Shown: positions 1-64,000 of the stretch, piece by piece | Layout: every line of letters starts with the position of its first letter | Numbering within the stretch: the first letter of the stretch is position 1 | Assembly (NCBI RefSeq): GCF_019343105.1 | Contig: NZ_CP073764.1 | Coordinates: 1,302,001-1,366,000 of the forward strand | Length of the DNA: 64,000 nt | Source: Methylovirgula sp. HY1 | Lineage (GTDB): Bacteria > Pseudomonadota > Alphaproteobacteria > Rhizobiales > Beijerinckiaceae | Direction of reading: 5' to 3' | The notes under the pieces: model-generated | What the model was told of the DNA's origin: nothing | Databases searched by the model: none | The model's input: only the letters and a program-made list of their open reading frames with translations | Program-made: the position numbers and the translations under genes

Positions 1-798
1 GAGATAGGCGAAGAGAAACACCAGCAAGGTGGCGGCGAGCGACGTCTCCGCTCCGGCGCGCCATATTCGATCGGTCTGCGGCGACGTGTTGAAGATCTTG
101 CTCCAAAATCCGAAGTCGATGCAGACATAGGCGAGAACCGCCCAGGCCAGCGCCGCCGCGGCCGGAAAAATCACCGCGCCTTTGACGACGAAGACGATCG
201 TCAAAAACAGCGCCAGCAGCCCCGCGACGCCGATCACGATGCCCTTGTAAAGCGCCAGGCTCGTCACCTTGTCCTTGTAGGCATCGGGTTGCCACAAATA
301 GAGCTGGGGCAAATTGGGGGTGCGCAACTCGGCGACATAGGTCACCGTCGTTCCGGGATCGAGCGTGAGCCGAAAGACGTCGGCGTCGGAACTTTCCTGC
401 CGGTCCGGCGGGAAGCCTTGGCTTGCCGTGATCGTCGAGATCCGCGTCGCGCCGAGATCGGGCCAGATGATGCCGGAGCCGACAAGGCGGAAATGCGGCG
501 CTACGATCAAGCGCTCGATCTGTTCATCCGTGTCGTTGGTCAGCGCGAAAACGATCCAGCTCGGATGCGTTCCAGGCTCGCGGGCACGCACCTCGATGCG
601 GCGCACAATGCCGTCCGAACCCGGCGCGGTCGAGACCAAAAGCCGGTCACCCTGCGAACTGTAGTGATCGATCGCCTTGGTCAGATCGATGGCCGAGACG
701 TCGAGCGGCACGCGCACCGATTCGATCGCCCGAGCTGGCACCGCCATGACGAGCAGCAGGCCGAGAACAAGCCAAAACGCGCGCCGAAGCGCGATCAC
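1..798 (-). CDS. N-terminal part of a membrane signalling protein, probably a GGDEF/EAL protein (runs off the window)
   Basis: The 266 visible codons are open to the left edge. A GTG at 798 gives an ideal signal peptide (basic ALRRAF, then a leucine-rich core ending in VPARA). The next ~150 residues form a soluble domain that resembles the periplasmic 7TMR-DISM-type sensor region, with landmarks such as EVRAREPGTHPSWIVFALTN and RTPNLPQLYLWQPDAYKD. Two or more hydrophobic segments follow (IVIGVAGLLALFLTIVFVVKG, then an Ala-rich helix). From memory, this N-terminus belongs to Hyphomicrobiales proteins that end in diguanylate cyclase and phosphodiesterase domains. The catalytic part is outside the window, so that assignment is recall plus inference. 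Upstream TTG (840) is an alternative start. Confidence 0.65.
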   Translation of the reverse strand, partial: MIALRRAFWLVLGLLLVMAVPARAIESVRVPLDVSAIDLTKAIDHYSSQGDRLLVSTAPGSDGIVRRIEVRAREPGTHPSWIVFALTNDTDEQIERLIVAPHFRLVGSGIIWPDLGATRISTITASQGFPPDRQESSDADVFRLTLDPGTTVTYVAELRTPNLPQLYLWQPDAYKDKVTSLALYKGIVIGVAGLLALFLTIVFVVKGAVIFPAAAALAWAVLAYVCIDFGFWSKIFNTSPQTDRIWRAGAETSLAATLLVFLFAYL

Positions 799-865
799 CC
801 GCGTAGGAAGAACCGGCGTTTTCGGTTGAGGGACAAACAAAGTCTTCAGGACGAAACAGAGCTCC

Positions 866-985
866 CTAGAGCATTTTTTCTCGATCGGATGGAATCATCC
901 GATCGAGAAAAAAACGCTCAAAATCAAAAAGCTGGAGCATGTTCTTATCGGAAAAGTCAGTCAACTTTTCCGGAACATGCTCTAG
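866..985. repeat. Composite intergenic palindromic repeat (two hairpins)
   Basis: Two adjacent inverted repeats bounded by CTAGAGC and GCTCTAG. The first hairpin has arms TCTCGATCGGATG and CATCCGATCGAGA. The second has arms GGAGCATGTTC..CGGAAAAGT and ACTTTTCCGGAACATGCTC. An A-rich linker ending in AAAAAGCT separates them. The same modules recur near 17.7, 20.8, 25.6, 25.8, 30.4, 60.2 and 61.0 kb. The element lies just upstream of the leftmost gene. Confidence 0.85.
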
Positions 986-1053
986 AGCGGGTCCTGGAAA
1001 AGCGCATAGACTTTTCCGATGCTTAGATATCGGACTTATCCGATATCTCACTG
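986..1053. repeat. Degenerate copy of the same repeat family
   Basis: Directly after the intact copy there is a decayed hairpin (CTGGAAAAG..CTTTTCC), followed by a near-perfect palindrome GATATCGGA-CT-TATCCGATATC at about 1026-1047. The latter corresponds to the CTCGGATATATCCGAG module seen at 25.6 kb. Confidence 0.65.
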
Positions 1054-1712
1054 TGGACGGACTCTATTTCCATGATGGAGAACCGCTTGTCCCAGCGATA
1101 GGCAGGGCCACAATCACGCTCCGGAAATATCGTCTTGACGATCTCGATCGGATGACCCGCCGAGAGGTTCTCCTGAGGCGAAATCGGCTCATCATCAATG
1201 ACTTTGAGCATATTCCGAAAGTGAAGGTCAACTTTTCTGGGACCTGCCGGGCAGAGCCGCGAAAATTCGGGAAGCGCCCCGAGCATCGGACCGCTGTGAG
1301 CGCCGCTTCTGATCTTTCTAGACCGGGATGACGTTTGAATAAATTAATTCAAGGCCATCCTGATCAATTCTTATAATTTACAACAAGCTACGCGGATGCG
1401 CTACGCCACCGGCATAAACGTGATCGCGTCGAAAGTCGTTCTCACTTCGTTATCCCGCTCCAATGATCCGCACGAAGCGACCGATAAAGCCTGCCCGCAC
1501 GGCGCTAGAACATGCTCCGGATAAGCGAACAACCGTCCCACCCAAGCACGCCTTTGCAAAAGGCCATCGCAAGAGGCCATTGCGAGCCGCCTTCGAAGGA
1601 GATCTTTTTGGCAGAGGCAATCAGGCGCGAAGAAGTGGTAAGGCCGATATGACAGCGCGACAAGTCAGGAACGGCCTATTCGTCCGGCGCTCTCCGGCTT
1701 GTCAACGTGAGT
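1054..1712. other. Intergenic stretch without a recognisable gene
   Basis: Several short open frames occur on both strands, but none has a plausible protein or a good ribosome binding site. An imperfect inverted repeat lies at 1318-1366 (GGATG..TTGAAT / ATTCAA..CATCC), which could act as a transcription end or a further REP-like element. A remnant CTAGAACATGCTCCGG of the dispersed repeat lies near 1505. Confidence 0.6.
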
Positions 1713-2327
1713 TCACGAACGAACGCGCCGCGGCACGCGTAAGGGAACCGGATCCGTCTCCAAAAGCGCGTAAAGCAGGTGATCCTGCCAGACACCATTG
1801 ATCCGCAAATAGGCGCGGGCAATCCCCTCCCGCTGAAATCCGATTCGTTCAAGCAGCCGGATGGACGCATCATTATGCGGCAAGCAGGCCGCCTCTATGC
1901 GATGCAGGCGCAACGCCGTGAAGGCAAATCCGGTCGCCGCCCGCACCGATCGCGACATCCACCCATTGCCGGCATAGGGGCTGCCCATCCAATAGCCCAG
2001 AGTCGCTGCTTGCGCGACGCCACGCCTCACTTGTCCAAGCGTCAGGCCCCCGACGAGAATATTATCGGCCTCGCGAAAAATCAGAAACGGATAGGATTCA
2101 TCATTCTCGATCTCCTGCGCATGCCGACGCAGGCGACGACGAAAAGCGACGCGGGTGAGATCGTTCCCTGGCCAAGTCGGCTCCCAGGGCGTCAGAAACG
2201 AACGGCTACGCTCGCGCAGGCCCGCCCATGCCTCATAGTCGCGCATCTCCGGCGGGCGCAGGTAGACCCCTTCCCCGCGCACCAAGCTGACGGAATCGCT
2301 CGCAGGTCCCAGCCGGAACAGAGCCAA
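1713..2327 (-). CDS. GNAT acetyltransferase of the RimJ/RimL type
   Basis: The product has 204 residues and fits the GNAT fold of N-terminal ribosomal-protein acetyltransferases. It shows RGEGVYLRPPEMRDYEAWAG at the start, the LGYWMGSPYAGNGWMS segment that forms the acetyl-CoA loop, and the C-terminal ACLPHNDASIRLLERIGFQR signature that is typical of RimJ-like enzymes. I use a TTG start at 2327 because GAGGAG lies just upstream and the gene then begins 10 bp after the M16 peptidase stop. A longer frame would overlap the peptidase. It is probably the last gene of the thrC-M16-GNAT operon. The acceptor substrate cannot be told from the sequence. Confidence 0.85.
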   Translation of the reverse strand: MALFRLGPASDSVSLVRGEGVYLRPPEMRDYEAWAGLRERSRSFLTPWEPTWPGNDLTRVAFRRRLRRHAQEIENDESYPFLIFREADNILVGGLTLGQVRRGVAQAATLGYWMGSPYAGNGWMSRSVRAATGFAFTALRLHRIEAACLPHNDASIRLLERIGFQREGIARAYLRINGVWQDHLLYALLETDPVPLRVPRRVRS

Positions 2328-2337
2328 GACATTCTCC

Positions 2338-3600
2338 TCAACTGGTTCGCAAACGTTCCGCGACACGGTCCGGCGAATAGACCTTACCGATCGGCCCGAC
2401 CGCGGCAACCGTCGGCGCCGAACGCAGTGCTTTGGCGCCCGCCCGCCGCACGTCATCGATTCCCAATTGGTCGATCTTGTCGATCATTTCCGCGCGCGTC
2501 AAAACCCGCCCCAGGGCGAGACTTTGCCGGGCGATCTGCTCGGCGCGCGCGGCCGGCGACTCGAGCCCGGTCAGAAGCGCAACCTTCAACTGCGCCTTGG
2601 AACGTTGCAACTCCGCTTCGGTCAAATCCTGCGCCGTTTGGGCGAGGCAATCGAGCGCCACCGGCATAAGTTCGGCGATCTGGCCCGCCCCGGTCGCAGC
2701 ATAGATGCCGAACAATCCGCTGTCCGAATATCCCCAGTGAAAAGCGTTGATCGCATATGCGAGACCGCGTTTCTCGCGCACTTCCTGGAACAAGCGCGAG
2801 GACATGCCGCCGCCGACCGCGTTGGCGAAGACATGCAGCGCATAATGCTCCGGATCGGCATAGGCGGCCCCCTCGAAGCCGATGACGATATGCGCCTGCT
2901 CGAGCCGCCGCTTCAAACGCCGGTCGCCGCCGATATAGCGGGCCGGCGGCGCGCTTTCGAGCCGCTGAACCGGCAGGCGGGCAAAAGTCTTTGCCACCGC
3001 TTCGACGATTTGCGCATGGACGACGGCGCCGGACGCGCCAATGATCATGCCGCCGGTCCGGTAACGGGTTTCGAGATAGGCAGCAATCCGCTTGCGATCG
3101 AAGGAGCGCACATGATCGGGTGTGCCGAGAATGGGCCAGCCAATCGCCTGATCGGGAAAAGCGGCGGCGCTGAAGAGATCAAAGACGAGATCGTCCGGCG
3201 TATCTTCCACCGCGCCGAGCTCTTGCAGGATGACGTCTTTCTCGCGCTCGAGCTCGGCTGCGTCGAAAGTGCTCTCGGTCAAAATGTCGGCAAGGATATC
3301 CAGCGCCAAAGGCGCATCGTCGGCCAGGACATGTGCATAATAGGCGGTCTGCTCGACCGAAGTCGCCGCATTGAGATCGCCGCCCGTCGTTTCGATCTCT
3401 TCGGCAATGTCGCGCGCCGAACGCCGTCGCGTCCCCTTGAACGCCATATGTTCGAGAAGATGCGAAAGCCCATGCTCGTCGGTGCGTTCATAGCGCGAAC
3501 CAGCCGCCACCCAAACGCCGAGCGAGGCAGTCTCGAGGTGCTCCATCCGATCGGTAACGATTCGCAAACCCGACGGGAGAGTCGTAATCTCGACGCTCAT
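2338..3600 (-). CDS. M16-family zinc peptidase (processing-peptidase-like)
   Basis: The product has 420 residues, the usual length for single-chain bacterial M16B peptidases. The inverted zinc motif HLLEH is at residues 47-51, and the distal glutamate region follows as ILQELGAVEDTPDD. The C-terminal half carries the inactive-domain hallmarks GGGMSSRLFQEVREKRGLAYAI. No signal peptide is visible, so it is probably cytoplasmic. It overlaps the thrC stop by 4 bp (ATGA), so the two genes are translationally coupled. This thrC-M16 pairing is common in Alphaproteobacteria. The substrate is unknown. Confidence 0.93.
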   Translation of the reverse strand: MSVEITTLPSGLRIVTDRMEHLETASLGVWVAAGSRYERTDEHGLSHLLEHMAFKGTRRRSARDIAEEIETTGGDLNAATSVEQTAYYAHVLADDAPLALDILADILTESTFDAAELEREKDVILQELGAVEDTPDDLVFDLFSAAAFPDQAIGWPILGTPDHVRSFDRKRIAAYLETRYRTGGMIIGASGAVVHAQIVEAVAKTFARLPVQRLESAPPARYIGGDRRLKRRLEQAHIVIGFEGAAYADPEHYALHVFANAVGGGMSSRLFQEVREKRGLAYAINAFHWGYSDSGLFGIYAATGAGQIAELMPVALDCLAQTAQDLTEAELQRSKAQLKVALLTGLESPAARAEQIARQSLALGRVLTRAEMIDKIDQLGIDDVRRAGAKALRSAPTVAAVGPIGKVYSPDRVAERLRTS

Positions 3601-5030
3601 GGCGTCGCCTTCTTCTTGGCATCCGAGCGCGGCGCACTCACACGTTCCCGCATATAGGCTACGACCTCCGTCTGGTCATTGGGCAGCACATCGAAATGTT
3701 CCGCACGCGCAAAAATATCGGCGAGATGCGGCGGCAGCGGCGCAAAAACCCCGGTCGCCTTTTCGACCGCGGCGGGAAATTTGGCCGGATGCGCGGTGCC
3801 CAAAACGATCATCGGAACCTGCGAATGCGCGCTTTGCGTGGCGCGCGCTGCGCCGATACCAACCGCCGTATGCGGGTCGATGAGGCGCCCCGTCTCACGC
3901 CATAGGCGGGCGATTTCCGCCGTCGTTTCCGTCTCGCCAATGCGCACCGCATCGAAATCGCGGCGAATCAGTTCGAGCGGCTCGGGATCGAGACTGAAAC
4001 CACCGGACTGCTGGAGTTGCGCCATCAGACGCCGCACGGCCTCCGCATCGCGGCCATGCGCCTCGAACAGAAGCCGCTCGAAATTGGACGATAGCTGAAT
4101 GTCCATCGAAGGCGATTGCGTGGCGGCGACGGGATGCAACTCATAGCGGCCGGTGTCCAGCGTCCGCGCAAGAATGTCATTGGCATTGGTGGCGATGACG
4201 AGCCGCTCGATCGGCAGGCCCATCGCTTTGGCTATCCAGCCAGCGAGAATATCGCCAAAATTGCCGGTCGGGACGGCAAAGGAGACGGGCCGATAGGGCG
4301 CCCCTAAGGCGACGGCACTGGTAAAATAATAGACGGTCTGCGCTGCCACCCGCGCCCAATTGATTGAATTAACCCCGCTGAGCGCGAATTCGTCACGAAT
4401 ATTCCTATCGTTGAAGAGGCCCTTCACGATGGCCTGCGCATCGTCGAACGTGCCTTCGAGCGCGATGACATGAACATTGTCCGCATCAACGGTCGTCATC
4501 TGCCGACGCTGAACGTCGGAGACGCGGCCATGCGGATAGAGGATGAAGACATCGACTTGTTCGAGACCGCGGAAGGCCTCGATGGCGGCAGCGCCGGTAT
4601 CGCCGGACGTCGCGCCGATGACGGTCGCTCTTTGGCCGCGCGCCTTGAGGACATGTTGCATGAGCGGACCGAGCAGCTGCATCGCCAGATCTTTGAAGGC
4701 GAGCGTCGGGCCGTGGAAAAGTTCGAGCAGGAAAAGATTGTCGCCGAGCTGGGAGACCGGCGCGACCGCGACATGGTCGAACCGCGCATAAGCCGCGTCG
4801 AGCATCGCCCGGAACGCTTCGGCCGCAATGGTGCCTGCCACAAAAGGCGTCAAAACCGCCTCTGCCACTTCGCGATAAGGCCGTCCGGCAAATCCCGCGA
4901 TCGTCTCGGCTGACAAGCGCGGATAGGACTCAGGCAGGTAAAGGCCACCGTCTTGAGCAAGACCCGTGATCAACGCATCGGTGAAGGACAGCGCGACGGC
5001 CTCGCCGCGGGTCGAAACATATTTCACCAT
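3597..5030 (-). CDS. thrC: Threonine synthase
   Basis: This PLP enzyme converts O-phosphohomoserine to threonine. The 477 residues begin MVKYVSTRGE, the conserved start of the family. The PLP lysine is K113 in GPTLAFKD, and the phosphate-binding loop TSGDTGAAAIEAFRG follows. The ATG at 5030 is preceded by GGGAG at good distance; a TTG nine bases upstream is less likely. The gene sits downstream of SURF1 and is coupled to the M16 peptidase. This is a standard arrangement after the cox operon in this order, with no functional link to respiration. Confidence 0.96.
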   Translation of the reverse strand: MVKYVSTRGEAVALSFTDALITGLAQDGGLYLPESYPRLSAETIAGFAGRPYREVAEAVLTPFVAGTIAAEAFRAMLDAAYARFDHVAVAPVSQLGDNLFLLELFHGPTLAFKDLAMQLLGPLMQHVLKARGQRATVIGATSGDTGAAAIEAFRGLEQVDVFILYPHGRVSDVQRRQMTTVDADNVHVIALEGTFDDAQAIVKGLFNDRNIRDEFALSGVNSINWARVAAQTVYYFTSAVALGAPYRPVSFAVPTGNFGDILAGWIAKAMGLPIERLVIATNANDILARTLDTGRYELHPVAATQSPSMDIQLSSNFERLLFEAHGRDAEAVRRLMAQLQQSGGFSLDPEPLELIRRDFDAVRIGETETTAEIARLWRETGRLIDPHTAVGIGAARATQSAHSQVPMIVLGTAHPAKFPAAVEKATGVFAPLPPHLADIFARAEHFDVLPNDQTEVVAYMRERVSAPRSDAKKKATP

Positions 5031-5170
5031 CGCTCCCAAAATTGGTTCGATTTCAACCCGATAACTTATGCTTCAGCGGCAGAGCCAGACCCATTTACGG
5101 GCCTTGCTCTAACACGAAACCGGTGCGGCGGGGCGAGGATTTTTTCGACCGTGCCTGGCCGAAAATGGAC

Positions 5171-5938
5171 TCAATTCGCAGAGGCTTCGGCGAATTTGCG
5201 GGCGACGAAAGACACGAACACCCCAAGAAGCCCGACCGCCAAGCCAAACCATGTCAGCGCATAGTTCAAATGATTATTCGGCAGGTCGCGCTCGGTCATC
5301 CCGCCGCGCGGCCAGCCGTCGGCGATGGGGGTCGCATCGGCGTCGATGATAAAAGGCGCAACCGGGGAAAGATGAAAATGCGCCCCGATCGCCGCCGGAT
5401 CACGGGTAAAATATTGCCCTTTGGCTGGATCGTCGGGCGGGGTGAACATGTTGCGCCCCTGCGGCGGCCGCATCAGGCCGGTAAGCTTAACCTCCGCATC
5501 GGCGGGTCCGGCCGCTTCATATTGCATCTTCGTCGCCAACGCCGTGGGCACGTAGCCGCGATTGACGATAATATAGGCGCCAGACGCGAGCCGTAGCGGC
5601 GTCAAAAGGAGATAGCCTGGGCCGGCATCCTTTGGTCCCTCGGGAACGAAAACCAGCACCGTGTCGGCATAGACAAAGCGTCCGCCGAGCGCGACATGGC
5701 GATAGTCGTAGTTCAAGGTTTTGAGGCTGGCCCATGTGGCTTGCTCGGGCAAAGCGACAGGCGGCGCATCGGCGCGCGCGGCGATCTGCGCGAGCAAGCC
5801 TTCTTTCCAGGCAAGACGATGCAATTGCCAGAAACCGAGCGAAACAAGAATGGCGCCGCATATAAGCGTAAAAACCGTCGGCCAGAGAAGCTGCCGCCAC
5901 ACGCTCATGCGACCAGCCGGAGACGCCGCATCCGCCAT
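5171..5938 (-). CDS. SURF1-family cytochrome oxidase assembly protein
   Basis: The product has 255 residues with the SURF1 plan: an N-terminal membrane helix (LLWPTVFTLICGAILVSLGFWQ), the LGFWQLHRLAWKE motif, a periplasmic domain with GYLLLTPL and IIVNRGYVP, and a C-terminal helix (NYALTWFGLAVGLLGVFVSFV). In Alphaproteobacteria SURF1 proteins help insert heme a into subunit I. Its place downstream of cox3 and DUF983 supports this role. Confidence 0.94.
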   Translation of the reverse strand: MADAASPAGRMSVWRQLLWPTVFTLICGAILVSLGFWQLHRLAWKEGLLAQIAARADAPPVALPEQATWASLKTLNYDYRHVALGGRFVYADTVLVFVPEGPKDAGPGYLLLTPLRLASGAYIIVNRGYVPTALATKMQYEAAGPADAEVKLTGLMRPPQGRNMFTPPDDPAKGQYFTRDPAAIGAHFHLSPVAPFIIDADATPIADGWPRGGMTERDLPNNHLNYALTWFGLAVGLLGVFVSFVARKFAEASAN

Positions 5939-6033
5939 CGCTAAGACAAGACGGCTTTTGGTTGACCCACGCTCATTCGCCGATCCCTTCTTGTCGCATG
6001 CCCTCGAAAACCGATTGCTTCATAGCCGCAAGC

Positions 6034-6411
6034 CTAACTTTCGAGGCGCCCTTGCTCGGCCTTGTTGTGATATTGCAGGGCGACCAGAAGCCCTTTCGTA
6101 GGACGCAAAAGCCCGACGCAAACAATCGCGGTCAAAGGCAGAAAGACGACGAGATGCACCCAGAACGGCGGCTCGAAGGTAAGTTCCGTCCATAGCGCCG
6201 CGCCGAGGACGAGAAAGCCTCCGATCAAGGTGACGAAAACCGCCGGCCCATCGCCGGCGTCGGCGAAAGAAAAATTCAGACCACAGACTTCGCAACGCGG
6301 CACGAGCGTCAGAAGGCCCCTAAACATAGGGCCACGGCCACAGCGCGGGCAGCGGCCGCGCAGACCGGCGACATAAGGCGAAGGCGCAGAATATTCCTCT
6401 TCACCGTTCAT
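6034..6411 (-). CDS. DUF983 membrane protein
   Basis: The product has 125 residues. It starts with a cytoplasmic zinc-ribbon-like cluster (RGRCPRCGRGPMF, then PRCEVCGLNFSFAD) and continues with two transmembrane helices (VFVTLIGGFLVLGAALWTEL and VHLVVFLPLTAIVCVGLL). DUF983 genes are regularly found between cox3 and SURF1 in this group, as here. The molecular function is not established; a role in oxidase assembly is inferred from context only. Confidence 0.93.
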   Translation of the reverse strand: MNGEEEYSAPSPYVAGLRGRCPRCGRGPMFRGLLTLVPRCEVCGLNFSFADAGDGPAVFVTLIGGFLVLGAALWTELTFEPPFWVHLVVFLPLTAIVCVGLLRPTKGLLVALQYHNKAEQGRLES

Positions 6412-6563
6412 CCCAATGTCCTATTTCGCGCACCCGGAGGACCGCGGGTGCCGACAACACGTTATGATGATCACACGAAAAATCATCTATACGCGAAAGT
6501 TTGCGCCGCTCCGCAACAGCAGAGCGGCGCCGCAAGGTGACGACCGGATCGGCCGCTTATCGT

Positions 6564-7427
6564 TCAATGCTCGATGACGCCGCCCCAGGAACCCCACACA
6601 TAGATGCAGCAGAACAGGAACAGCCAGACCACGTCGACGAAGTGCCAGTACCAGGCGGCGAATTCGAAGCCGAGATGCTGCTTTGGCGAAAACTGGCCGA
6701 GGAAGGCCCGCAGCAGGCAAACGCTCAAGAAAATCGTGCCGATGATCACATGGAAACCGTGGAAGCCGGTCGCCATGAAGAACGTCGCGCCATAGATCGA
6801 GCCTTTGAAGGCAAAGGGCGCATGCACATATTCATAGGCCTGGATGCAGGTGAAGCTGATGCCGAGAAGGATCGTCAGGATGAGACCCTTCTTGAGACCC
6901 GCACGGTCGTCGTGGAGAAGCGCATGATGCGCCCAGGTCACGGTCGTGCCGGACGTCAGCAAGATGAGCGTGTTGAGCAATGGCAAATGCCACGGATCGA
7001 TCGCCTCGATGCCCTTCGGCGGCCAATGTCCGCCGGTGAACGCATAGCGCGCATATTCGATCTTATCGCCGGAAAACAGGCTCGCGTCGAAGAAGGCCCA
7101 AAACCAAGCGACGAAGAACATGACCTCCGAGGCAATGAACAAGATCATGCCGTAGCGATGGCTGATCTGCACCACCGGCGTGTGAAAGCCCTGATACTCC
7201 GCCTCTTTGATGACGTCCGTCCACCACGCCGCCATCACATAGAGAACCAGAATGAGGCCCGCGCCGAAAACATAGCTGCCTGGCGTGACGCCGTGAACCG
7301 GAATCGACTTCATCCACATGATGCCGCCGACCGCCATGATGAAGGCGCCGAGCGAACCCAGAATGGGCCACGGGCTCGGTTCGACGAGATGATAATCGTG
7401 GTTCGGTTTTGTATGAACCTCCGCCAT
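6564..7427 (-). CDS. ctaE: Cytochrome c oxidase subunit III
   Basis: The product has 287 residues and seven predicted transmembrane helices. Hallmarks are KPNHDYHLVEPSPWPILGS at the N-terminus, SEVMFFVAWFWAFFDASL, LNTLILLTSGTTVTWAHHAL and FMATGFHGFHVIIGT. It is subunit III of the aa3-type oxidase encoded here. In most relatives ctaG (Cox11) would lie directly upstream, but only the 55-residue CoxF-like gene is found there. Confidence 0.97.
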   Translation of the reverse strand: MAEVHTKPNHDYHLVEPSPWPILGSLGAFIMAVGGIMWMKSIPVHGVTPGSYVFGAGLILVLYVMAAWWTDVIKEAEYQGFHTPVVQISHRYGMILFIASEVMFFVAWFWAFFDASLFSGDKIEYARYAFTGGHWPPKGIEAIDPWHLPLLNTLILLTSGTTVTWAHHALLHDDRAGLKKGLILTILLGISFTCIQAYEYVHAPFAFKGSIYGATFFMATGFHGFHVIIGTIFLSVCLLRAFLGQFSPKQHLGFEFAAWYWHFVDVVWLFLFCCIYVWGSWGGVIEH

Positions 7428-7621
7428 GGCAGCTTTCCTCTTCCCTCTTCCCCGGCACGGGCCTTCGACGTCTCGGTCGCGGCCATTCTCTAGAGCATGA
7501 CGACTTTCCTAAACAGCCGTCACGTTCCAGCTTATCTTTTCTAGACGGATCGCCTTTGCATGCCGTCCGTTTCTACACGTCGTTCGAATCCGTGGTGGAC
7601 GTTTCCCCCGTCCGGCACATT

Positions 7622-7789
7622 TCACATCGGCCGCCGCAGCACACCAGGCCCGAGCTTGGCGATCGTAACGGCGTAAAAAAGCAAGACGATGAAGCCGACG
7701 GCAAGTCCAATGGCGACATTACGCTGCCGGCGGCTTTTCAACTGCTCCGGTGTCAGGACGATTCCGTCACGTTTTTTGTTCCCGCTCAT
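7622..7789 (-). CDS. Small membrane protein of the cytochrome oxidase operon (CoxF-like)
   Basis: The product has 55 residues with a charged N-terminus (SGNKKRDGIVLTPEQLKSRR), one membrane helix (NVAIGLAVGFIVLLFYAVTIA) and a short tail KLGPGVLRRPM. The ATG at 7789 is preceded by AAGGGAGA at good spacing and starts 10 bp after the ctaB stop. Small single-helix proteins of this kind, called CoxF or hypothetical, sit between ctaB and ctaG/ctaE in many Alphaproteobacteria. The function is unknown. Confidence 0.85.
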   Translation of the reverse strand: MSGNKKRDGIVLTPEQLKSRRQRNVAIGLAVGFIVLLFYAVTIAKLGPGVLRRPM

Positions 7790-7799
7790 GTCTCTCCCT

Positions 7800-8741
7800 T
7801 CACGCGCCGGTCAGAAGCGCGATCACCCGTTCGCCCAGGAGTTCTGCGAACAACAAGAAGAGATAGAGAATAGAAAAACCAAACAGCGCCTTGGCGCATG
7901 GATCGGCCCGCTCGCCGCTGCGCACCCGATAAACCCGCAACGCCATTCCGATGAAAACCGCACCGAGCCCGACCGAAAGCACGCCATAGACAGGCGAGGC
8001 GAACCCAAGCAGATAAGGCGCCACGCCGAGCGGCGCCAAGACCAAGCTGTAAATCAGGATCTCCAGGCGCGTGCGATCCGGACCTTTGACGTTCGGCAGC
8101 ATGGGGATGCCGGCGCGGCCATAGTCCGTTGCCCGGACCAGCGCGAGGGCCCAGAAATGCGGCGGGGTCCAAACGAAAATAATTGCGAAAAGCACCAAGC
8201 TCGCAAGGCTCGGCGAACCGGTCGCGGCGATGTAACCGACGATCGGCGGAAAAGCCCCGGCCGCCCCACCGATGACGATGTTTTGCGGCGTGGCCCGCTT
8301 CAGCCACATCGTATAAATCACGACATAAAAGAAAATGGTGAAGGCGAGCATCGCCGCGGCGGCCCAATTCGCGACCACCCCCAGCGTAAAAACCGCCAAG
8401 GCCGAGAGCGTGAGGCCAAAGGCGAGCGCCTCGGGACCGGTGACTTTGCCGCTGGGAATGGGGCGGCGGCGGGTCCGCTGCATGACCGCGTCAATGTCAG
8501 CGTCATACCACATGTTCAGCGCGCCCGAGGCGCCGGCGCCCACGGCAATGGCGAGCAATGCGGCAAAGCCAACGATTGGATGAATCGGATGCGGCGCGAG
8601 CAGCAGGCCGGTCAGCGCTGTGAAAATGACAAGCGACATCACCCGCGGCTTCAACAGCGCAATATAGTCACCTGGACTTGCAACAGAAATAGCTGCCGTT
8701 GGCGCAGCAATTCCGCCACTGCTTTCGCCCGCAAAACTCAT
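7800..8741 (-). CDS. ctaB: Heme O synthase (protoheme IX farnesyltransferase)
   Basis: The product has 313 residues and is a UbiA-family prenyltransferase that adds a farnesyl group to protoheme IX in the membrane. The first polyprenyl-binding motif [19 protein letters not shown] and the second [11 protein letters not shown] are present, with about nine hydrophobic helices and [17 protein letters not shown] at the start. Its place in the cox operon supplies heme O/A for the oxidase. Confidence 0.96.
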
Positions 8742-9003
8742 CGCGATGCCTGAATCATCAAGAGGTCGCCCTAAAATCTTCGGAACTCGACTTCGAACCG
8801 AATTCGCACTCGCCTGTCATCCCGCGCGTCGGGAAAACATCGCATTTGCCGCTGCTACAATATCTCTTTCCGCCGGAATCCCGCAAACTCCGCATTGGAT
8901 GTCTGCGGAAATCCGCGGCGAAGCAAAGCTTGCCGTAAAGCACCCGCCACGCTGAAGCAGGGAACGGCGTCGCCATTCCCTGCATGATCTTCGTCTCAAG
9001 ACC
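8742..9003. other. Noncoding gap between cox1 and ctaB
   Basis: This 262 bp gap is longer than usual for the operon. The short open frames in it look like chance. I see no clear hairpin terminator, so the downstream genes may be read through or have their own promoter here. Confidence 0.4.
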
Positions 9004-10755
<1,752 letters not shown>

Positions 10756-10831
10756 TTAAATAGAGCTATGCTTCGCCATCATCTGGAGCGCAGCACGAAC
10801 CGCGCCTGGAAAGACCCGCGCTCCAGCGAGC

Positions 10832-11734
10832 TCAGCGCCGCGGCGCAAAAGTCGCGACATTGTCGGCATAACGCAGCGGCGCCGGAGACGCCGCGGACGC
10901 GAACTTCTTCTTCGCCGACGCGAGCCAAGCCGTATATTGCTGCTGGGTCACCACTCTAAAGGCGATCGGCATATAGGCGTGGTTCTGGCCGCAAATCTTC
11001 GAGCACTGGCCATAATAGACACCTTCGCGCTCTGCCCTGAACCAAGTCGCGTTCATGCGACCCGGAATGGCATCGATTCTGATACCGAAAGAAGGAACCG
11101 TGAAGGAATGAATGACATCGGATGACGTCACCTGCACGATGATATTCTTGCCGACCGGCACGACCGCCTCGTTGTCGACAGCGAGTTGACGCAGTTCGCC
11201 AGGCTTCAGTTCGCTCGCATCCTTCATATAGGAGTCGAAGTTGAAGCCGCCGCCTTGATCCTTCGGATAGGCATAGGACCAATACCATTGATGGCCGGTG
11301 ACCTTCACCGTGATATCGGCCTTCGGCAGAATCAGCTGATGATTGAGCAGACGGAAAGACGGCACCGCGATCACCACGAGAATCATCACCGGAATGATCG
11401 TCCAGGCCAGTTCGAGCCCTGTGTGATGGGTGACCTGCGAGGGAGTCGGATTGGCTTTTTCGTTGAAGCGGATGCCGACGTAAATGAGCAGCGCGAGAAC
11501 GAAAAGCGTGATCCCGATAATGATCGGCGTCAGCAGATCATTGTAGAATGCGTCGATCTCCTGGGCGATAGGCGTCACCGGGGCCTGTAGGCCGATTTCG
11601 CCCGGATCCGCATGGCCCGCCGCGGCCCAAGCCGGAAGAATGCCGAAATACAGAAGAGCGCAAAAGCTCGTCACGATGGCGCCGAGCATGCTGGACACTC
11701 GGCCGGCAAAATATGCTGTTATCGATCTCGTCAT
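10832..11734 (-). CDS. ctaC: Cytochrome c oxidase subunit II
   Basis: The product has 300 residues from the ATG at 11734. The signal sequence ends near AWAAAGHADP. Two transmembrane helices follow (LLTPIIIGITLFVLALLIYV and ELAWTIIPVMILVVIAVPS), then the cupredoxin domain with TGHQWYWSYAYP. The CuA site is complete: DVIHSF plus GQCSKICGQNHAYM. No cytochrome c domain is fused at the C-terminus. It is the first gene of the cox operon. The frame is open up to 11812, but those residues lack family features; the GAG-rich stretch before 11734 supports the shorter form. Confidence 0.96.
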   Translation of the reverse strand: MTRSITAYFAGRVSSMLGAIVTSFCALLYFGILPAWAAAGHADPGEIGLQAPVTPIAQEIDAFYNDLLTPIIIGITLFVLALLIYVGIRFNEKANPTPSQVTHHTGLELAWTIIPVMILVVIAVPSFRLLNHQLILPKADITVKVTGHQWYWSYAYPKDQGGGFNFDSYMKDASELKPGELRQLAVDNEAVVPVGKNIIVQVTSSDVIHSFTVPSFGIRIDAIPGRMNATWFRAEREGVYYGQCSKICGQNHAYMPIAFRVVTQQQYTAWLASAKKKFASAASPAPLRYADNVATFAPRR

Positions 11735-12237
11735 CGATCTCGTCGCTCCCCAGACCACCGCCCGCCCCCCGTTCATCCGTGGCTTCTTTGCAGCCTCGGC
11801 TGCCAGGCGCATTTGTGGCTGAACCGTTCAAAACCACAAAGATCATTGTTGCGCAACAACCCTCTTTTCATTGTTGCTTGCGGCATAAAGGCGCGACCCC
11901 GCGCAAGACACTTGATATTGCGATGCAGCGAGACGGTTTGGCATAAATGCGACAAGGCAGCAGCAATGCTTGACAGACGAGATGCATTTGCTAACCACCG
12001 CTAGAGTTGAATGATTCGCCGCAGATCTCGTCACGATGTCGGGGCCATTCCGCCATAATCGCCTCGATTTGGCGAAGTAACGAGGGCAAGCGCGGCGGCG
12101 CATGCTCAAGCCGTGGGATCGGCAGAGGAAAGCGCATGACGCAACTGCTCACAGCGGGATCACGCAAAATGCGCCCGCCAAAGATGCTGTTTATTTCGAC
12201 GCCCGTGTTGCCGAATTTCCTTTTCCCACAGCCAAAC
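11735..12237. other. Divergent regulatory region between cox2 and the IalB-type gene
   Basis: This 500 bp region is relatively AT-rich at 11820-11960 and must hold the cox operon promoter (reading left). It contains a 14-bp palindrome at 11846-11859, listed separately. On the plus strand a second possible start for the IalB-type gene (12136) lies inside it. No other gene is credible. Confidence 0.5.
11846..11859. promoter_or_regulatory. Perfect palindrome TTGTTGCGCAACAA upstream of cox2, FNR/FixK-like
   Basis: The site differs from the FNR/FixK consensus TTGAT-N4-ATCAA only at the fourth base of each arm. It lies about 112 bp upstream of the cox2 start. Oxygen-dependent control of cox operons by FnrL/FixK proteins is known in Alphaproteobacteria. 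That this site is used is inference. Confidence 0.4.
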
Positions 12238-12741
12238 ATGATGATGCGCCGTCTGCTCACGTTCTTCGTCTCAGCCATTTTTCTTTGCGGTGGGGCAAAT
12301 CTCGGACGGGCCCAAGGGGTCATCAAATCCAAGCACGGCGATTGGCAATTGCGCTGCGAGACGCCGCCGGGCGCGTTGCATCAACAATGTGCGCTTCTGC
12401 AAAGCGTCACCGCGGAAGACCGCCCGAATGTCAGCCTCGTGGTCATCATCTTGAAGACGGCGGACGGAAAAAGCCGCCTGCTGCGGGTCATCGCGCCGCT
12501 CGGCGTGCTGCTGCCGTCGGGACTCGGCCTCAAGATCGATAATGCCGACGTCGGCCGCGCCGGCTTCGTACGCTGCCTGCCGAGCGGCTGCATCGCCGAA
12601 GTGGTGATGGAGCCAAAGCTCATTCAATCGCTGAAAAATGGCCACAAAGCCACATTCATCATCTTCCAGACTCCGGAGGAGGGAATCGGCATTCCGCTCA
12701 ACCTCACGGGCTTCGCCGAGGGCTACGACGCGTTGCCGTAA
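12238..12741 (+). CDS. Invasion-associated locus B (IalB) family exported protein
   Basis: The product has 167 residues with a signal peptide (RRLLTFFVSAIFLCGGANLGRAQG). The IalB core follows: KHGDWQLRCETPPG, HQQCALLQSV, LLPSGLGLKIDN, GFVRCLPSGCIAEVVM, and FQTPEEGIGIPLNLTGFAEG. Four cysteines probably form two disulfides in the periplasm. I start at 12238 because of the signal peptide. An upstream ATG at 12136 has the better Shine-Dalgarno (AGAGGAA) but would give a leader of about 60 residues. IalB proteins are widespread in non-pathogenic Hyphomicrobiales and their role is unclear. Confidence 0.88.
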   Translation: MMMRRLLTFFVSAIFLCGGANLGRAQGVIKSKHGDWQLRCETPPGALHQQCALLQSVTAEDRPNVSLVVIILKTADGKSRLLRVIAPLGVLLPSGLGLKIDNADVGRAGFVRCLPSGCIAEVVMEPKLIQSLKNGHKATFIIFQTPEEGIGIPLNLTGFAEGYDALP

Positions 12742-12841
12742 AGCGGAAGGCCGCGGCGCTTGTCTTCGATCTATTGTCTGCCGGCGAATTTGTCGTGTAG
12801 AGTCAAAATGACTTTCGCATGAAGCGGATTGGGACAAAAAC

Positions 12842-13567
12842 ATGCAGCGGCGGGCGATTTTAAATTTATGGGGGTTCGCGGCCGCCCGGCTCCGCCAAAG
12901 CGGCTTGGCACGCTTTCCCGCGCCCTGGCCGCGCCTTGCCGGGCCTGTCGTCGCCGGCACGGTTCTGAGCCTCGCCGGCTGCGGTACCCCGCTAGGCAGT
13001 TTTGACGTCCAACCGACCACCCAAACCAAGCTCTCCGACCTCATGGCGCTCGTGCAGTTCAAAAAAATGCCGAAGCAGCCCGAGCCGACCGATCACGTCC
13101 AATGTCCGGATATCAGCATCCTCGACGGCACCGCCGATGATCGCGCCTATGGCAAGGGCGGCGCCCAGACGAATGCCAATGTGCGCTATCAGTTCTCGCT
13201 CAACAATGTCGCCCGGGATTGCAAGATCATCGGCGATCAGATGAGTCTGAAAATAGGCGCCGCGGGCAAAATATTGCTCGGTCCGGTCGGCGCCCCCGGT
13301 ACGTTCGACGCGCCGATTCGTGTCGCGATCGTGCGGGACGCAGATCAGGAGCCGGTGATCAGCAAGCTCTATAGGCTTCCTGTCACGGTAGCCGCCGGTC
13401 AGACGGAAGCGCCCTTCGCTCTCGTCACCGACCCGCTGAACATTCCTTATACGCGCCCAAATGCGCAGCACTATTACACGATCAAGGTCGGCTTTGATGC
13501 GACCGGAAACGATAAGGCGCCAGCGGCCCGGCATCATCATCGGCACAAAGCCTCGGCCAGCGATTGA
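12842..13567 (+). CDS. Predicted outer-membrane lipoprotein
   Basis: The product has 241 residues. A long signal region ends in the lipobox LAGC (VAGTVLSLAGCGTPLG), so lipidation at that cysteine is likely. The mature part shows HVQCPDISILDGTADDRAYG, LNNVARDCKI, and PVTVAAGQTEAPFALV. Two further cysteines could form a disulfide. The C-terminus is His-rich (ARHHHRHK). Similar lipoproteins occur across Hyphomicrobiales without a known function. Confidence 0.82.
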   Translation: MQRRAILNLWGFAAARLRQSGLARFPAPWPRLAGPVVAGTVLSLAGCGTPLGSFDVQPTTQTKLSDLMALVQFKKMPKQPEPTDHVQCPDISILDGTADDRAYGKGGAQTNANVRYQFSLNNVARDCKIIGDQMSLKIGAAGKILLGPVGAPGTFDAPIRVAIVRDADQEPVISKLYRLPVTVAAGQTEAPFALVTDPLNIPYTRPNAQHYYTIKVGFDATGNDKAPAARHHHRHKASASD

Positions 13568-13630
13568 GATAGCCTCGCAAGGGCGCGCCGAGACCGTTCC
13601 CGATGCAGGGCGCGTGATGCGAGACCAATA

Positions 13631-14608
13631 ATGCGCCGTTTGACCGTGCAGGTAGAGCATTTTGCGCTCGCCAATCGCTTCGTCATCTCGCGCGGCGCCA
13701 AGACGGAAGCGATCGTGGTCGTCGCGACGATCGCGGCTGACGGCGGCATTGGACGCGGCGAATGCGTGCCTTATGCCCGCTATGGCGAAACCGTCGAAAG
13801 CGTCGTCACCCAGATCGAGACGATTCGCGCGGCGATTGAAGCCGGCGCCGGCCGGGCGCAACTCCAAAAGCTTCTGCCGCCGGGTGCGGCCCGCAACGCG
13901 CTCGATTGCGCTTTATGGGATCTCGACGCCAAACGTCTGGCCGTCCCAGCCTTTCGCAGCGCCGGTCTGCCCGCGCCCGGCCCTGTCACGACAGCCTTCA
14001 CCTTGTCGCTCGGCACGCCGGAAGACATGGCGCGCGCCGCCGCCGCGCAGGCATGGCCGGTGCTCAAATTGAAACTCGCCGGCGCCGGCGATGAAGCGCG
14101 ATTGGCCGCCGTGCGCGCGGCGGCCCCTTCGGCCAGCTTGATCGTCGACGCGAACGAGGCCTGGTCGCCAAGGGATCTTGCCGGCAATCTCGCAGCCTGC
14201 GCGCGATACGGCGTCGCTCTCGTCGAACAGCCGCTGCCGGCAGGCGCCGATGCCGCTCTCGCGGAGATCGACCATCTCGTGCCGATCTGCGCCGACGAAA
14301 GCCTGCACGATCGCCGCGATCTCGCCGGATTGCGCGGCCGCTACGACGCCGTCAACGTCAAACTCGACAAAGCCGGTGGTCTGACCGAAGCGCTCGCGCT
14401 CCTCGACGCGGCGGAGCAGCTCGGATTCACGATCATGATCGGCTGCATGGTAGCGACCTCGCTTGCCATGGCGCCGGCGCTGCTGCTCGCGGCGCGCGCC
14501 ACCTATGTCGATCTCGATGGGCCGCTGCTGTTGGCACATGATCGGCCCGACGGCCTGCTTTACGAGGGGGCAACCCTGTACCCCCCTTCCGCGTCGCTCT
14601 GGGGTTGA
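13631..14608 (+). CDS. Enolase-superfamily dipeptide epimerase (L-Ala-D/L-Glu epimerase type)
   Basis: The product has 325 residues and an N-terminal capping domain followed by the modified TIM barrel of the muconate-lactonizing subgroup. Catalytic landmarks are the KLKL motif (K146, K148), metal ligands in VDANEAW (D173), EQPL (E199) and ADES (D222), and NVKLDKAGG with the second catalytic lysine. The typical role is epimerising dipeptides from murein recycling. The neighbouring convergent MFS transporter could carry a related compound, but this is only proximity. Confidence 0.9.
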   Translation: MRRLTVQVEHFALANRFVISRGAKTEAIVVVATIAADGGIGRGECVPYARYGETVESVVTQIETIRAAIEAGAGRAQLQKLLPPGAARNALDCALWDLDAKRLAVPAFRSAGLPAPGPVTTAFTLSLGTPEDMARAAAAQAWPVLKLKLAGAGDEARLAAVRAAAPSASLIVDANEAWSPRDLAGNLAACARYGVALVEQPLPAGADAALAEIDHLVPICADESLHDRRDLAGLRGRYDAVNVKLDKAGGLTEALALLDAAEQLGFTIMIGCMVATSLAMAPALLLAARATYVDLDGPLLLAHDRPDGLLYEGATLYPPSASLWG

Positions 14609-14632
14609 GAAGCCGCGTGCCGAGCGCCATTG

Positions 14633-15871
14633 TTATGCAGCCCCTGCAAGGCGTCGGTACAGTGCGGCCGCAACCAATGTCAGCCCCAGACCTGTTGCCG
14701 CCAGCGCCGCCATGGCGAGATAGGCGCCGGACCCATAAAGATGCGTCAGGCGCCCGCTCGCCATCGTCGCGAGCGCCATGGAGAGAGCCATGGCAGCCGA
14801 AGACCAGCCCTGCATGCGCGCCTTGTGATTGCGCCCGGCAAGGCTGCCGAGCACGAGCACGGCACCCATATAGGTCGCGGCGAAACTCAAAGCATGCATG
14901 GCTTGCAAAGGCAGCACGAAAGCCGTGCCGGGATTGAGACTCATAGAGAGCCAGCGCAAGACCGCGCCGGATGCCCCGAGCATCAGCAGCCGCAGCGCAT
15001 CGTGGGTGCCACGAATGAAGCGACCACCGAAAATGAACAGCAAGCTTTCCGACGTTACGCCGATCGCCCAGGCGAGGCCGACCATGCCTGGCGTGAATCC
15101 ATCGGCTTTCCATTGCAAGGTGCCGAACGCATAGATTTCGGCATGGCTCGCCTGTATCAACGCCGCCGCCACGATCACGAGAATGGCGAGCGGCAAAGCG
15201 TGCCGATCTTCCGTCAGCCCACTGCGCGCCGAATGATCGAAACGCAGCCTGCGCATCGTCAGCGCGGTGGCGACCGTGGCCAAGGCTGGGAAGATCGCGA
15301 GAAGCGTCACCGCGTAGACGATCCGCTCGCCGGGAAAGACGCCGACGATCAGCCCAGAAAGCAGCATGATCGATAATGTGCTGAGCGATGCGCCGACCCT
15401 GATGCGACCGAATTGAATGCGGCGCAGGCCGATCTTCTCGAAGCGGCGGATTTCAGCGAGCGACAGCGCATCGGCGAGCGCCGGCATGCTGCCCTGCGCC
15501 GAAATCGCCAGCACCGACCCGAGAAAGACGAGCGTGAATCCATGCGCGAAGCCGAGGCTGAAAAAGCCGAGCGCCATGATGCAGGTACAAAAGGCGAGCG
15601 TTGCAGCAATGCCGCGGCGATCCGCGACATAGGCGATCATTGGCATCAAGAGCACGCGCAGGATCAAAGGCGTCGCAAGCGTGGTTGCGATCTGCGAAGC
15701 GGTAAAGCCACGCGCCGCCAACCACACCGGAAAATAAGGAAGATAAAGGCCAAACGGCAGGAAGAGCGCGAAACTGAGGCCGGACAGACGCCAGGCTCTC
15801 GCGCCTTCGATCCGCTGCGTCGCGGCGGTTCGCGATCGCGTCAACGGCCCGCTAAAGGATGATTGCATCAA
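14633..15871 (-). CDS. MFS transporter (MFS_1-like, HcaT/LacY-related)
   Basis: The product has 412 residues with about twelve hydrophobic helices. The N-terminus shows LSFALFLPFGLYLPYFPVWL and the loop 2-3 signature YVADRRG, typical of the nucleoside/3-phenylpropionate symporter-like branch of MFS. It is convergent with the epimerase gene, with 24 bp between the two stop codons. The substrate is unknown. Confidence 0.87.
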   Translation of the reverse strand: MMQSSFSGPLTRSRTAATQRIEGARAWRLSGLSFALFLPFGLYLPYFPVWLAARGFTASQIATTLATPLILRVLLMPMIAYVADRRGIAATLAFCTCIMALGFFSLGFAHGFTLVFLGSVLAISAQGSMPALADALSLAEIRRFEKIGLRRIQFGRIRVGASLSTLSIMLLSGLIVGVFPGERIVYAVTLLAIFPALATVATALTMRRLRFDHSARSGLTEDRHALPLAILVIVAAALIQASHAEIYAFGTLQWKADGFTPGMVGLAWAIGVTSESLLFIFGGRFIRGTHDALRLLMLGASGAVLRWLSMSLNPGTAFVLPLQAMHALSFAATYMGAVLVLGSLAGRNHKARMQGWSSAAMALSMALATMASGRLTHLYGSGAYLAMAALAATGLGLTLVAAALYRRLAGAA

Positions 15872-15905
15872 CTCGAATCGCCATCAGTCTCTAGCGCATC
15901 GTTCA

Positions 15906-16127
15906 CGCATGATCTTGTCCGAAAAGTCTGCAACTTTTCGGGATCATGGCTTTCCCGTTCCTTGCGCATGATCTGGTCCGAAAAGTCTGCAACTTTTCGG
16001 GATCATGGCTTTCCCGCTCCTTGCGCATGATCTGGTCCGAAAAGTCTGCAACTTTTCGGGATCATGGCTTTCCCGCTCCTTGCGCATGATCTGGTCCGAA
16101 AAGTCTGCAACTTTTCGGGATCATGCG
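15906..16127. repeat. Tandem array: four copies of a 59-bp palindromic unit
   Basis: Four units start near 15907 and repeat every 59 bp, nearly identical (only the first differs at a few bases). Each holds an inverted repeat GCATGATC..CCGAAAAGT-ctgca-ACTTTTCGG..GATCATG, followed by the spacer GGCTTTCCCGCTCCTTGC. The design matches the dispersed hairpin module of this genome (CGGAAAAGT/ACTTTTCCG). The last unit directly abuts the stop codon of the XRE-cupin gene and fills the gap to the MFS gene start. Confidence 0.95.
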
Positions 16128-16745
16128 CTAATCCATCACGGCGGCTTTGAGGATGCAGACCATCATCGCAGCGGCCGGCTCATTCGACAAATTGCGGATG
16201 ACATGCGGTCGGTCGCAGCGATAGCGCAGGGTCTCGCCCGCCCGCGCCAGCTCGATTGTGCCAGCGACCTCGACTTGCAATTCGCCTTCAGTCACCGAAA
16301 GGCATTCGACCGAGCCGCGCTGATGCGCATCGGATTCGAGCGCGCCGCCGGGTTCGGCCGCAAAGCCATACCATTGCAGCCATTCCACCGTCTTGATCCA
16401 GCCGATGACCGAGAGCCGGCATTTGCCGTCGTCCGACACTAGGATCGGCGTGTCACCTTTCGACGATTTTTCGAGGAAGGGCTCGTCCTCACTGACCTGC
16501 AGCACGCGTTCGATCGACACATCGAGCGCCTGCGCCAGACGCCAGATCGTCGACAGAGTGGGATTGGTCTCGTTTCGCTCGATCTGGCTGATGATCGATT
16601 TGGCGACGCCGGACTGCTCCGACAGTTCGGACAAAGATAAATTATAGGCCTTACGCAGCCGCTGCACCGTCTTGCCGAGCTGCCCGGAAACGGCGAGCGC
16701 GCCCGCCTCCAGAGCCTTGACCTTGTCGCGCCCCTCAATGCCCAT
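16128..16745 (-). CDS. XRE-family transcription regulator with C-terminal cupin
   Basis: The product has 205 residues. A helix-turn-helix domain occupies about residues 20-80 (LGKTVQRLRKAYNLSLSEL, GVAKSIISQIERNETNPTLS). A cupin domain occupies about 115-200 (SVECLSVTEGELQVEV, GETLRYRCDRPHVIRNLS). This plan matches PuuR/SutR-like regulators that sense small metabolites. I start at the ATG at 16745. A possible autoregulatory inverted repeat lies upstream at 16798-16821. Confidence 0.92.
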   Translation of the reverse strand: MGIEGRDKVKALEAGALAVSGQLGKTVQRLRKAYNLSLSELSEQSGVAKSIISQIERNETNPTLSTIWRLAQALDVSIERVLQVSEDEPFLEKSSKGDTPILVSDDGKCRLSVIGWIKTVEWLQWYGFAAEPGGALESDAHQRGSVECLSVTEGELQVEVAGTIELARAGETLRYRCDRPHVIRNLSNEPAAAMMVCILKAAVMD

Positions 16746-16797
16746 CAAACGATCCCGCTTTGACCTATGCCATGCGAATGACCGCTATAATATACGA

Positions 16798-16821
16798 ATT
16801 TGTTTGAAATATCGAACGAAT
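16798..16821. promoter_or_regulatory. Imperfect inverted repeat upstream of the XRE-cupin gene
   Basis: ATTTGTTTG and CGAACGAAT flank the six bases AAATAT, about 53 bp upstream of the start codon in an AT-rich patch. It could be the operator of the regulator itself. Confidence 0.3.
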
Positions 16822-16888
16822 GTAATGATCAAGGAGATGCCATACCGCCCAGGCTGCGACCACGGCTGCTTTTGGTTTCTCGCGATCG

Positions 16889-17464
16889 TCAGCCGAACAG
16901 CGCCAATTTTGCCGCGAGCGGCAGCGCATCGAGACGCGCCAGGGCAGCGACGCGTGTCGCCGCTCCGCTCTGCCGGTCTGCGGAGGGAAGCGACGGCGCG
17001 GTGGTCTGCGCCGCCAAAGGTTCCCTCGACTGCAAATCATTCAACCGCGCGCGAGGCGGCGCTGCGCGTAACGGCTCGGCGGCGCCGCTGGCCGGGAGTG
17101 CGGAAGTCGGCGCGTTGAGCCGCAACACCCCGCCGACGGAACGGGCCTGCGCCTCTATCCTGGCGCAGAGGGTCTCGTCATAGCCTTGCAGCCGCATATC
17201 GGCCACGAGGTCGTTGAGCTGCTGCGCCACGTCCTTGAGCCGCTGGACAAGCAATCGAATCGAAGGGTCGGCGGGCGCGGTTCGCTGCTCGACCACCACT
17301 TGTTCGAGCCGGGCCACGGCATCGAGCATCTGCCGCATTTCGTCGACACGGCTGCGACGCGCAAATTCGGCGAGAAACCAGCGGCCGCGCACGGTCTCCA
17401 TGACCGCGACCTCGATCGCCTCATAATCTTCTTCGGCAATGCCTTCGGGCGGTGCGATTTTCAT
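16889..17464 (-). CDS. Conserved Hyphomicrobiales protein of unknown function
   Basis: The product has 191 residues from the ATG at 17464. The N-terminus EGIAEEDYEAIEVAVMET followed by RGRWFLAEFARRSR is a pattern I remember from many Bradyrhizobium and Methylobacterium proteins without a known function. The middle is largely helical and probably coiled coil (LEQVVVEQR..LVQRLKDVAQQLNDLVADMR). The tail is Ala/Pro-rich and probably disordered. No signal peptide or membrane helix is seen. An alternative start is ATG 17491. Confidence 0.75.
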   Translation of the reverse strand: MKIAPPEGIAEEDYEAIEVAVMETVRGRWFLAEFARRSRVDEMRQMLDAVARLEQVVVEQRTAPADPSIRLLVQRLKDVAQQLNDLVADMRLQGYDETLCARIEAQARSVGGVLRLNAPTSALPASGAAEPLRAAPPRARLNDLQSREPLAAQTTAPSLPSADRQSGAATRVAALARLDALPLAAKLALFG

Positions 17465-17604
17465 CCTGTGCCGATCGGTCTGTCTGCGCATCGAATCGTT
17501 TAGCGCCCCAGTCTGCGCGGCAGGCCGGTAAAAGCAAGCCGGCTCGCGCCGGCTTGCTCGCCACCCGATAAGCGGAGCACGCTCGTCACGAGACATCCGA
17601 TGTG

Positions 17605-17742
17605 TATAAATGCCGGAAAAATGTGCTCTGATCTCAATGTCTGATCCTTGTTCGAAGGACCAGACATTGAATGATTGCGGCGGATATATCCGAGTTCTGA
17701 AATATCGGAAAAGTCATTCAACTTTTCCGGAACATGCTCTAG
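17605..17742. repeat. Dispersed repeat with an extra hairpin
   Basis: A hairpin TGTCTGATCCTT-gttcg-AAGGACCAGACA (about 17638-17668, one mismatch) is followed by GGATATATCC and by the standard module CGGAAAAGTCATTCAACTTT / TTCCGGAACATGCTCTAG. It ends next to the stop codon of the secreted-protein gene. Confidence 0.75.
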
Positions 17743-19436
17743 CGCCGTGCGATATCGGTCGATCCGGGCGTCAGAGAAACGCCGCGAAGGACTTCGCCAA
17801 AATCCGCCGTGCGAAGCGTCCTAAAGCTCTCACTCGCCGGCAGAGCCGTCGCCGCCAGCGTGTCGGTGATCGCGACCAGTTTGTTCGGATCGGCACCCTC
17901 GTCGCCGTTGCCGCTCACCGTCGAGGTCGTCGCCCAGATCGTGACAGTGCCATCGTGATTCACGCGACCGGTGATATTGCGCAGGCCGTCGGTGGCCGGC
18001 GACCACGGCAGACTCGTCGCCGCATTATTGCCGGTCGGATAACCATGCACCGTATAAGGCGCGCCGAGGTTCAACCCCGCGGTCAATGTATAGGCTTGTT
18101 GCCAAGTACCCGAAGCGTCGTTGAAGACCCATTTTTGAAGGCCAGCCGTCGCCTGGACAGCGGCGGCCGAGTACATGCCCTTGGTCACGTCATACGTGTT
18201 CGTGCCATTGCCTTCATCCGCGAGATAAAGCGTCTTGGCATCGGCGAACCAGATGCCGAAGGGAAACGATGTCTTGCTTTTCTCCGCCGTGGGAAAACCC
18301 TTCAGAATGCACGTATTGTAAGGCGTCACGCCATCCGTCTGCAGCAGCCCCGCATTATAGGCGATCGGCGTCGTCGGGAGGCTGGCGAAAGGCTTCGGCA
18401 GACCCACGCCATTCGGGCACGCCAAAGGCTTGCCGTGGCCGTCGAAGCCCGACGTGTCGATGAAATAGAGCGAATTGATGCCTTTTCCGCCGCTGCCCTT
18501 GGTGAAGTAGACGACATTGTTGAAAATGGTCAGACCGCGGAAATTGTCGTCTTTCCCGATCTTGTCCACCTTCAGACCGAGCTGGGTGACACTGAAGCTG
18601 CCGACAGGAGTAGGAAGCCCCGGGTCTTGCGCGACTTCCGGCTCTTTCGAGGCCGAAACGATCTGCGCACCCGCGGCGACGATGATGCCGTTCGGTTGCG
18701 GATTGGCGCCATTGCCGGCATTGCCGACCGTGTAGAAAAGATCCGCGCCGTTGTTAGTGTTCAAAATCGCCGCGCGGCCATTATTGCCGCTATAGGCATT
18801 CGTCTTCGTAAAGCGGAATTTTCCGTGCGCGTCGACCTGCGCCACGACGCGAAAATATTGTGCGGCAACGAGATTGGTCGGATCAACGACACCGGGCGTG
18901 TTGGAATTGGAAGCATCCAGCGCATCGACCGGAGCCAGATAGCCCATGAAGGTCACATAGCGGCCATCGGTCGAGAGGTTGAGCGCTTCTTCCGACTTCG
19001 ACGAAAAGCTGCCGACCATCTGATTTCGCATCCTCGGACCGCCGCGCTGCGCGCTGTTGGGAACTTCGAGGGAATTGATGAAGTCACCTGTCAGACGCAA
19101 TTGATCCAGGAAGATCTTTGCCGTGATGCCGAAAGAGCCATCGGCGAGCGCATTGTTCCAGACATAGGGATAGGCGCCGCTGGCTGTCGCCGTCACGCAT
19201 GCCGAGCCGCTGCAGCCCGGCGGCAGCAAAGTCACGCCTGCCTGAACATTCTGGGGGCTATTATCATAGACGACGCGGCTGACCAGGAGATTGCCCGGCG
19301 AAAAATAGCCCATATCGTCGGCGTCGTAACCGTGATGGCGTGCGCCATCGGCAAGAGCGGATCGATTGCCCGCAAAAGCGGAAAAGAGTACCGCGACGGC
19401 GAGGCATGATTGGAAAAAATGTTGACGAGAAATCAT
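17739..19436 (-). CDS. Large secreted protein, probably beta-propeller-like, unknown function
   Basis: The product has 565 residues with a signal peptide (LAVAVLFSAFAGNRSALADG). The mature protein is rich in Gly, Asn, Thr and Ala. It has repeated short beta-type phrases, such as GDFINSLEVPNS, NLSTDGRYVTFMGYLAP, FGIWFADAKTLYLADEG and NHDGTVTIWATTSTV, which resemble blades of a propeller. Four cysteines occur as two close pairs (PPGCSGSACV and LACPNG..NTCILKG), consistent with an oxidised extracellular location. I do not recognise the family precisely. It stands alone in its own transcription unit. Confidence 0.8.
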   Translation of the reverse strand: MISRQHFFQSCLAVAVLFSAFAGNRSALADGARHHGYDADDMGYFSPGNLLVSRVVYDNSPQNVQAGVTLLPPGCSGSACVTATASGAYPYVWNNALADGSFGITAKIFLDQLRLTGDFINSLEVPNSAQRGGPRMRNQMVGSFSSKSEEALNLSTDGRYVTFMGYLAPVDALDASNSNTPGVVDPTNLVAAQYFRVVAQVDAHGKFRFTKTNAYSGNNGRAAILNTNNGADLFYTVGNAGNGANPQPNGIIVAAGAQIVSASKEPEVAQDPGLPTPVGSFSVTQLGLKVDKIGKDDNFRGLTIFNNVVYFTKGSGGKGINSLYFIDTSGFDGHGKPLACPNGVGLPKPFASLPTTPIAYNAGLLQTDGVTPYNTCILKGFPTAEKSKTSFPFGIWFADAKTLYLADEGNGTNTYDVTKGMYSAAAVQATAGLQKWVFNDASGTWQQAYTLTAGLNLGAPYTVHGYPTGNNAATSLPWSPATDGLRNITGRVNHDGTVTIWATTSTVSGNGDEGADPNKLVAITDTLAATALPASESFRTLRTADFGEVLRGVSLTPGSTDIARR

Positions 19437-19736
19437 GTGAACATCCTTGGTTGCCTCAAAAAAATGCCGAGCAACACAGCTTCAGCGCAAGCTGGACCGA
19501 GGCATGGTCGGCGCTGATATGCGGGGATTATGTGACGCTGATAAGAAGGGACATGCCTTGGGCGAGGCGAAACACGAGCGGAGCGGCCCCTTCCGCTACG
19601 GCCGCAGCCTTCCCATATTTCCTTCAACTCACAGCGTGAATGACGCGCAGGAACGGCGCTCATTTCAGATCATGCGGGCATGATTTTTCGGAAGCTGACA
19701 CGGCTTTCCAGATCATGCTCGGAGGCACAGACCTTC
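19437..19736. other. Intergenic region between the secreted protein and the HtrA-like protease
   Basis: This 300 bp divergent promoter region contains no credible gene. The frame of the protease is open back to about 19680, but GGAGG at 19721-19725 supports the start at 19737. Confidence 0.45.
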
Positions 19737-20759
19737 ATGTTAGACCCAGCCTATTCATTCCTCCTCGACGAACGCAGCGACCCGGTTTCCGAAGCCGCGG
19801 ATTCGAGCGCATCCGTCTCGGTTGCCGCAACGGATGCGGCTCTGCTCGATGCCTATTCGCGCAGCGTTTCCGATGTCGTCGAATGTGTCGGCCCGAGCGT
19901 GGTGCGGCTCGACATTCGCCATGCCAACGGCAGCCGCGCCGGATCGGGCTCAGGCGTCATTGTTTCACCAGACGGGTTGATCCTGACCAACAGCCATGTC
20001 GTGCAAGGCGCCAAGCGCGCCGAAGTGACGACGCTCGACGGGCGCAGCCTTGCCGCGCGCATATTGGGCGATGATCCCGACACCGATCTCGCGCTGTTGC
20101 GCGTCGACGAGGCCGCGACGCTCCCCGCAGCGCGCCTCGGCGATTCGAAGCAATTGAAGCGCGGCGAAATCGCCATTGCGATCGGCAATCCGCTCGGTTT
20201 CGATGCAACGGTGACGGCCGGCGTCGTGTCGGCGCTCGGCCATTCGCTCAAGTCGAAATCCGGCCGCCTCATCGACGACGTCATCCAGACCGATGCGGCG
20301 CTCAATCCCGGAAATTCCGGCGGCCCGCTGGTCTCCTCGCGCGGCGAGGTCATCGGCATCAATACGGCGATGATCGCCGGCGCCCAGGGCATTTGTTTTG
20401 CCGTCGCCGCCAATACGGCGCGCTTCGTCCTCGGCGAAATTATCCGCCATGGCCGGGTCCGCCGTGCCTATCTCGGCGTCGGCGCCGGCACGATCGCGCT
20501 GCCGCGGCGGATTGCGCTGCGGCTCGGCCTCGCCCAGGCGACGGGGGCCACTGTGACCGCGGTCGAAGCCGGCGGCCCGGCCGATGAAGCTGGCCTGCTC
20601 ACCGGCGATATCCTCCTCGCCGTGGATGGCGCGCCGGTGACCGGCGCCGATGATCTGGTGCGCCTGCTCGATGCCGAAAAAATCGATCGGACCGTTCCCC
20701 TCGACGTGCTGCGCCGCTCCGACAAAAGACGGTTTTGGGTCGCCCTGCGGGAAAGGTGA
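19737..20759 (+). CDS. HtrA/DegP-like trypsin-type serine protease with PDZ domain, no visible export signal
   Basis: The product has 340 residues. The catalytic triad is complete: H87 in TNSHVV, D117 in DTDLALL and S194 in NPGNSGGPL. One PDZ domain covers the C-terminal ~90 residues (AYLGVGAGTIALPRRIA.., GGPADEAGLLTGDILLAVDG). Unlike DegP/DegS, no signal peptide or membrane anchor is seen at the N-terminus (MLDPAYSFLLDERSDPVSEA). The start at 19737 is supported by GGAGG ten bases upstream. It may act in the cytoplasm. A longer form from 19680 also lacks a good signal. Confidence 0.92.
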   Translation: MLDPAYSFLLDERSDPVSEAADSSASVSVAATDAALLDAYSRSVSDVVECVGPSVVRLDIRHANGSRAGSGSGVIVSPDGLILTNSHVVQGAKRAEVTTLDGRSLAARILGDDPDTDLALLRVDEAATLPAARLGDSKQLKRGEIAIAIGNPLGFDATVTAGVVSALGHSLKSKSGRLIDDVIQTDAALNPGNSGGPLVSSRGEVIGINTAMIAGAQGICFAVAANTARFVLGEIIRHGRVRRAYLGVGAGTIALPRRIALRLGLAQATGATVTAVEAGGPADEAGLLTGDILLAVDGAPVTGADDLVRLLDAEKIDRTVPLDVLRRSDKRRFWVALRER

Positions 20760-20771
20760 TCTGTCGCGCCA

Positions 20772-20908
20772 GAGAATGTTCTGGAAAGGTTGATCGGCTT
20801 TTCCGACATTTTAGACATCGGACATATCCGATGGGTCACCGAGGACATGCTCCAGCTTATTGATTTTTTAGCGCTTTCCGGCGGGATGTTCGATCCTGTC
20901 GGAAGATG
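20772..20908. repeat. Diverged copy of the dispersed palindromic repeat
   Basis: Contains GAATGTTCTGGAAAGGTTGA..CTTTTCCGAC, ATCGGACATATCCGAT, GACATGCTCCAGCTTATTGA and a last hairpin around CTTTCCGGCGGGATG..CTGTCGGAAG. The modules are in the same order as near 25.6 kb but more decayed. Confidence 0.7.
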
Positions 20909-21020
20909 CTCATCGCGCCGCCGCCGCGCGCCCGGTATTTAACTTGCACGGGCACCGCTAGCGGCGCGGGCGCATCCTGCGCGGGCGAAGCTTGCACAGC
21001 AGAATTGCGAGGAGAAGATT

Positions 21021-21794
21021 ATGGCCGAGGGGGCATTTATCGCGCTGACGGACCCGCCCGCCAAGAAAGACGAGGCCTATCACGATTGGTATGCCGGTTT
21101 CGTTCCCATGGTCATGGAGATCCCCGGCGTCCTCTCCGGGCGGCGCTATTCCCTCGCCCCGGATCAGATCGACACGCGGCCGGTCAATCTGTTTCTGACG
21201 ATCTTCGAACTCGACGACGTCGAGGCGGTCCGGCATCGCTTCGCCGAGCGCTTCGGCCTGCGCACCGCGACCGAAATGCTTCGCCTCGGCGAAGGCGTCG
21301 ATCAGCAGACGATCATGACGACCTTCTTCGAGAAGGTCTCGGATAAATTCGCGGGGCCTGGTCCCGAAGCACCGCTCGATCAACAAAGCATCATCGTCTC
21401 GCTGCTCTCTGTGCCGCTCGAGATTTTTCCGGGATTCATTGCCGCCTACCATGAAAATCGGCTGGCGGAACGCATGACCCGACCAGGGGTCATCTCCGGC
21501 CAGCTCTATCAGAAGAGCCAGCACCAGGTTCAAAACACGATCTATCCCTTCATCGCGCTCTATCACAGCGGTCAGGGCCAGGAACTTCTCTCGACCTGGC
21601 CGAAGCCGCCGACCAATTGGAAATCGATCGCCGCGGCGCGCGAGACCGATCCATCGCTGCGGCAAGGCGGGGCGCTTTACAATTCGGCGAACCGCGATTT
21701 CCTCTATGTGCCCTATGTCCGGCCGGAGCCGCCGCCGCCGCCGGCTCCAAAGGCAGCAGCCCCCGCCCCGGCGCCAGCGCCTAAGGCGGAGTGA
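21021..21794 (+). CDS. Unknown protein with two ferredoxin-like (dimeric alpha-beta barrel type) halves
   Basis: The product has 257 residues with a strong Shine-Dalgarno (GAGGAG) before the ATG. The first half (EGAFIALTDPPAKKDEAYHD, WYAGFVPMVMEIPGVLSGRR) and the second half (IIVSLLSVPLEIFPGFIAAY, ENRLAERMTRPGVISGQLYQ) share the order strand, helix with YHxWY/YHEN, then PGV-S-G-strand. This looks like an internal duplication of an EthD/ABM-type domain. The tail is Pro/Ala-rich (EPPPPPAPKAAAPAP) and probably disordered. No signal peptide. Function not recognised. Confidence 0.75.
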   Translation: MAEGAFIALTDPPAKKDEAYHDWYAGFVPMVMEIPGVLSGRRYSLAPDQIDTRPVNLFLTIFELDDVEAVRHRFAERFGLRTATEMLRLGEGVDQQTIMTTFFEKVSDKFAGPGPEAPLDQQSIIVSLLSVPLEIFPGFIAAYHENRLAERMTRPGVISGQLYQKSQHQVQNTIYPFIALYHSGQGQELLSTWPKPPTNWKSIAAARETDPSLRQGGALYNSANRDFLYVPYVRPEPPPPPAPKAAAPAPAPAPKAE

Positions 21795-21864
21795 ACCAGG
21801 AAATAGGCGTGCGCCGCCGATCACTTAGGCAGCGCATCGGCGCCCCGCATCTCGGCGCAATCAA

Positions 21865-21993
21865 TCAAGCCGGCGCCAAACCGGGCGCCGGCGCGTTTTG
21901 AACGGATGCGATGCCGGGAATATTATGATGCTCGGCGACCCAGAAGCGACGATAGTTCCAGTTTTCCGCATGTGCCGCGAGGCGCTCGATCAT
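21865..21993 (-). pseudogene. N-terminal fragment of a luciferase-like (LLM class) flavin-dependent monooxygenase
   Basis: The 42-residue frame reads [20 protein letters not shown] and then [14 protein letters not shown] before running into a palindrome and a stop. [14 protein letters not shown] is a hallmark of LLM-class oxidoreductases, where it sits 40-60 residues from the N-terminus. The rest of the ~330-residue enzyme is missing. The fragment begins 21 bp after the rhodanese stop with GGAG in front, so it may still be translated. I read it as a deletion remnant. Confidence 0.7.
21869..21900. terminator. GC-rich hairpin, possible bidirectional terminator
   Basis: GCCGGCGCC and GGCGCCGGC pair around a short AAACC-containing loop and are followed on the plus strand by GCGTTTTG. 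It lies between the unknown gene (plus strand) and the rhodanese/LLM remnant (minus strand), where both units should end. Confidence 0.5.
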
Positions 21994-22014
21994 GCGCTGC
22001 GAGGGCTCGTCTCC

Positions 22015-22338
22015 TCACTGCTCGACGGGCTCTCCCGCCGTCACCCAGCCTTGCATGCCGCCGGAATAATGCGCCCGGATGTCGTCGCGTCCGGCCGCCT
22101 GGGCCAGCTCCAGCGCCTTCAGCGACCGCACCCCGGAGCGGCATGAAAGAACGACCCGCTTTCCGGCCTCCTTCGGCAAGGCTGCGGGATCAAACCTCTG
22201 CAACGGATTGAGGATGGCGCCAGGAATGCGGCCAGCAGCATGTTCATGCGGCTCGCGCACATCGACCAGAAGGATCGTGCCGTCCGCAAGGCCGCACTTC
22301 AACTCCACGAGGCTCACAATTTCAACTATAGCACCCAT
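22015..22338 (-). CDS. Single-domain rhodanese
   Basis: The product has 107 residues. The rhodanese fold is shown by LLVDVREPHEHAAGRIPGA and the active-site loop VLSCRSGVRS, with the catalytic cysteine C66. The C-terminal GGMQGWVTAGEPVE is typical. It is a cytoplasmic sulfurtransferase that moves sulfane sulfur to an unknown acceptor. The LLM remnant follows it in the same direction. Confidence 0.92.
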   Translation of the reverse strand: MGAIVEIVSLVELKCGLADGTILLVDVREPHEHAAGRIPGAILNPLQRFDPAALPKEAGKRVVLSCRSGVRSLKALELAQAAGRDDIRAHYSGGMQGWVTAGEPVEQ

Positions 22339-22511
22339 TTTCGAAACCCATAGCTAGAACGCGGCTGATGCCGAAACATCGGGAAGGAATAGGCGCTGGT
22401 CCGCCGGGATACAAGAGCAGAGGCGAGACGAAGCTCAAGCGTCGCATATGGCGCACTGCACGGCTTGATCGTTTGCCGAGAGAGCCCATGGCTTGACGCA
22501 TTGCTGCCGAC

Positions 22512-23477
22512 ATGGGCATGAAACGTCAGACGAGACCACGGGTCGCACCTGCCCCGGAGCCCCACTTGCGCCGCAAATATTATGTGCTGGACGTCTTCAG
22601 CGACCGGGCGCTCAGCGGCAATCCGCTTGCGGCGATGGTCGATTGCGATGGGCTCGAAACCGAAGCGATGCAAAAAATCGCCGCCGAGTTCAACCTTTCG
22701 GAGACGATTTTCATCCTCGCCCCACGCGACCCGGTGAACACGGCAAGGCTACGCATTTTCACGCCGCAGGCTGAACTCCCCTTCGCCGGCCATCCGACCG
22801 TCGGCGGCGCCATCCTGGTTGCCGAGCTGCGTGCCGCAGCGCTGCTCAGGGCACAAGATCTCCGTGTCGTTCTCGAAGAAAACATCGGCACCATTACCTG
22901 TACCGTCAGTCATCGGCCCAATAGCGCGCGGCGCGCGCATTTCATCATGCCGAAGCTGCCCGCCCGGATCGGCTTGCCACAAGACAAGGATCGGCTTGCC
23001 GCCGCGCTCGGGCTGAATGCGGCCGAGATCGGCTTCGATCGCCACGTTCCAACGGTCTATTCGGCCGGCCTTCCCTTCACCTTCGTGCCGATCATCAACC
23101 GCGCTGCCTTAGCGCGCGCCAAGCCGCGGCTCGATCTTTTTGACTTGGCTTTTGGCTCCGGTGCGCCCGGCGCCGCCTATCTCTATACGCGCGAGACCGT
23201 CGACGAAGCGCATGATTTCCACGCCCGCATGTTCGCGCCAAGCTGGGGCGTTAGCGAAGATCCCGCCACGGGAGCGGCAGCGGCCGCCTTCACCGGAGTC
23301 CTCATGGCTTTCGAGAAAGTCCCTGACGGCAGCCATGCGCTCGCCATCGAACAGGGCTATGAACTCGGACGCCCAAGCCTGATCACGCTCACTCTCGATG
23401 TCGAGCAATCCGTGCTCGTCGAAGCCTCGATCGGCGGTGCCGCCGTGATCGTTGCAGAAGGCACGCTCGATCTATGA
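22512..23477 (+). CDS. PhzF-family isomerase-like protein
   Basis: The product has 321 residues in two similar halves, as in PhzF/YddE. The conserved segments are YYVLDVFSDRALSGNPLAA, FNLSETIF with the catalytic glutamate E64, LRIFTPQAELPFAGHPTVG, and WGVSEDPATGAAAAAF. PhzF converts DHHA in phenazine synthesis, but most homologues outside phenazine clusters have unknown substrates and no phenazine genes are nearby. A start at 22518 (second ATG) is equally possible. Confidence 0.9.
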   Translation: MGMKRQTRPRVAPAPEPHLRRKYYVLDVFSDRALSGNPLAAMVDCDGLETEAMQKIAAEFNLSETIFILAPRDPVNTARLRIFTPQAELPFAGHPTVGGAILVAELRAAALLRAQDLRVVLEENIGTITCTVSHRPNSARRAHFIMPKLPARIGLPQDKDRLAAALGLNAAEIGFDRHVPTVYSAGLPFTFVPIINRAALARAKPRLDLFDLAFGSGAPGAAYLYTRETVDEAHDFHARMFAPSWGVSEDPATGAAAAAFTGVLMAFEKVPDGSHALAIEQGYELGRPSLITLTLDVEQSVLVEASIGGAAVIVAEGTLDL

Positions 23478-23496
23478 GCTTTCGCGAGCCACGCTT

Positions 23497-24237
23497 TTGA
23501 CCGCATCGCCGCGCTGGCCGACGCGTATCGAGCCGATCGCCGACATCTCCTACCGGCTGGCGCAGGCCCATATTTGGTCCTTCGAAACCGCTTATGCCGC
23601 CGAGATCGAGGCGCATTGGCGGCGCCGCCTCGGGCAAAATCCGCATCTCTTCAACGGCCGCATTCTGCTCATGCACCAATCGGAAATATCGGAGGCCGAC
23701 GGCGCGCAGCGGCTCTCGGGCCACTGTTTCCTCGCTGATTATAAATCCTTCATCGCCTGGAGCGACCTAGGCTATCCGGATGAGACGATCACCAATGTCT
23801 TCGCCTTGGCGGCGCTACGGTCCGCCGACGGCGCCTTTCTGCTCGGCGAGATGGGCCCGAAAACCGCGAATGCCGGGCGCCTCTATTTTCCGGCCGGAAC
23901 GCCCGATCCGAGTGATCTCAAAGGCGCCATGCTCGATCTCGAAAGCAATGTCCTGCGCGAATTGAAGGAAGAGACCAACCTCGGCCGCAATGAACTGCTG
24001 GTCGATCCCGGTTGGACCGTCGTCTTTCAAGGCCCTTTCGCCGCCTGCATGAAAACCATTCGCTCAGCCCTGTCCGCCGCCGAACTTGTTGCCCGCGTCA
24101 ACGGCTTCCTCGCGCAGGAAAGAGATCCGGAACTGGCGCGCGTAAAGCCGGTCTTCGCGCCAGCCGATCTCGAACCAAACCGCATGCCCGATTTCATGCT
24201 CGCCTATCTAAGCCATATATGGGCGCAAAAAGCGTGA
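23497..24237 (+). CDS. Nudix hydrolase
   Basis: The product has about 246 residues. The Nudix box is clear: FPAGTPDPSDLKGAMLDLES followed by NVLRELKEETNLG. The N-terminal part (YRLAQAHIWSFETAYAAEIE, LFNGRILLMHQSE) is typical of a subgroup in Hyphomicrobiales with a 90-residue leader domain. The start is unclear: TTG at 23497 gives a gene just after phzF, and TTG at 23452 would overlap phzF by 26 bp. No ATG fits. The substrate is not known. Confidence 0.85.
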   Translation: MTASPRWPTRIEPIADISYRLAQAHIWSFETAYAAEIEAHWRRRLGQNPHLFNGRILLMHQSEISEADGAQRLSGHCFLADYKSFIAWSDLGYPDETITNVFALAALRSADGAFLLGEMGPKTANAGRLYFPAGTPDPSDLKGAMLDLESNVLRELKEETNLGRNELLVDPGWTVVFQGPFAACMKTIRSALSAAELVARVNGFLAQERDPELARVKPVFAPADLEPNRMPDFMLAYLSHIWAQKA

Positions 24238-24274
24238 CGGGCCGGCCCGCATTTCGCTTTCACGCTGCGCCGTC

Positions 24275-24613
24275 TCACACATGATAGCCATGGCGGACCT
24301 CCGACTGATGCACGAGCCCGAGCGCCTCACGGTCGTGTCCCGCGGCGCATGCCGAGGCCGCCTGGGTAAGCTCGGTCTCGATCTGGGCATAGACTTTTTG
24401 CTCGACATTGCCGGTCGAGTCATCGGTGGCAAGCACGGACTGATAGTGATGGATCTTTGCCGTGCAAGCGGCCCCGGCCGGCAGATTCGCGAATTTGGCG
24501 GCGGCAGGCGCTGGCGGCGGGGGCGGAACTGACGCAACTGGCGTTCCTTGATTGCAGCCGCACAACATGAACGCGGCCGCATAGGAGCCAATGAGCAGAC
24601 GCTTGGTTTGCAT
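24275..24613 (-). CDS. Small predicted lipoprotein
   Basis: The product has 112 residues with a strong ribosome binding site (AAGGGGGG). The signal peptide ends in the lipobox MLCGC. A Pro-rich spacer (SVPPPPPAPAAA) leads to a domain with two cysteines (AGAACTAKIHHY and AASACAAGHD), probably a disulfide. A His at the end (RHGYHV) is noted. No family is recognised. It is convergent with the Nudix gene. Confidence 0.78.
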   Translation of the reverse strand: MQTKRLLIGSYAAAFMLCGCNQGTPVASVPPPPPAPAAAKFANLPAGAACTAKIHHYQSVLATDDSTGNVEQKVYAQIETELTQAASACAAGHDREALGLVHQSEVRHGYHV

Positions 24614-24779
24614 GACGATCCCCCCTTTGCTGCAAGTGACGTATGGTAGCGGGCGACCGCATCGGGCCGCAAGTGATCCTTTGCGAGATCGCAACAGCCC
24701 TGCCCCGAAATGGGTTCTTCGCCTTTACCGGAAAGTGCCCTAACTATGCTGCACAGCTGTCTTTTTGACTGAGGAATAA

Positions 24780-25514
24780 ATGCAAAAGGTCAAATACAGA
24801 ACCATAAACACGGGCCTGAAACCGCGGCGGACCAAGCTCGAAGTGCCAGGCTGGGGAGGCGAGTCGCAGCCGCGCGCCGACGGCTCACACGAACAGCCCT
24901 GGCATTGCCTCCCCTTCGCCGAAAGCGCGCGCTACGGCATCGAACTTTTCTATCCGTTTGCGAACGAACTGCATGTGCATATGCGCAACGGCAGCCTCGT
25001 CCTCGAGGGCGATTTCGGACCCGATCCGGGCACCGGCGTCCAATGGCCTCCGTTCCGCACTTTCGGCGAAACCTATTACACATATCAAATATTGCTCGAC
25101 CTGAAGGTAGACCCCGACTGGGCGATCCGAACCGAGCCGCATCCGCGCTTTTACACCGACCCGACCGATACGGTACCGATCGCCGTGCCTGCCTTGATCA
25201 GGCATTGGTGGCCGATGATCTTCTTTATCGTCTTCAAGTCGCCGGCCGAAGGCCGCACCCATATTTTCCGACCGGGCGAGCCCATGGCGCAAATCATCGT
25301 CATTCCGGCCGAGGCTGATTTCGAACTCGTCGTCATGGACGAGGACGAGGCCGCCGAACGCGAGCTGCAAGCCCGCAGAATTCACAGGAGCCGCGATACG
25401 CTCGCGACAAAGACGGAGTGGACATCCTCCACGAACACCGTGTTCGACGGGACCTATCGACACATTCTGAGCGCTGCGAAAGCACGCGAAAAAAACCGTC
25501 CGGACGGCGGGTAG
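24780..25514 (+). CDS. DUF6065-like protein
   Basis: The product has 244 residues with no signal peptide. Features are PWHCLPFAESARYGIELFYP, PPFRTFGETYYTYQILLDLK, PHPRFYTDPTDTVPIAVPAL and FRPGEPMAQIIVIPAEADFE, which I associate with DUF6065. Aromatic residues are frequent and the fold is probably all-beta, with a helical C-terminus rich in charged residues. The function is unknown. The gene stands alone. Confidence 0.72.
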   Translation: MQKVKYRTINTGLKPRRTKLEVPGWGGESQPRADGSHEQPWHCLPFAESARYGIELFYPFANELHVHMRNGSLVLEGDFGPDPGTGVQWPPFRTFGETYYTYQILLDLKVDPDWAIRTEPHPRFYTDPTDTVPIAVPALIRHWWPMIFFIVFKSPAEGRTHIFRPGEPMAQIIVIPAEADFELVVMDEDEAAERELQARRIHRSRDTLATKTEWTSSTNTVFDGTYRHILSAAKAREKNRPDGG

Positions 25515-25542
25515 GAACCGCAGAACAAACGCGCGATTCGCC

Positions 25543-25730
25543 TAGAGCATGTTCCAGAAAAGTTGATCGACTTTTCTGATATTTTAGAACTCGGATATAT
25601 CCGATGTCTCATTTTTTAGAACTCGGATATATCCGAGTTCTCATTGATGAGACCATGCTCCAGCTTATTGATTCGGAGCATTTTTCCTCTCGATCGGGTG
25701 AGTCCACCCGATCCGAAAATGCTCTAAAAA
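25543..25730. repeat. Full-length mosaic copy of the dispersed repeat
   Basis: Modules in order: GAGCATGTTCCAGAAAAGTT/ACTTTTCTG; two copies of the palindrome AACTCGGATATATCCGA (about 25588-25605 and 25619-25640, the second a perfect GAACTCGGATATATCCGAGT); CATGCTCCAGCTTATTGATT; and the hairpin CGATCGGGTG-agtc-CACCCGATC flanked by GAGCATTTTTC and GAAAATGCTC. This is the most complete copy in the window. Confidence 0.88.
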
Positions 25731-25731
25731 A

Positions 25732-25765
25732 AACGACGGGGCCTTACGGACACCGTCGTTTTTTC
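25732..25765 (+). terminator. Intrinsic terminator
   Basis: AACGACGG and CCGTCGTT pair around a 13-base loop and are followed by TTTTCG. The A-run before it makes it potentially bidirectional. It would end transcription of the DUF6065-like gene on the plus strand and possibly of the His-rich gene on the minus strand. Confidence 0.75.
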
Positions 25766-25784
25766 GTCCATTTCGGATCGGCTA

Positions 25785-25890
25785 AAACATGTTCCAGAAA
25801 AGTTGATCGCCTTTTCTGTTTTAGACATCGGACATATCCGAGTTCTAATTAATGAGAACATGCTCCAACTTATTGGTTTTGGGCGAGTGC
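25785..25890. repeat. Second copy of the dispersed repeat in the same gap
   Basis: AACATGTTCCAGAAAAGTTG..CTTTTCTG, ACATCGGACATATCCGAGTT and AGAACATGCTCCAACTTATT occur in the usual order; the last (CGATCGGGTG) hairpin is missing. Confidence 0.8.
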
Positions 25891-25929
25891 CAAGAGTATC
25901 ATGTGCTGGATACTACGCCTCGGGAGCCG

Positions 25930-26283
25930 TTACCAGCCGTTACCCCAATAGCCGTTGTGATGGTGATGGTGGTGGTGATGCCCATAGCCGTAGCCATTAC
26001 CATAGCCATAACCATTGCCGCCCCAATAGCCATTATGGTGGTGGTGATGATGGTGGTGATCCTGCCCATAATATTGGACCTTCTGCGCGCGCGCCGGGCG
26101 CGGTGCCGCGTCGATGGCGCGAAGGACCGACACTGCGTTCGGAATCGGCTCGAGCAGGTCACCGTAGGACTGCACGTTGAGAACTTCAGTCGCGCTCGGC
26201 GTTGCGGCAGGCTGAGCCCGCACGGCTTGTGGCGCGACCAGCGCCGTCATTGCACCGATCAATCCGATTATCTTCCGATACAT
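25930..26283 (-). CDS. Small exported histidine-rich protein
   Basis: The product has 117 residues. A signal peptide (KIIGLIGAMTALVAPQAVRA) is followed by a short linker domain, and the last ~45 residues are two runs of eight histidines, each followed by NGYWG. A Gly/Tyr-rich spacer (GNGYGYGNGYGYG) separates them. The arrangement suggests periplasmic binding or buffering of Ni, Zn, Cu or Co; this is inference from composition. No metal transporter lies next to it. Confidence 0.85.
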   Translation of the reverse strand: MYRKIIGLIGAMTALVAPQAVRAQPAATPSATEVLNVQSYGDLLEPIPNAVSVLRAIDAAPRPARAQKVQYYGQDHHHHHHHHNGYWGGNGYGYGNGYGYGHHHHHHHHNGYWGNGW

Positions 26284-26882
26284 ATTTTATCTCCCAACTA
26301 AGCCGCTTCGAGCAATCGGCCCGCACCCAACTGCGCGCGCCGCCAGCGGCGATGTAAAAAAAGCCAATTCATAGGCGCGGCAGGGGTTCCCCCGCCGCTG
26401 TTTCTACCAACTCGTCCCTCCGCCGAAACACCATCGCTGCCGAGCAACCGTCTGGCCGCAACCCCCACTTGTGTGAATGGGTCCAGACATCGCAGACTCT
26501 TCGAACGAAGCGCATCGGCCATGACAACGATGGCCTGACGCACAAGCTTGAGAAGGTCCGCGTCCTCATACGCTTGAACGCTTCCAGTCTATACTCAAAG
26601 GCCGATGAACTCTCAATGAATAACCGATAAACCATCGACAAGGACGGAGCGATAAATCGGGCCGTGCAACATTGCCCATTCCGCGTTTCAACGAATTTTA
26701 GGATTTGTGCCGCAGCGATCGCCCGAGAAACTCACTCAAATCCGAGCGGAATTGCACACGCGATCGGAAGACGGAAGGGGACACCGTCACGCCACATGAG
26801 GCGCCATCGCAAGAGCCCGTGCTATGCAAAGGCCATCTTAATCCTGCCGCGCGTCCATCGCCATCATCAAGGAAGCCGCGCT
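26284..26882. other. Intergenic stretch of about 600 bp
   Basis: This separates the His-rich gene (leftward) from the Ntn hydrolase gene (rightward). Short open frames exist on the minus strand (26298-26641), but their composition and lack of a binding site argue against them. The upstream part of the Ntn-hydrolase frame (26664-26882) is open but has no signal peptide or family character. Confidence 0.5.
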
Positions 26883-27977
26883 ATGAAGTCGTCGAAGCTG
26901 ACCGCCCTGCTCCTCTCCACCGCGATGATCGCCGCGCCTATGGTCGACACGGCGATTGCCTGCACGCGAACCCTGTTCGTCGGCGCCGACAATCTTGTTC
27001 TCACGGGACGCAACATGGATTGGGAAGAAGACATGTCTTCCAATCTCTGGGCCTTTCCGGCCGGCATGCAGCGCGACGGCGCGGCTGGATCCAAATCGAT
27101 TCGTTGGACGTCCAAATATGGCAGCGTCATTACATCGAGCTATGAAGTCGGCACGGGCGACGGCATGAACGAGAAGGGATTGGTCGCCAATCTCCTTTAT
27201 CTCGCGGAATCCGATTATGGAAAGCCCGACGACAGCAAACCCTATCTGTCCATTGCCGCATGGGGACAATATGCGCTGGACAATTATGCCACGGTGAACG
27301 AAGCCGTCGAAGCGCTCGCGAAAGAGCCCTTCAACCTCCTGGCGCCAAGCCTGCCCAATGGCGCCAAGGCCGTGCTGCATTTGGCCCTATCGGATGCGTC
27401 CGGGGATTCTGCGATTTTCGAATATGTCGATGGCAAGCTCGTCATCCATCACGGCAAGCAATATCGCGTGATGACGAATTCGCCGGTCTATGATCAGCAG
27501 CTCGCGCTGAACGCCTATTGGAAAAATATCGGCGGCACGGTCTTCCTGCCGGGCACGAGCCGCGCGTCGGATCGCTTCGCCCGCGCATCCTTCTTGCTGA
27601 GCGCGATCCCGACAAAAGCCGATCCGCATTTCATCAAAAGTGTGCCCGATCAATCCTTCACCTATCAAGCGGTGGCGGAAGTCATGAGCGTGCAGCGGGC
27701 CGTCAGCGTGCCTCTCGGCGTCACGACACCGGACCACCCGAACATTGCCTCGACGCTCTGGCGCACGGTGTCGGACCAGAAGCATCTGGTCTATTATTTC
27801 GACTCCGCCACGCGGCCTAATACTTTCTGGGTCTCTTTGGCCAGGCTCGATCTGAAAGCCGGCGCGCCGGTGAAAAAACTCACGATCCAGGACGGCGAAG
27901 TCTTCTCCGGCGAGACGGCCGACCGGTTCAAGCCGGCCAAAGCGTTCAAATTCCTGGCTGCGACACCGAATATTTAG
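26883..27977 (+). CDS. Exported linear-amide C-N hydrolase (choloylglycine/penicillin V acylase family)
   Basis: The product has 364 residues. A signal peptide ends right before the nucleophile: TAIA then CTRTLFVG, with C27 as the predicted N-terminal nucleophile after cleavage (Ntn fold). Supporting motifs are LTGRNMDWEEDMSSNLWAFP, GDGMNEKGLVANLLYLAE, MTNSPVYDQQLALN and RASFLLSAIP. Relatives cleave bile-salt amides, penicillin V or N-acyl homoserine lactones. In an environmental Alphaproteobacterium an acyl-amide or quorum-signal substrate is more likely, but that is inference. AAGGAAG before 26883 supports the start. Confidence 0.9.
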   Translation: MKSSKLTALLLSTAMIAAPMVDTAIACTRTLFVGADNLVLTGRNMDWEEDMSSNLWAFPAGMQRDGAAGSKSIRWTSKYGSVITSSYEVGTGDGMNEKGLVANLLYLAESDYGKPDDSKPYLSIAAWGQYALDNYATVNEAVEALAKEPFNLLAPSLPNGAKAVLHLALSDASGDSAIFEYVDGKLVIHHGKQYRVMTNSPVYDQQLALNAYWKNIGGTVFLPGTSRASDRFARASFLLSAIPTKADPHFIKSVPDQSFTYQAVAEVMSVQRAVSVPLGVTTPDHPNIASTLWRTVSDQKHLVYYFDSATRPNTFWVSLARLDLKAGAPVKKLTIQDGEVFSGETADRFKPAKAFKFLAATPNI

Positions 27978-28363
27978 AGTAGGCCGACTCCCAGGCTAGC
28001 CGATCAAACGCCGTTTAATGCGCCGATGTCCGTTGCGCGACGTCTGGCCTGTGATCGGTCCCATAGCGTTCCAGCATGGTGGCGCTGGCCTTTTCGAGAC
28101 CCACGACCTCGATCTCCGCGCCATGGCGGCGCTCGCTGGGATTTCCGGGGGATAGGTGCCCGGCCCGAGCCACCCAATGAAAACGGGTCAGATGAATGGC
28201 GCCAATCTATCCTTACCGCACCGCAGCATTGATGCTATGCTTACGATTTAGGCATGCCTATTTCATCGCCAAGCGCTTGAATTCGACCACCCCTGTATCG
28301 CTCCCCTTGCCCTTCCCGGCCCCATCGTTTACATTTTGATGAACCACTCAATCTGAGGTTTTC
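27978..28363. other. Intergenic stretch upstream of the leuA leader
   Basis: 386 bp without a credible gene. It must hold the leuA promoter in its right part (AT-richer near 28320-28350, TTTACATTTTGATGAACC). A short open stretch at 28030-28155 on the plus strand was considered and rejected. Confidence 0.45.
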
Positions 28364-28525
28364 GTGCGTCGAGCGGCGACATATATGCCAGCGTCCCAAA
28401 TGGAGCTGACGAGAGCGGGGCTTTCGCCCGCCGTCGCGTCATTGCGCCTCCATGCCGGGGTTTTGCGCGCGCGTGCCGCCCACGACCTTCTGCCGTCCGG
28501 TTTTCTGCTCCTTATCCGCCCCTGA
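28364..28525 (+). CDS. Candidate leader peptide for leuA attenuation
   Basis: A 53-codon frame starts with GTG and ends GFLLLIRP-stop, only 77 bp before leuA. Eleven of 53 codons are Leu, with three in a row just before the stop (CTG CTC CTT). Shorter internal ATG starts (28385, 28400) are possible. Leucine-rich leader peptides that control leuA by transcription attenuation are known in Alphaproteobacteria. The assignment here is inferred from position and composition. Confidence 0.4.
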   Translation: MRRAATYMPASQMELTRAGLSPAVASLRLHAGVLRARAAHDLLPSGFLLLIRP

Positions 28526-28559
28526 GGGCCGGCCGGGCTTTTGCCTGGGCACTCAGGGG
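28519..28559 (+). promoter_or_regulatory. Stem-loop overlapping the leader stop codon
   Basis: CCCCTGAG pairs with CTCAGGGG, with an inner GGCCGGGC-tttt-GCCTGGGC stem. The TGA of the leader peptide lies inside the left arm, so a ribosome stalled or terminating there would open the stem. No U-run follows directly, so it is not a classical terminator in itself; an antiterminator or anti-Shine-Dalgarno role is possible. Confidence 0.45.
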
Positions 28560-28601
28560 ATTGCGCGAGCCGAACAACCCTGACGAAGCCGGATCATAGC
28601 C

Positions 28602-30179
28602 ATGACGGACCAAATCAATCAAAGCGGCGAACCCACCGCCAATACCGAACGCGTCTTCATTTTCGACACCACATTGCGCGACGGCGAGCAATCGCCCGGC
28701 GCTTCGATGACGCTCGAAGAAAAGCTCGAAGTCGCCGAACTCCTCGACACGATGGGCGTCGATATTATCGAAGCCGGCTTCCCGATTGCCTCCGACGGCG
28801 ATTTCGAAGCCGTGTCCGAAGTTGCCCGGGTGGTGAAGCGGGCGAGCGTCGCCGGGCTTGCCCGCTCCGCCGCCAAGGACATCGACCGCTGCGCCGAGGC
28901 CGTGCGCAAAGCCGTGCATCCGCGCATTCATACGTTCATTTCGACCTCGCCTCTGCACATGAAATACAAGCTGCAGAAGACGGCGGACGAAGTCCTCGAC
29001 ATGATTACCGCGAGCGTCACCCGCGCCCGCAACCATGTCGCCGACGTAGAATGGTCAGCCGAGGACGGCACCAGGACGGAAATCGACTTTCTCTGCCGTT
29101 GCGTCGAGCTCGCGATCAAGGCCGGCGCCACGACGATCAATATTCCCGATACGGTCGGCTATACGGTGCCGGAGGAATATCAGGCCCTCTTTGAAACTGT
29201 CCGGGCGCGCGTGCCCAATTCCGACAAGGCGATCTTCTCCGTCCATTGCCACAACGATCTGGGGCTCGCGGTCGCCAATTCGCTGGCTGGTGTGAAAGGC
29301 GGCGCGCGGCAGATCGAATGCACGATCAACGGGCTTGGCGAACGCGCCGGCAATGCGGCGCTCGAAGAAATGGTGATGGCGCTGCGCGTGCGCGGCGACC
29401 GCCTGCCCTATCGCACCGGCATCGAGTCCAGCATGTTGACGCGTGCGTCGAAACTCGTCTCGGCAGTGAGTTCCTTCCCGGTCCAATACAATAAGGCGAT
29501 CGTCGGCCGCAACGCCTTCGCGCATGAGAGCGGCATCCATCAGGACGGCATGCTGAAACATGCGCAGACCTATGAGATCATGACGCCGGAGAGCGTCGGC
29601 GTCGCCAAGACTTCGCTCGTGATGGGCAAGCATTCCGGCCGCCATGCCTTCAAGGAAAAGCTGAAGGAATTGGGCTATGAGCTCGGCGAAAACGCGCTCG
29701 AAGACAGCTTCACCCGCTTCAAGGATCTCGCCGACCGCAAGAAGCTCATCTATGACGAGGATCTGATCACGCTCGTCGACGATGAGATCGTGCATGCGCA
29801 TGAGCGCATCAAGCTCCTCGCCTTGACCGTGATGGCCGGCACCGGTGGCCCGCAATCGGCGGCGCTGACCATCGAGGTCGATGGCGAGAAGATGACGCAT
29901 CAGGCAACCGGCAATGGCCCTGTCGATGCGATCTTCAATGCGGTCCAGGCGCTGGTGCCGCATCATGCGACACTCGAACTCTACCAAGTCCATGCGGTGA
30001 CAGAAGGGACGGACGCGCAGGCCGAAGTCTCGGTGCGCCTCGCCGAGGAGGGCAAATCGGTGACGGCGCGCGGCGCCGATCCCGACACGCTCGTCGCCTC
30101 GGCGCGGGCCTATATCGCCGCCCTTAACAAGTTGATGGTCAAGCGCGGCAAGAACCGGCCGGAAATCATGGCCGGCTGA
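28602..30179 (+). CDS. leuA: 2-Isopropylmalate synthase
   Basis: The product has 525 residues and performs the first committed step of leucine synthesis (acetyl-CoA plus 2-ketoisovalerate). The catalytic barrel carries [16 protein letters not shown] (21-36), [13 protein letters not shown] with metal-binding histidines, and [18 protein letters not shown]. The linker has [12 protein letters not shown]. The C-terminal ~130 residues form the regulatory LeuA dimer domain for leucine feedback. It is a full-length LeuA type I enzyme, transcribed alone with the leader described above. Confidence 0.97.
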
Positions 30180-30536
30180 ACCCGAAACAAGGGCGGCGCG
30201 CCGTGCCGCCCGTCCGGCAAGAGGTGGACGAGAAACCTGGAGAGGCCCTTAAGTGACGGTTATCTAAGGCCAACCGGGGATGATGCGATTTCCCGCTTGC
30301 CTCATCTTGCCGCTTCGCTTACACCCTCCTCCACGCGACGCGCGGGCGTCCTGTTTCGAAGTTCAACCGCGCGCCAGAAGGCCCGCTAGAGCATGTTCCA
30401 GAAAAGTTGATCGACTTTTCTGACGAGAACATGCTCCAGTTGATTTTGAGCATTTTCCTTTCGACCGGATGCTTCCATCCGTTTGATAAACGCTCTTGGG
30501 CCTCGAAAAATCGATGGAACCTAACTCTTTGTGTTA
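30180..30536. other. Gap between leuA and tRNA-Lys
   Basis: 357 bp without a gene; the right half is a copy of the dispersed repeat. TTCGAAAAATCGATGG just before the tRNA may belong to its promoter. Confidence 0.6.
30388..30497. repeat. Copy of the dispersed palindromic repeat
   Basis: GAGCATGTTCCAGAAAAGTT..ACTTTTCTG, AGAACATGCTCCAGTTGATT, then a weaker hairpin CGACCGGATG-ctt-CCATCCG flanked by GAGCATTTTC and AAACGCTC. The CTCGGATATATCCGAG module is absent. Confidence 0.8.
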
Positions 30537-30612
<76 letters not shown>

Positions 30613-30705
30613 TCGATTTCAAAGGCTTAGCGTCAGATTTGATACCCGGATAGCACAGCGAATTTGATCAGGGTAACGCATCGGGTAACAGCCGGCGCTT
30701 TTTAC

Positions 30706-30861
30706 ATGCACCCTACCCCGCCCACCATCGCCCACCTCAAAGGCCATGGCCTCAAGGGCCTCTTCGTCACATGCGCCAACGCGGCGTGCCAGCACTCGAC
30801 GGCTTTCACCTTTGCGGCGCTTGGGCTGCACGGCCTCGATCAGCCCTTGACATATATGTAA
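30706..30861 (+). pseudogene. 5' part of a small zinc-ribbon protein gene, split by the toxin-antitoxin cassette
   Basis: A 51-residue frame with TPPTIAHLKGHGLKGLFVTC, then ANAACQHSTAFTFAALGL. It looks like the first half of a ~75-90 residue family common in Hyphomicrobiales, whose second half has an FVC-x-x-CGGRA zinc knuckle. Here the frame ends in LTYM-stop inside the AT-rich operator of the toxin gene. The missing knuckle is found 740 bp downstream at 31599. The family match is from memory. Confidence 0.65.
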
Positions 30862-30885
30862 CTTACATATATGTAACTTACATAT
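30847..30885 (+). promoter_or_regulatory. Promoter/operator of the toxin-antitoxin pair
   Basis: TTGACA at 30847-30852 is a perfect -35 box. It overlaps a 23-bp palindrome (30851-30873; half-site CATATATGTAA), and a further partial copy TTACATAT follows. Repeated AT-rich palindromes at this position are typical autoregulatory sites bound by the antitoxin or the complex. Confidence 0.65.
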
Positions 30886-30906
30886 CCCGCGCGAGGCCCT
30901 TACTCA

Positions 30907-31269
30907 ATGCATACCGTCTGCGAAACTTCAGCTTTTCAAAGCGCTGCTGAAGAAGCTGGCATGACGCGAGACGAAATCGATAGATTTATCGAGATTGTAG
31001 CGGCGGACCCGGAAGCAGGCGATGTGATGAAGGGCACCGGCGGTTGCCGCAAGGTGCGTTTCGGCGGTCGCGGCAAAGGCAAAAGCGGAGGCTATCGTAT
31101 CGTGACGTTTTTCACTGGCAAAGACCTGCCGGTGTTCTTGCTTACCGTTTTTGGAAAGGGCGAGCAGGCTAATCTGACCAAAGCCGAGCGAAATGCCCTC
31201 GCCGCGCTGACGAAAATCCTTGTTTCAGAGTACCGGAACAAAATTGTAGCCGTAGGAGCCACCCGATGA
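30907..31269 (+). CDS. RelE/HigB-type toxin
   Basis: The product has 120 residues of the RelE/ParE toxin superfamily: MTRDEIDRFIEIVAADPEAG, KGTGGCRKVRFGGRGKGKSG, GYRIVTFFTGKDLPVFLLTV and KGEQANLTKAERNALAAL. The basic GGRGKGKSGGYR stretch and the following strand match mRNA-interferase toxins of the HigB-2/YgjN subgroup. The toxin gene comes first and overlaps the antitoxin by 4 bp (ATGA), the order typical of HigBA. Confidence 0.88.
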   Translation: MHTVCETSAFQSAAEEAGMTRDEIDRFIEIVAADPEAGDVMKGTGGCRKVRFGGRGKGKSGGYRIVTFFTGKDLPVFLLTVFGKGEQANLTKAERNALAALTKILVSEYRNKIVAVGATR

Positions 31270-31577
31270 GCAAGAAAGCGTTCGACAAAATTGCTGCAGG
31301 CCTGAATGAGGCCATCGGAATTGCGCGCGGCGAAATCAAGCCGGCTCGGCTGCACGTTCCTGCGGAGCTGGATATTCGAGCGATCCGAGCGAAAACCGGT
31401 TTGTCTCAAGCGGATTTTGCCTATCAATTCGGCTTTACCGCCGACCAGATCAAAGCGTGGGAGCAAGGCAGGTCGCGTCCGCTCGGAGGCGTGCGCGCCT
31501 ACTTGATGATGATCGATATTGATCACGAAGCCGTTTCGCGCATCTTTGAACAGGGCCGCCAGCACAAGGCTGCTTGA
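31266..31577 (+). CDS. HigA-type antitoxin with XRE helix-turn-helix
   Basis: The product has 103 residues. The N-terminal half (AFDKIAAGLNEAIGIARGEI) probably wraps the toxin. The C-terminal XRE domain (IRAIRAKTGLSQADFAYQFG, FTADQIKAWEQGRSRPLGGV) binds the palindromes upstream of the toxin gene. It pairs with the preceding toxin through an ATGA overlap. Base composition is less GC-rich than neighbouring chromosomal genes, in line with horizontal origin. Confidence 0.9.
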   Translation: MSKKAFDKIAAGLNEAIGIARGEIKPARLHVPAELDIRAIRAKTGLSQADFAYQFGFTADQIKAWEQGRSRPLGGVRAYLMMIDIDHEAVSRIFEQGRQHKAA

Positions 31578-31598
31578 GCGCCCGGCGTATAATCCGGC

Positions 31599-31682
31599 CG
31601 CTTGCATTTCGTCTGCACGCGCTGCGGCGGACGAGCTGGCAGGTGTGCTCGTCCTTTCCGGTTGCCTCCGCGGTCGAGGTAG
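31599..31682 (+). pseudogene. 3' part of the split zinc-ribbon gene
   Basis: The frame reads RLHFVCTRCGGRAGRCARPF and a few more residues to TAG. The CTRCGG knuckle is what the 51-residue fragment at 30706 lacks. The two halves flank the toxin-antitoxin cassette, so the cassette appears to have inserted into, or replaced the middle of, one small gene. Confidence 0.6.
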
Positions 31683-31736
31683 CAACCGACAAATTGTCGC
31701 TTGCTATCCCATGGCGCCCTGTTCGCGGCATGCGCG

Positions 31737-32009
31737 CTAGGCGTTTCCCCAGGCGGCGCGCGGATGGTCAAAGTCATTCAGCGTCGGACCGCTATCTTCG
31801 GGCATCGTCGCGCGCTTTAAGTCCCTTTCCCAGGCCTCTTGTTCGTGGCGCCTTTGGTCGGCTCCATGAAATAAATCGCGGAGCCGGTAAGCACTGGCAA
31901 GCTCGCAATCGCGAAACAGGCACGCCTGGCACTTTCCGCAATCATGCGTCTTTTGGAGCGCCGCAAGCCTTTCGCTAAGTTTTGCCTGCAAAAGCGAATT
32001 GATGTCCAC
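31737..32009 (-). CDS. Small cysteine-cluster protein
   Basis: The product has 90 residues from a GTG at 32009 with AAGGA seven bases upstream. Four cysteines form the cluster CGKCQACLFRDC (C-x2-C-x2-C-x4-C), preceded by a helical LLQAKLSERLAALQKTHD and followed by a His-containing helix (FHGADQRRHEQEAWERDLKR). A zinc or iron-sulfur site is plausible. The frame stays open upstream into the end of the IS21 element (to 32117), so the original N-terminus may have been lost or changed by the insertion. Not recognised. Confidence 0.6.
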   Translation of the reverse strand: MDINSLLQAKLSERLAALQKTHDCGKCQACLFRDCELASAYRLRDLFHGADQRRHEQEAWERDLKRATMPEDSGPTLNDFDHPRAAWGNA

Positions 32010-32197
32010 GTCGGTATCCTTCACAGTCAAACGGTCTTTGGAAAAGGGCGGGAATGTGGCGCGCGATGGCGCCACGGTTCCCATTGTGTTGATTTCCACT
32101 GAGAGTTGACCCGGCAAAGAGGGATATTTCCACCGAGAATTGACCCATGTTTGAACCCTCCCTGCTTGTTTTTGGCGGGGGCAATGGAGTGATCGAC

Positions 32198-33727
32198 ATG
32201 GCGTTATTGAGCGTGATTAGACGCTGGCATTTTCGAGAGCATCTATCGATCCGAGAAATTTCGCGTCGGACCGGCCTGTCGCGGAACACCGTCCGCAAAT
32301 ATCTGCGTTCGGGCGACGTGGAACCGAAGTTCAAGGTCCCGGAGCGGCCGAGCAAGCTTGACGCCTTCGCCGACCGATTGTCGGCCTGGCTGAAAACGGA
32401 GGCCAACAAGCCGCGCAAGCAGAAGCGCACACTCAAGCAGTTGCATGCCGATCTGACCGGCCTCGGCTATGACGGCTCTTACAATCGAGTTGCGGCCTTC
32501 GCGCGGGATTGGAAAGCTGCGCGACAGAGGGAACTGCAAACGTCGGGTCGCGGGACCTTCGTGCCGCTGTCATTTGAACCGGGCGAAGCATTCCAGTTCG
32601 ATTGGTCCGAGGACTGGGCGATCATCGGCAATGAGCGCACCAAGTTGCAGGTGGCTCATACGAAGCTGAGCTACAGCCGGGCTTTCGTCGTGCGCGCCTA
32701 TCTCCTGCAGACGCATGAGATGCTGTTCGACGCGCACAATCACGCCTTCCGGGCCTTTGGCGGGGTGCCCCGGCGCGGCATCTACGACAACATGAAGACT
32801 GCCATCGACAAGGTCGGACGTGGGAAGGAGCGCGATGTCAACGCGCGCTTCCTGGCAATGGCCAGCCACTATCTGTTTGAACCCGAGTTCTGCAATCCGG
32901 CATCCGGCTGGGAGAAGGGACAGGTTGAGAAGAACGTCCAGGATGCACGTCATAGACTCTGGCAGCCCATCCCACGCTTTGCCTCGCTCGATGCCCTGAA
33001 CGAATGGCTGGAGAACCGCTGCAAGGAGCTCTGGCGGCAGACGTCGCACGGGCGATTGCATGGAACGATCGCTGACATCTGGGCCGAGGAGGCCCCGGCT
33101 CTCATGGCGGTGTCACGCCCTTTCGATGGCTTCGTCGAATACACCAAACGGGTCTCACCGACCTGCCTCATCCATCTGGAGCGCAACCGCTACAGCGTTC
33201 CGGCCTCCCTCGCCAACCGCCCGGTGAGCCTACGTGTTTACCCGGAGAAGATCGTTGTCGCCGCCGAAGGCCAGCTGATCTGCGAGCATCGCCGCATCAT
33301 CGACCGTTCTCATGATGGGCCGGGCCAGACGGTCTATGACTGGCGGCATTATCTGGCTGTCGTTCAGCGCAAGCCTGGCGCGCTTCGCAATGGCGCTCCT
33401 TTTGTCGAGCTGCCGGATGCCTTCAGAATGTTACAACAGCAGCTTCTCAGGAAGCCGGGTGGCGATCGCGAGATGGTCGACATCCTGGCGCTTGTCCTCC
33501 AGCACGACGAGCAGGCTGTGCTCTCGGCCGTCGAGCTGGCCCTGGAGGCAGGCGTTCCGACGAAGACGCATGTGCTGAATCTGCTTCATAGGCTGATCGA
33601 CGGCAAACCCGTCGTCCCACCAACCGTCGATGCGCCTCAGGCTTTGACGCTCACCAAGGAGCCGAAGGCCAATGTCGAACGCTACGACGCCTTGAGAGAA
33701 ACAGCGGAGACGCGCCATGCATCATAA
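32198..33727 (+). CDS. istA: IS21-family transposase IstA
   Basis: The product has 509 residues from the ATG at 32198 (GGAG eight bases upstream; an earlier ATG at 32147 adds 17 residues). The helix-turn-helix [20 protein letters not shown] is followed by an rve-type catalytic core with [19 protein letters not shown] and [10 protein letters not shown], giving the DDE residues. The C-terminal domain contains [17 protein letters not shown]. It appears intact. Confidence 0.95.
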
Positions 33728-34529
33728 TCCTGCAAGCGGTGCCATCGTCATCATGCTCAGAAGCCTCAAGATGCACGGCATGGCCCACGCCGTCAGCGAG
33801 TTGACCGAACAGGGGGCGCCCGCCTTCGAAGCCGCTATCCCGATCCTGTCCCAGCTCGTGAAGGCAGAAACGGCTGAGCGGGAGGTCAGATCGGTGGCCT
33901 ATCAGCTCAAGGCGGCACGGCTCCCCGCCTATCGCGACCTGAATGGCTTCGACTTCTCAAGCAGCGAGATCAACGAAGCGCTCGTGCGCCAGCTCCATCG
34001 CTGCGAGTTCATCGACGCGGCCAACAACATCGTTCTAGTGGGCGGCCCCGGCACAGGAAAAACCCATGTCGCGACCGCCATCGGCGTGCAGGCCATCGAG
34101 CACCACCATAAACGCGTCCGCTTCTTCTCGACCGTCGAACTGGTCAATGCGCTCGATCAAGAAAAGGCGCAAGGCAGATCCGGGCAGATCGCCAATCGCC
34201 TCGTCCACTCAGATCTCGTCGTCCTGGACGAACTGGGCTACCTGCCGTTCAGCGCATCCGGTGGCGCGCTGCTCTTCCATCTCTTGAGCAAGCTCCATGA
34301 GCGCACCAGCGTGATCATCACCACCAATCTCAGCTTCAGCGAATGGGCGAGCGTCTTCGGCGATCCTAAGATGACGACCGCATTGCTCGACCGTCTGACC
34401 CACCACTGCCACATCCTGGAGACAGGAAACGACAGCTTCCGATTCAAAAACAGCTCGGCACACGCGGCCAAAGCAAAGAAGGAGAAAAATAGGAACTTGA
34501 CCATCGCACGAGACCCGAAAGATACATAA
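33717..34529 (+). CDS. istB: IS21-family helper ATPase IstB
   Basis: The product has 270 residues and is a DnaC-like AAA+ ATPase that assists IstA. Walker A is GGPGTGKT (109-116), Walker B is [12 protein letters not shown], and [20 protein letters not shown] is the sensor region. It overlaps the end of istA by 11 bp. It appears intact. Confidence 0.96.
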
Positions 34530-34584
34530 CAGGCGGGTCAGTTCTCAGTGGAAACGCCGGGTCAACTCTCAGTGGAAATCAACA

Positions 34585-35125
34585 CTGGACGGATTGTGTG
34601 AGCACTGCCGCTACCCTCACATGTCAGCGCTGACCACCAACTGTAGCTAAAGTTAGTCTTGGTTAATAATTTGTAAAGCAAGACGTTGAACTTTGGTTAA
34701 CAATCAAGCGCATCCGCCGATCGCTGGCGCCGGCTCGAAACAGCCGCGGTTTCCATTGATCTGTTCGATGCCACGCGGGGCGCTAAGTTAGGCCCGTCAA
34801 AAAGCCGCTGCCGGAGATCCCGCGGCTTGCTGCACCGGATCATCGAAATAATAGATTGATTTGATCCAATGCATAAATTGGACATGAGACATCTCCAGGT
34901 CTTTTGATGCACCATGGATTCGAACGGAATGGGGAAAGTGGAGCTATTTTGTCATTCCGTTCTGGCGCAGCAGGACTGCCGCGCCTTATGTGCAATCACG
35001 TCACACCCCTCTGCTACTGTCTCCCTGGATTTGCAGACGAACGGCATGTCGCGGCTTTCGTTGCATCGTTTCGCGGCTGAACTGCCGACTATGGCCGCAT
35101 GGATCTCGCTCAGAAGGACTTGATC
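34585..35125. other. Intergenic region between the IS21 element and the sulfur cluster
   Basis: 541 bp, AT-rich around 34640-34710 (GGTTAATAATTTGTAAAGC, then GGTTAACAATC). It probably holds the promoter of the sulfur cluster near its right end. A 31-codon frame on the minus strand (34797-34892) was noted, but its ribosome binding site touches the start codon. Confidence 0.5.
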
Positions 35126-35911
35126 ATGACTGAATTCATCCACCGCCGCAGAGCACTCATCAATACTGGCTTGGCCGTTGCCGCTGGCGCGGCAACGCTC
35201 GCGTCGCCTGCGGTCCAGGCGGCGGAAACCAGCATGATACCGACCGGCGCAAAAACCCTGCGCGACTTGACCAAACGGCTGGCCAAGGCGCCACGCCGTC
35301 GCGACTTCAAGACGGTGCCGATGATTCTCGATGATCCCAAACAGTGGGATCACGAAGCGTTGTCGGAGGTCTTGGCCTATCACGGCAATCCGAAGCAGGT
35401 TTATGACAATACGGCGATCGCGTCGCCCTGGCTCAACGTGATGCGCAATGCGCTCAATGCGCAGATCTGGTCATTCAAGCATCCCGACTTTTTGGTCGTG
35501 TCGGCCACCCATGGTTCCGCACATGTTGCTCTTTACGACGAGGCGATGTGGGTGAAATATCAACTCAGCAAGCTGACGGGCGGGAAGTTCAAGACCAACA
35601 CGCTGATCGTCGAGACGAAGGCCGCGTCCAAGGATTCGGCGAAATTCGAGGATCCAGATGGTGTGTTTTCGCCGCACAACAACTCGATCCCCGCTTTGCA
35701 GGAGCGCGGCGTCGTCTTTCTGGCCTGCCACAATGCGATCTGGGAACAGGCTGAAAAGCTTATCAAGACAAATGTAAATCCCGACAAGCTTTCGCATGAG
35801 GCACTGGTCGCGGAACTGACCAATCATTTGATCCCCGGCGCCATTCTGACGCCCGGCATTGTCGCAACGCTGCCCGAATTGCAGCGCGTCGGCTTCGCCT
35901 ACATAAAGTGA
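35126..35911 (+). CDS. Exported DsrE-like protein of the sulfur cluster
   Basis: The product has 261 residues from the ATG at 35126 (AAGGA in front). The N-terminus HRRRALINTGLAVAAGAATL then ASPAVQAAE looks like a Tat-type signal. The mature part has a DsrE/TusD-like fold pattern: FLVVSATHGSAHVALYDEAM, VVFLACHNAIWEQAEKLIK and LIPGAILTPGIVATLPELQR. It has one cysteine only (C201 in FLACHN), at the position where DsrE-type carriers hold a persulfide. Such proteins are normally cytoplasmic; the exported form is unusual. It is the first gene of a four-gene set with an SBP, DoxDA and TauE. Confidence 0.75.
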   Translation: MTEFIHRRRALINTGLAVAAGAATLASPAVQAAETSMIPTGAKTLRDLTKRLAKAPRRRDFKTVPMILDDPKQWDHEALSEVLAYHGNPKQVYDNTAIASPWLNVMRNALNAQIWSFKHPDFLVVSATHGSAHVALYDEAMWVKYQLSKLTGGKFKTNTLIVETKAASKDSAKFEDPDGVFSPHNNSIPALQERGVVFLACHNAIWEQAEKLIKTNVNPDKLSHEALVAELTNHLIPGAILTPGIVATLPELQRVGFAYIK

Positions 35912-35919
35912 GTGTAACG

Positions 35920-36894
35920 ATGCTCAAGTTGTTTCGCTACGTAGCGATGGGTGTCGCGGTCGCGGTTCTGCCGACGATTGCCGCAGCCCAGGGTGGCCAA
36001 GGAAAAGCCAATATCTTCCCGCCCTGGCAAGGCGGCACCAACAATGATGTGGTGAAACGCGGATTCGAATTCACCGTACCGGAGGTCGACGACCTGCCGG
36101 ACTTCCACGGTGATCCTTGCCATGCGAAGCTCGTCCTCTATGTCGGCGGCAATTACTTCTTCGCCATGGCGCCGCTGGTGGCCGAATTCGAGCGCTTGAA
36201 TCCCGAATATAAGGGCAAGCTCTATTGGGAGACGATCCCACCCGGCCTGTTGGTGAAGCAGCTTAAATCCGGTGGCACCATCACTGTCGGCAATATGACT
36301 TGGACGGCGCCCGCGGATGTCTATTTCGCCGGGCTCGCCAAAGTGAAGCAACGGATCGACGAAGGCCTGCTCGTCGGTCCCGCCGTGCCTTATGTGACGA
36401 ATACTCTGACCATCATGGTGCCGAAGGGCAATCCGGCGCATATCACCGGACTGACCGATCTCGGCAAGCCCGGCGTGCGGCTGGTGATGCCGAATCCGGA
36501 ATTCGAAGGCATCGCCCGGCAAATCAAGGCCGCGCTCAAAAAAGCTGGCGGCGCAGCCCTCGCCACGCGGGTCTATGACACCAAAGTCAAGGATGGCAGC
36601 ACGATCCTGACCCATATTCATCATCGGCAGACGCCGCTGTTCCTGATGCAGGGTCGCGCTGACGCGGGCGTCACCTGGCAATCGGAGGCCATGTTCCAGG
36701 AGCAGGCGCACAATCCGATTTCCCATGTCGACATTCCCGATGCTCAAAACAGCACCGCGATCTATGCCGGAGCGGAAGTGAAGAGCGCCAAGCATCCGCG
36801 GGCAGCAAAGGCGTGGCTTTCCTTCATTCGTTCGAAGCCGGCTCTCGCCATTTTCGAACGCTATGGATTCAAGGCTTATAAGCAAGCAAAGTGA
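35920..36894 (+). CDS. Periplasmic substrate-binding protein (ModA/SBP-like) in the sulfur cluster
   Basis: The product has 324 residues. The signal peptide is YVAMGVAVAVLPTIAAAQ. The two-lobe binding-protein pattern is seen in AKLVLYVGGNYFFAMAPLVA, NTLTIMVPKGNPAHITGLTD, GRADAGVTWQSEAMFQEQAH and AKAWLSFIRSKPALAIFERY. No permease or ATPase gene is nearby, so it may serve the DoxDA enzyme, a distant ABC system or act as a scavenging/chaperone protein. GTG at 35908 overlapping the previous stop is an alternative start. The ligand is unknown; an oxyanion such as thiosulfate, sulfate or tungstate is a reasonable guess. Confidence 0.8.
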   Translation: MLKLFRYVAMGVAVAVLPTIAAAQGGQGKANIFPPWQGGTNNDVVKRGFEFTVPEVDDLPDFHGDPCHAKLVLYVGGNYFFAMAPLVAEFERLNPEYKGKLYWETIPPGLLVKQLKSGGTITVGNMTWTAPADVYFAGLAKVKQRIDEGLLVGPAVPYVTNTLTIMVPKGNPAHITGLTDLGKPGVRLVMPNPEFEGIARQIKAALKKAGGAALATRVYDTKVKDGSTILTHIHHRQTPLFLMQGRADAGVTWQSEAMFQEQAHNPISHVDIPDAQNSTAIYAGAEVKSAKHPRAAKAWLSFIRSKPALAIFERYGFKAYKQAK

Positions 36895-36925
36895 CGGACC
36901 CGCCAAGGACGTCGAGGAGGTTATG

Positions 36926-38026
36926 ATGACCGCATTGACTGCAGAACGGATGACGAAGGGTGCCTATCCGGCGTCCCTCGGCGCGCAGGACTGGCGCACC
37001 GCCGCCATCGCGATGCTGTCGGTGCGCGTCATTCAAGGATTCATCTATTGGGGCGGCGGCTCACGCCGCTTCATTTATGCACCGGCCAAGCTCGATCCGA
37101 CGCGACATCAATGGATGGCGAACAAATTCCAGACCGCCATGCCGGGCGCCCTGTTCGGCTTGGATCACGTCATCGCCTATATGCTGCAGCACTTCTGGTT
37201 GCTCTATGCAGGCGTCATCATATTCAGCGCCATCGAGCTGATCATAGGGATCGCGCTGATGGTCGGGCTGATGACGCGTGCCGCGGCCCTGATCTCCATC
37301 GGCCTTTCGATCGCGCTGATGTTGATGTTCGGCTGGCAAGGCGCCACGTGTATCGACGAATGGACCATGGCCGCCTGCAATCTCGCTATGGGCGCCACAC
37401 TCATGCTGGGCGGCAGCGGTGCCTATTCGCTCGACAATGTCCTGCTGCGCCGCAATCCGGCGCTGGCGGAGCGGCCGTGGTTCCGCTGGGGCGGCGGCAG
37501 CCTCCCCCTGCCGATGACAGAATCAGGATTCCGCAAGCTCGGCCTTGCCGTGCTTGCCTTCGTCCTCATCTTCGATATCGGCACCTATAGCTATTACCGC
37601 GGTTCGGTCGTTACTCCGTTCCACGGCGGCCCGGTCAGCCCCACCAAGCACCATCTTACGCTTTCCAAAGTGGCGCTTTTGAGCGACGGCAGCGTCCGCT
37701 TCCACGTCTATCTCGACGCCGGCACACCGGAAGCACCAGCGCACGTCATGAAAGCGGAACTCCTCGGCGCGGATGGAAAGACCCTGGCCATTTGGAACAC
37801 CGAGGCACTCACCAAACTGCCGGCTTCGGCGATCGCCAATGATTTCGCATACAACAAGTTCAAGGCTAGCGATTATGGGCTGGTCGCGACAATGGGCGCC
37901 ATGGCCACCGTGACCTTGCCTCCCGTCGCGAACGCGCAGCCGAAAGGCGCCACGACACTCCGCCTGACCGATGTCAGCGGCCACCACTTTATCGGCCGGC
38001 TGACCGTCGCGGCCGGAGCATCCTGA
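36926..38026 (+). CDS. doxDA: Thiosulfate:quinone oxidoreductase, DoxD-DoxA fusion
   Basis: The product has 366 residues with GAGGAGG before the start. The N-terminal ~190 residues are the membrane DoxD part with several helices (VRVIQGFIYWGGGSRRFIYA, LLYAGVIIFSAIELIIGIAL, RAAALISIGLSIALMLMFGW, CNLAMGATLMLGGSGAYSLD). The C-terminal part, after one more helix (LGLAVLAFVLIFDIGTYSYY), is the periplasmic DoxA domain (VVTPFHGGPVSPTKHHLTLS, GSVRFHVYLDAGTPEAPAHV). In Acidianus the two are separate subunits that oxidise thiosulfate to tetrathionate and reduce quinone. Fused forms are known in some acidophilic bacteria. Activity here is inferred. Confidence 0.85.
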   Translation: MTALTAERMTKGAYPASLGAQDWRTAAIAMLSVRVIQGFIYWGGGSRRFIYAPAKLDPTRHQWMANKFQTAMPGALFGLDHVIAYMLQHFWLLYAGVIIFSAIELIIGIALMVGLMTRAAALISIGLSIALMLMFGWQGATCIDEWTMAACNLAMGATLMLGGSGAYSLDNVLLRRNPALAERPWFRWGGGSLPLPMTESGFRKLGLAVLAFVLIFDIGTYSYYRGSVVTPFHGGPVSPTKHHLTLSKVALLSDGSVRFHVYLDAGTPEAPAHVMKAELLGADGKTLAIWNTEALTKLPASAIANDFAYNKFKASDYGLVATMGAMATVTLPPVANAQPKGATTLRLTDVSGHHFIGRLTVAAGAS

Positions 38027-38289
38027 GCGCGCCCGATGCTGCGGAGCATGGATCTCTTCGAGAAACATTGCTCCGCCATCGTCGAGCGTGCATCAGTGCC
38101 GCGGCATCTCATGCTGCTAGCATCGCGCGACACCGCTTCAGCGGCCACTTCGCCAAGCTGCCAGGCTTTTTTTAACTGGACGGCACTGGCGCCCTGAAAC
38201 CGGCCGCAGCAATTTCTCACGTGATAGCGTCATAATCGCGTATAAGCGCGACGACCGTTGCCGACGCGATTTCTCAGCACAGGCCTTCA

Positions 38290-39087
38290 ATGACATTTTT
38301 GAGCGATATCCTAAGTCTGCTCTCAGGTTTGTCGATTGGCTTCGTGCTGAGCCTCATCGGTGGTGGAGGTTCGGTGCTCGCGACGCCACTGCTCGTCTAT
38401 GTCGTCGGCGTGAAATCGCCGCATGTCGCCATCGGGACCGGCGCGATTGCGGTCGCGGTCAATGCCTTTGCCAATCTGATCGGTCACGCCCGCGCGGGTC
38501 ACGTCAAATGGAACTGCGCACTCATTTTTGCCGCGTCTGGCTTCATCGGCGCGGGGATAGGCTCGACGCTCGGCAAGCATTTCGATGGCCAGAAGCTGCT
38601 GCTGCTGTTCGGCATCGTGATGATCGTCGTAGCGGCACAGATGTTCGTCAATCGCTCCGCGGAAGGCAACGCCAACTTGCGCTTGACCGCCGAGACCGCG
38701 CGGCAATTGGTGCCGCCGCTGATCGGCTATGGTTTTGCCGTCGGCGTCCTATCGGGCTTCTTTGGGATCGGCGGCGGCTTTCTCGTCGTACCGGGTCTTG
38801 TCGCCGCGACGCGTATGTCGCTGATCATGGCCGTCGGCTCGTCCCTCGTATCGGTGACCGTATTCGGCGCGACGACGGCCGCGAATTACGCCATTTCCGG
38901 TCTCGTCGATTGGCGTCTCGTCGCCTTGTTCCTCGCCGGCGGAATTGTTGGTGGGCTCGTCGGTGGCGTCCTGGCGACAAAGCTGTCGAAGGAGCATCGG
39001 GCGCTTTCACTTATCTTCGCGGTGGTCGTCGCCGTCGTCGGCTTGTATGTCGTCTACCGCGGCGTTCGCAATCTGCTCGGCACGTGA
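38290..39087 (+). CDS. TauE/SafE-family (TSUP) anion exporter
   Basis: The product has 265 residues with about eight helices in two related halves, each with a GGG/GIGGG motif (LSLIGGGGSVLATPLLVYVV and LSGFFGIGGGFLVVPGLVAA). Members export sulfite, sulfoacetate or thiosulfate-derived anions, or import thiosulfate-type anions. The place downstream of doxDA suggests handling of sulfite or a related anion. A 263-bp gap separates the two genes, so it could have its own promoter. Confidence 0.9.
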   Translation: MTFLSDILSLLSGLSIGFVLSLIGGGGSVLATPLLVYVVGVKSPHVAIGTGAIAVAVNAFANLIGHARAGHVKWNCALIFAASGFIGAGIGSTLGKHFDGQKLLLLFGIVMIVVAAQMFVNRSAEGNANLRLTAETARQLVPPLIGYGFAVGVLSGFFGIGGGFLVVPGLVAATRMSLIMAVGSSLVSVTVFGATTAANYAISGLVDWRLVALFLAGGIVGGLVGGVLATKLSKEHRALSLIFAVVVAVVGLYVVYRGVRNLLGT

Positions 39088-39103
39088 GAAAAGCGACGAT
39101 CAC

Positions 39104-42100
39104 TTATCCGAGATCTGGACGATAGGACTGATTCGGCAAAGACCGGTCTCGCCTTACCCATTCCTGCAGGCGGTCCAGAATGAGATAGAGCACTGGCGTT
39201 GTGTAAAGCGTCAGCATTTGGCTGACGATCAAACCACCGACGATCGCTATTCCGAGCGGCCGGCGAATTTCGCCACCTTCGCCGAAGCTGAGCGCCAAAG
39301 GAATGGCGCCTAGAATAGCTGTCACCGTCGTCATCATGATGGGACGGAAACGCAACAGACAGGCCTGAAAGATCGCTGCCTGCGCATCAAGGCCGTCGAC
39401 GCGCCGAGCCTCGAGCGCGAAATCGATCATCATGATCGCATTTTTTTTGACGATGCCAATCAGCAGAATCACGCCGATTAATGCGATGACGCTGAATTCC
39501 GTATGAAACAAAAACAAAGCGATCAATGCGCCGACGCCCGCCGAAGGCAATGTCGACAAGATCGTAATCGGATGCACGTAGCTCTCATAAAGGACGCCGA
39601 GCACGATATAGACGGCGGCGAGGGCCGCCACGATCAACAAAGGCTCATTTGCGAGCGAGCTTTGGAAGACCTTCGCCGTCCCCTGTAGACTGCCGTGAAT
39701 GCTTGCCGGCATACGGATGTCACGAACCGTGCGTTCAATCGTTGCCGCGGCGGCACTGAGCGACGTACCCTGCGCCAAATTGAAGGATATGGTCGTCGCG
39801 ACAAACAGACCTTGATGATTGACGGCGAGCGGTGTCTTGCCATGTCCAAAATGCGCGAAGGCTGCGAGCGGCACCATGGTTTCCACAGATGTGCTCACCG
39901 CGGCTCCTGCTGATGCGCTACCATGGCCGGTGCTTGCCAGCGCATTTGTCGTCGCATTGCGCGCCGTGTTGATGACCCTCGGCGCAGATGTCGTCGCAGA
40001 CGTCGCAGCGGCCGGTGTCGACGCGGATGGATTATTGGCCGCCGAGTTCGCCACGACCGTTCCAACCGGCGCACCCGTGACTTGCGTACCGCTCGGATTG
40101 CCGCCGGAGGTACTGATATAAATGTCTTTCAGGATCTGCGGACTCTGCCAATAACGCGGCGCGACCTCCATCACCACATGATATTGGTTGACCGCGCTAT
40201 AGATGGTCGAAACCTGTCGCTGGCCAAAGGCATCATAGAGCGTATTGTCGATCTGAAAGGGCGTTATGCTAAGCCGCGCCGCCGTGTCGCGATCGATGAC
40301 CACGTTCGACTCGAGGCCCTTCTGCTGTTGATCCGAATTGACGTCTGCGAGAACCTTGCTCCGCTGCAATGCGCGCAATAGCTTCGGTCCCCAAGTGTAA
40401 AGCTCCTCAGCATTGTCGCCTTGCAGGACATATTGATATTCCGCATTGCTTTGCCGGCCGCCGACGTGAATGTCCTGCACGGACTGGAGATAGAGCCGAG
40501 CGCCGGGGATCGCCGCCAATTTGTGGCGCAGCCGCGCAATGACCTGCTCCGCGCTGACATTGCGTTGCGACAGTGGCTTCAAGGAAATATAGACCGAGCC
40601 CGTATTTTCTCCGGCCCGGCCGCCGCCGCTGCCTACGCCGGTGAATCCAACGACGGTATGCACCGCCGGATCGGCCGAGACGATCGCCATCAACTGCGTC
40701 AATTTTTTGCTCATGGCCTGGAACGATATGCTCTGATCGGCCTGTATCGCACCAATAACGCGGCCGGCATCCTGCTCGGGAAAAAACCCCTTCGGAATGA
40801 CGATGAACAAAATGATGGTCAGGCCGATCGCACCGGCCAAGGTCAGCATCGCCGCAGTACCGTGCCGCAGAGCCCAGGCGAGGCTATGTTCATAACCGCG
40901 CAATATCATGGCAAACGGGCTCCATCTCGGTCGCCGCTCAGTCGGTGAGCGTCGTTTCAACACGAGCGAGCACAGCATCGGCGTCGTCGTCAACGACATC
41001 AACAACGACACGAGAATCGCCATCGATAAAGTCACAGCGAATTCACGAAACAACCGCCCAAGGAGCCCGCCCATCAGCATAATCGGCGCAAAGACAGCGA
41101 TGAGCGAGATGCTGATCGAAAGGACCGTGAACCCAACTTCCCGCGCGCCGCGCAAAGCGGCCTGAACGCGTGGCAGGCCGGCCTCGACGTAGCGGGTGAT
41201 ATTCTCCAGCACGACGATCGCATCGTCGACGACGAAACCCGTCGCGATGGTCAGTGCCATCAAAGACAGATTGTCGAGGCTATATCCTACAAGATACATA
41301 AGGCCGAAGGTGCCAATGATCGACACCGGCACGGCAACGCTCGGAACGATCGCAGCGCGAACATCGCCAAGAAACAAGAACACGACCAGCGTCACCAGTA
41401 TCACGGCGATGATCAACGTGCGCTCCGTGTCATGCAGCGAACCGCGGATCGTCAGACTGCGATCCGACGCCAGTCTGAGCTTGATGGTGCTCGGCATCGC
41501 CGCCTGTAGACGCGGCAGTTCGGCTTTGATCCGGTCCACCGTGTCGATAATATTCGCGCCTGGCTGGCGGAACAGGATCACGACAACAGCCGGCTTCCCA
41601 TTGGCGAGCCCCACATTGCGAAGATCTTCTACCGAATCCACCACTTGCGCGACATCCGACAAAAAGATCGGACTGCCATTGCGATAGCCGACAATCAAGG
41701 GCTCGTAATCAGCCGCACGCGTCGCTTGGTCGTTGGTGTAGATCTGATAATGATAGCCGTGGTCTTCAATAGCACCTTTGGGGCTGTCGGCATTGGCCGA
41801 AGCGAGAGCCGCGCGCACGTCTTCGAGGCCGACGCCATAGTTGAACAAAGCCGACGGATTGAGTTCGACACGAACGGCAGGCAGAGCCGAGCCGCCAATG
41901 ATCACTTGCCCAATACCATTGAGCTGCGAAAGGCGCTGCTGCAGCACATTGCTCGCGGCATCGTAAATTTGGCCACGCGTCAGAGTCTTGGATGTCAGGG
42001 TCAAGATCAGGATCGGTGCGTCGGCTGGATTGAGCTTGCGATAGGTCGGGTTGCTTCGCAAACTTGTCGGCAGATCGGCCCGCGCCGCATTGATCGCCGC

Positions 42101-42427
42101 CTGCACGTCGCGCGCTGCACCGTCGATGTCGCGGTTAAGGCTGAATTGCAGCGTGATCCGAGTCTGCCCGATGCCGCTGGTCGACGACATTTCGGTGACA
42201 TCGGCGATCTGGCCAAGCCGTCGCTCGAGGGGACTGGCAACGCTGGTCGCCACCGTTTCCGGGCTGGCGCCGGGCAGCATCGCTTGCACCGCTATGGTCG
42301 GAAAATCGACCTGCGGCAGCGGCGATACCGGCAGACTCAAAAATCCGAGGATGCCGGCAATAGCAATGCCGATGGTCAGCAATGTCGTAGCGACCGGACG
42401 CGCGATGAAGGGCGCCGACAGATTCAT
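39104..42427 (-). CDS. mdtC: RND efflux permease, MdtC-like
   Basis: The product has 1107 residues with the HAE-1 plan: [20 protein letters not shown] at the start, [20 protein letters not shown] with the TM4 aspartates, and [18 protein letters not shown] near the C-terminus. It overlaps mdtB by 4 bp. A stretch of about 65-80 residues rich in Ala, Ser, Thr and Asn (roughly residues 772-850) is inserted in the C-terminal porter/docking region. The partner MdtB lacks it, which makes this protein longer than usual for the family (about 1025-1040). Confidence 0.95.
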
Positions 42428-45400
42428 TCGCCGGCCTCTTGTCCGGCCAAACCGCCGGCCGCGCTCGACGGCCGCAGACGCTGCGCCAAGCGATCGAAAT
42501 AAAGATAGATGACCGGCGTCGAGAACAGGGTCAGAACTTGGCTAACAATGAGGCCCCCGACAATGGCTATGCCTAAGGGTTGTCGCAGTTCCGATCCCGT
42601 GCCGGTGCCAAGCATCAAAGGCAAGGCGCCGAGGATTGCCGCCATGGTCGTCATCAGGATCGGCCGAAACCGCAGCAGGCAGGCTTGATAGATCGCCTCA
42701 CGCGGCGAGAGCCCTTGGTGGCGCTCGGCATCGAGCGCGAAATCGATCATCATAATCGCATTTTTCTTGACGATGCCGATCAGCAGAATGATGCCGATGA
42801 TCGCGATCACATCGAGCTCACCACCGACAAGCATCAATGACGCGAGCGCGCCGACGCCGGCCGACGGCAGAGTCGACAGAATGGTGATCGGATGAACGAA
42901 GCTCTCATACAATATGCCGAGTATTATATACATCGTGACGATGGCGGCGATGATCAGCATGAGTTCATTGCCGAGCGAGGCGCTGAAAGCCGCGGCGCTG
43001 CCCTCCATTTGCGAAATGAAGCTGTTTGGCAGCTTCATGTCCTTCTCGGTCTTTTGAATGGCCGCAACCGCCGCACCGAGGGACGCCCCCGGCGCAACGT
43101 CGAAGGAAATATTGGTCGCCGGAAACTGTCCGAAATGGGTGATTTGCAAAGGCCCACGCCGCTTCTCGATGTGCACGATCGCGGCGAGCGGCACCTGACC
43201 ATTGGTCGTGGATGATGACGACGGCAAATAAAATGAAGTGAGCGCCTTGAGCGTATGCTGCAGATCGGGATCGGCGATCATGACGACCCGGTATTGATTG
43301 GACTGCGTATAGATGGTCGAGACGATGCGCTGGCCAAAGGCATCGTAGAGCATGTTGTCGACGGTTGCTGGGGTGATCCCGAAGCGGCTCGCGGTGGCTC
43401 GGTCGATCACGAGATCGATCGCACGGCCCTGGCTCTCCATATCGCTCGCGACATTGGTGAGTTCTGGAAGGCGCGACAACCGGGTGACGAGCCGCGGCAC
43501 CCAAGTCTGCATTTCCTTGGTATTCGGATTTTCAAGAACGAAATGATATTGGGCCCGGCTGACACTCGAATCGATCGTCAAATCCTGCACCGGCTGCAAA
43601 TAAAGTTTGATACCGTCGACGCTGGCGGTTTCATGCAGCAGCCGGCGGATGATCTGGCTCACCGTCTGCTGACGCTCGTCGCGCGGCTTGAAATTGATCA
43701 GAAAGCGGCCACTGTTGAGCGTCATATTGGTGCCATCGACACCGATGAAGGAACTGAGGCCGATGATGTCCTTGTCCTTGAGGAGAACATCGGCAAGGGC
43801 GCGCTGCTTGTCCGCCATAGCGGCATAAGAAATGCCGTCGCCCGCGACCGAAATTCCCTGGACCATGCTCGTGTCCTGCACCGGAAAGAACCCTTTGGGG
43901 ATCTCGATATAGAGCACGACGGTCAGGACGAGAGTCGCGACGGCGACCAGCAATGTCAAAGGCTGGTGCTCGAGAACGACGGTCAAGGCCCGACCATATT
44001 GGCGGATGACCCAATCGAAGGCGCGCTCCGCCCCGACATCAAAGCGACTGCGCTCCGAGACGGACCGATGCCGAACCAGCTTGGCGCAAAGCATGGGCAC
44101 CAAGGTCAACGAGACCACGGCGGAGATCACGATCGTCGCAGCGAGCGTGATAGCAAATTCGTGAAACAGCCGGCCGACGACATCGCCCATAAAAAGCAGC
44201 GGGATCAGCACAGCGATGAGCGAGACTGTGAGCGAAATGATGGTGAAGCCGATCTGGCCCGAACCGAGCAAGGCGGCCTCCAGCGGATCGTCGCCCTGCT
44301 CGACATAACGCGCAATATTCTCGATCATCACGATCGCGTCGTCGACAACAAAGCCGGTCGAGACCGTCAAAGCCATCAGCGACAGATTGTCGAGGCTGAA
44401 TCCGAGGAGAAACATCACGATTAGCGTGCCAACCAGCGATAGAGGCACGGAAAGGCTCGGGATGAGCGTCGCCGGCAGATTACGCAGAAAGAGGAAGATG
44501 ACGAGAACGACGAGGATCACCGCGAGACCCAATTCGAACTCGACATCGGCGACCGACGCGCGAATGGTGGTCGTCCGATCGCTCAAGATCTTGATGTTGA
44601 TCGCCGACGGCAAACTGGCCTCGATCTGCGGGAGCAGCTTCTTGATCCCATCGACAACCTGGATGACATTGGCGCCGGGCTGACGCTGAATATTGAGGAT
44701 GATCGCCGGCGTATGATTGGCCCAGGCCGCGATCTTGCTGTTTTCCGGCCCTAGCACAACGGTCGCGACATCCGACATGCGAACCGGATTGCCATTGCGA
44801 TAGGCCAGGATGACCTGCGCGAATTGTGCAGCGGAGGTGATCTGATCATTGGCATTGATGGTCGAAGACTGAGCCGGCCCGTCGAAATTGCCCTTCGGCA
44901 TATTCACGTTCATATTTGTGATGATCGTGCGGACGTCGTCGATGTTCAGGCCATAAGATGCGAGGGCGCGGGGATTGAACTGAACTCGGACCGCCGGCCG
45001 ATGGCCACCGCTGATGCTGACCAGCCCGACGCCGGGCTGTTGTGAGATCTTTTGTGCGAGACGGGTTTCGCTCAGATCTTCGATCGTCGTCAGCGGCAGC
45101 GTCTCCGACGTGACCGCGAGCGTCAGGATCGGCGCATCCGCCGGATTGATCTTGGCGTAGACCGGCGGTGTCGGCAGATCGCTCGGCAACAGATTGGTCG
45201 CGGCATTGATCGCCGCCTGTACTTCCTGCTCGGCGACATCCAGACTGAGATCCAGACTGAATTGCAGCGTGATGACCGATGCGCCGGCGGAACTTGCCGA
45301 CGTCATCTGATCGAGCCCAGGCATCTCGCCTAGCTGCCGTTCGAGCGGCGCCGTCACCGACGATGTCATCACTTCCGGGCTCGCGCCAGGATAAAAAGTC

Positions 45401-45543
45401 TGGACCTGGATCGTCGGGTAATCGACTTGCGGCAAAGCGGAGAGCGGCAGGAACCTATAGGCGAAGCCGCCAGCCAGAAGAATCGCCGCCATTAGCAGCG
45501 ACGTCGCAACCGGGCGCAGAATAAAAATCTGCGACGGATTCAT
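42424..45543 (-). CDS. mdtB: RND efflux permease, MdtB-like
   Basis: The product has 1039 residues from the ATG at 45543 ([20 protein letters not shown]). Standard RND motifs are [40 protein letters not shown] and [20 protein letters not shown]. In the known MdtABC system MdtB and MdtC form a heteromeric trimer; the ATGA overlap fits equal expression. Substrates in E. coli include bile salts and novobiocin; here unknown. Confidence 0.96.
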
Positions 45544-45556
45544 CGCAAGCGCTCCG

Positions 45557-46864
45557 TCAATGCTGATGACTCGGCTGGGGAACCGTCGGCACCGCGGAGC
45601 CAGCATGGTGCTCCGGCGCGCTTGCGGGGATCCTCACATGTGCGCCGTCATGCAAGCGGTCGATGCCATCGGTCACGACGCGGTCGCCTGGCGTCAATCC
45701 AGACAGGATCTGGACCAGATCGCCATCGGTCGGGCCAAGCTTCACTTTCCGCACCGACACCGTGTTATTGGCATTGACCACATAGACATAGGTTCCCGGA
45801 GCCCCCCGCTGGATCGCGACGTTCGGCGCCGTGACGACATTGCCCAGCACCCGCAGCAACAGACGCACATTGACGAATTGATTAGGGAAAAGGGCAGCGT
45901 CCTCGTTTGGGAAATTGGCGCGGAACTTGACCATTCCCGTTGTCGTGTCGATCTCGTTGTCGATCGTTTCGACTTTGCCTGTCGCGAGCCGATTGATATT
46001 CGCACGGTCATAGGCCGCCGCGGTCAATGCGACGCCCGCCTTCATTTGCGCGACGGTTTCCGGAATATTATCCTCGGGCAGCGAAAAAATAACGGAGATC
46101 GGCTGAATCTTGGTGACCACGGCGATGCCATTGGTATCGCTCGTCTGAACATAATTGCCGGGGTCGACGAGGCGCAGACCGATCCGCCCTGTGACCGGCG
46201 CGACGATGTGGCAATATTCAATATTGAGCTTCTGATTGTTGATCTGCGCCTGATCCAACTTCACCGAGCCTTCATATTGGTTGACGATGAAGGCTTGGTC
46301 TTCGGCCTGCTGGCGCGCGATTGAATTCTGCTTCACCAATGCTTGATAGCGAACAAGATCGGTGCGGGCCTGGTTGAGCAAGCCCTGATCGTGCAGGAGC
46401 TGCCCCTGATATTGCTGCTCGGCGAGTTCATAGGGACGCGGATCGATCTGGGCGAGAAAATCTCCCCTCTTGACCATCTGACCTTCGCGAAAGCCCACGG
46501 TCTGAAGCTCGCCGTTGATCTGCGTGCGCACGGTCACAGTGGCCAGCGGCGTCACCGTGCCGAGCCCATTGAGAATAAGCCTGATATCGCCTCGGCCGAT
46601 CGTCGCGACGCCGACCGATTGCGGGGCTAAAGCGCGATGGGGCGAGGCGGGCCGGCTCGGCGCAACCACCCGATAGACCGCATAGCCGAGCGCTACGATG
46701 ACCAGCAATCCCAGCAGAAAACCGAGAAATCGACGCCTTTGCTTTTGCGCCGGCGGCATCTCCGGCCGCGTATCAGGAGACGGCGCTTCATACGGCATAT
46801 GTTTCAGCGACGGTGACTCCCCCGGGACCTTTGGCTGCTGAGTCTTACGAATGTGTTCATCCAT
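45557..46864 (-). CDS. mdtA: RND membrane fusion protein, MdtA-like
   Basis: The product has 435 residues. It has a cytoplasmic Pro-rich head, one membrane anchor ([20 protein letters not shown]), barrel-sandwich halves ([40 protein letters not shown]), an alpha-hairpin, the second lipoyl half ([20 protein letters not shown]) and a beta-barrel end. First gene of the pump operon, 13 bp from mdtB. The start at 46864 is chosen by position; the ribosome binding site is weak. Confidence 0.94.
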
Positions 46865-47244
46865 TTGGTTCGCATCCGTTCGCTCTGTCCAAGCGGCCAC
46901 CCGCGCCATATACACGGAAAATTGCTTCAGCCTTGCTCGAAGCAGCAAGAGCTATCATCGCCCACTGTACCTTCTCTTCTCACGCTGCAACACGTGCTCC
47001 GGCGCCCAAACGAGCGCTCCTTACTCGTTTCGTAGCTTTTCAAGACGTAACCGCTACGAGATGCGCCCGACCGCGCAAGGCAGGCTGGGCTCTGATGAAC
47101 CGCCGGGGCAACGAGGAAGGTGTTCGACCGATAAATCGGTCAACGGTCAAGTGCGCCGCGCTTAACCACCCCCCAACTCGTCCGAGGGTGCGAAAAAGGC
47201 AAGTTACTTCTTGGTGAACCTCAGCAAAGTCGCGGTCAATACTT
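46865..47244. other. Intergenic region between the NodT-type gene and the mdtABC operon
   Basis: 380 bp that separates the outer-membrane gene from the pump operon, all transcribed leftwards. It probably carries the mdtABC promoter. No regulator gene lies beside the pump. Nothing else recognisable. Confidence 0.45.
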
Positions 47245-48723
47245 TCATAGTGGTGGCGTGATCGTGGGCACAGCCGACAGGTTTTCGAGCCTCGGCAAAA
47301 ACGACACGTCCCAGCCGCCGCCTAAGGCTTCGATAAAGGCGACGCTGGCGATGAAAAGGCTCTGGCGGACACTCAAAGCGGCTTCCTCGTCGCTGAGCTG
47401 CGTCGCCTCCGCTGTAACGACCGTGGTGAAAGCGACAGTGCCGGCGCGATATTGGTTCAAATAGATTTGCACAGCCTGACGCGCGGCCTTCACGGCAGCC
47501 TCCTCCTTCCTGAGTTGCAGCGCCAGAATGCGGAGGGCCGCGAGTTGGTCTTCGACCTGTTCGAAGGATGTCAGAACGGTCTGCCGGTAGAGTGCGACGC
47601 TTTGCCGATAGCTCGCCCAGGCGACGGCGAGTTCCGCGTGGCGCAGGCCACCATCGAATATCGTCTGTGTGGCGTTTCCAGCTAGGCTCCAGGCTTCGGC
47701 TGCGGCCGAAATCGGCAAGGCCGTCGCACCGGCAAAGCCGAACATGCCGGAGAGGCTGATATCGGGATAGAAATTCGCGACGGCGACCCCGATCAAAGCA
47801 TTCTGCGCCTGGAGTTCACGTTCGGCGGCGGCAATGTCGGGCCGCCGTTCCAGCAAGACTGAAGGTACAGTTACCGGTATATTCGGAATTTTGCGCGCTA
47901 ATGCGCCCATCGCCAAAGTCAAATCGGCCGGCGGCCTGCCGATCAGCACAGCGATCGCATGCTCATATTGCGCACGAGAAACGCCGACATTGATCGCCTG
48001 CGCCTCGGTCGAAAGAACCTGGGTCTTGGCTGCGATCACATCGGCTTGTGAGACGACGCCGGCCTTATATTGATTGCGGGTGATCTCGAGCGTTTTGCGG
48101 TATTCGAAGACGGTTCTGTCCAGGAGCGCCTTGAAAGAATCCGCGGCACGCAAATCGAAATAGGCCGTCGCCAGGGTCGCTTGCGCGGAAAGCTTGGCAT
48201 TATCCAAATCGGCGGCGCTCACTTGCGCCGCTGCGGCTGAACTTTCGACAGTACGCCGGATCCGGCCCCAGACGTCTATATCCCATGTCGCATTCGCTAC
48301 TGGATTGAAGGACAAACTCGTGGTCGAGAAGCCGCTTGTATTGCCGCCCTGATGCGAGCCGGAAGCATTATAACTGTTGGTGACCGTCGGAAAGAACCCG
48401 GCCTGGGATTCCTTGATGATGGCGCGCGCTTGCTGATAGGAGGCAAAGGCCGCCGCAACCGTCTGATTGGATATGTTGACCTCGCTCAGGAGGGCGGAGA
48501 GCTTCGGATCCTTATAGACGGACCACCATGGCCCACGGTCGAGCGTATCCAGCGGCGTCGCCGGCTTCCATCCTTTGGCTTCCTTGAAATGGCTGGGCGT
48601 CGGCACCCGTGGGCGAACATAGTTGGGGCCAACGCTGCAAGCCGCCAGCGATGTTCCTGCCAGCCAAAAGAAAGCCGGTGCGCGGGCGCCATGCAGAAAG
48701 GAGAACAGCAATCGAAAATCCAA
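47245..48723 (-). CDS. NodT-family outer-membrane efflux lipoprotein
   Basis: The product has 492 residues from a TTG at 48723. The signal ends in the lipobox LAAC (AFFWLAGTSLAACSVGPNYV). Two OEP repeats follow (ISNQTVAAAFASYQQARAII and the C-terminal RAGTVAFTTVVTAEATQLSD region). It is a TolC-like channel that would complete the MdtABC pump. The open frame continues upstream to 48885, but that part lacks signal character; the TTG start places the lipobox cysteine at residue 29. Confidence 0.9.
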   Translation of the reverse strand: MDFRLLFSFLHGARAPAFFWLAGTSLAACSVGPNYVRPRVPTPSHFKEAKGWKPATPLDTLDRGPWWSVYKDPKLSALLSEVNISNQTVAAAFASYQQARAIIKESQAGFFPTVTNSYNASGSHQGGNTSGFSTTSLSFNPVANATWDIDVWGRIRRTVESSAAAAQVSAADLDNAKLSAQATLATAYFDLRAADSFKALLDRTVFEYRKTLEITRNQYKAGVVSQADVIAAKTQVLSTEAQAINVGVSRAQYEHAIAVLIGRPPADLTLAMGALARKIPNIPVTVPSVLLERRPDIAAAERELQAQNALIGVAVANFYPDISLSGMFGFAGATALPISAAAEAWSLAGNATQTIFDGGLRHAELAVAWASYRQSVALYRQTVLTSFEQVEDQLAALRILALQLRKEEAAVKAARQAVQIYLNQYRAGTVAFTTVVTAEATQLSDEEAALSVRQSLFIASVAFIEALGGGWDVSFLPRLENLSAVPTITPPL

Positions 48724-49112
48724 TGGCTCAGACCAATCCACGCCAGGCCGACAGTCAAATGCCCTGATGGCCCCCCTGATCGACCAAAGTCCATCGCATT
48801 GCTTATGACAATTTGGCAAGCCTATACTTCTGCGACTGACGATCCTACATCCCAGCGTAGCATTCTTGTTCGTATATCCCATCAAAAGCGCGTGAGGCTT
48901 CCATCGTCGCGGCCAACAAATATATGTCGCACAGTTGCGGCATACTTCCGTCTTTGTTTAGATCACATTTCCTTTGTTTAGATCACATTTCAATGATCGT
49001 CATCGGCGCGCGGCGTCGAGCGGGCACAAAAAATTGAAAGTACCCAGCATCCATTATCGCCGATGAGGCAAATGCCGTCGCACGCAAATACTTTTGCTTT
49101 GATTCCACCAGA
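48724..49112. other. Region upstream of the NodT-type gene
   Basis: 389 bp up to the serA stop codon. It has no credible gene. It contains an exact 20-bp tandem duplication (listed separately) and AT-rich sequence around 48840-48930 suited to a promoter reading left. Confidence 0.45.
48952..48991. repeat. Exact tandem duplication of 20 bp
   Basis: CTTTGTTTAGATCACATTTC occurs twice without a gap. It lies about 230 bp upstream of the NodT-type gene, in its presumed regulatory region. Either a replication slip or a doubled regulator site. Confidence 0.8.
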
Positions 49113-50726
49113 TCAAGAAACCGGCTGCGAAATCCCACTGTCGAACTTTAGCGCACTGACCTGCCTGACCTCGGGCAGCGTTCTTATTTCGGCCAGCACC
49201 TTTTCCGGAATATTGCCGTCGACCGCGATCAGCGAGATGGCCGATCCGCCCTCGCGATCTCGTCCAAGCGCGAAAGTCGCGATATTGATCCCCGCGGCGC
49301 CAAGAACACTGGCGAAGCGCCCAATAAAACCCGGCCTATCCTCGTTCGACACATATATCATAGTCGGTGCAAATTCGGCATCCGTTTTGATATCTTTGAC
49401 GGAGACGATCCGCGGTTTGCCGTCATGAAAGACGGTTCCTGCGATCGCTCGCTGCTGTCCTTCAGTTTCGACCGCGAGGGTGATCAAGGACTCATAATCG
49501 CCTATGGCCGCGCGGGTTATTTCATCGATCGCAATGCCCCGCTCCTTCGCGACCGAAGGTGCCGAGACGACATTCACATCGGAAAGCACAGGTCGCAGCA
49601 ACCCGGCGATCGCGGCGGCTGTGAGCGCCTTGGTCTTGAGGTCGACGACGGCTCCCTCATAGATGATCGAAACTTTCTTGATGTCGGCCGCTGTCAATTG
49701 CCCGGCAAAGGAGCCAAGGCGCTCGGCCAAAGCAATGAAAGGCTTCAGCTTGGGCGCCTCTTCCGCCGTGATCGAAGGAAAATTGACTGCATTGGTGATG
49801 GCGCCGCGCGTTAGATAATCTGCCATTTGTTCAGCGACTTGAAGCGCGACATTTTCCTGAGCTTCATTGGTCGCAGCTCCGAGATGCGGCGTGCACACGA
49901 CATTCGGATGACCGAAAAGCACGTTTTCAGTCGCCGGCTCGGTCACGAAGACATCGAAGCCGGCGCCCGCCACATGGCCCGCATCGAGCTGCATGCGCAA
50001 ACCCCGCTCGTCGACGAGGCCGCCGCGCGCGCAATTGATGATATGTACGCCTTTCTTCGTCTTCGCCAAATTTTCGGTCGAGAGAATATTTTTCGTCTGC
50101 GCTGTCAAAGGCGTATGCAATGAGATGAAATCGGCGCTCGCGAGAAGCTCGTCGAGTTCGACCTTTGCGACACCAAGGCGATTGGCCCGTTCCACCGAAA
50201 GAAAAGGATCGTACGCGACGACACACATGCGTAAGCCGATCGCCCGATCAGCGACAATCGAACCAATCGTGCCGCAGCCGATAATACCGAGCACCTTTCC
50301 GGTGATCTCTATGCCCATGAAGCGATTTTTCTCCCATTTGCCGGCTTGCGTCGATGCATCCGCTGCGGGAATCTGGCGGGCCAAAGCGAACATCAAAGCA
50401 ATCGCATGTTCCGCAGTCGTAATGGAATTGCCAAACGGCGTGTTCATCACGATGACGCCTTTGGCGGTCGCGGCTGGAATATCGACATTGTCAACACCGA
50501 TTCCAGCACGGCCGATCACCCTTAGATTGCTCGCCTTGTCGAGGATCTTCGGAGTGACCTTGGTCGCCGAGCGAATGGCGAGCCCATCATAATTGCCGAT
50601 GATCTCGGCAAGCCTGTCTTTATCTTTGCCGAGATTCGGTTGGAAATCGACCTCAACACCGCGCATTTTGAATATGGCGACAGCGGCCGGCGACAAAGCA
50701 TCCGAGATAAGGACACGGGGTGCCAT
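49113..50726 (-). CDS. serA: D-3-phosphoglycerate dehydrogenase
   Basis: The product has 537 residues, the long form with an added ASB domain and C-terminal ACT domain. NAD binding: KVLGIIGCGTIGSIVADRAI. Catalytic region: NCARGGLVDERGLRMQLDAG and VVCTPHLGAATNEAQENVAL. The C-terminus DRPGFIGRFASVLGAAGINI is the ACT signature for serine feedback. It starts the phosphorylated serine pathway and lies 98 bp downstream of serC in the same direction. Confidence 0.97.
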   Translation of the reverse strand: MAPRVLISDALSPAAVAIFKMRGVEVDFQPNLGKDKDRLAEIIGNYDGLAIRSATKVTPKILDKASNLRVIGRAGIGVDNVDIPAATAKGVIVMNTPFGNSITTAEHAIALMFALARQIPAADASTQAGKWEKNRFMGIEITGKVLGIIGCGTIGSIVADRAIGLRMCVVAYDPFLSVERANRLGVAKVELDELLASADFISLHTPLTAQTKNILSTENLAKTKKGVHIINCARGGLVDERGLRMQLDAGHVAGAGFDVFVTEPATENVLFGHPNVVCTPHLGAATNEAQENVALQVAEQMADYLTRGAITNAVNFPSITAEEAPKLKPFIALAERLGSFAGQLTAADIKKVSIIYEGAVVDLKTKALTAAAIAGLLRPVLSDVNVVSAPSVAKERGIAIDEITRAAIGDYESLITLAVETEGQQRAIAGTVFHDGKPRIVSVKDIKTDAEFAPTMIYVSNEDRPGFIGRFASVLGAAGINIATFALGRDREGGSAISLIAVDGNIPEKVLAEIRTLPEVRQVSALKFDSGISQPVS

Positions 50727-50824
50727 TGGCGTTCAGTCCTTCGATATGAAATGGATAGGAAAAGAGCGGTGAGCGCGCCTCGTTTGCGCGTTCGCGTCCG
50801 CGACAGTCTCACCAAGACGCCGCA

Positions 50825-51997
50825 TCAAGCCGCCTTGGCGAGGTCGGCTTTCACCTTGTCAAAAGCGAAATTGAGCCAATGTGTCAGCGCTTCGACATCG
50901 GTCTTTTCGATCGTCGCACCACACCAGATACGCAGCCCCGGCGGCGCGTCGCGATAGGCGCCGATATCATAGGCGACGCCCTCCTTCTCGAGAAGGCTCG
51001 CGATCGCTTTGGCGAAATCCGCCTGGGCATCCGCAGGCAAGCCGGTGACGCTCGGATCGACGACCTTCAGACACACGCTCGTGTTGGACCGGAGCATAAC
51101 ATCCGCGGCCAGAAAATCGACCCAATCGGTCTTTGCGACCCAATCCGCGATCGCTTCAGAATTTGCATCGGCGCGTGCAATGAGACCGTCAAGGCCGCCC
51201 GAGGATTTCGCCCATTGCAAAGCATCAAGATAATCTTCGACGCAAAGCATGGAGGGCGTGTTGATCGTCTCGCCCTCAAAAATCCCTTCGATCAATTTGC
51301 CACCCTTGGCCAAGCGGAAGATCTTCGGCAAGGGCCAGGGTGGCATATAAGATTGCAGGCGTTCCACGGCACGCGGCCCGAGCACCAGCATGCCGTGCGC
51401 CGCCTCACCGCCCAAAACTTTCTGCCAGGAAAAGGTGACGACATCGAGCTTGGGCCAATCGAGCCGCTGCGCAAAAGCCGCGGACGTCGCATCGCAGATC
51501 GTCAGACCCTTGCGGTCGGCGGCGATCCAATCGCCATTGGGGACACGAACGCCGGAAGTCGTACCATTCCAGGTGAACACGACGTCACGATCGAAATTCA
51601 CCGTCGCAAGATCAATGATCTCGCCATATTCCGCGCTTAGCGTCCGCGTATCCTGGACCTTGAGTTCTTTGACAATATCGGCGACCCAACCTTCACCAAA
51701 AGATTCCCAGGCGAGCACGTCGACGCCACGCGCCCCGAGCAGCGACCACAGCGCCATTTCGACCGCACCCGTATCTGAGGCGGGAACTATGCCGATGCGA
51801 TAATCCGCGGGGACTTGGAGGATCTCGCGGGTTAAATCGATCGCGAGTTTCAATTTCGCTTTCGGCACCTTGGCGCGATGCGAGCGACCAAGCAAAGCAT
51901 TTTTGAGAGATTGAAGCGTCCAGCCCGGATGTTTGCTGCATGGACCGGAAGAAAAATGCGGATTGACCGGCCGAACGCCGGGAGTCGTCTTCGTCAT
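50825..51997 (-). CDS. serC: Phosphoserine aminotransferase
   Basis: The product has 390 residues, the longer alphaproteobacterial type. The PLP lysine is K193 in [15 protein letters not shown]. The start region is [19 protein letters not shown] use the ATG at 51997 because AAGG would touch an earlier ATG at 52006. Second step of serine synthesis, and also used in pyridoxine synthesis. A conserved leader hairpin lies just upstream. Confidence 0.96.
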
Positions 51998-52006
51998 ATC
52001 ATCCAT

Positions 52007-52050
52007 CCTTTCAGATGGGCGCCTCTCGTTGGGGAGAGGTGTCCCGTCGT
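52007..52050 (-). ncRNA. Candidate serC RNA leader motif
   Basis: On the minus strand the leader reads ACACCTCTCC..GAGAGGCGCC. CCTCTC (52034-52039) pairs with GAGAGG (52022-52027) around a CCCAAC loop, and GAAAGG follows near the start codon. A conserved alphaproteobacterial 'serC' motif upstream of serC-serA has been described, with a hairpin of this kind. The match is from memory of the consensus, so moderate confidence. Confidence 0.6.
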
Positions 52051-52210
52051 CACGGATGAGCTTCGTATGATCCTATGTCAACATGTTCGAAGGCGGTCTG
52101 GACTAAAGGCATAAGATCCGGCCAATGGTCGTAAATGCATACATAAGTTATTGCGAAACGCAGCAGCGAACGCGACAGCATCCGTGTTCAAGCAGCCAAA
52201 GATATGTATC

Positions 52211-53107
52211 ATGACTCATGTTGTAACTCTCGTGTCGAATTCGGCGCGGCCGGTGCTCGACGATGAAATATTGCACATCGCCGCGCGATGTCTGCCGGCA
52301 GCTCAGCCGCCGCAATGGTTGGACCACCCGATTGCCGCCGATATTCGCTTTACACCTGCCTCGGTCGATGATGATCGCGCGACAGACACGCGTCTGCGCG
52401 AGGCTCTTGCCGGAATTCCGATCGATTTTATCCTGCAAACCGTCGCAACCCGCCGCAAAAAACTCTTCGTTGCCGACATGGATTCGACCATGATCGAGCA
52501 GGAATGCATCGACGAATTAGCCGATTTCGTCGGGCTGAAAGCGCGGGTCGCTGCAATTACCGAACGTGCCATGCTGGGCGAGATCGCCTTCGAGCCGGCG
52601 TTGCGCGAGAGAGTTGCGCTGCTTCGCGGTTTGAGCGCCGATGTCATTACGAAAGTGATCGGCGAACGCATCACCACGACCCCGGGCGCGAGAACTCTTA
52701 TTCAAACCATGCGTGCGAGAGGCACTTTTACGGCGCTCGTCTCCGGCGGCTTCACATTGTTCTCGCGGGAAATCGCCGCCATGATCGGCTTCGATACATA
52801 TCGGGGAAATGTCTTGATCATCGAGAATGGCAGACTGACCGGCCACGTCAAAGAACCGATTTTCGGCAAGTCGGCAAAGCGCGAAGCGCTCGAATTTTTT
52901 CGCGCAACGCAAGGGATTGCCGCAAGCGAAACGCTGGCCGTCGGCGACGGCGCCAATGACCTCGACATGCTGCTGCAGGCGGGCCTGGGGATCGCCTTTC
53001 ATGCTAAGCCCGCCGTAGCGGCCGCGGCGCATGCGCGAATAGATCACGCTGATCTCACAGCGCTGCTTTATGCGCAGGGCTATAGGCGCGCGGAATTCCA
53101 GCAATGA
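52211..53107 (+). CDS. serB: Phosphoserine phosphatase
   Basis: The product has 298 residues and is a HAD phosphatase. Motif I is FVADMDSTMIEQECIDELAD, with nucleophile D89 and acid D91. Motif II is ALVSGGFTLFS. Motif III is KREALEFFRA and motif IV is AVGDGANDLDML. The first ~75 residues are a degenerate ACT-like domain. It is divergent from serC-serA, so all three steps of serine synthesis are in one 4-kb stretch. I start at the ATG at 52211; 20 more upstream residues would lack family support. Confidence 0.95.
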   Translation: MTHVVTLVSNSARPVLDDEILHIAARCLPAAQPPQWLDHPIAADIRFTPASVDDDRATDTRLREALAGIPIDFILQTVATRRKKLFVADMDSTMIEQECIDELADFVGLKARVAAITERAMLGEIAFEPALRERVALLRGLSADVITKVIGERITTTPGARTLIQTMRARGTFTALVSGGFTLFSREIAAMIGFDTYRGNVLIIENGRLTGHVKEPIFGKSAKREALEFFRATQGIAASETLAVGDGANDLDMLLQAGLGIAFHAKPAVAAAAHARIDHADLTALLYAQGYRRAEFQQ

Positions 53108-53244
53108 ATCAGGCAAGACGGGGGCGCTTTTTGACGCGGCCGGCACGGGTTTGGTTTATGCTACTGATGCGGCGAGGCGTGCAGCGGACGCCACATTAAA
53201 TTGCAGTAGCATCACGTTGCCGTCAGACACGGGACATTTCGAGC

Positions 53245-53556
53245 ATGAAGCCAGCGGACAAGTCGCTTCCGATCAACGATTCAGGGCCTTCGTCCGGTGC
53301 GCTTGGCGAGCGGCTTGCCGTCCGCGTGACGCTCGCAAGCATCATCTCCTACCAAGCCGTGACATCGGCCAATGAGAATATGTCGGCGCAAGCCATCGTA
53401 GCCGAAATAAAGCGGATCATCGGGACAGTGATCGAATCCATGGATCTTCAAGTAAAAAGTGTCGGCGATAACGCCGATCCCATCGTCATAGAAGAGGAAA
53501 TTCGCCACGCCGCCATCGAATATTTGGAATCTACTTTTGCCTTTGTGAAAGTGTGA
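53245..53556 (+). CDS. Small protein of unknown function
   Basis: The product has 103 residues. The first 40 look unstructured (KPADKSLPINDSGPSSGALG), then a helical segment (MSAQAIVAEIKRIIGTVIES) and a short alpha/beta end (VIEEEIRHAAIEYLESTFAF). No signal or membrane helix. The coding look (third-position GC, acidic/basic balance) is fair, but the ribosome binding site is poor. An internal ATG at 53380 would give a compact 58-residue form beginning NMSAQAI. Not recognised. Confidence 0.5.
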   Translation: MKPADKSLPINDSGPSSGALGERLAVRVTLASIISYQAVTSANENMSAQAIVAEIKRIIGTVIESMDLQVKSVGDNADPIVIEEEIRHAAIEYLESTFAFVKV

Positions 53557-53799
53557 GCAATGTGAAGTCGCCGCTCCTGGCTTTGCTTTGCTGAGACGTG
53601 GAAACCGGCATTTTCGGATGGGATTCTTTCATCGAAACTGAGCATGCCAGCAGGCCTTTAGGTCGACTCATCCACAGCCCAATAGCTTCGCTTCGCCCGA
53701 GATAATCAATCTAAAATACAGATTGAAATAACAATAATAATAGGTTTGATCGATTGAATGCCCTGTCGCATTCTGCGTCCAACAACAAAGGATGCGAAT

Positions 53800-54885
53800 A
53801 TGACGACAGCTGAACAACAAATTTGCGACCCATCCAATCTAGCGCCCTCGCCAGAAGATGTGACCCTCGAGCCCGCGCAGGGCGGGTTTGCGCGGCGCCT
53901 TCGCATTCTGATGCCTGGGCTTTTCCTGACGGCCGGGATCGCAGCCGTCGGCTTCGGTCTTAATCGACTGCCCTATGTGTCGATCTTCAGCGCTCTGATC
54001 CTTTCGATCCTGCTCGGAATACTGTTTCGCAACACTATCGGACTGCCGGCGGGGACCCAACCCGGAGTCACCTTTTCGCTGCGGCGCGTTCTGCGTTTCG
54101 CGATTATCTTGCTGGGTCTGCAGCTTAGCCTGGCGCAGGTTGCCGAAATTGGCGTGAATGGCGTCGCGATCATTGTGCTGAGCCTCGTGGGCTGCTTCGT
54201 CTTTACGACGCAACTTGCGAAACTTATCGGCGTGGAACCGAAGATGGCACAGCTCATCGCAGCCGGCACGTCGATCTGCGGCGCTTCCGCGGTCATCGCC
54301 ACCAATACGGTAACCGATGGACGCGATGAAGACGTTGCCTATGCCGTCGCCTGCGTGACGATCTTTGGCACTCTGTCCATGTTCATCTATCCCCTGCTTC
54401 CCGGCCTGCTGCATCTCGACCCGCGGACTTATGGTCTATGGGCTGGTTCCTCGATTCATGAAATCGCGCAAGTGGTCGCTGCCACCTTCCAACATGGCCA
54501 CCAGGCAGGTGAGATCGGCGCAATCGCCAAGTTGACGCGCGTCGGCCTGCTCGCTCCCGTCGTGTTAACCTTGGGCTTCTTGGCCACGCGGCGCCAAGAT
54601 AAAAAAGGTGGGTCGACGATCGCCGCAAAAGCGCCGATCCCCTGGTTCGTCTTCGGCTTTCTCGCCCTTATGGTCTTCAACAGCTTGGTGCCGATGGAGG
54701 GCGCGGTGAAGGTCTGGACAGTTGCGATCACCACCTTCCTTTTGTCGGTGGCGCTTGCGGCCATGGGACTTGAAGCCGATATTCGGAAGCTCCGCGCGGA
54801 AGGCTTTCGGCCACTTTTCCTGGGCCTCGCATCCACTCTTTTCATCGCGACTTTTAGCCTCGGCCTGGTTAAGATCTTCGCCTGA
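53800..54885 (+). CDS. YeiH-family (UPF0324) putative sulfate/anion exporter
   Basis: The product has 361 residues with about ten helices. Family marks are PYVSIFSALILSILLGILFR, FAIILLGLQLSLAQVAEIG, IAAGTSICGASAVIATNTVT and GSSIHEIAQVVAATFQHG. AAGGA before the ATG at 53800 supports the start. Annotation as sulfate exporter in this family rests on weak evidence. The LysR gene 12 bp downstream is probably its regulator, as in yeiH-yeiE. Confidence 0.92.
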   Translation: MTTAEQQICDPSNLAPSPEDVTLEPAQGGFARRLRILMPGLFLTAGIAAVGFGLNRLPYVSIFSALILSILLGILFRNTIGLPAGTQPGVTFSLRRVLRFAIILLGLQLSLAQVAEIGVNGVAIIVLSLVGCFVFTTQLAKLIGVEPKMAQLIAAGTSICGASAVIATNTVTDGRDEDVAYAVACVTIFGTLSMFIYPLLPGLLHLDPRTYGLWAGSSIHEIAQVVAATFQHGHQAGEIGAIAKLTRVGLLAPVVLTLGFLATRRQDKKGGSTIAAKAPIPWFVFGFLALMVFNSLVPMEGAVKVWTVAITTFLLSVALAAMGLEADIRKLRAEGFRPLFLGLASTLFIATFSLGLVKIFA

Positions 54886-54897
54886 TTAGAGGCGTTC

Positions 54898-55842
54898 ATG
54901 ATGACATTGGAGCAGCTCCGTATTTTTGTCGCCGTCGCCGAACGGCAGCATGTCACACGTGCGGCTCAGGATCTGCGGCTTACCCAATCGGCAACGAGCG
55001 CGGCAATCGCCGCGCTCGAAGCACGTTACGCAACGAAATTATTCGACAGGGTCGGCCGCCGTATCGAACTGACGGATGCAGGCCGACTGTTTCTCGTCGA
55101 GGCCCGCGCTGTGCTCGCACAAGCCGCTGCGGCCGAAGCCTTGCTCGACGATCTCGCCGGGCTGAAGCGTGGAACTTTGAAATTGGCCGCAAGCCAGACC
55201 GTGGCAAATTACTGTCTGCCCCCGCTGATGCACCGGTTCCGGAGGGAATATCCCGGCGTCGCCCTGCATCTGGCCATCGGCAACACCGAACAGGTCGCGA
55301 CTTGGGTCAATGACATCACTGTTGATCTTGGCTTCGTCGAAGGCGCGGTGGAAAATCCGGCACTCTCGATCACGCCGATCGCCGAGGACGAACTCGTCCT
55401 CGTTGCAAGCGCTAACCACCCCTGGGCCGCGAAGGACAAGCTTACGCCGCAGGACCTCATCGCCACGCCCTGGGTGCTGCGCGAGGCTGGCTCCGGCACC
55501 CGCGCCATATTCGAGACCGCATTGGCAGGTTTCGGTCTCGCCATCGCGGATTGCACCATTCTGTTGGAGCTTCCCTCGAACGAGGCCGTCCTCGCCGCCG
55601 TTGAAGACGGCGCGGGTGCGACCGTCGTCTCGGAAGTGGTGGCGCGCGCGCGGATCGATGCCGGCTCACTCTTGCGCCGCGACATCGCTCTGCCGAGCCG
55701 GCAGTTCTTCGCTCTGCGGCACAAAGAACGTTCGCTGACGCGGGCGCAAAGCGAGTTCTTGAAATTGATCGCGCATGATCCGCATCGCTGCAAGCCCGCG
55801 GCATTCGGGATGGGCACGCGCCTCTTGACCGCACGGGCCTGA
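54898..55842 (+). CDS. LysR-family regulator (YeiE/CysB-like)
   Basis: The product has 314 residues. The winged helix is MTLEQLRIFVAVAERQHVTR, then AAQDLRLTQSATSAAIAALE. The effector domain (GTLKLAASQTVANYCLPPLM, WVLREAGSGTRAIFETALA) resembles YeiE/CysB-like proteins that respond to sulfite or sulfur metabolites. It lies downstream of the YeiH gene in the same direction. The usual YeiE arrangement in enterics is divergent. Confidence 0.92.
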   Translation: MMTLEQLRIFVAVAERQHVTRAAQDLRLTQSATSAAIAALEARYATKLFDRVGRRIELTDAGRLFLVEARAVLAQAAAAEALLDDLAGLKRGTLKLAASQTVANYCLPPLMHRFRREYPGVALHLAIGNTEQVATWVNDITVDLGFVEGAVENPALSITPIAEDELVLVASANHPWAAKDKLTPQDLIATPWVLREAGSGTRAIFETALAGFGLAIADCTILLELPSNEAVLAAVEDGAGATVVSEVVARARIDAGSLLRRDIALPSRQFFALRHKERSLTRAQSEFLKLIAHDPHRCKPAAFGMGTRLLTARA

Positions 55843-55867
55843 GCTCAGCCCGGCCCAAATGCCTCGC

Positions 55868-58387
55868 TCACGCGTCTGGAGCGATGGCGCCTTTCACCGT
55901 CTCGATCAATTGCTTCAAGGTGAAGGGCTTTGGCAAAAATCCGAAATCCTCGCCTTCCGGCAGATTTTTGGCGAAAGCCTCTTCGGCATAGCCGGAGACA
56001 AAGATCACTTTCGCCATCACGCCACGTTTGCGCAATTCGCCGAACATCGTCGGGCCATCCATCTCCGGCATCACCACATCGGAGATGATGAGATCGATCT
56101 TGCCGACATTTTCCTCTGCCACTTCGAGCGCCTCTGAACCAGTCGCGGCTTCGATCACGGTATAGCCCCGCGCGGTCAGCGCCCGAGCACCGAAGGCGCG
56201 CACAGCCTCTTCATCTTCGACGAGCAGAATCGTGCCATGCCCGGTGAGATCGGCCGAAGACTTCTTCGTCGTCTCTTTCTTCGTCTCTTCCTCGCCTTCC
56301 ACCGGCACATAGCGCGGCAGAAGAATGCGGAAGGTCGTGCCCTCGCCGACAGCAGAGTCGCAAAACACATAGCCACCGGTCTGCTTGACGATGCCATAGA
56401 CCATGGCGAGGCCAAGGCCTGTGCCCTTGCCGACCTCCTTGGTGGTGAAAAAAGGCTCGAAGATCTTTTCTTTCAGATCTGCCGGAATGCCATGCCCATT
56501 GTCCTCGACCTCGATTGCAACATAATCGCTCGAAACGAGGACCTTCTCGCCGAAGGCGCTGCACTCCTTCGCGCTAATATTGCGCGTGCGCAATTCGATC
56601 CTGCCGCCGCTTGGCATGGCGTCGCGCGCATTGACGACGAGATTGACGATCACCTGCTCGAACTGGTTGAGATCGGCCTTGACGAGCCAGAGATCGCGAC
56701 CATGCCGAAGGTCGAGCGTGATCTTCTCGCCGACCAGGCGACGCATCAGCATTTGCAGATCCGAAAGCACATCGCCGAGCTGCAGCACTTGCGGCCGCAA
56801 TGTCTGCCGCCGCGAAAAGGCGAGCAGCTGGCGCACCAAGCCTGCCGCGCGATTGGCGTTCTGCTTGATCTGCATAATATCCTGGAAAGACGGATCGGTC
56901 GGCCGGTGATTGGCGAGCAGTAGATCCGAATATCCGATGATCGCGGTCAGCACATTGTTGAAATCATGCGCGACGCCACCGGCGAGCTGGCCGATCGCCT
57001 GCATCTTCTGCGATTGCGCGAAATTTTCCTGCAGAGTGCGCAACTCTGTCGTGTCGAGCGCATAGATGGTCGCCCCCGCACCATCGGCCTCGTCGGCGGC
57101 CGAAATGAACAACCGCGCCGAGCGCTCTTGCTCGCCGCGCAGGCCGACATCGACGGGAGCAATGTCGGTCTTCGAATCCGCTGCGGCGACGACAGCGGCC
57201 TCCAACGCCGCCCGACCGCCCTCGATCACGCCGGCATAGATGCTGCGAGCGATGGCCTCCGTGCCCTTCAGCGCGTCCGGCATCAGCTTGGCGAAAGCCG
57301 CATTCGAACGCCGGATGCGACCGGACTTGTCGACGATAGCGATGGCCATGGGGGTCGCATTGAAGACACGGGCGAAGCGCACCTCGGCGGCGCGCAAATC
57401 TTCCGCCGGCTCTTCACCAGGCGCGCGATTCAAAACCAAAGTCCGCGACGCTCCCGCCGTCCCGCCCTGACCGAAGGCGACGCGATGCAGCAAGCGCACC
57501 GGCAAGCTCTGACCATTACGGCGCTTGAGATCAATGTCGAATTGTTCGGTCAGCACATCGCCGGGCGCACCGGAGACGCACGCAAGCAAGGCGGCGCCGC
57601 CGCCCGCGACGAAATCGCCGAGTTGGAGGCCACCGGAACCGACTTGCGCGAGATCATAATCGAGCCAATTCGCCAATGTCGCGTTCATATAGGAGACCGC
57701 GCCGGATGGATCACAGGAAAAGAAACCCGCCGGCGCGTGGTCGAGAAAATCGATCGCGTGCTGCAATTCCTGGAAAACGTTCTCATGCCTTTCGCGTTCT
57801 TTGGTCACATCGGTCACGGACCATAGAGTCACGCGCTTGGCATTGACGAAAGGAAGCGGCCGCACCCGGATGCGGTACCAGGCGACATCACCGTCGCCAT
57901 TGAGCGGCGGCGCCAAGCGCAATTCTTCGGCGCTGCGTTTACTTTCGCGCGCCGCTTGAGCAAGCCGGTAAATTGCCTCGGAAACCTCCGGCGAACCGCA
58001 AAACAACCGTTCCACCGGCTTCAGCGCACGCACATCCCGAATGCCGGAAAGCTGTAGATAGGCTTCGTTCGCATAGAGGATCTTGCCATCCGCATCGGTG
58101 GCGATGAATCCTTCGGGACTGCTGTCGCAGACGAGCTTGGTGAGATCATTGCGGGCCATCTGCCCGGCAAATTGGAGAAAGCCGACGGCATAGGCAAAGA
58201 GCGCGAAGATTCCGATAACCGCGAGCGAGGCCAAGATGGTAATGACCAAGCTTGCCGCCTCATCCTTCGGTAAAAGCGAAAAGGCCGCGGCCGTCGCAAC
58301 CAGGCAAGCGGCAAAAAGCAGAACCAGAGCTGGACTGCCGGCGCGTTCCGTTCGATCGATCACAGCTGAAATCGGCTGGTCGGTCAT
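55868..58387 (-). CDS. cckA: Hybrid histidine kinase CckA
   Basis: The product has 839 residues. Two N-terminal helices ([20 protein letters not shown] and [20 protein letters not shown]) are followed by PAS domains ([40 protein letters not shown]; a third around [20 protein letters not shown]). The HisKA region has [20 protein letters not shown], the HATPase has NARDAM and [14 protein letters not shown], and a REC domain ends the protein ([20 protein letters not shown]). CckA feeds phosphate through ChpT to CtrA and CpdR and controls the cell cycle and motility. GAGGTGAGC before 58387 sets the start. Confidence 0.95.
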
Positions 58388-59188
58388 GATGCTCACCTCT
58401 TTGCCCGATCGCAACCCTTATCAAGATCCGAGAGCTCTGTAAGCTCCCATCCCGACCCGCCGAGCTCGGATAGCGGCAAACGCCATTGCCTTGACGCTCA
58501 TCGCGCATTCAATCCAACGCCATTGTTCGTGCCCCTCATGGGGGTTGCCCATAGCGCCGGCGCGGGTTTCGCCAGATCCCAAAGACGGCAAACGATGGGA
58601 TGGAACACCTCGGAAAGTCCAGCATATTAGTAAAAATTTTAGCTCATAATTCGTATGTTTGATAAATTCCCGCGTCTTAACATCACACGGTTCCTTGGGT
58701 GGCGCGACGCGTTGCGGTCGGGTCGCCGAAGCACAGAAGAAAACCCGCCGGACCACCTTCGAGGTACGGCACAGACAAACCGACGATCCCGGCCAAGCTC
58801 TCGGCCTTCCCGCAGGACGGTATCCTGCTGCAGCAGCAATGGGGCGACACGGATCAGTCGGGCTATACTTTAGAAAAAAGCCCCTGTAGTGTTTGTGTAG
58901 AATTTATGGGCAGCGCCGTATTCCAAAACAGCTTGGCACTGTGCGGGTTTAGCGCGGAAGCTGCGACGCGAAGATCTGTCGTCCCGAGATCTCGGAGCCT
59001 GCGATCTTGGCACCAAGGTGAAATGGGCGATACTCATTGCTGCGGCAACGATAGCGTGACAACAATGCAGCAAGCTCACTTCAAGGCGCCAGGGTTCAGC
59101 GTTAACCAATTATTAACCTAATCCGCGCAGTGGCCCTCGAGCATGTTAGAGTTTTTCAACCTGTGGCGAAGCGTCAAAAGAGTGGCCC
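58388..59188. other. Divergent region between cckA and the FliO-like gene
   Basis: 801 bp without a gene I can support. Several short frames exist in 58640-59120 on both strands without family character. AT-rich patches at 58620-58680 and 59095-59125 may be promoters. A CtrA box is at 59102-59116. Confidence 0.5.
59102..59116 (+). promoter_or_regulatory. CtrA binding site
   Basis: TTAA-CCAATTA-TTAA is an exact match to the CtrA consensus TTAA-N7-TTAA. It lies 73 bp upstream of the FliO-like start, a good position for activation of a flagellar gene, and in the promoter area shared with cckA, the upstream kinase of CtrA. Confidence 0.65.
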
Positions 59189-60088
59189 ATGTCGGCCTTG
59201 AGTAATCAGCTTATCGAGAACAAAGCTCTGATGTTCGGAGCAGCGGCGATCGCATTCTTCGTCGCTGCGGTGCTCATCCTGCTGGTATTTCGGCTGGCCT
59301 TCGGGCGCCGTCTCCGCATGCCCGGCGGTCGCGCCCGGCAAATGCGTCTGGGCATTGTCGATGCCTTCGATCTCGACCGCCAGCGCCAACTCGTCCTCGT
59401 GCGCCGCGACAATGTCGAACATCTCATCATGATCGGCGGCCCGACCGATTTCTTGATCGAGTCGCAGATCCTCCGCACGGAAGCGCGCAGTCGCGACAAA
59501 GAAGCCCGGGAGAGAGACCAGAATTACACGCCGGGGACGCCCGTCAAGTCACCGACGGCGGAACCGAAGTTGGCTATTCCACCGCTCGCACCCGAGACGC
59601 AGCCGGCCACTGCTCCAGAGCCCATAGCGGCCGCCGCGCACGCGCCGCTGCCTGGCCTTGCACCGATCGGCCCGGCAAGCCGCTCGCCGACTGGTGCGCC
59701 GGCACCAACACCGCGCCGGCCACTTTCGCCACCGGTAGCCCCGGTGCAGAAGCCTTTGCCGATGCCGCCCGCACCTTATGAGCCGGCCGCCGAAACAGAC
59801 CAACCTGGCGCGCCTCCGACGCCGAAGCCGACGACGAAACCTTCGCCGCTGACACAGCCTGGCGAACCACCGGCATTCATGCGCTGGCCGGCCCGCACCC
59901 CCACGCCATCCACGCCGCCGCTCCGGACGACACCGAAGCCGCAAGCCGCCCATCCAGAGCCGCAGCCCGTTGCTGCCGCACTGCCGGAACAGCCCGTGGC
60001 AGGCCCGCCTGTCCCCTCTCTGGAAGGGCTCGAATCGCTCGAAGAGGAAATGGCGAAATTGCTCGGCCGCGGCCCGACAAAGCCCTGA
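59189..60088 (+). CDS. FliO-like protein with long proline-rich tail
   Basis: The product has 299 residues. One N-terminal helix (LMFGAAAIAFFVAAVLILLV) is followed by a short FliO-type domain (RMRLGIVDAFDLDRQRQLVL then VRRDNVEHLIMIGGPTDFLI). The remaining ~190 residues are rich in Pro and Ala (TPRRPLSPPVAPVQKPLPMP) and end in a small helix (LEGLESLEEEMAKLLGRG). FliO assists the flagellar export gate. In Hyphomicrobiales this gene is often found beside cckA. The CtrA box upstream agrees with flagellar or cell-cycle control. Confidence 0.72.
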   Translation: MSALSNQLIENKALMFGAAAIAFFVAAVLILLVFRLAFGRRLRMPGGRARQMRLGIVDAFDLDRQRQLVLVRRDNVEHLIMIGGPTDFLIESQILRTEARSRDKEARERDQNYTPGTPVKSPTAEPKLAIPPLAPETQPATAPEPIAAAAHAPLPGLAPIGPASRSPTGAPAPTPRRPLSPPVAPVQKPLPMPPAPYEPAAETDQPGAPPTPKPTTKPSPLTQPGEPPAFMRWPARTPTPSTPPLRTTPKPQAAHPEPQPVAAALPEQPVAGPPVPSLEGLESLEEEMAKLLGRGPTKP

Positions 60089-60141
60089 CGATCGGTCCAG
60101 TGCACCCGCGCCATCTCAGATAACGCTGGCCGGCCCCCACA

Positions 60142-60233
60142 CAGAGCGTGTTCCGGAAAAGTTGAGTGATGTTTCGGTATTTTAGAGCGTTTTCCGATCG
60201 GGTGGAATCGCCCGATCGAGAGGAAAACGCTCC
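60142..60233. repeat. Copy of the dispersed palindromic repeat
   Basis: GAGCGTGTTCCGGAAAAGTTGA followed by the strong hairpin CGATCGGGTG-gaat-CGCCCGATCG flanked by GAGCGTTTTC and GAAAACGCTC. It lies after the FliO-like stop and before the stop of the convergent gene, so it may serve as a bidirectional transcript end. Confidence 0.85.
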
Positions 60234-60273
60234 AGGTGGCTTCTTCAAATTCAGAAGCCGACGAGCCGGGCCG

Positions 60274-60939
60274 TCACTTGCCCGGCGGCGTCTCGTCGAC
60301 CATGGGAGCCGCCCGCACGACGCCATGGTCGCCACCCGGCGCCTTATTTTGCACCTTCTCTGTAGCTGATCCCTTTTTGGGGATCTCCACGGCTTCCGTA
60401 TAATCGACCGGCGGATCGGTCAAATATTTGCGCGGCATGCTGGCACGAAGGCGAAGCTTGCCATTATCATCGTGCTTGCCCCAAGGCATGCATACCGGCA
60501 TGCCAAAGGTCGAACACTTGCTTTTGGTTACCGGCACGTCGCTTGTTATCACACGCGTATCCTGGCTGGCGCTGGTCGACGCATCAGAAGGCGGCGCAGG
60601 CCGGCGCGAATCCGCCTTAGCCTTGCGGAGCGCCACTGCGTCAGGCTCCTTCGGCCAATCCGGGATGTGCGCAACATGCGGTTGCGGCTGCGGCAAATTA
60701 TAGGTCTGCGGCACGACGAGCGCCGGGCGCGGCCGGTAATCAATCGCCCCATTGGCATTATTGCCGGCTGCGGGCTTACCGCCGCCAAAAGGCGATTTGA
60801 AAAAATCGGTGACGGAGCTGAACATATTGTCGCCGCCGGCCCAGGCCGGTTCCGCCAAGGGAAGACCGGCGAATAAAATTGCGCCGACAGCGGTCGAGGC
60901 GAGACCTATGCGGCGCAGCAAGCCTCTTTCGAAATTCAT
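60274..60939 (-). CDS. Secreted protein of unknown function, Hyphomicrobiales type
   Basis: The product has 221 residues. A signal peptide (LASTAVGAILFAGLPLAEPA, WAGG) is followed by a low-complexity stretch, then RPALVVPQTYNLPQPQPHVA and a domain with two cysteines (TKSKCSTFGMPVCMPWGKH), probably a disulfide. Proteins of this layout lie next to lspA-ileS in many Hyphomicrobiales. The function is unknown. It is 268 bp from lspA, the gap being filled by repeats. Confidence 0.82.
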   Translation of the reverse strand: MNFERGLLRRIGLASTAVGAILFAGLPLAEPAWAGGDNMFSSVTDFFKSPFGGGKPAAGNNANGAIDYRPRPALVVPQTYNLPQPQPHVAHIPDWPKEPDAVALRKAKADSRRPAPPSDASTSASQDTRVITSDVPVTKSKCSTFGMPVCMPWGKHDDNGKLRLRASMPRKYLTDPPVDYTEAVEIPKKGSATEKVQNKAPGGDHGVVRAAPMVDETPPGK

Positions 60940-60957
60940 GCTTTTCCCTCATCCGAT

Positions 60958-61138
60958 CTGGAGCGTTTTCCGATCGGGTGGACTCACCCGATCGAGAGGA
61001 AACACTCCAAATCAATAAGCTGGAGCATGTTCTTATCGGAAAAGTCATTCAACTTTTTCCGGAACATGCTCCAAATCAATAAACTGGAGCATGTTCTTAT
61101 CGGAAAAGTCATTCAACTTTTTCCGGAACATGCTCTAA
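60958..61138. repeat. Dispersed repeat with a tandemly doubled module
   Basis: First the hairpin CGATCGGGTG-gact-CACCCGATCG (about 60970-60993), then two copies of a 64-bp unit (starting near 61021 and 61085). Each unit contains GGAGCATGTTCTTATCGGAA and AACTTTTTCCGGAACATGCTC-type arms and is linked by AAATCAATAA(G/A)CT. The second copy ends in GCTCTAAG. It fills the gap between lspA and the secreted protein. Confidence 0.92.
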
Positions 61139-61207
61139 GGAGCGGATTGCGCTCATGACATTGTGCGGCAATTCACGGCAATTTGGAGGCCGGCGAATTC
61201 GCCACAA

Positions 61208-61726
61208 TTACTCAGGCATCGCCGCTTTATCCCGCCCCGTCTTTCGGCTCGGCTCCCCATCCTTGCCGAACAGGGATTCATAAAGCAGCAGAATGACGCC
61301 AAACGTGATTGCGACGTCCGCCAGATTAAAGACATACCAAGAAAAGTCGCCAATGTGAAAATGATAGAAATCGGCGACATAACCGTAGAAGAAGCGATCG
61401 CAAGCATTATTGCCGAGCGCGCCGCCGATGATGAGGCCGAGCCCCAATGCCGTGAGCACTGTGCGGCTGCGCCAAAGCCAGAGCACGAGAAACGCCGTCA
61501 CCGCCATGGCGCTGGCGATCAGCACAAAACGGCCCGCTGCCGTTTTGGCGCTGAACAGCGAATAGGAAATGCCGGGGTTCTTCGCGAAGATCACGTCCAA
61601 AAAAGGCGTCAAGCGTACCGGCTGATGCTGCGCGATCCCATAAACGTCGATCAGCCAGATTTTATTGGCCTGATCGAGGACGAGCGCAACCAAGGCCGCG
61701 AGAAAGCCGATCCAGCGCGGCTTCAT
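61208..61726 (-). CDS. lspA: Lipoprotein signal peptidase (signal peptidase II)
   Basis: The product has 172 residues with four helices. Catalytic aspartates are D110 in NNACDRF and D137 in FNLADVAI. It cleaves signal peptides of lipidated prolipoproteins, of which this window encodes at least three. It overlaps ileS by 4 bp, the classic ileS-lspA pair. Confidence 0.96.
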
Positions 61727-64000
61727 TCAACGAGCCCGAGCGCTTTTAATTCCCGTAAGGCTGCCGCATCGCGCGGGCTCACATCGGGGAATTCAGGATC
61801 GCTGCCGACAAGCTCCGAGAATTTCCATGAGCGCGCGCATTTGCGCCCCTGCGCCCGCACCGGCACGACAGTCACGCCCGCCACTTCGGTCAGACGAAAG
61901 CCTTCGCCCGGTCCCTCGCCGTCCATGATCTCGGCATCCGACGTGATGCAAACCTCGGCGAAATCGATGCCCTCGAGCAGAGCCCGCAGATCCGCATCCG
62001 CGATATAGACGTGCGGCGCTGCTTCGAGCGAGGAACCGATCTTCTTATTCGCCCGCTCGATTTCCAATGCACCGGTGACGACGGAACGAATCTGTCGGAT
62101 CGTCTCCCATTTGCCGGCGAGCACATCATCGCGCCAGACCCCGGGAATGGACGCGAAACCTTCCAGATGCACCGAGACGGCATCCGGATAGCGCGCGAGC
62201 CAAGCCTCTTCGCAGGTAAACACCAAAATGGGCGCAAACCAGAGCGTGACGGCGCGGAAGATCTGCTCGATCGTCTGCAGCGCCGCGTGGCGTTTCAAGC
62301 TCGACGGCGGATCGCAGTAAAGCGTGTCCTTGCGAATGTCGAAATAGAAGGCCGAGAGATCGCTGGTCATGAAATAAGACAGCGTCGCAATGACCTTCTT
62401 GTAATCGAAAGCGGCATAGGCGGCGCGGATCTCGCCATCGAGCATGACGAGCTGATGCAGCATCAAGCGCTCGAGCTCCGGCATATCCGAAATTTCGACA
62501 CGCACGCCCGGATCATAATGGGCGAGCGAGCCGAGCATCCAGCGGATCGTGTTGCGCAGCTTCTTATAGGTCTCGACGAAGGTCTTCAGAATTTCCGGGC
62601 CGATGCGCAGATCGTCGGAATAATCGGAGGCCGCGACCCAGAGGCGCAAAATATCGGCGCCGGCATCCTTGATGACGGTCTGCGGCGCGGTGACATTGCC
62701 GAGCGACTTCGACATTTTCTGGCCCTTCTCGTCGAGAACGAAGCCATGCGTCAAAACCGCGTCGTAAGGCGCTTGATAGCGTGTGCCGCAGCTCTCCAAG
62801 AGCGATGAATGGAACCAGCCGCGGTGCTGGTCCGAGCCTTCGAGATACATCACCTCGTCGCTGCCGCCGTCGCGGATGCGGCGAATGCCGGCGAGTCCCG
62901 GAAAATGCACCGGATCTTCAAGCGTGAAGGCATGGGTCGAACCGGAATCGAACCAGACATCGAGCACATCGTCGATCTTCTCGTATGCGGCCGGATCATA
63001 ATCGGGCGCCAGGAAGCGCGCGGCGGCGCCGTCCGCGAACCAGGCATCGGCGCCTTCCGTCGCGAAAGCCGCGGCGATCCTTTCGTTGATCTTCTCATCG
63101 ACAAGGACGGCCTTAGTCTTGACATCGACGAAGACAGCGATCGGCACGCCCCAAGCGCGCTGGCGCGAGACGACCCAATCCGGCCGATTGGCGATCATGC
63201 CGCGGATGCGGTTTTCGCCTTGGCTCGGATACCAGCGGGTGCGCAAGATTTCGGACAAAGCGATCTGACGAAGGGTTGCAGAAGCGCCCTCATCCTGAGG
63301 AGCGGGCGCAGCCCGCGTCTCGAAGGACGATGGCGCATTCAGAGACCTTTCGCCCTTCGAGACGGCGCTTCGCGCCTCCTCAGGATGAGGGGTCTTGGGC
63401 GGTGCGCGGAATGATTTATCCAGCGCGATGAACCATTGCGGCGTGTTGCGGAAGATCACCGGCTTCTTCGAGCGCCATGAATGCGGATATTGATGCTTCA
63501 ATCTTCCGCGCGCGACGAGATTGCCGGCCTCGACCAAAGCCTTGATGACCGCCTCGTTGGCGTCGCCCTTATTACCCTTGTCGTCGATGACGCGCTTGCC
63601 GGTAAAGCCAGGCGCCTCCTCGGTCAAGAAGCCGTCGGCATCGACCGTATAGGGAATGCGCGTGTCGATGCCGCGCTCGGTCAGGACACGGCCGTTTGCC
63701 ATCCAAATGTCGAAGTCGTCACGGCCATGCGACGGCGCCGTATGGACGAAGCCCGTACCGGTGTCGTCCGTGACATGATCGCCGTCGAACAACGGCACGT
63801 CAAAGTCATAGCCTTCGCTGGTCCGAGCCAGAGGATGCGACGCGACGAGCAATTCAAGTTCATCGCTGTTAACGTCGTGCTCGCGGACGAAAGCCTCGAC
63901 TTTCGCTGCCTTGAAGATGCTCTCAGCAAGCGTGTCGGCGAGAACATACATTGCCCCAGCTTTCGCCCAATTGCCCTCTGGCACCTGGGTCACGCGATAA
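61723..64000 (-). CDS. ileS: Isoleucyl-tRNA synthetase, C-terminal part (runs off the window)
   Basis: About 759 codons are visible; the HIGH-containing N-terminus is outside. Editing-domain motifs are [20 protein letters not shown]. The KMSKS loop is [16 protein letters not shown]. The anticodon-binding domain and the C-terminal end follow ([20 protein letters not shown]). An in-frame insertion of about 40 residues, from [20 protein letters not shown] to PAPQDEG, interrupts the stretch between FIALDKSF and [10 protein letters not shown], which is normally only a few residues apart. The insertion is encoded by a palindromic repeat element. Confidence 0.97.
63288..63390. repeat. Palindromic repeat element inserted in frame in ileS
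   Basis: The 103-bp element has perfect outer arms CCTCATCCTGAGGAG (63288-63302) and its complement (63376-63390). A second pair of arms CGTCTCGAAGG (63316 onwards) and CCTTCGAGACG lies inside. Arms of this sequence are a frequent intergenic repeat in Hyphomicrobiales. Here it is read through as protein without a stop codon. Confidence 0.9.

What the first reader, a model, noticed from the sequence alone, without database searches (positions are those of the whole stretch)
35126..39087. Sulfur-oxidation cluster: exported DsrE-like protein, orphan SBP, DoxDA fusion, TauE exporter
Four adjacent genes on the same strand combine parts that are rarely described together. A DoxD-DoxA fusion would oxidise thiosulfate to tetrathionate and pass electrons to quinone. 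Two periplasmic proteins of unknown role precede it (34 bp or less between genes), and a TSUP anion exporter follows. The cluster lies directly next to an IS21 element and a toxin-antitoxin island, so it may be an acquired trait. In a Beijerinckiaceae-like genome (including possible methylotrophs) this would link sulfur oxidation to the quinone pool.
Basis: partly seen in the sequence, partly recalled or inferred. Interest (0 to 1): 0.8.

Follow-up and report, generated by a model that had tools for sequence, protein, structure and literature searches.

The report
Thiosulfate-oxidation operon in a methanotroph
Four neighbouring genes look like a borrowed kit for turning thiosulfate into tetrathionate and feeding the electrons to the respiratory chain; the kit is already known from acid-loving sulfur bacteria, but here it sits in a likely methane oxidiser, and its relatives suggest which protein takes the electrons.

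Summary
The four genes are real and correctly placed. The exported "DsrE-like" protein is not of unknown role: it scores 406 bits (cut-off 300) on NCBIfam's thiosulfate dehydrogenase family (TSD, AFE_0042 type), and its predicted structure has a DsrE/DsrF fold with one invariant cysteine, C201. The order tsd-sbp-doxDA is published as the sulfur-induced AFE_0042-0044 genes of Acidithiobacillus ferrooxidans (PMC2754497, PMC6335251). This is a new member of a known kind.

Added here: the genome also encodes soluble methane monooxygenase and soxYZAB; none of the ten other genomes searched from its genus has TSD or DoxDA; DoxDA groups with Acidisphaera-like acidophiles. Across 79 TSD loci the neighbour is DoxDA (23) or the haem thiosulfate dehydrogenase TsdA (31), never both; 25 have neither. 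In two planctomycete MAGs the SBP is fused to TsdA. A 2024 review still marks an electron acceptor in this pathway "?" and TSD's is not known; DoxDA (quinone) and TsdBA (cytochrome) become interchangeable candidates. A phylogeny-controlled test is too small to decide (4 pairs, p 0.25). Catalysis, SBP ligand and electron hand-off are inferred.

The parts
35126..35911 (+). tsd: exported thiosulfate dehydrogenase (AFE_0042 type), DsrE/DsrF fold, single cysteine C201
   Evidence: NF052225 406 bits; fold; C201 in 102 of 102 aligned rows, some from overlapping loci
35920..36894 (+). sbp: periplasmic solute-binding protein of the sulfate/molybdate type; no ABC permease or ATPase among the annotated neighbours
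   Evidence: PF13531 181 bits; AFE_0043 counterpart; single copy in genome
36923..38026 (+). doxDA: DoxD-DoxA fusion, thiosulfate:quinone oxidoreductase
   Evidence: PF04173 and PF07680 over cut-off; only copy in genome; model has helices then a C-terminal strand domain, pLDDT 68.7
38290..39087 (+). tauE: TauE/SafE-family anion transporter, 263 bp downstream; membership of the module uncertain
   Evidence: PF01925 169 bits; a TauE gene within 6 kb of TSD in 8 of 79 loci, directly upstream in 5
32086..34585 (+). IS21-family element (istA 32147-33727, istB 33717-34529), neighbour of the module

Best explanation
The cluster is an acquired tsd-sbp-doxDA(-tauE) module of the tetrathionate-intermediate (S4I) pathway. 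TSD, a periplasmic DsrE-fold protein, oxidises thiosulfate to tetrathionate through its single invariant cysteine. The orphan SBP captures the sulfur oxyanion for the module rather than for an ABC importer. DoxDA is the quinone-reducing end and probably TSD's electron acceptor. TauE moves a sulfur oxyanion across the membrane. In other genomes the diheme enzyme TsdA, often with a TsdB-like cytochrome, takes DoxDA's place, giving a cytochrome-linked version. Shown: gene identities, order, predicted fold, invariant cysteine, either/or pattern, absence from the sampled congeners. Inferred: activity in this organism, Cys201 catalysis, SBP ligand, electron hand-off, TauE substrate.
For: Families. 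Same order in A. ferrooxidans, higher on sulfur than iron (PMC2754497, passages; PMC6335251, passages). 79 loci: SBP 59, DoxDA 23, TsdA 31, both 0, neither 25. SBP-TsdA fusion in L039 and L041. At least 8 switches on the TSD tree. In the GTDB family 14 of 16 TSD genomes have a strong TsdA match against 57 of 381 others; the window's genome is one of the two without, and the one with DoxDA. DsrE fold; C201, H202, H234 invariant. Purified TSD reduced neither ubiquinone nor horse cytochrome c (PMC6335251), so a partner is needed.
Against: doxDA occurs without TSD in A. caldus and A. thiooxidans (PMC6335251), and TsdA makes tetrathionate by itself (PMC4423706, abstract in the listing), so TSD may be redundant rather than coupled. 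Of 58 loci with full flanks, 12 have neither partner and 15 no SBP. The phylogeny-controlled test has 4 usable pairs, p 0.25. DoxD 86.9 bits against an equivalog cut-off of 300. Many family genomes have TsdA without TSD (57 of 381), among them congener G092. TauE is 263 bp away. GC content of the cluster does not stand out.
Confidence: 0.62

Rival explanations
1. Parallel enzymes: TSD and DoxDA (or TsdA) each oxidise thiosulfate on their own and share a locus only because they are induced together; TSD has another, unlinked electron acceptor.
For: DoxDA occurs without TSD (PMC6335251); TsdA is complete alone (PMC4423706, abstract); 12 of 58 full-flank loci have TSD with neither partner.
Against: Does not explain why DoxDA and TsdA never occur together in 79 loci, nor the SBP-TsdA fusion; though shared descent may explain part of it.
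Confidence: 0.25
2. TSD is mainly a thiosulfate or sulfane carrier or substrate-delivery protein, like other DsrE-fold sulfur carriers; the ferricyanide activity of the homologue is a side reaction, and DoxDA or TsdA is the true dehydrogenase.
For: DsrE fold and a single invariant cysteine; neighbours that are thiosulfate oxidisers themselves; no redox cofactor motif recognised in the sequence.
Against: The A. ferrooxidans homologue was identified through its tetrathionate-forming activity (PMC6335251, passages); loci without either partner exist.
Confidence: 0.2
3. The module is not a recent acquisition but an old trait lost from most of the genus.
For: TSD is scattered through the family in 8 of 43 genera; GC content does not stand out; congeners sampled are partly incomplete (60-99%).
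Against: A full-length DoxDA match occurs in 1 of 397 family genomes, and DoxDA groups with L020, L032 and L048 at 97/95.
Confidence: 0.2

Closest known systems
AFE_0041-0046 thiosulfate-quinone oxidoreductase complex operon of Acidithiobacillus ferrooxidans
   Same: Same order of TSD, periplasmic SBP and doxDA
   Different: There a C4-dicarboxylate/malic acid transport gene (AFE_0041) precedes and AFE_0045-0046 follow; here IS21 precedes and tauE follows. Host here is a likely methanotroph.
tsd-sbp-doxDA loci of Acidisphaera rubrifaciens (L048), Acidomonas methanolica (L047) and Acetobacter/Komagataeibacter (L050-L055)
   Same: Same three genes in order; L048 identities 72% TSD, 75% SBP, 71% DoxDA
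   Different: In L048 tauE (54%) is directly upstream of tsd instead of downstream of doxDA; in L047 and L050-L055 none within 6 kb
tsd-sbp-tsdB-tsdA loci of Methylobacterium and relatives (e.g. L012)
   Same: TSD and SBP in the same order
   Different: Diheme TsdA (PDB matches 5lo9, 4wqc, 4v2k) and a TsdB-like diheme cytochrome in place of DoxDA
Thiosulfate:quinone oxidoreductase DoxD + DoxA of Acidianus ambivalens
   Same: DoxD and DoxA domains; electrons from thiosulfate to quinone (PMC6335251)
   Different: Two subunits there, one fused chain here; below the NCBIfam DoxD equivalog cut-off

Membership tests
Thiosulfate dehydrogenase TSD (NF052225) | Score above the curated cut-off | tested here: met
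   406.4 bits against 300, residues 7-261 of 261
Thiosulfate dehydrogenase TSD (NF052225) | Exported (Tat signal) | tested here: inconclusive
   Twin-arginine-like motif and hydrophobic stretch seen by eye; A. ferrooxidans AFE_0042 annotated as Tat protein; no signal predictor run
Thiosulfate dehydrogenase TSD (NF052225) | Oxidises thiosulfate to tetrathionate | not testable with these tools
   Reported for the A. ferrooxidans homologue (PMC6335251, passages)
DsrE/DsrF-like superfamily | DsrE/DsrF fold | tested here: met
DsrE/DsrF-like superfamily | Pfam DsrE (PF02635) match | tested here: not met
   0 Pfam families up to E 1; so DsrE-like by fold only
Thiosulfate:quinone oxidoreductase (DoxDA) | DoxD and DoxA domains | tested here: met
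   PF04173 103 bits (22.7), PF07680 51.4 bits (27)
NCBIfam TQO large subunit DoxD equivalog (NF041179) | Score above the curated cut-off | tested here: not met
   86.9 bits against 300
Thiosulfate:quinone oxidoreductase (DoxDA) | Thiosulfate-dependent quinone reduction | not testable with these tools
   No assay; no solved relative by sequence up to E 1
TauE/SafE (PF01925) | Pfam match over the cut-off | tested here: met
   168.8 bits against 32.6
Molybdate, sulfate or thiosulfate ABC binding proteins (TIGR01256, TIGR00971, NF008106) | Score above the curated cut-off | tested here: not met
   38.7/62.5, 34.6/155.5, 34.8/308 bits; the broader SBP_bac_11 is met

The most novel reading that the evidence does not exclude
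TSD plus SBP form a shared periplasmic front end for thiosulfate oxidation that plugs into interchangeable output modules: DoxDA for the quinone pool or TsdBA for the cytochrome chain. TSD would be a haem-free, DsrE-fold, cysteine-based oxidase of thiosulfate whose missing electron acceptor is its neighbour.
Probability: 0.3. Interest if true: 0.65.

Novelty: new member of a known kind. Interest (0 to 1): 0.45.

Why it matters
What takes the electrons from TSD is not known: the purified enzyme reduced neither ubiquinone nor horse cytochrome c (PMC6335251), and a 2024 review's pathway figure carries a '?' for 'electron acceptor' in its legend (PMC10859504; the figure itself is not held). The either/or association with DoxDA or TsdBA and the SBP-TsdA fusion name concrete partners to test. 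In this host the module would feed thiosulfate electrons into the quinone pool of a likely methane oxidiser.

Tried and rejected
Rejected: an undescribed gene combination (order published). Rejected: IS21 adjacency as proof of acquisition (12 full-length identical copies). Rejected: apparent merging of TSD and SBP in L003 and L020 in my gene picker; the two hits lie in different frames (coordinates). Led nowhere: naming the genome through its second contig in the plasmid collection (best matches transposase and recombinase genes); a clean empty site in congeners (left flank not syntenic); promoter and terminator scan (within shuffles); class-wide sampling (TSD in 2 of 385 genomes) and the family of G640 (1 of 5 for each gene), too sparse for co-occurrence. 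DoxDA structure: mean pLDDT 68.7, with C143 in a stretch under 50; too weak to place an active site, not searched further. Foldseek pdb search: machine busy; pdb_via answered. Not looked for: tetrathionate hydrolase, dsrAB, sHdr, and soxX or soxCD outside the one sox stretch fetched.

Results against the reading: 25 of 79 loci have neither partner (12 of 58 with full flanks), 20 of 79 no SBP within 6 kb (some cut by contig ends); the phylogeny-controlled test is not significant; TSD tree support for the window's place is weak (82). The 79 loci are not 79 genomes (several genomes hold two or three), and six or more of the 16 family TSD genomes carry the same sequence as a named locus (identical rows), so the two samples overlap.

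Full report
The window carries four + strand genes at the stated place: 35126-35911, 35920-36894, 36923-38026 and 38290-39087, with gaps of 8, 28 and 263 bp. Pfam gives SBP_bac_11, DoxD plus DoxA, and TauE for genes 2 to 4 and nothing for gene 1. NCBIfam places gene 1 in NF052225, thiosulfate dehydrogenase, at 406 bits against a cut-off of 300. The neighbouring IS21 has perfect 30-bp ends, and one RelE/HTH pair lies before it.

The arrangement is not new. In A. ferrooxidans AFE_0042 (Tat protein), AFE_0043 (solute-binding protein) and AFE_0044 (doxDA) are listed in one 'thiosulfate-quinone oxidoreductase complex operon' with ratios towards sulfur-grown cells (PMC2754497, four passages). [quoted passage not shown] I did not see the primary TSD paper (not held).

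Relatives. A scan of genome contigs with gene 1 gave 79 loci (close relatives only; several genomes hold more than one). Within 6 kb of TSD, SBP lies in 59 of 79 (on the other strand in 4), DoxDA in 23 (one, L018, partial), TsdA in 31 (22 of them with a TsdB-like cytochrome), DoxDA and TsdA together in 0, neither in 25. SBP accompanies 19 of the 23 DoxDA loci and 28 of the 31 TsdA loci. In the 58 loci with at least 2.5 kb upstream and 4.5 kb downstream: DoxDA 19, TsdA 27, both 0, neither 12, SBP 43. The hypergeometric chance of no overlap is 6e-7 (79) or 1.5e-7 (58), uncorrected for kinship. On the TSD tree the label changes at least 8 times (50 labelled rows after dropping 5 identical Acetobacter rows; 200 shuffles gave 10-19, mean 15.5): the swap is repeated but also partly inherited. 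The kinship-controlled test has 4 pairs on well-supported branches; TsdA goes the same way as DoxDA in 0, the other way in 2.4 on average, p 0.25. The TsdA identity rests on matches of the L012 protein to solved TsdA and TsdBA. In two planctomycete MAGs (L039, L041), likely one event, SBP and TsdA are one protein.

Own family. Of 397 genomes, 16 have TSD. DoxDA gave hits in 27, but only the window's genome has a full match; the best of the others is a partial match at 1.2e-6. By coordinates TsdA lies within 4 kb of TSD in 12 of the 16; SBP is in the fetched flank in 12 of 16. Counted by hand, strong TsdA matches (E < 1e-30) occur in 71 of 397 genomes: 14 of 16 with TSD and 57 of 381 without (Fisher 1e-9, uncorrected for kinship). 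The two TSD genomes without are the window's own and G221. The window genome's best match (1.4e-6) falls inside its soxA. One TSD (G103) is split over two frames. None of the 10 other genomes of the genus has TSD or DoxDA at E 0.001; they are 60-99% complete.

Origin. DoxDA groups with L020, L032 and L048 (Acidisphaera) at 97/95. TSD falls near the same rows with weak support (82); the nearest SBP rows are L020 and L048, without a supported group. Congeners carry the orthologous RND pump (77-78% identity) without the cluster beside it in 3 of the 4 stretches fetched; the fourth was too short to tell. GC content does not stand out. Acquisition is the better reading, not proven.

Host. The genome has mmoY and mmoB over NCBIfam cut-offs and an mmoX that matches solved methane monooxygenase alpha chains at over 1,000 bits, and soxY, soxZ, soxA, soxB and DsrE2 over cut-offs. 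This fits the description of Methylovirgula thiovorans HY1, an sMMO-only methanotroph that grows on thiosulfate and tetrathionate (PMC10205796, passages), but identity was not established and the HY1 paper was not held. Whether that paper already reports this cluster I cannot say.

Reading. TSD oxidises thiosulfate at Cys201, the SBP concentrates the oxyanion, and DoxDA passes electrons to quinone; elsewhere TsdBA passes them to cytochrome c. Family, order, predicted fold, invariant cysteine and either/or pattern are shown; catalysis, ligand, hand-off and TauE substrate are inferred. DoxDA's model is weak (pLDDT 68.7) but shows helices followed by a strand-rich C-terminal part, as expected of DoxD plus DoxA; C143 is conserved in 23 of 23 rows that cover it. 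My searches of the held library showed no title or abstract opening about a DsrE fold for TSD or the DoxDA/TsdA alternation; most subscription journals are not held and I read passages of five papers.

Noticed in passing
window 32086-34585: IS21-family element with perfect 30-bp terminal repeats; 12 full-length identical copies in the genome including this one and one on the second contig, so it was active recently.
   Followed up: partly
window 30537-31577: tRNA-Lys followed by one RelE-like toxin and HTH antitoxin pair.
   Followed up: no
window 26664-27977: Exported choloylglycine-hydrolase-family amidase (PF02275, 138 bits).
   Followed up: no
L139 8051-17976 (G000:C1:58001-77500): soxYZAB, an exported DsrE-family protein and DsrE2 in one stretch; I recognised no soxCD there by eye.
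   Followed up: partly
L140 3922-9415 (G000:C1:3012000-3026000): Soluble methane monooxygenase genes: mmoX, mmoY, mmoB matched; neighbouring ORFs look like mmoZ and mmoC by eye.
   Followed up: partly
L039 8734-10635, L041 3304-5130: Natural fusion of the solute-binding protein with diheme TsdA in two planctomycete MAGs.
   Followed up: partly
L018, L024, L030, L031, L060, L069: TSD loci with a SorA-like sulfite dehydrogenase gene nearby (L030 protein 553 bits, cut-off 600).
   Followed up: no
L019, L023, L026, L037: TSD beside a 671-731 aa cytochrome with five CxxCH motifs; in L037 its C-terminal part is SoxA/TsdA-like.
   Followed up: no
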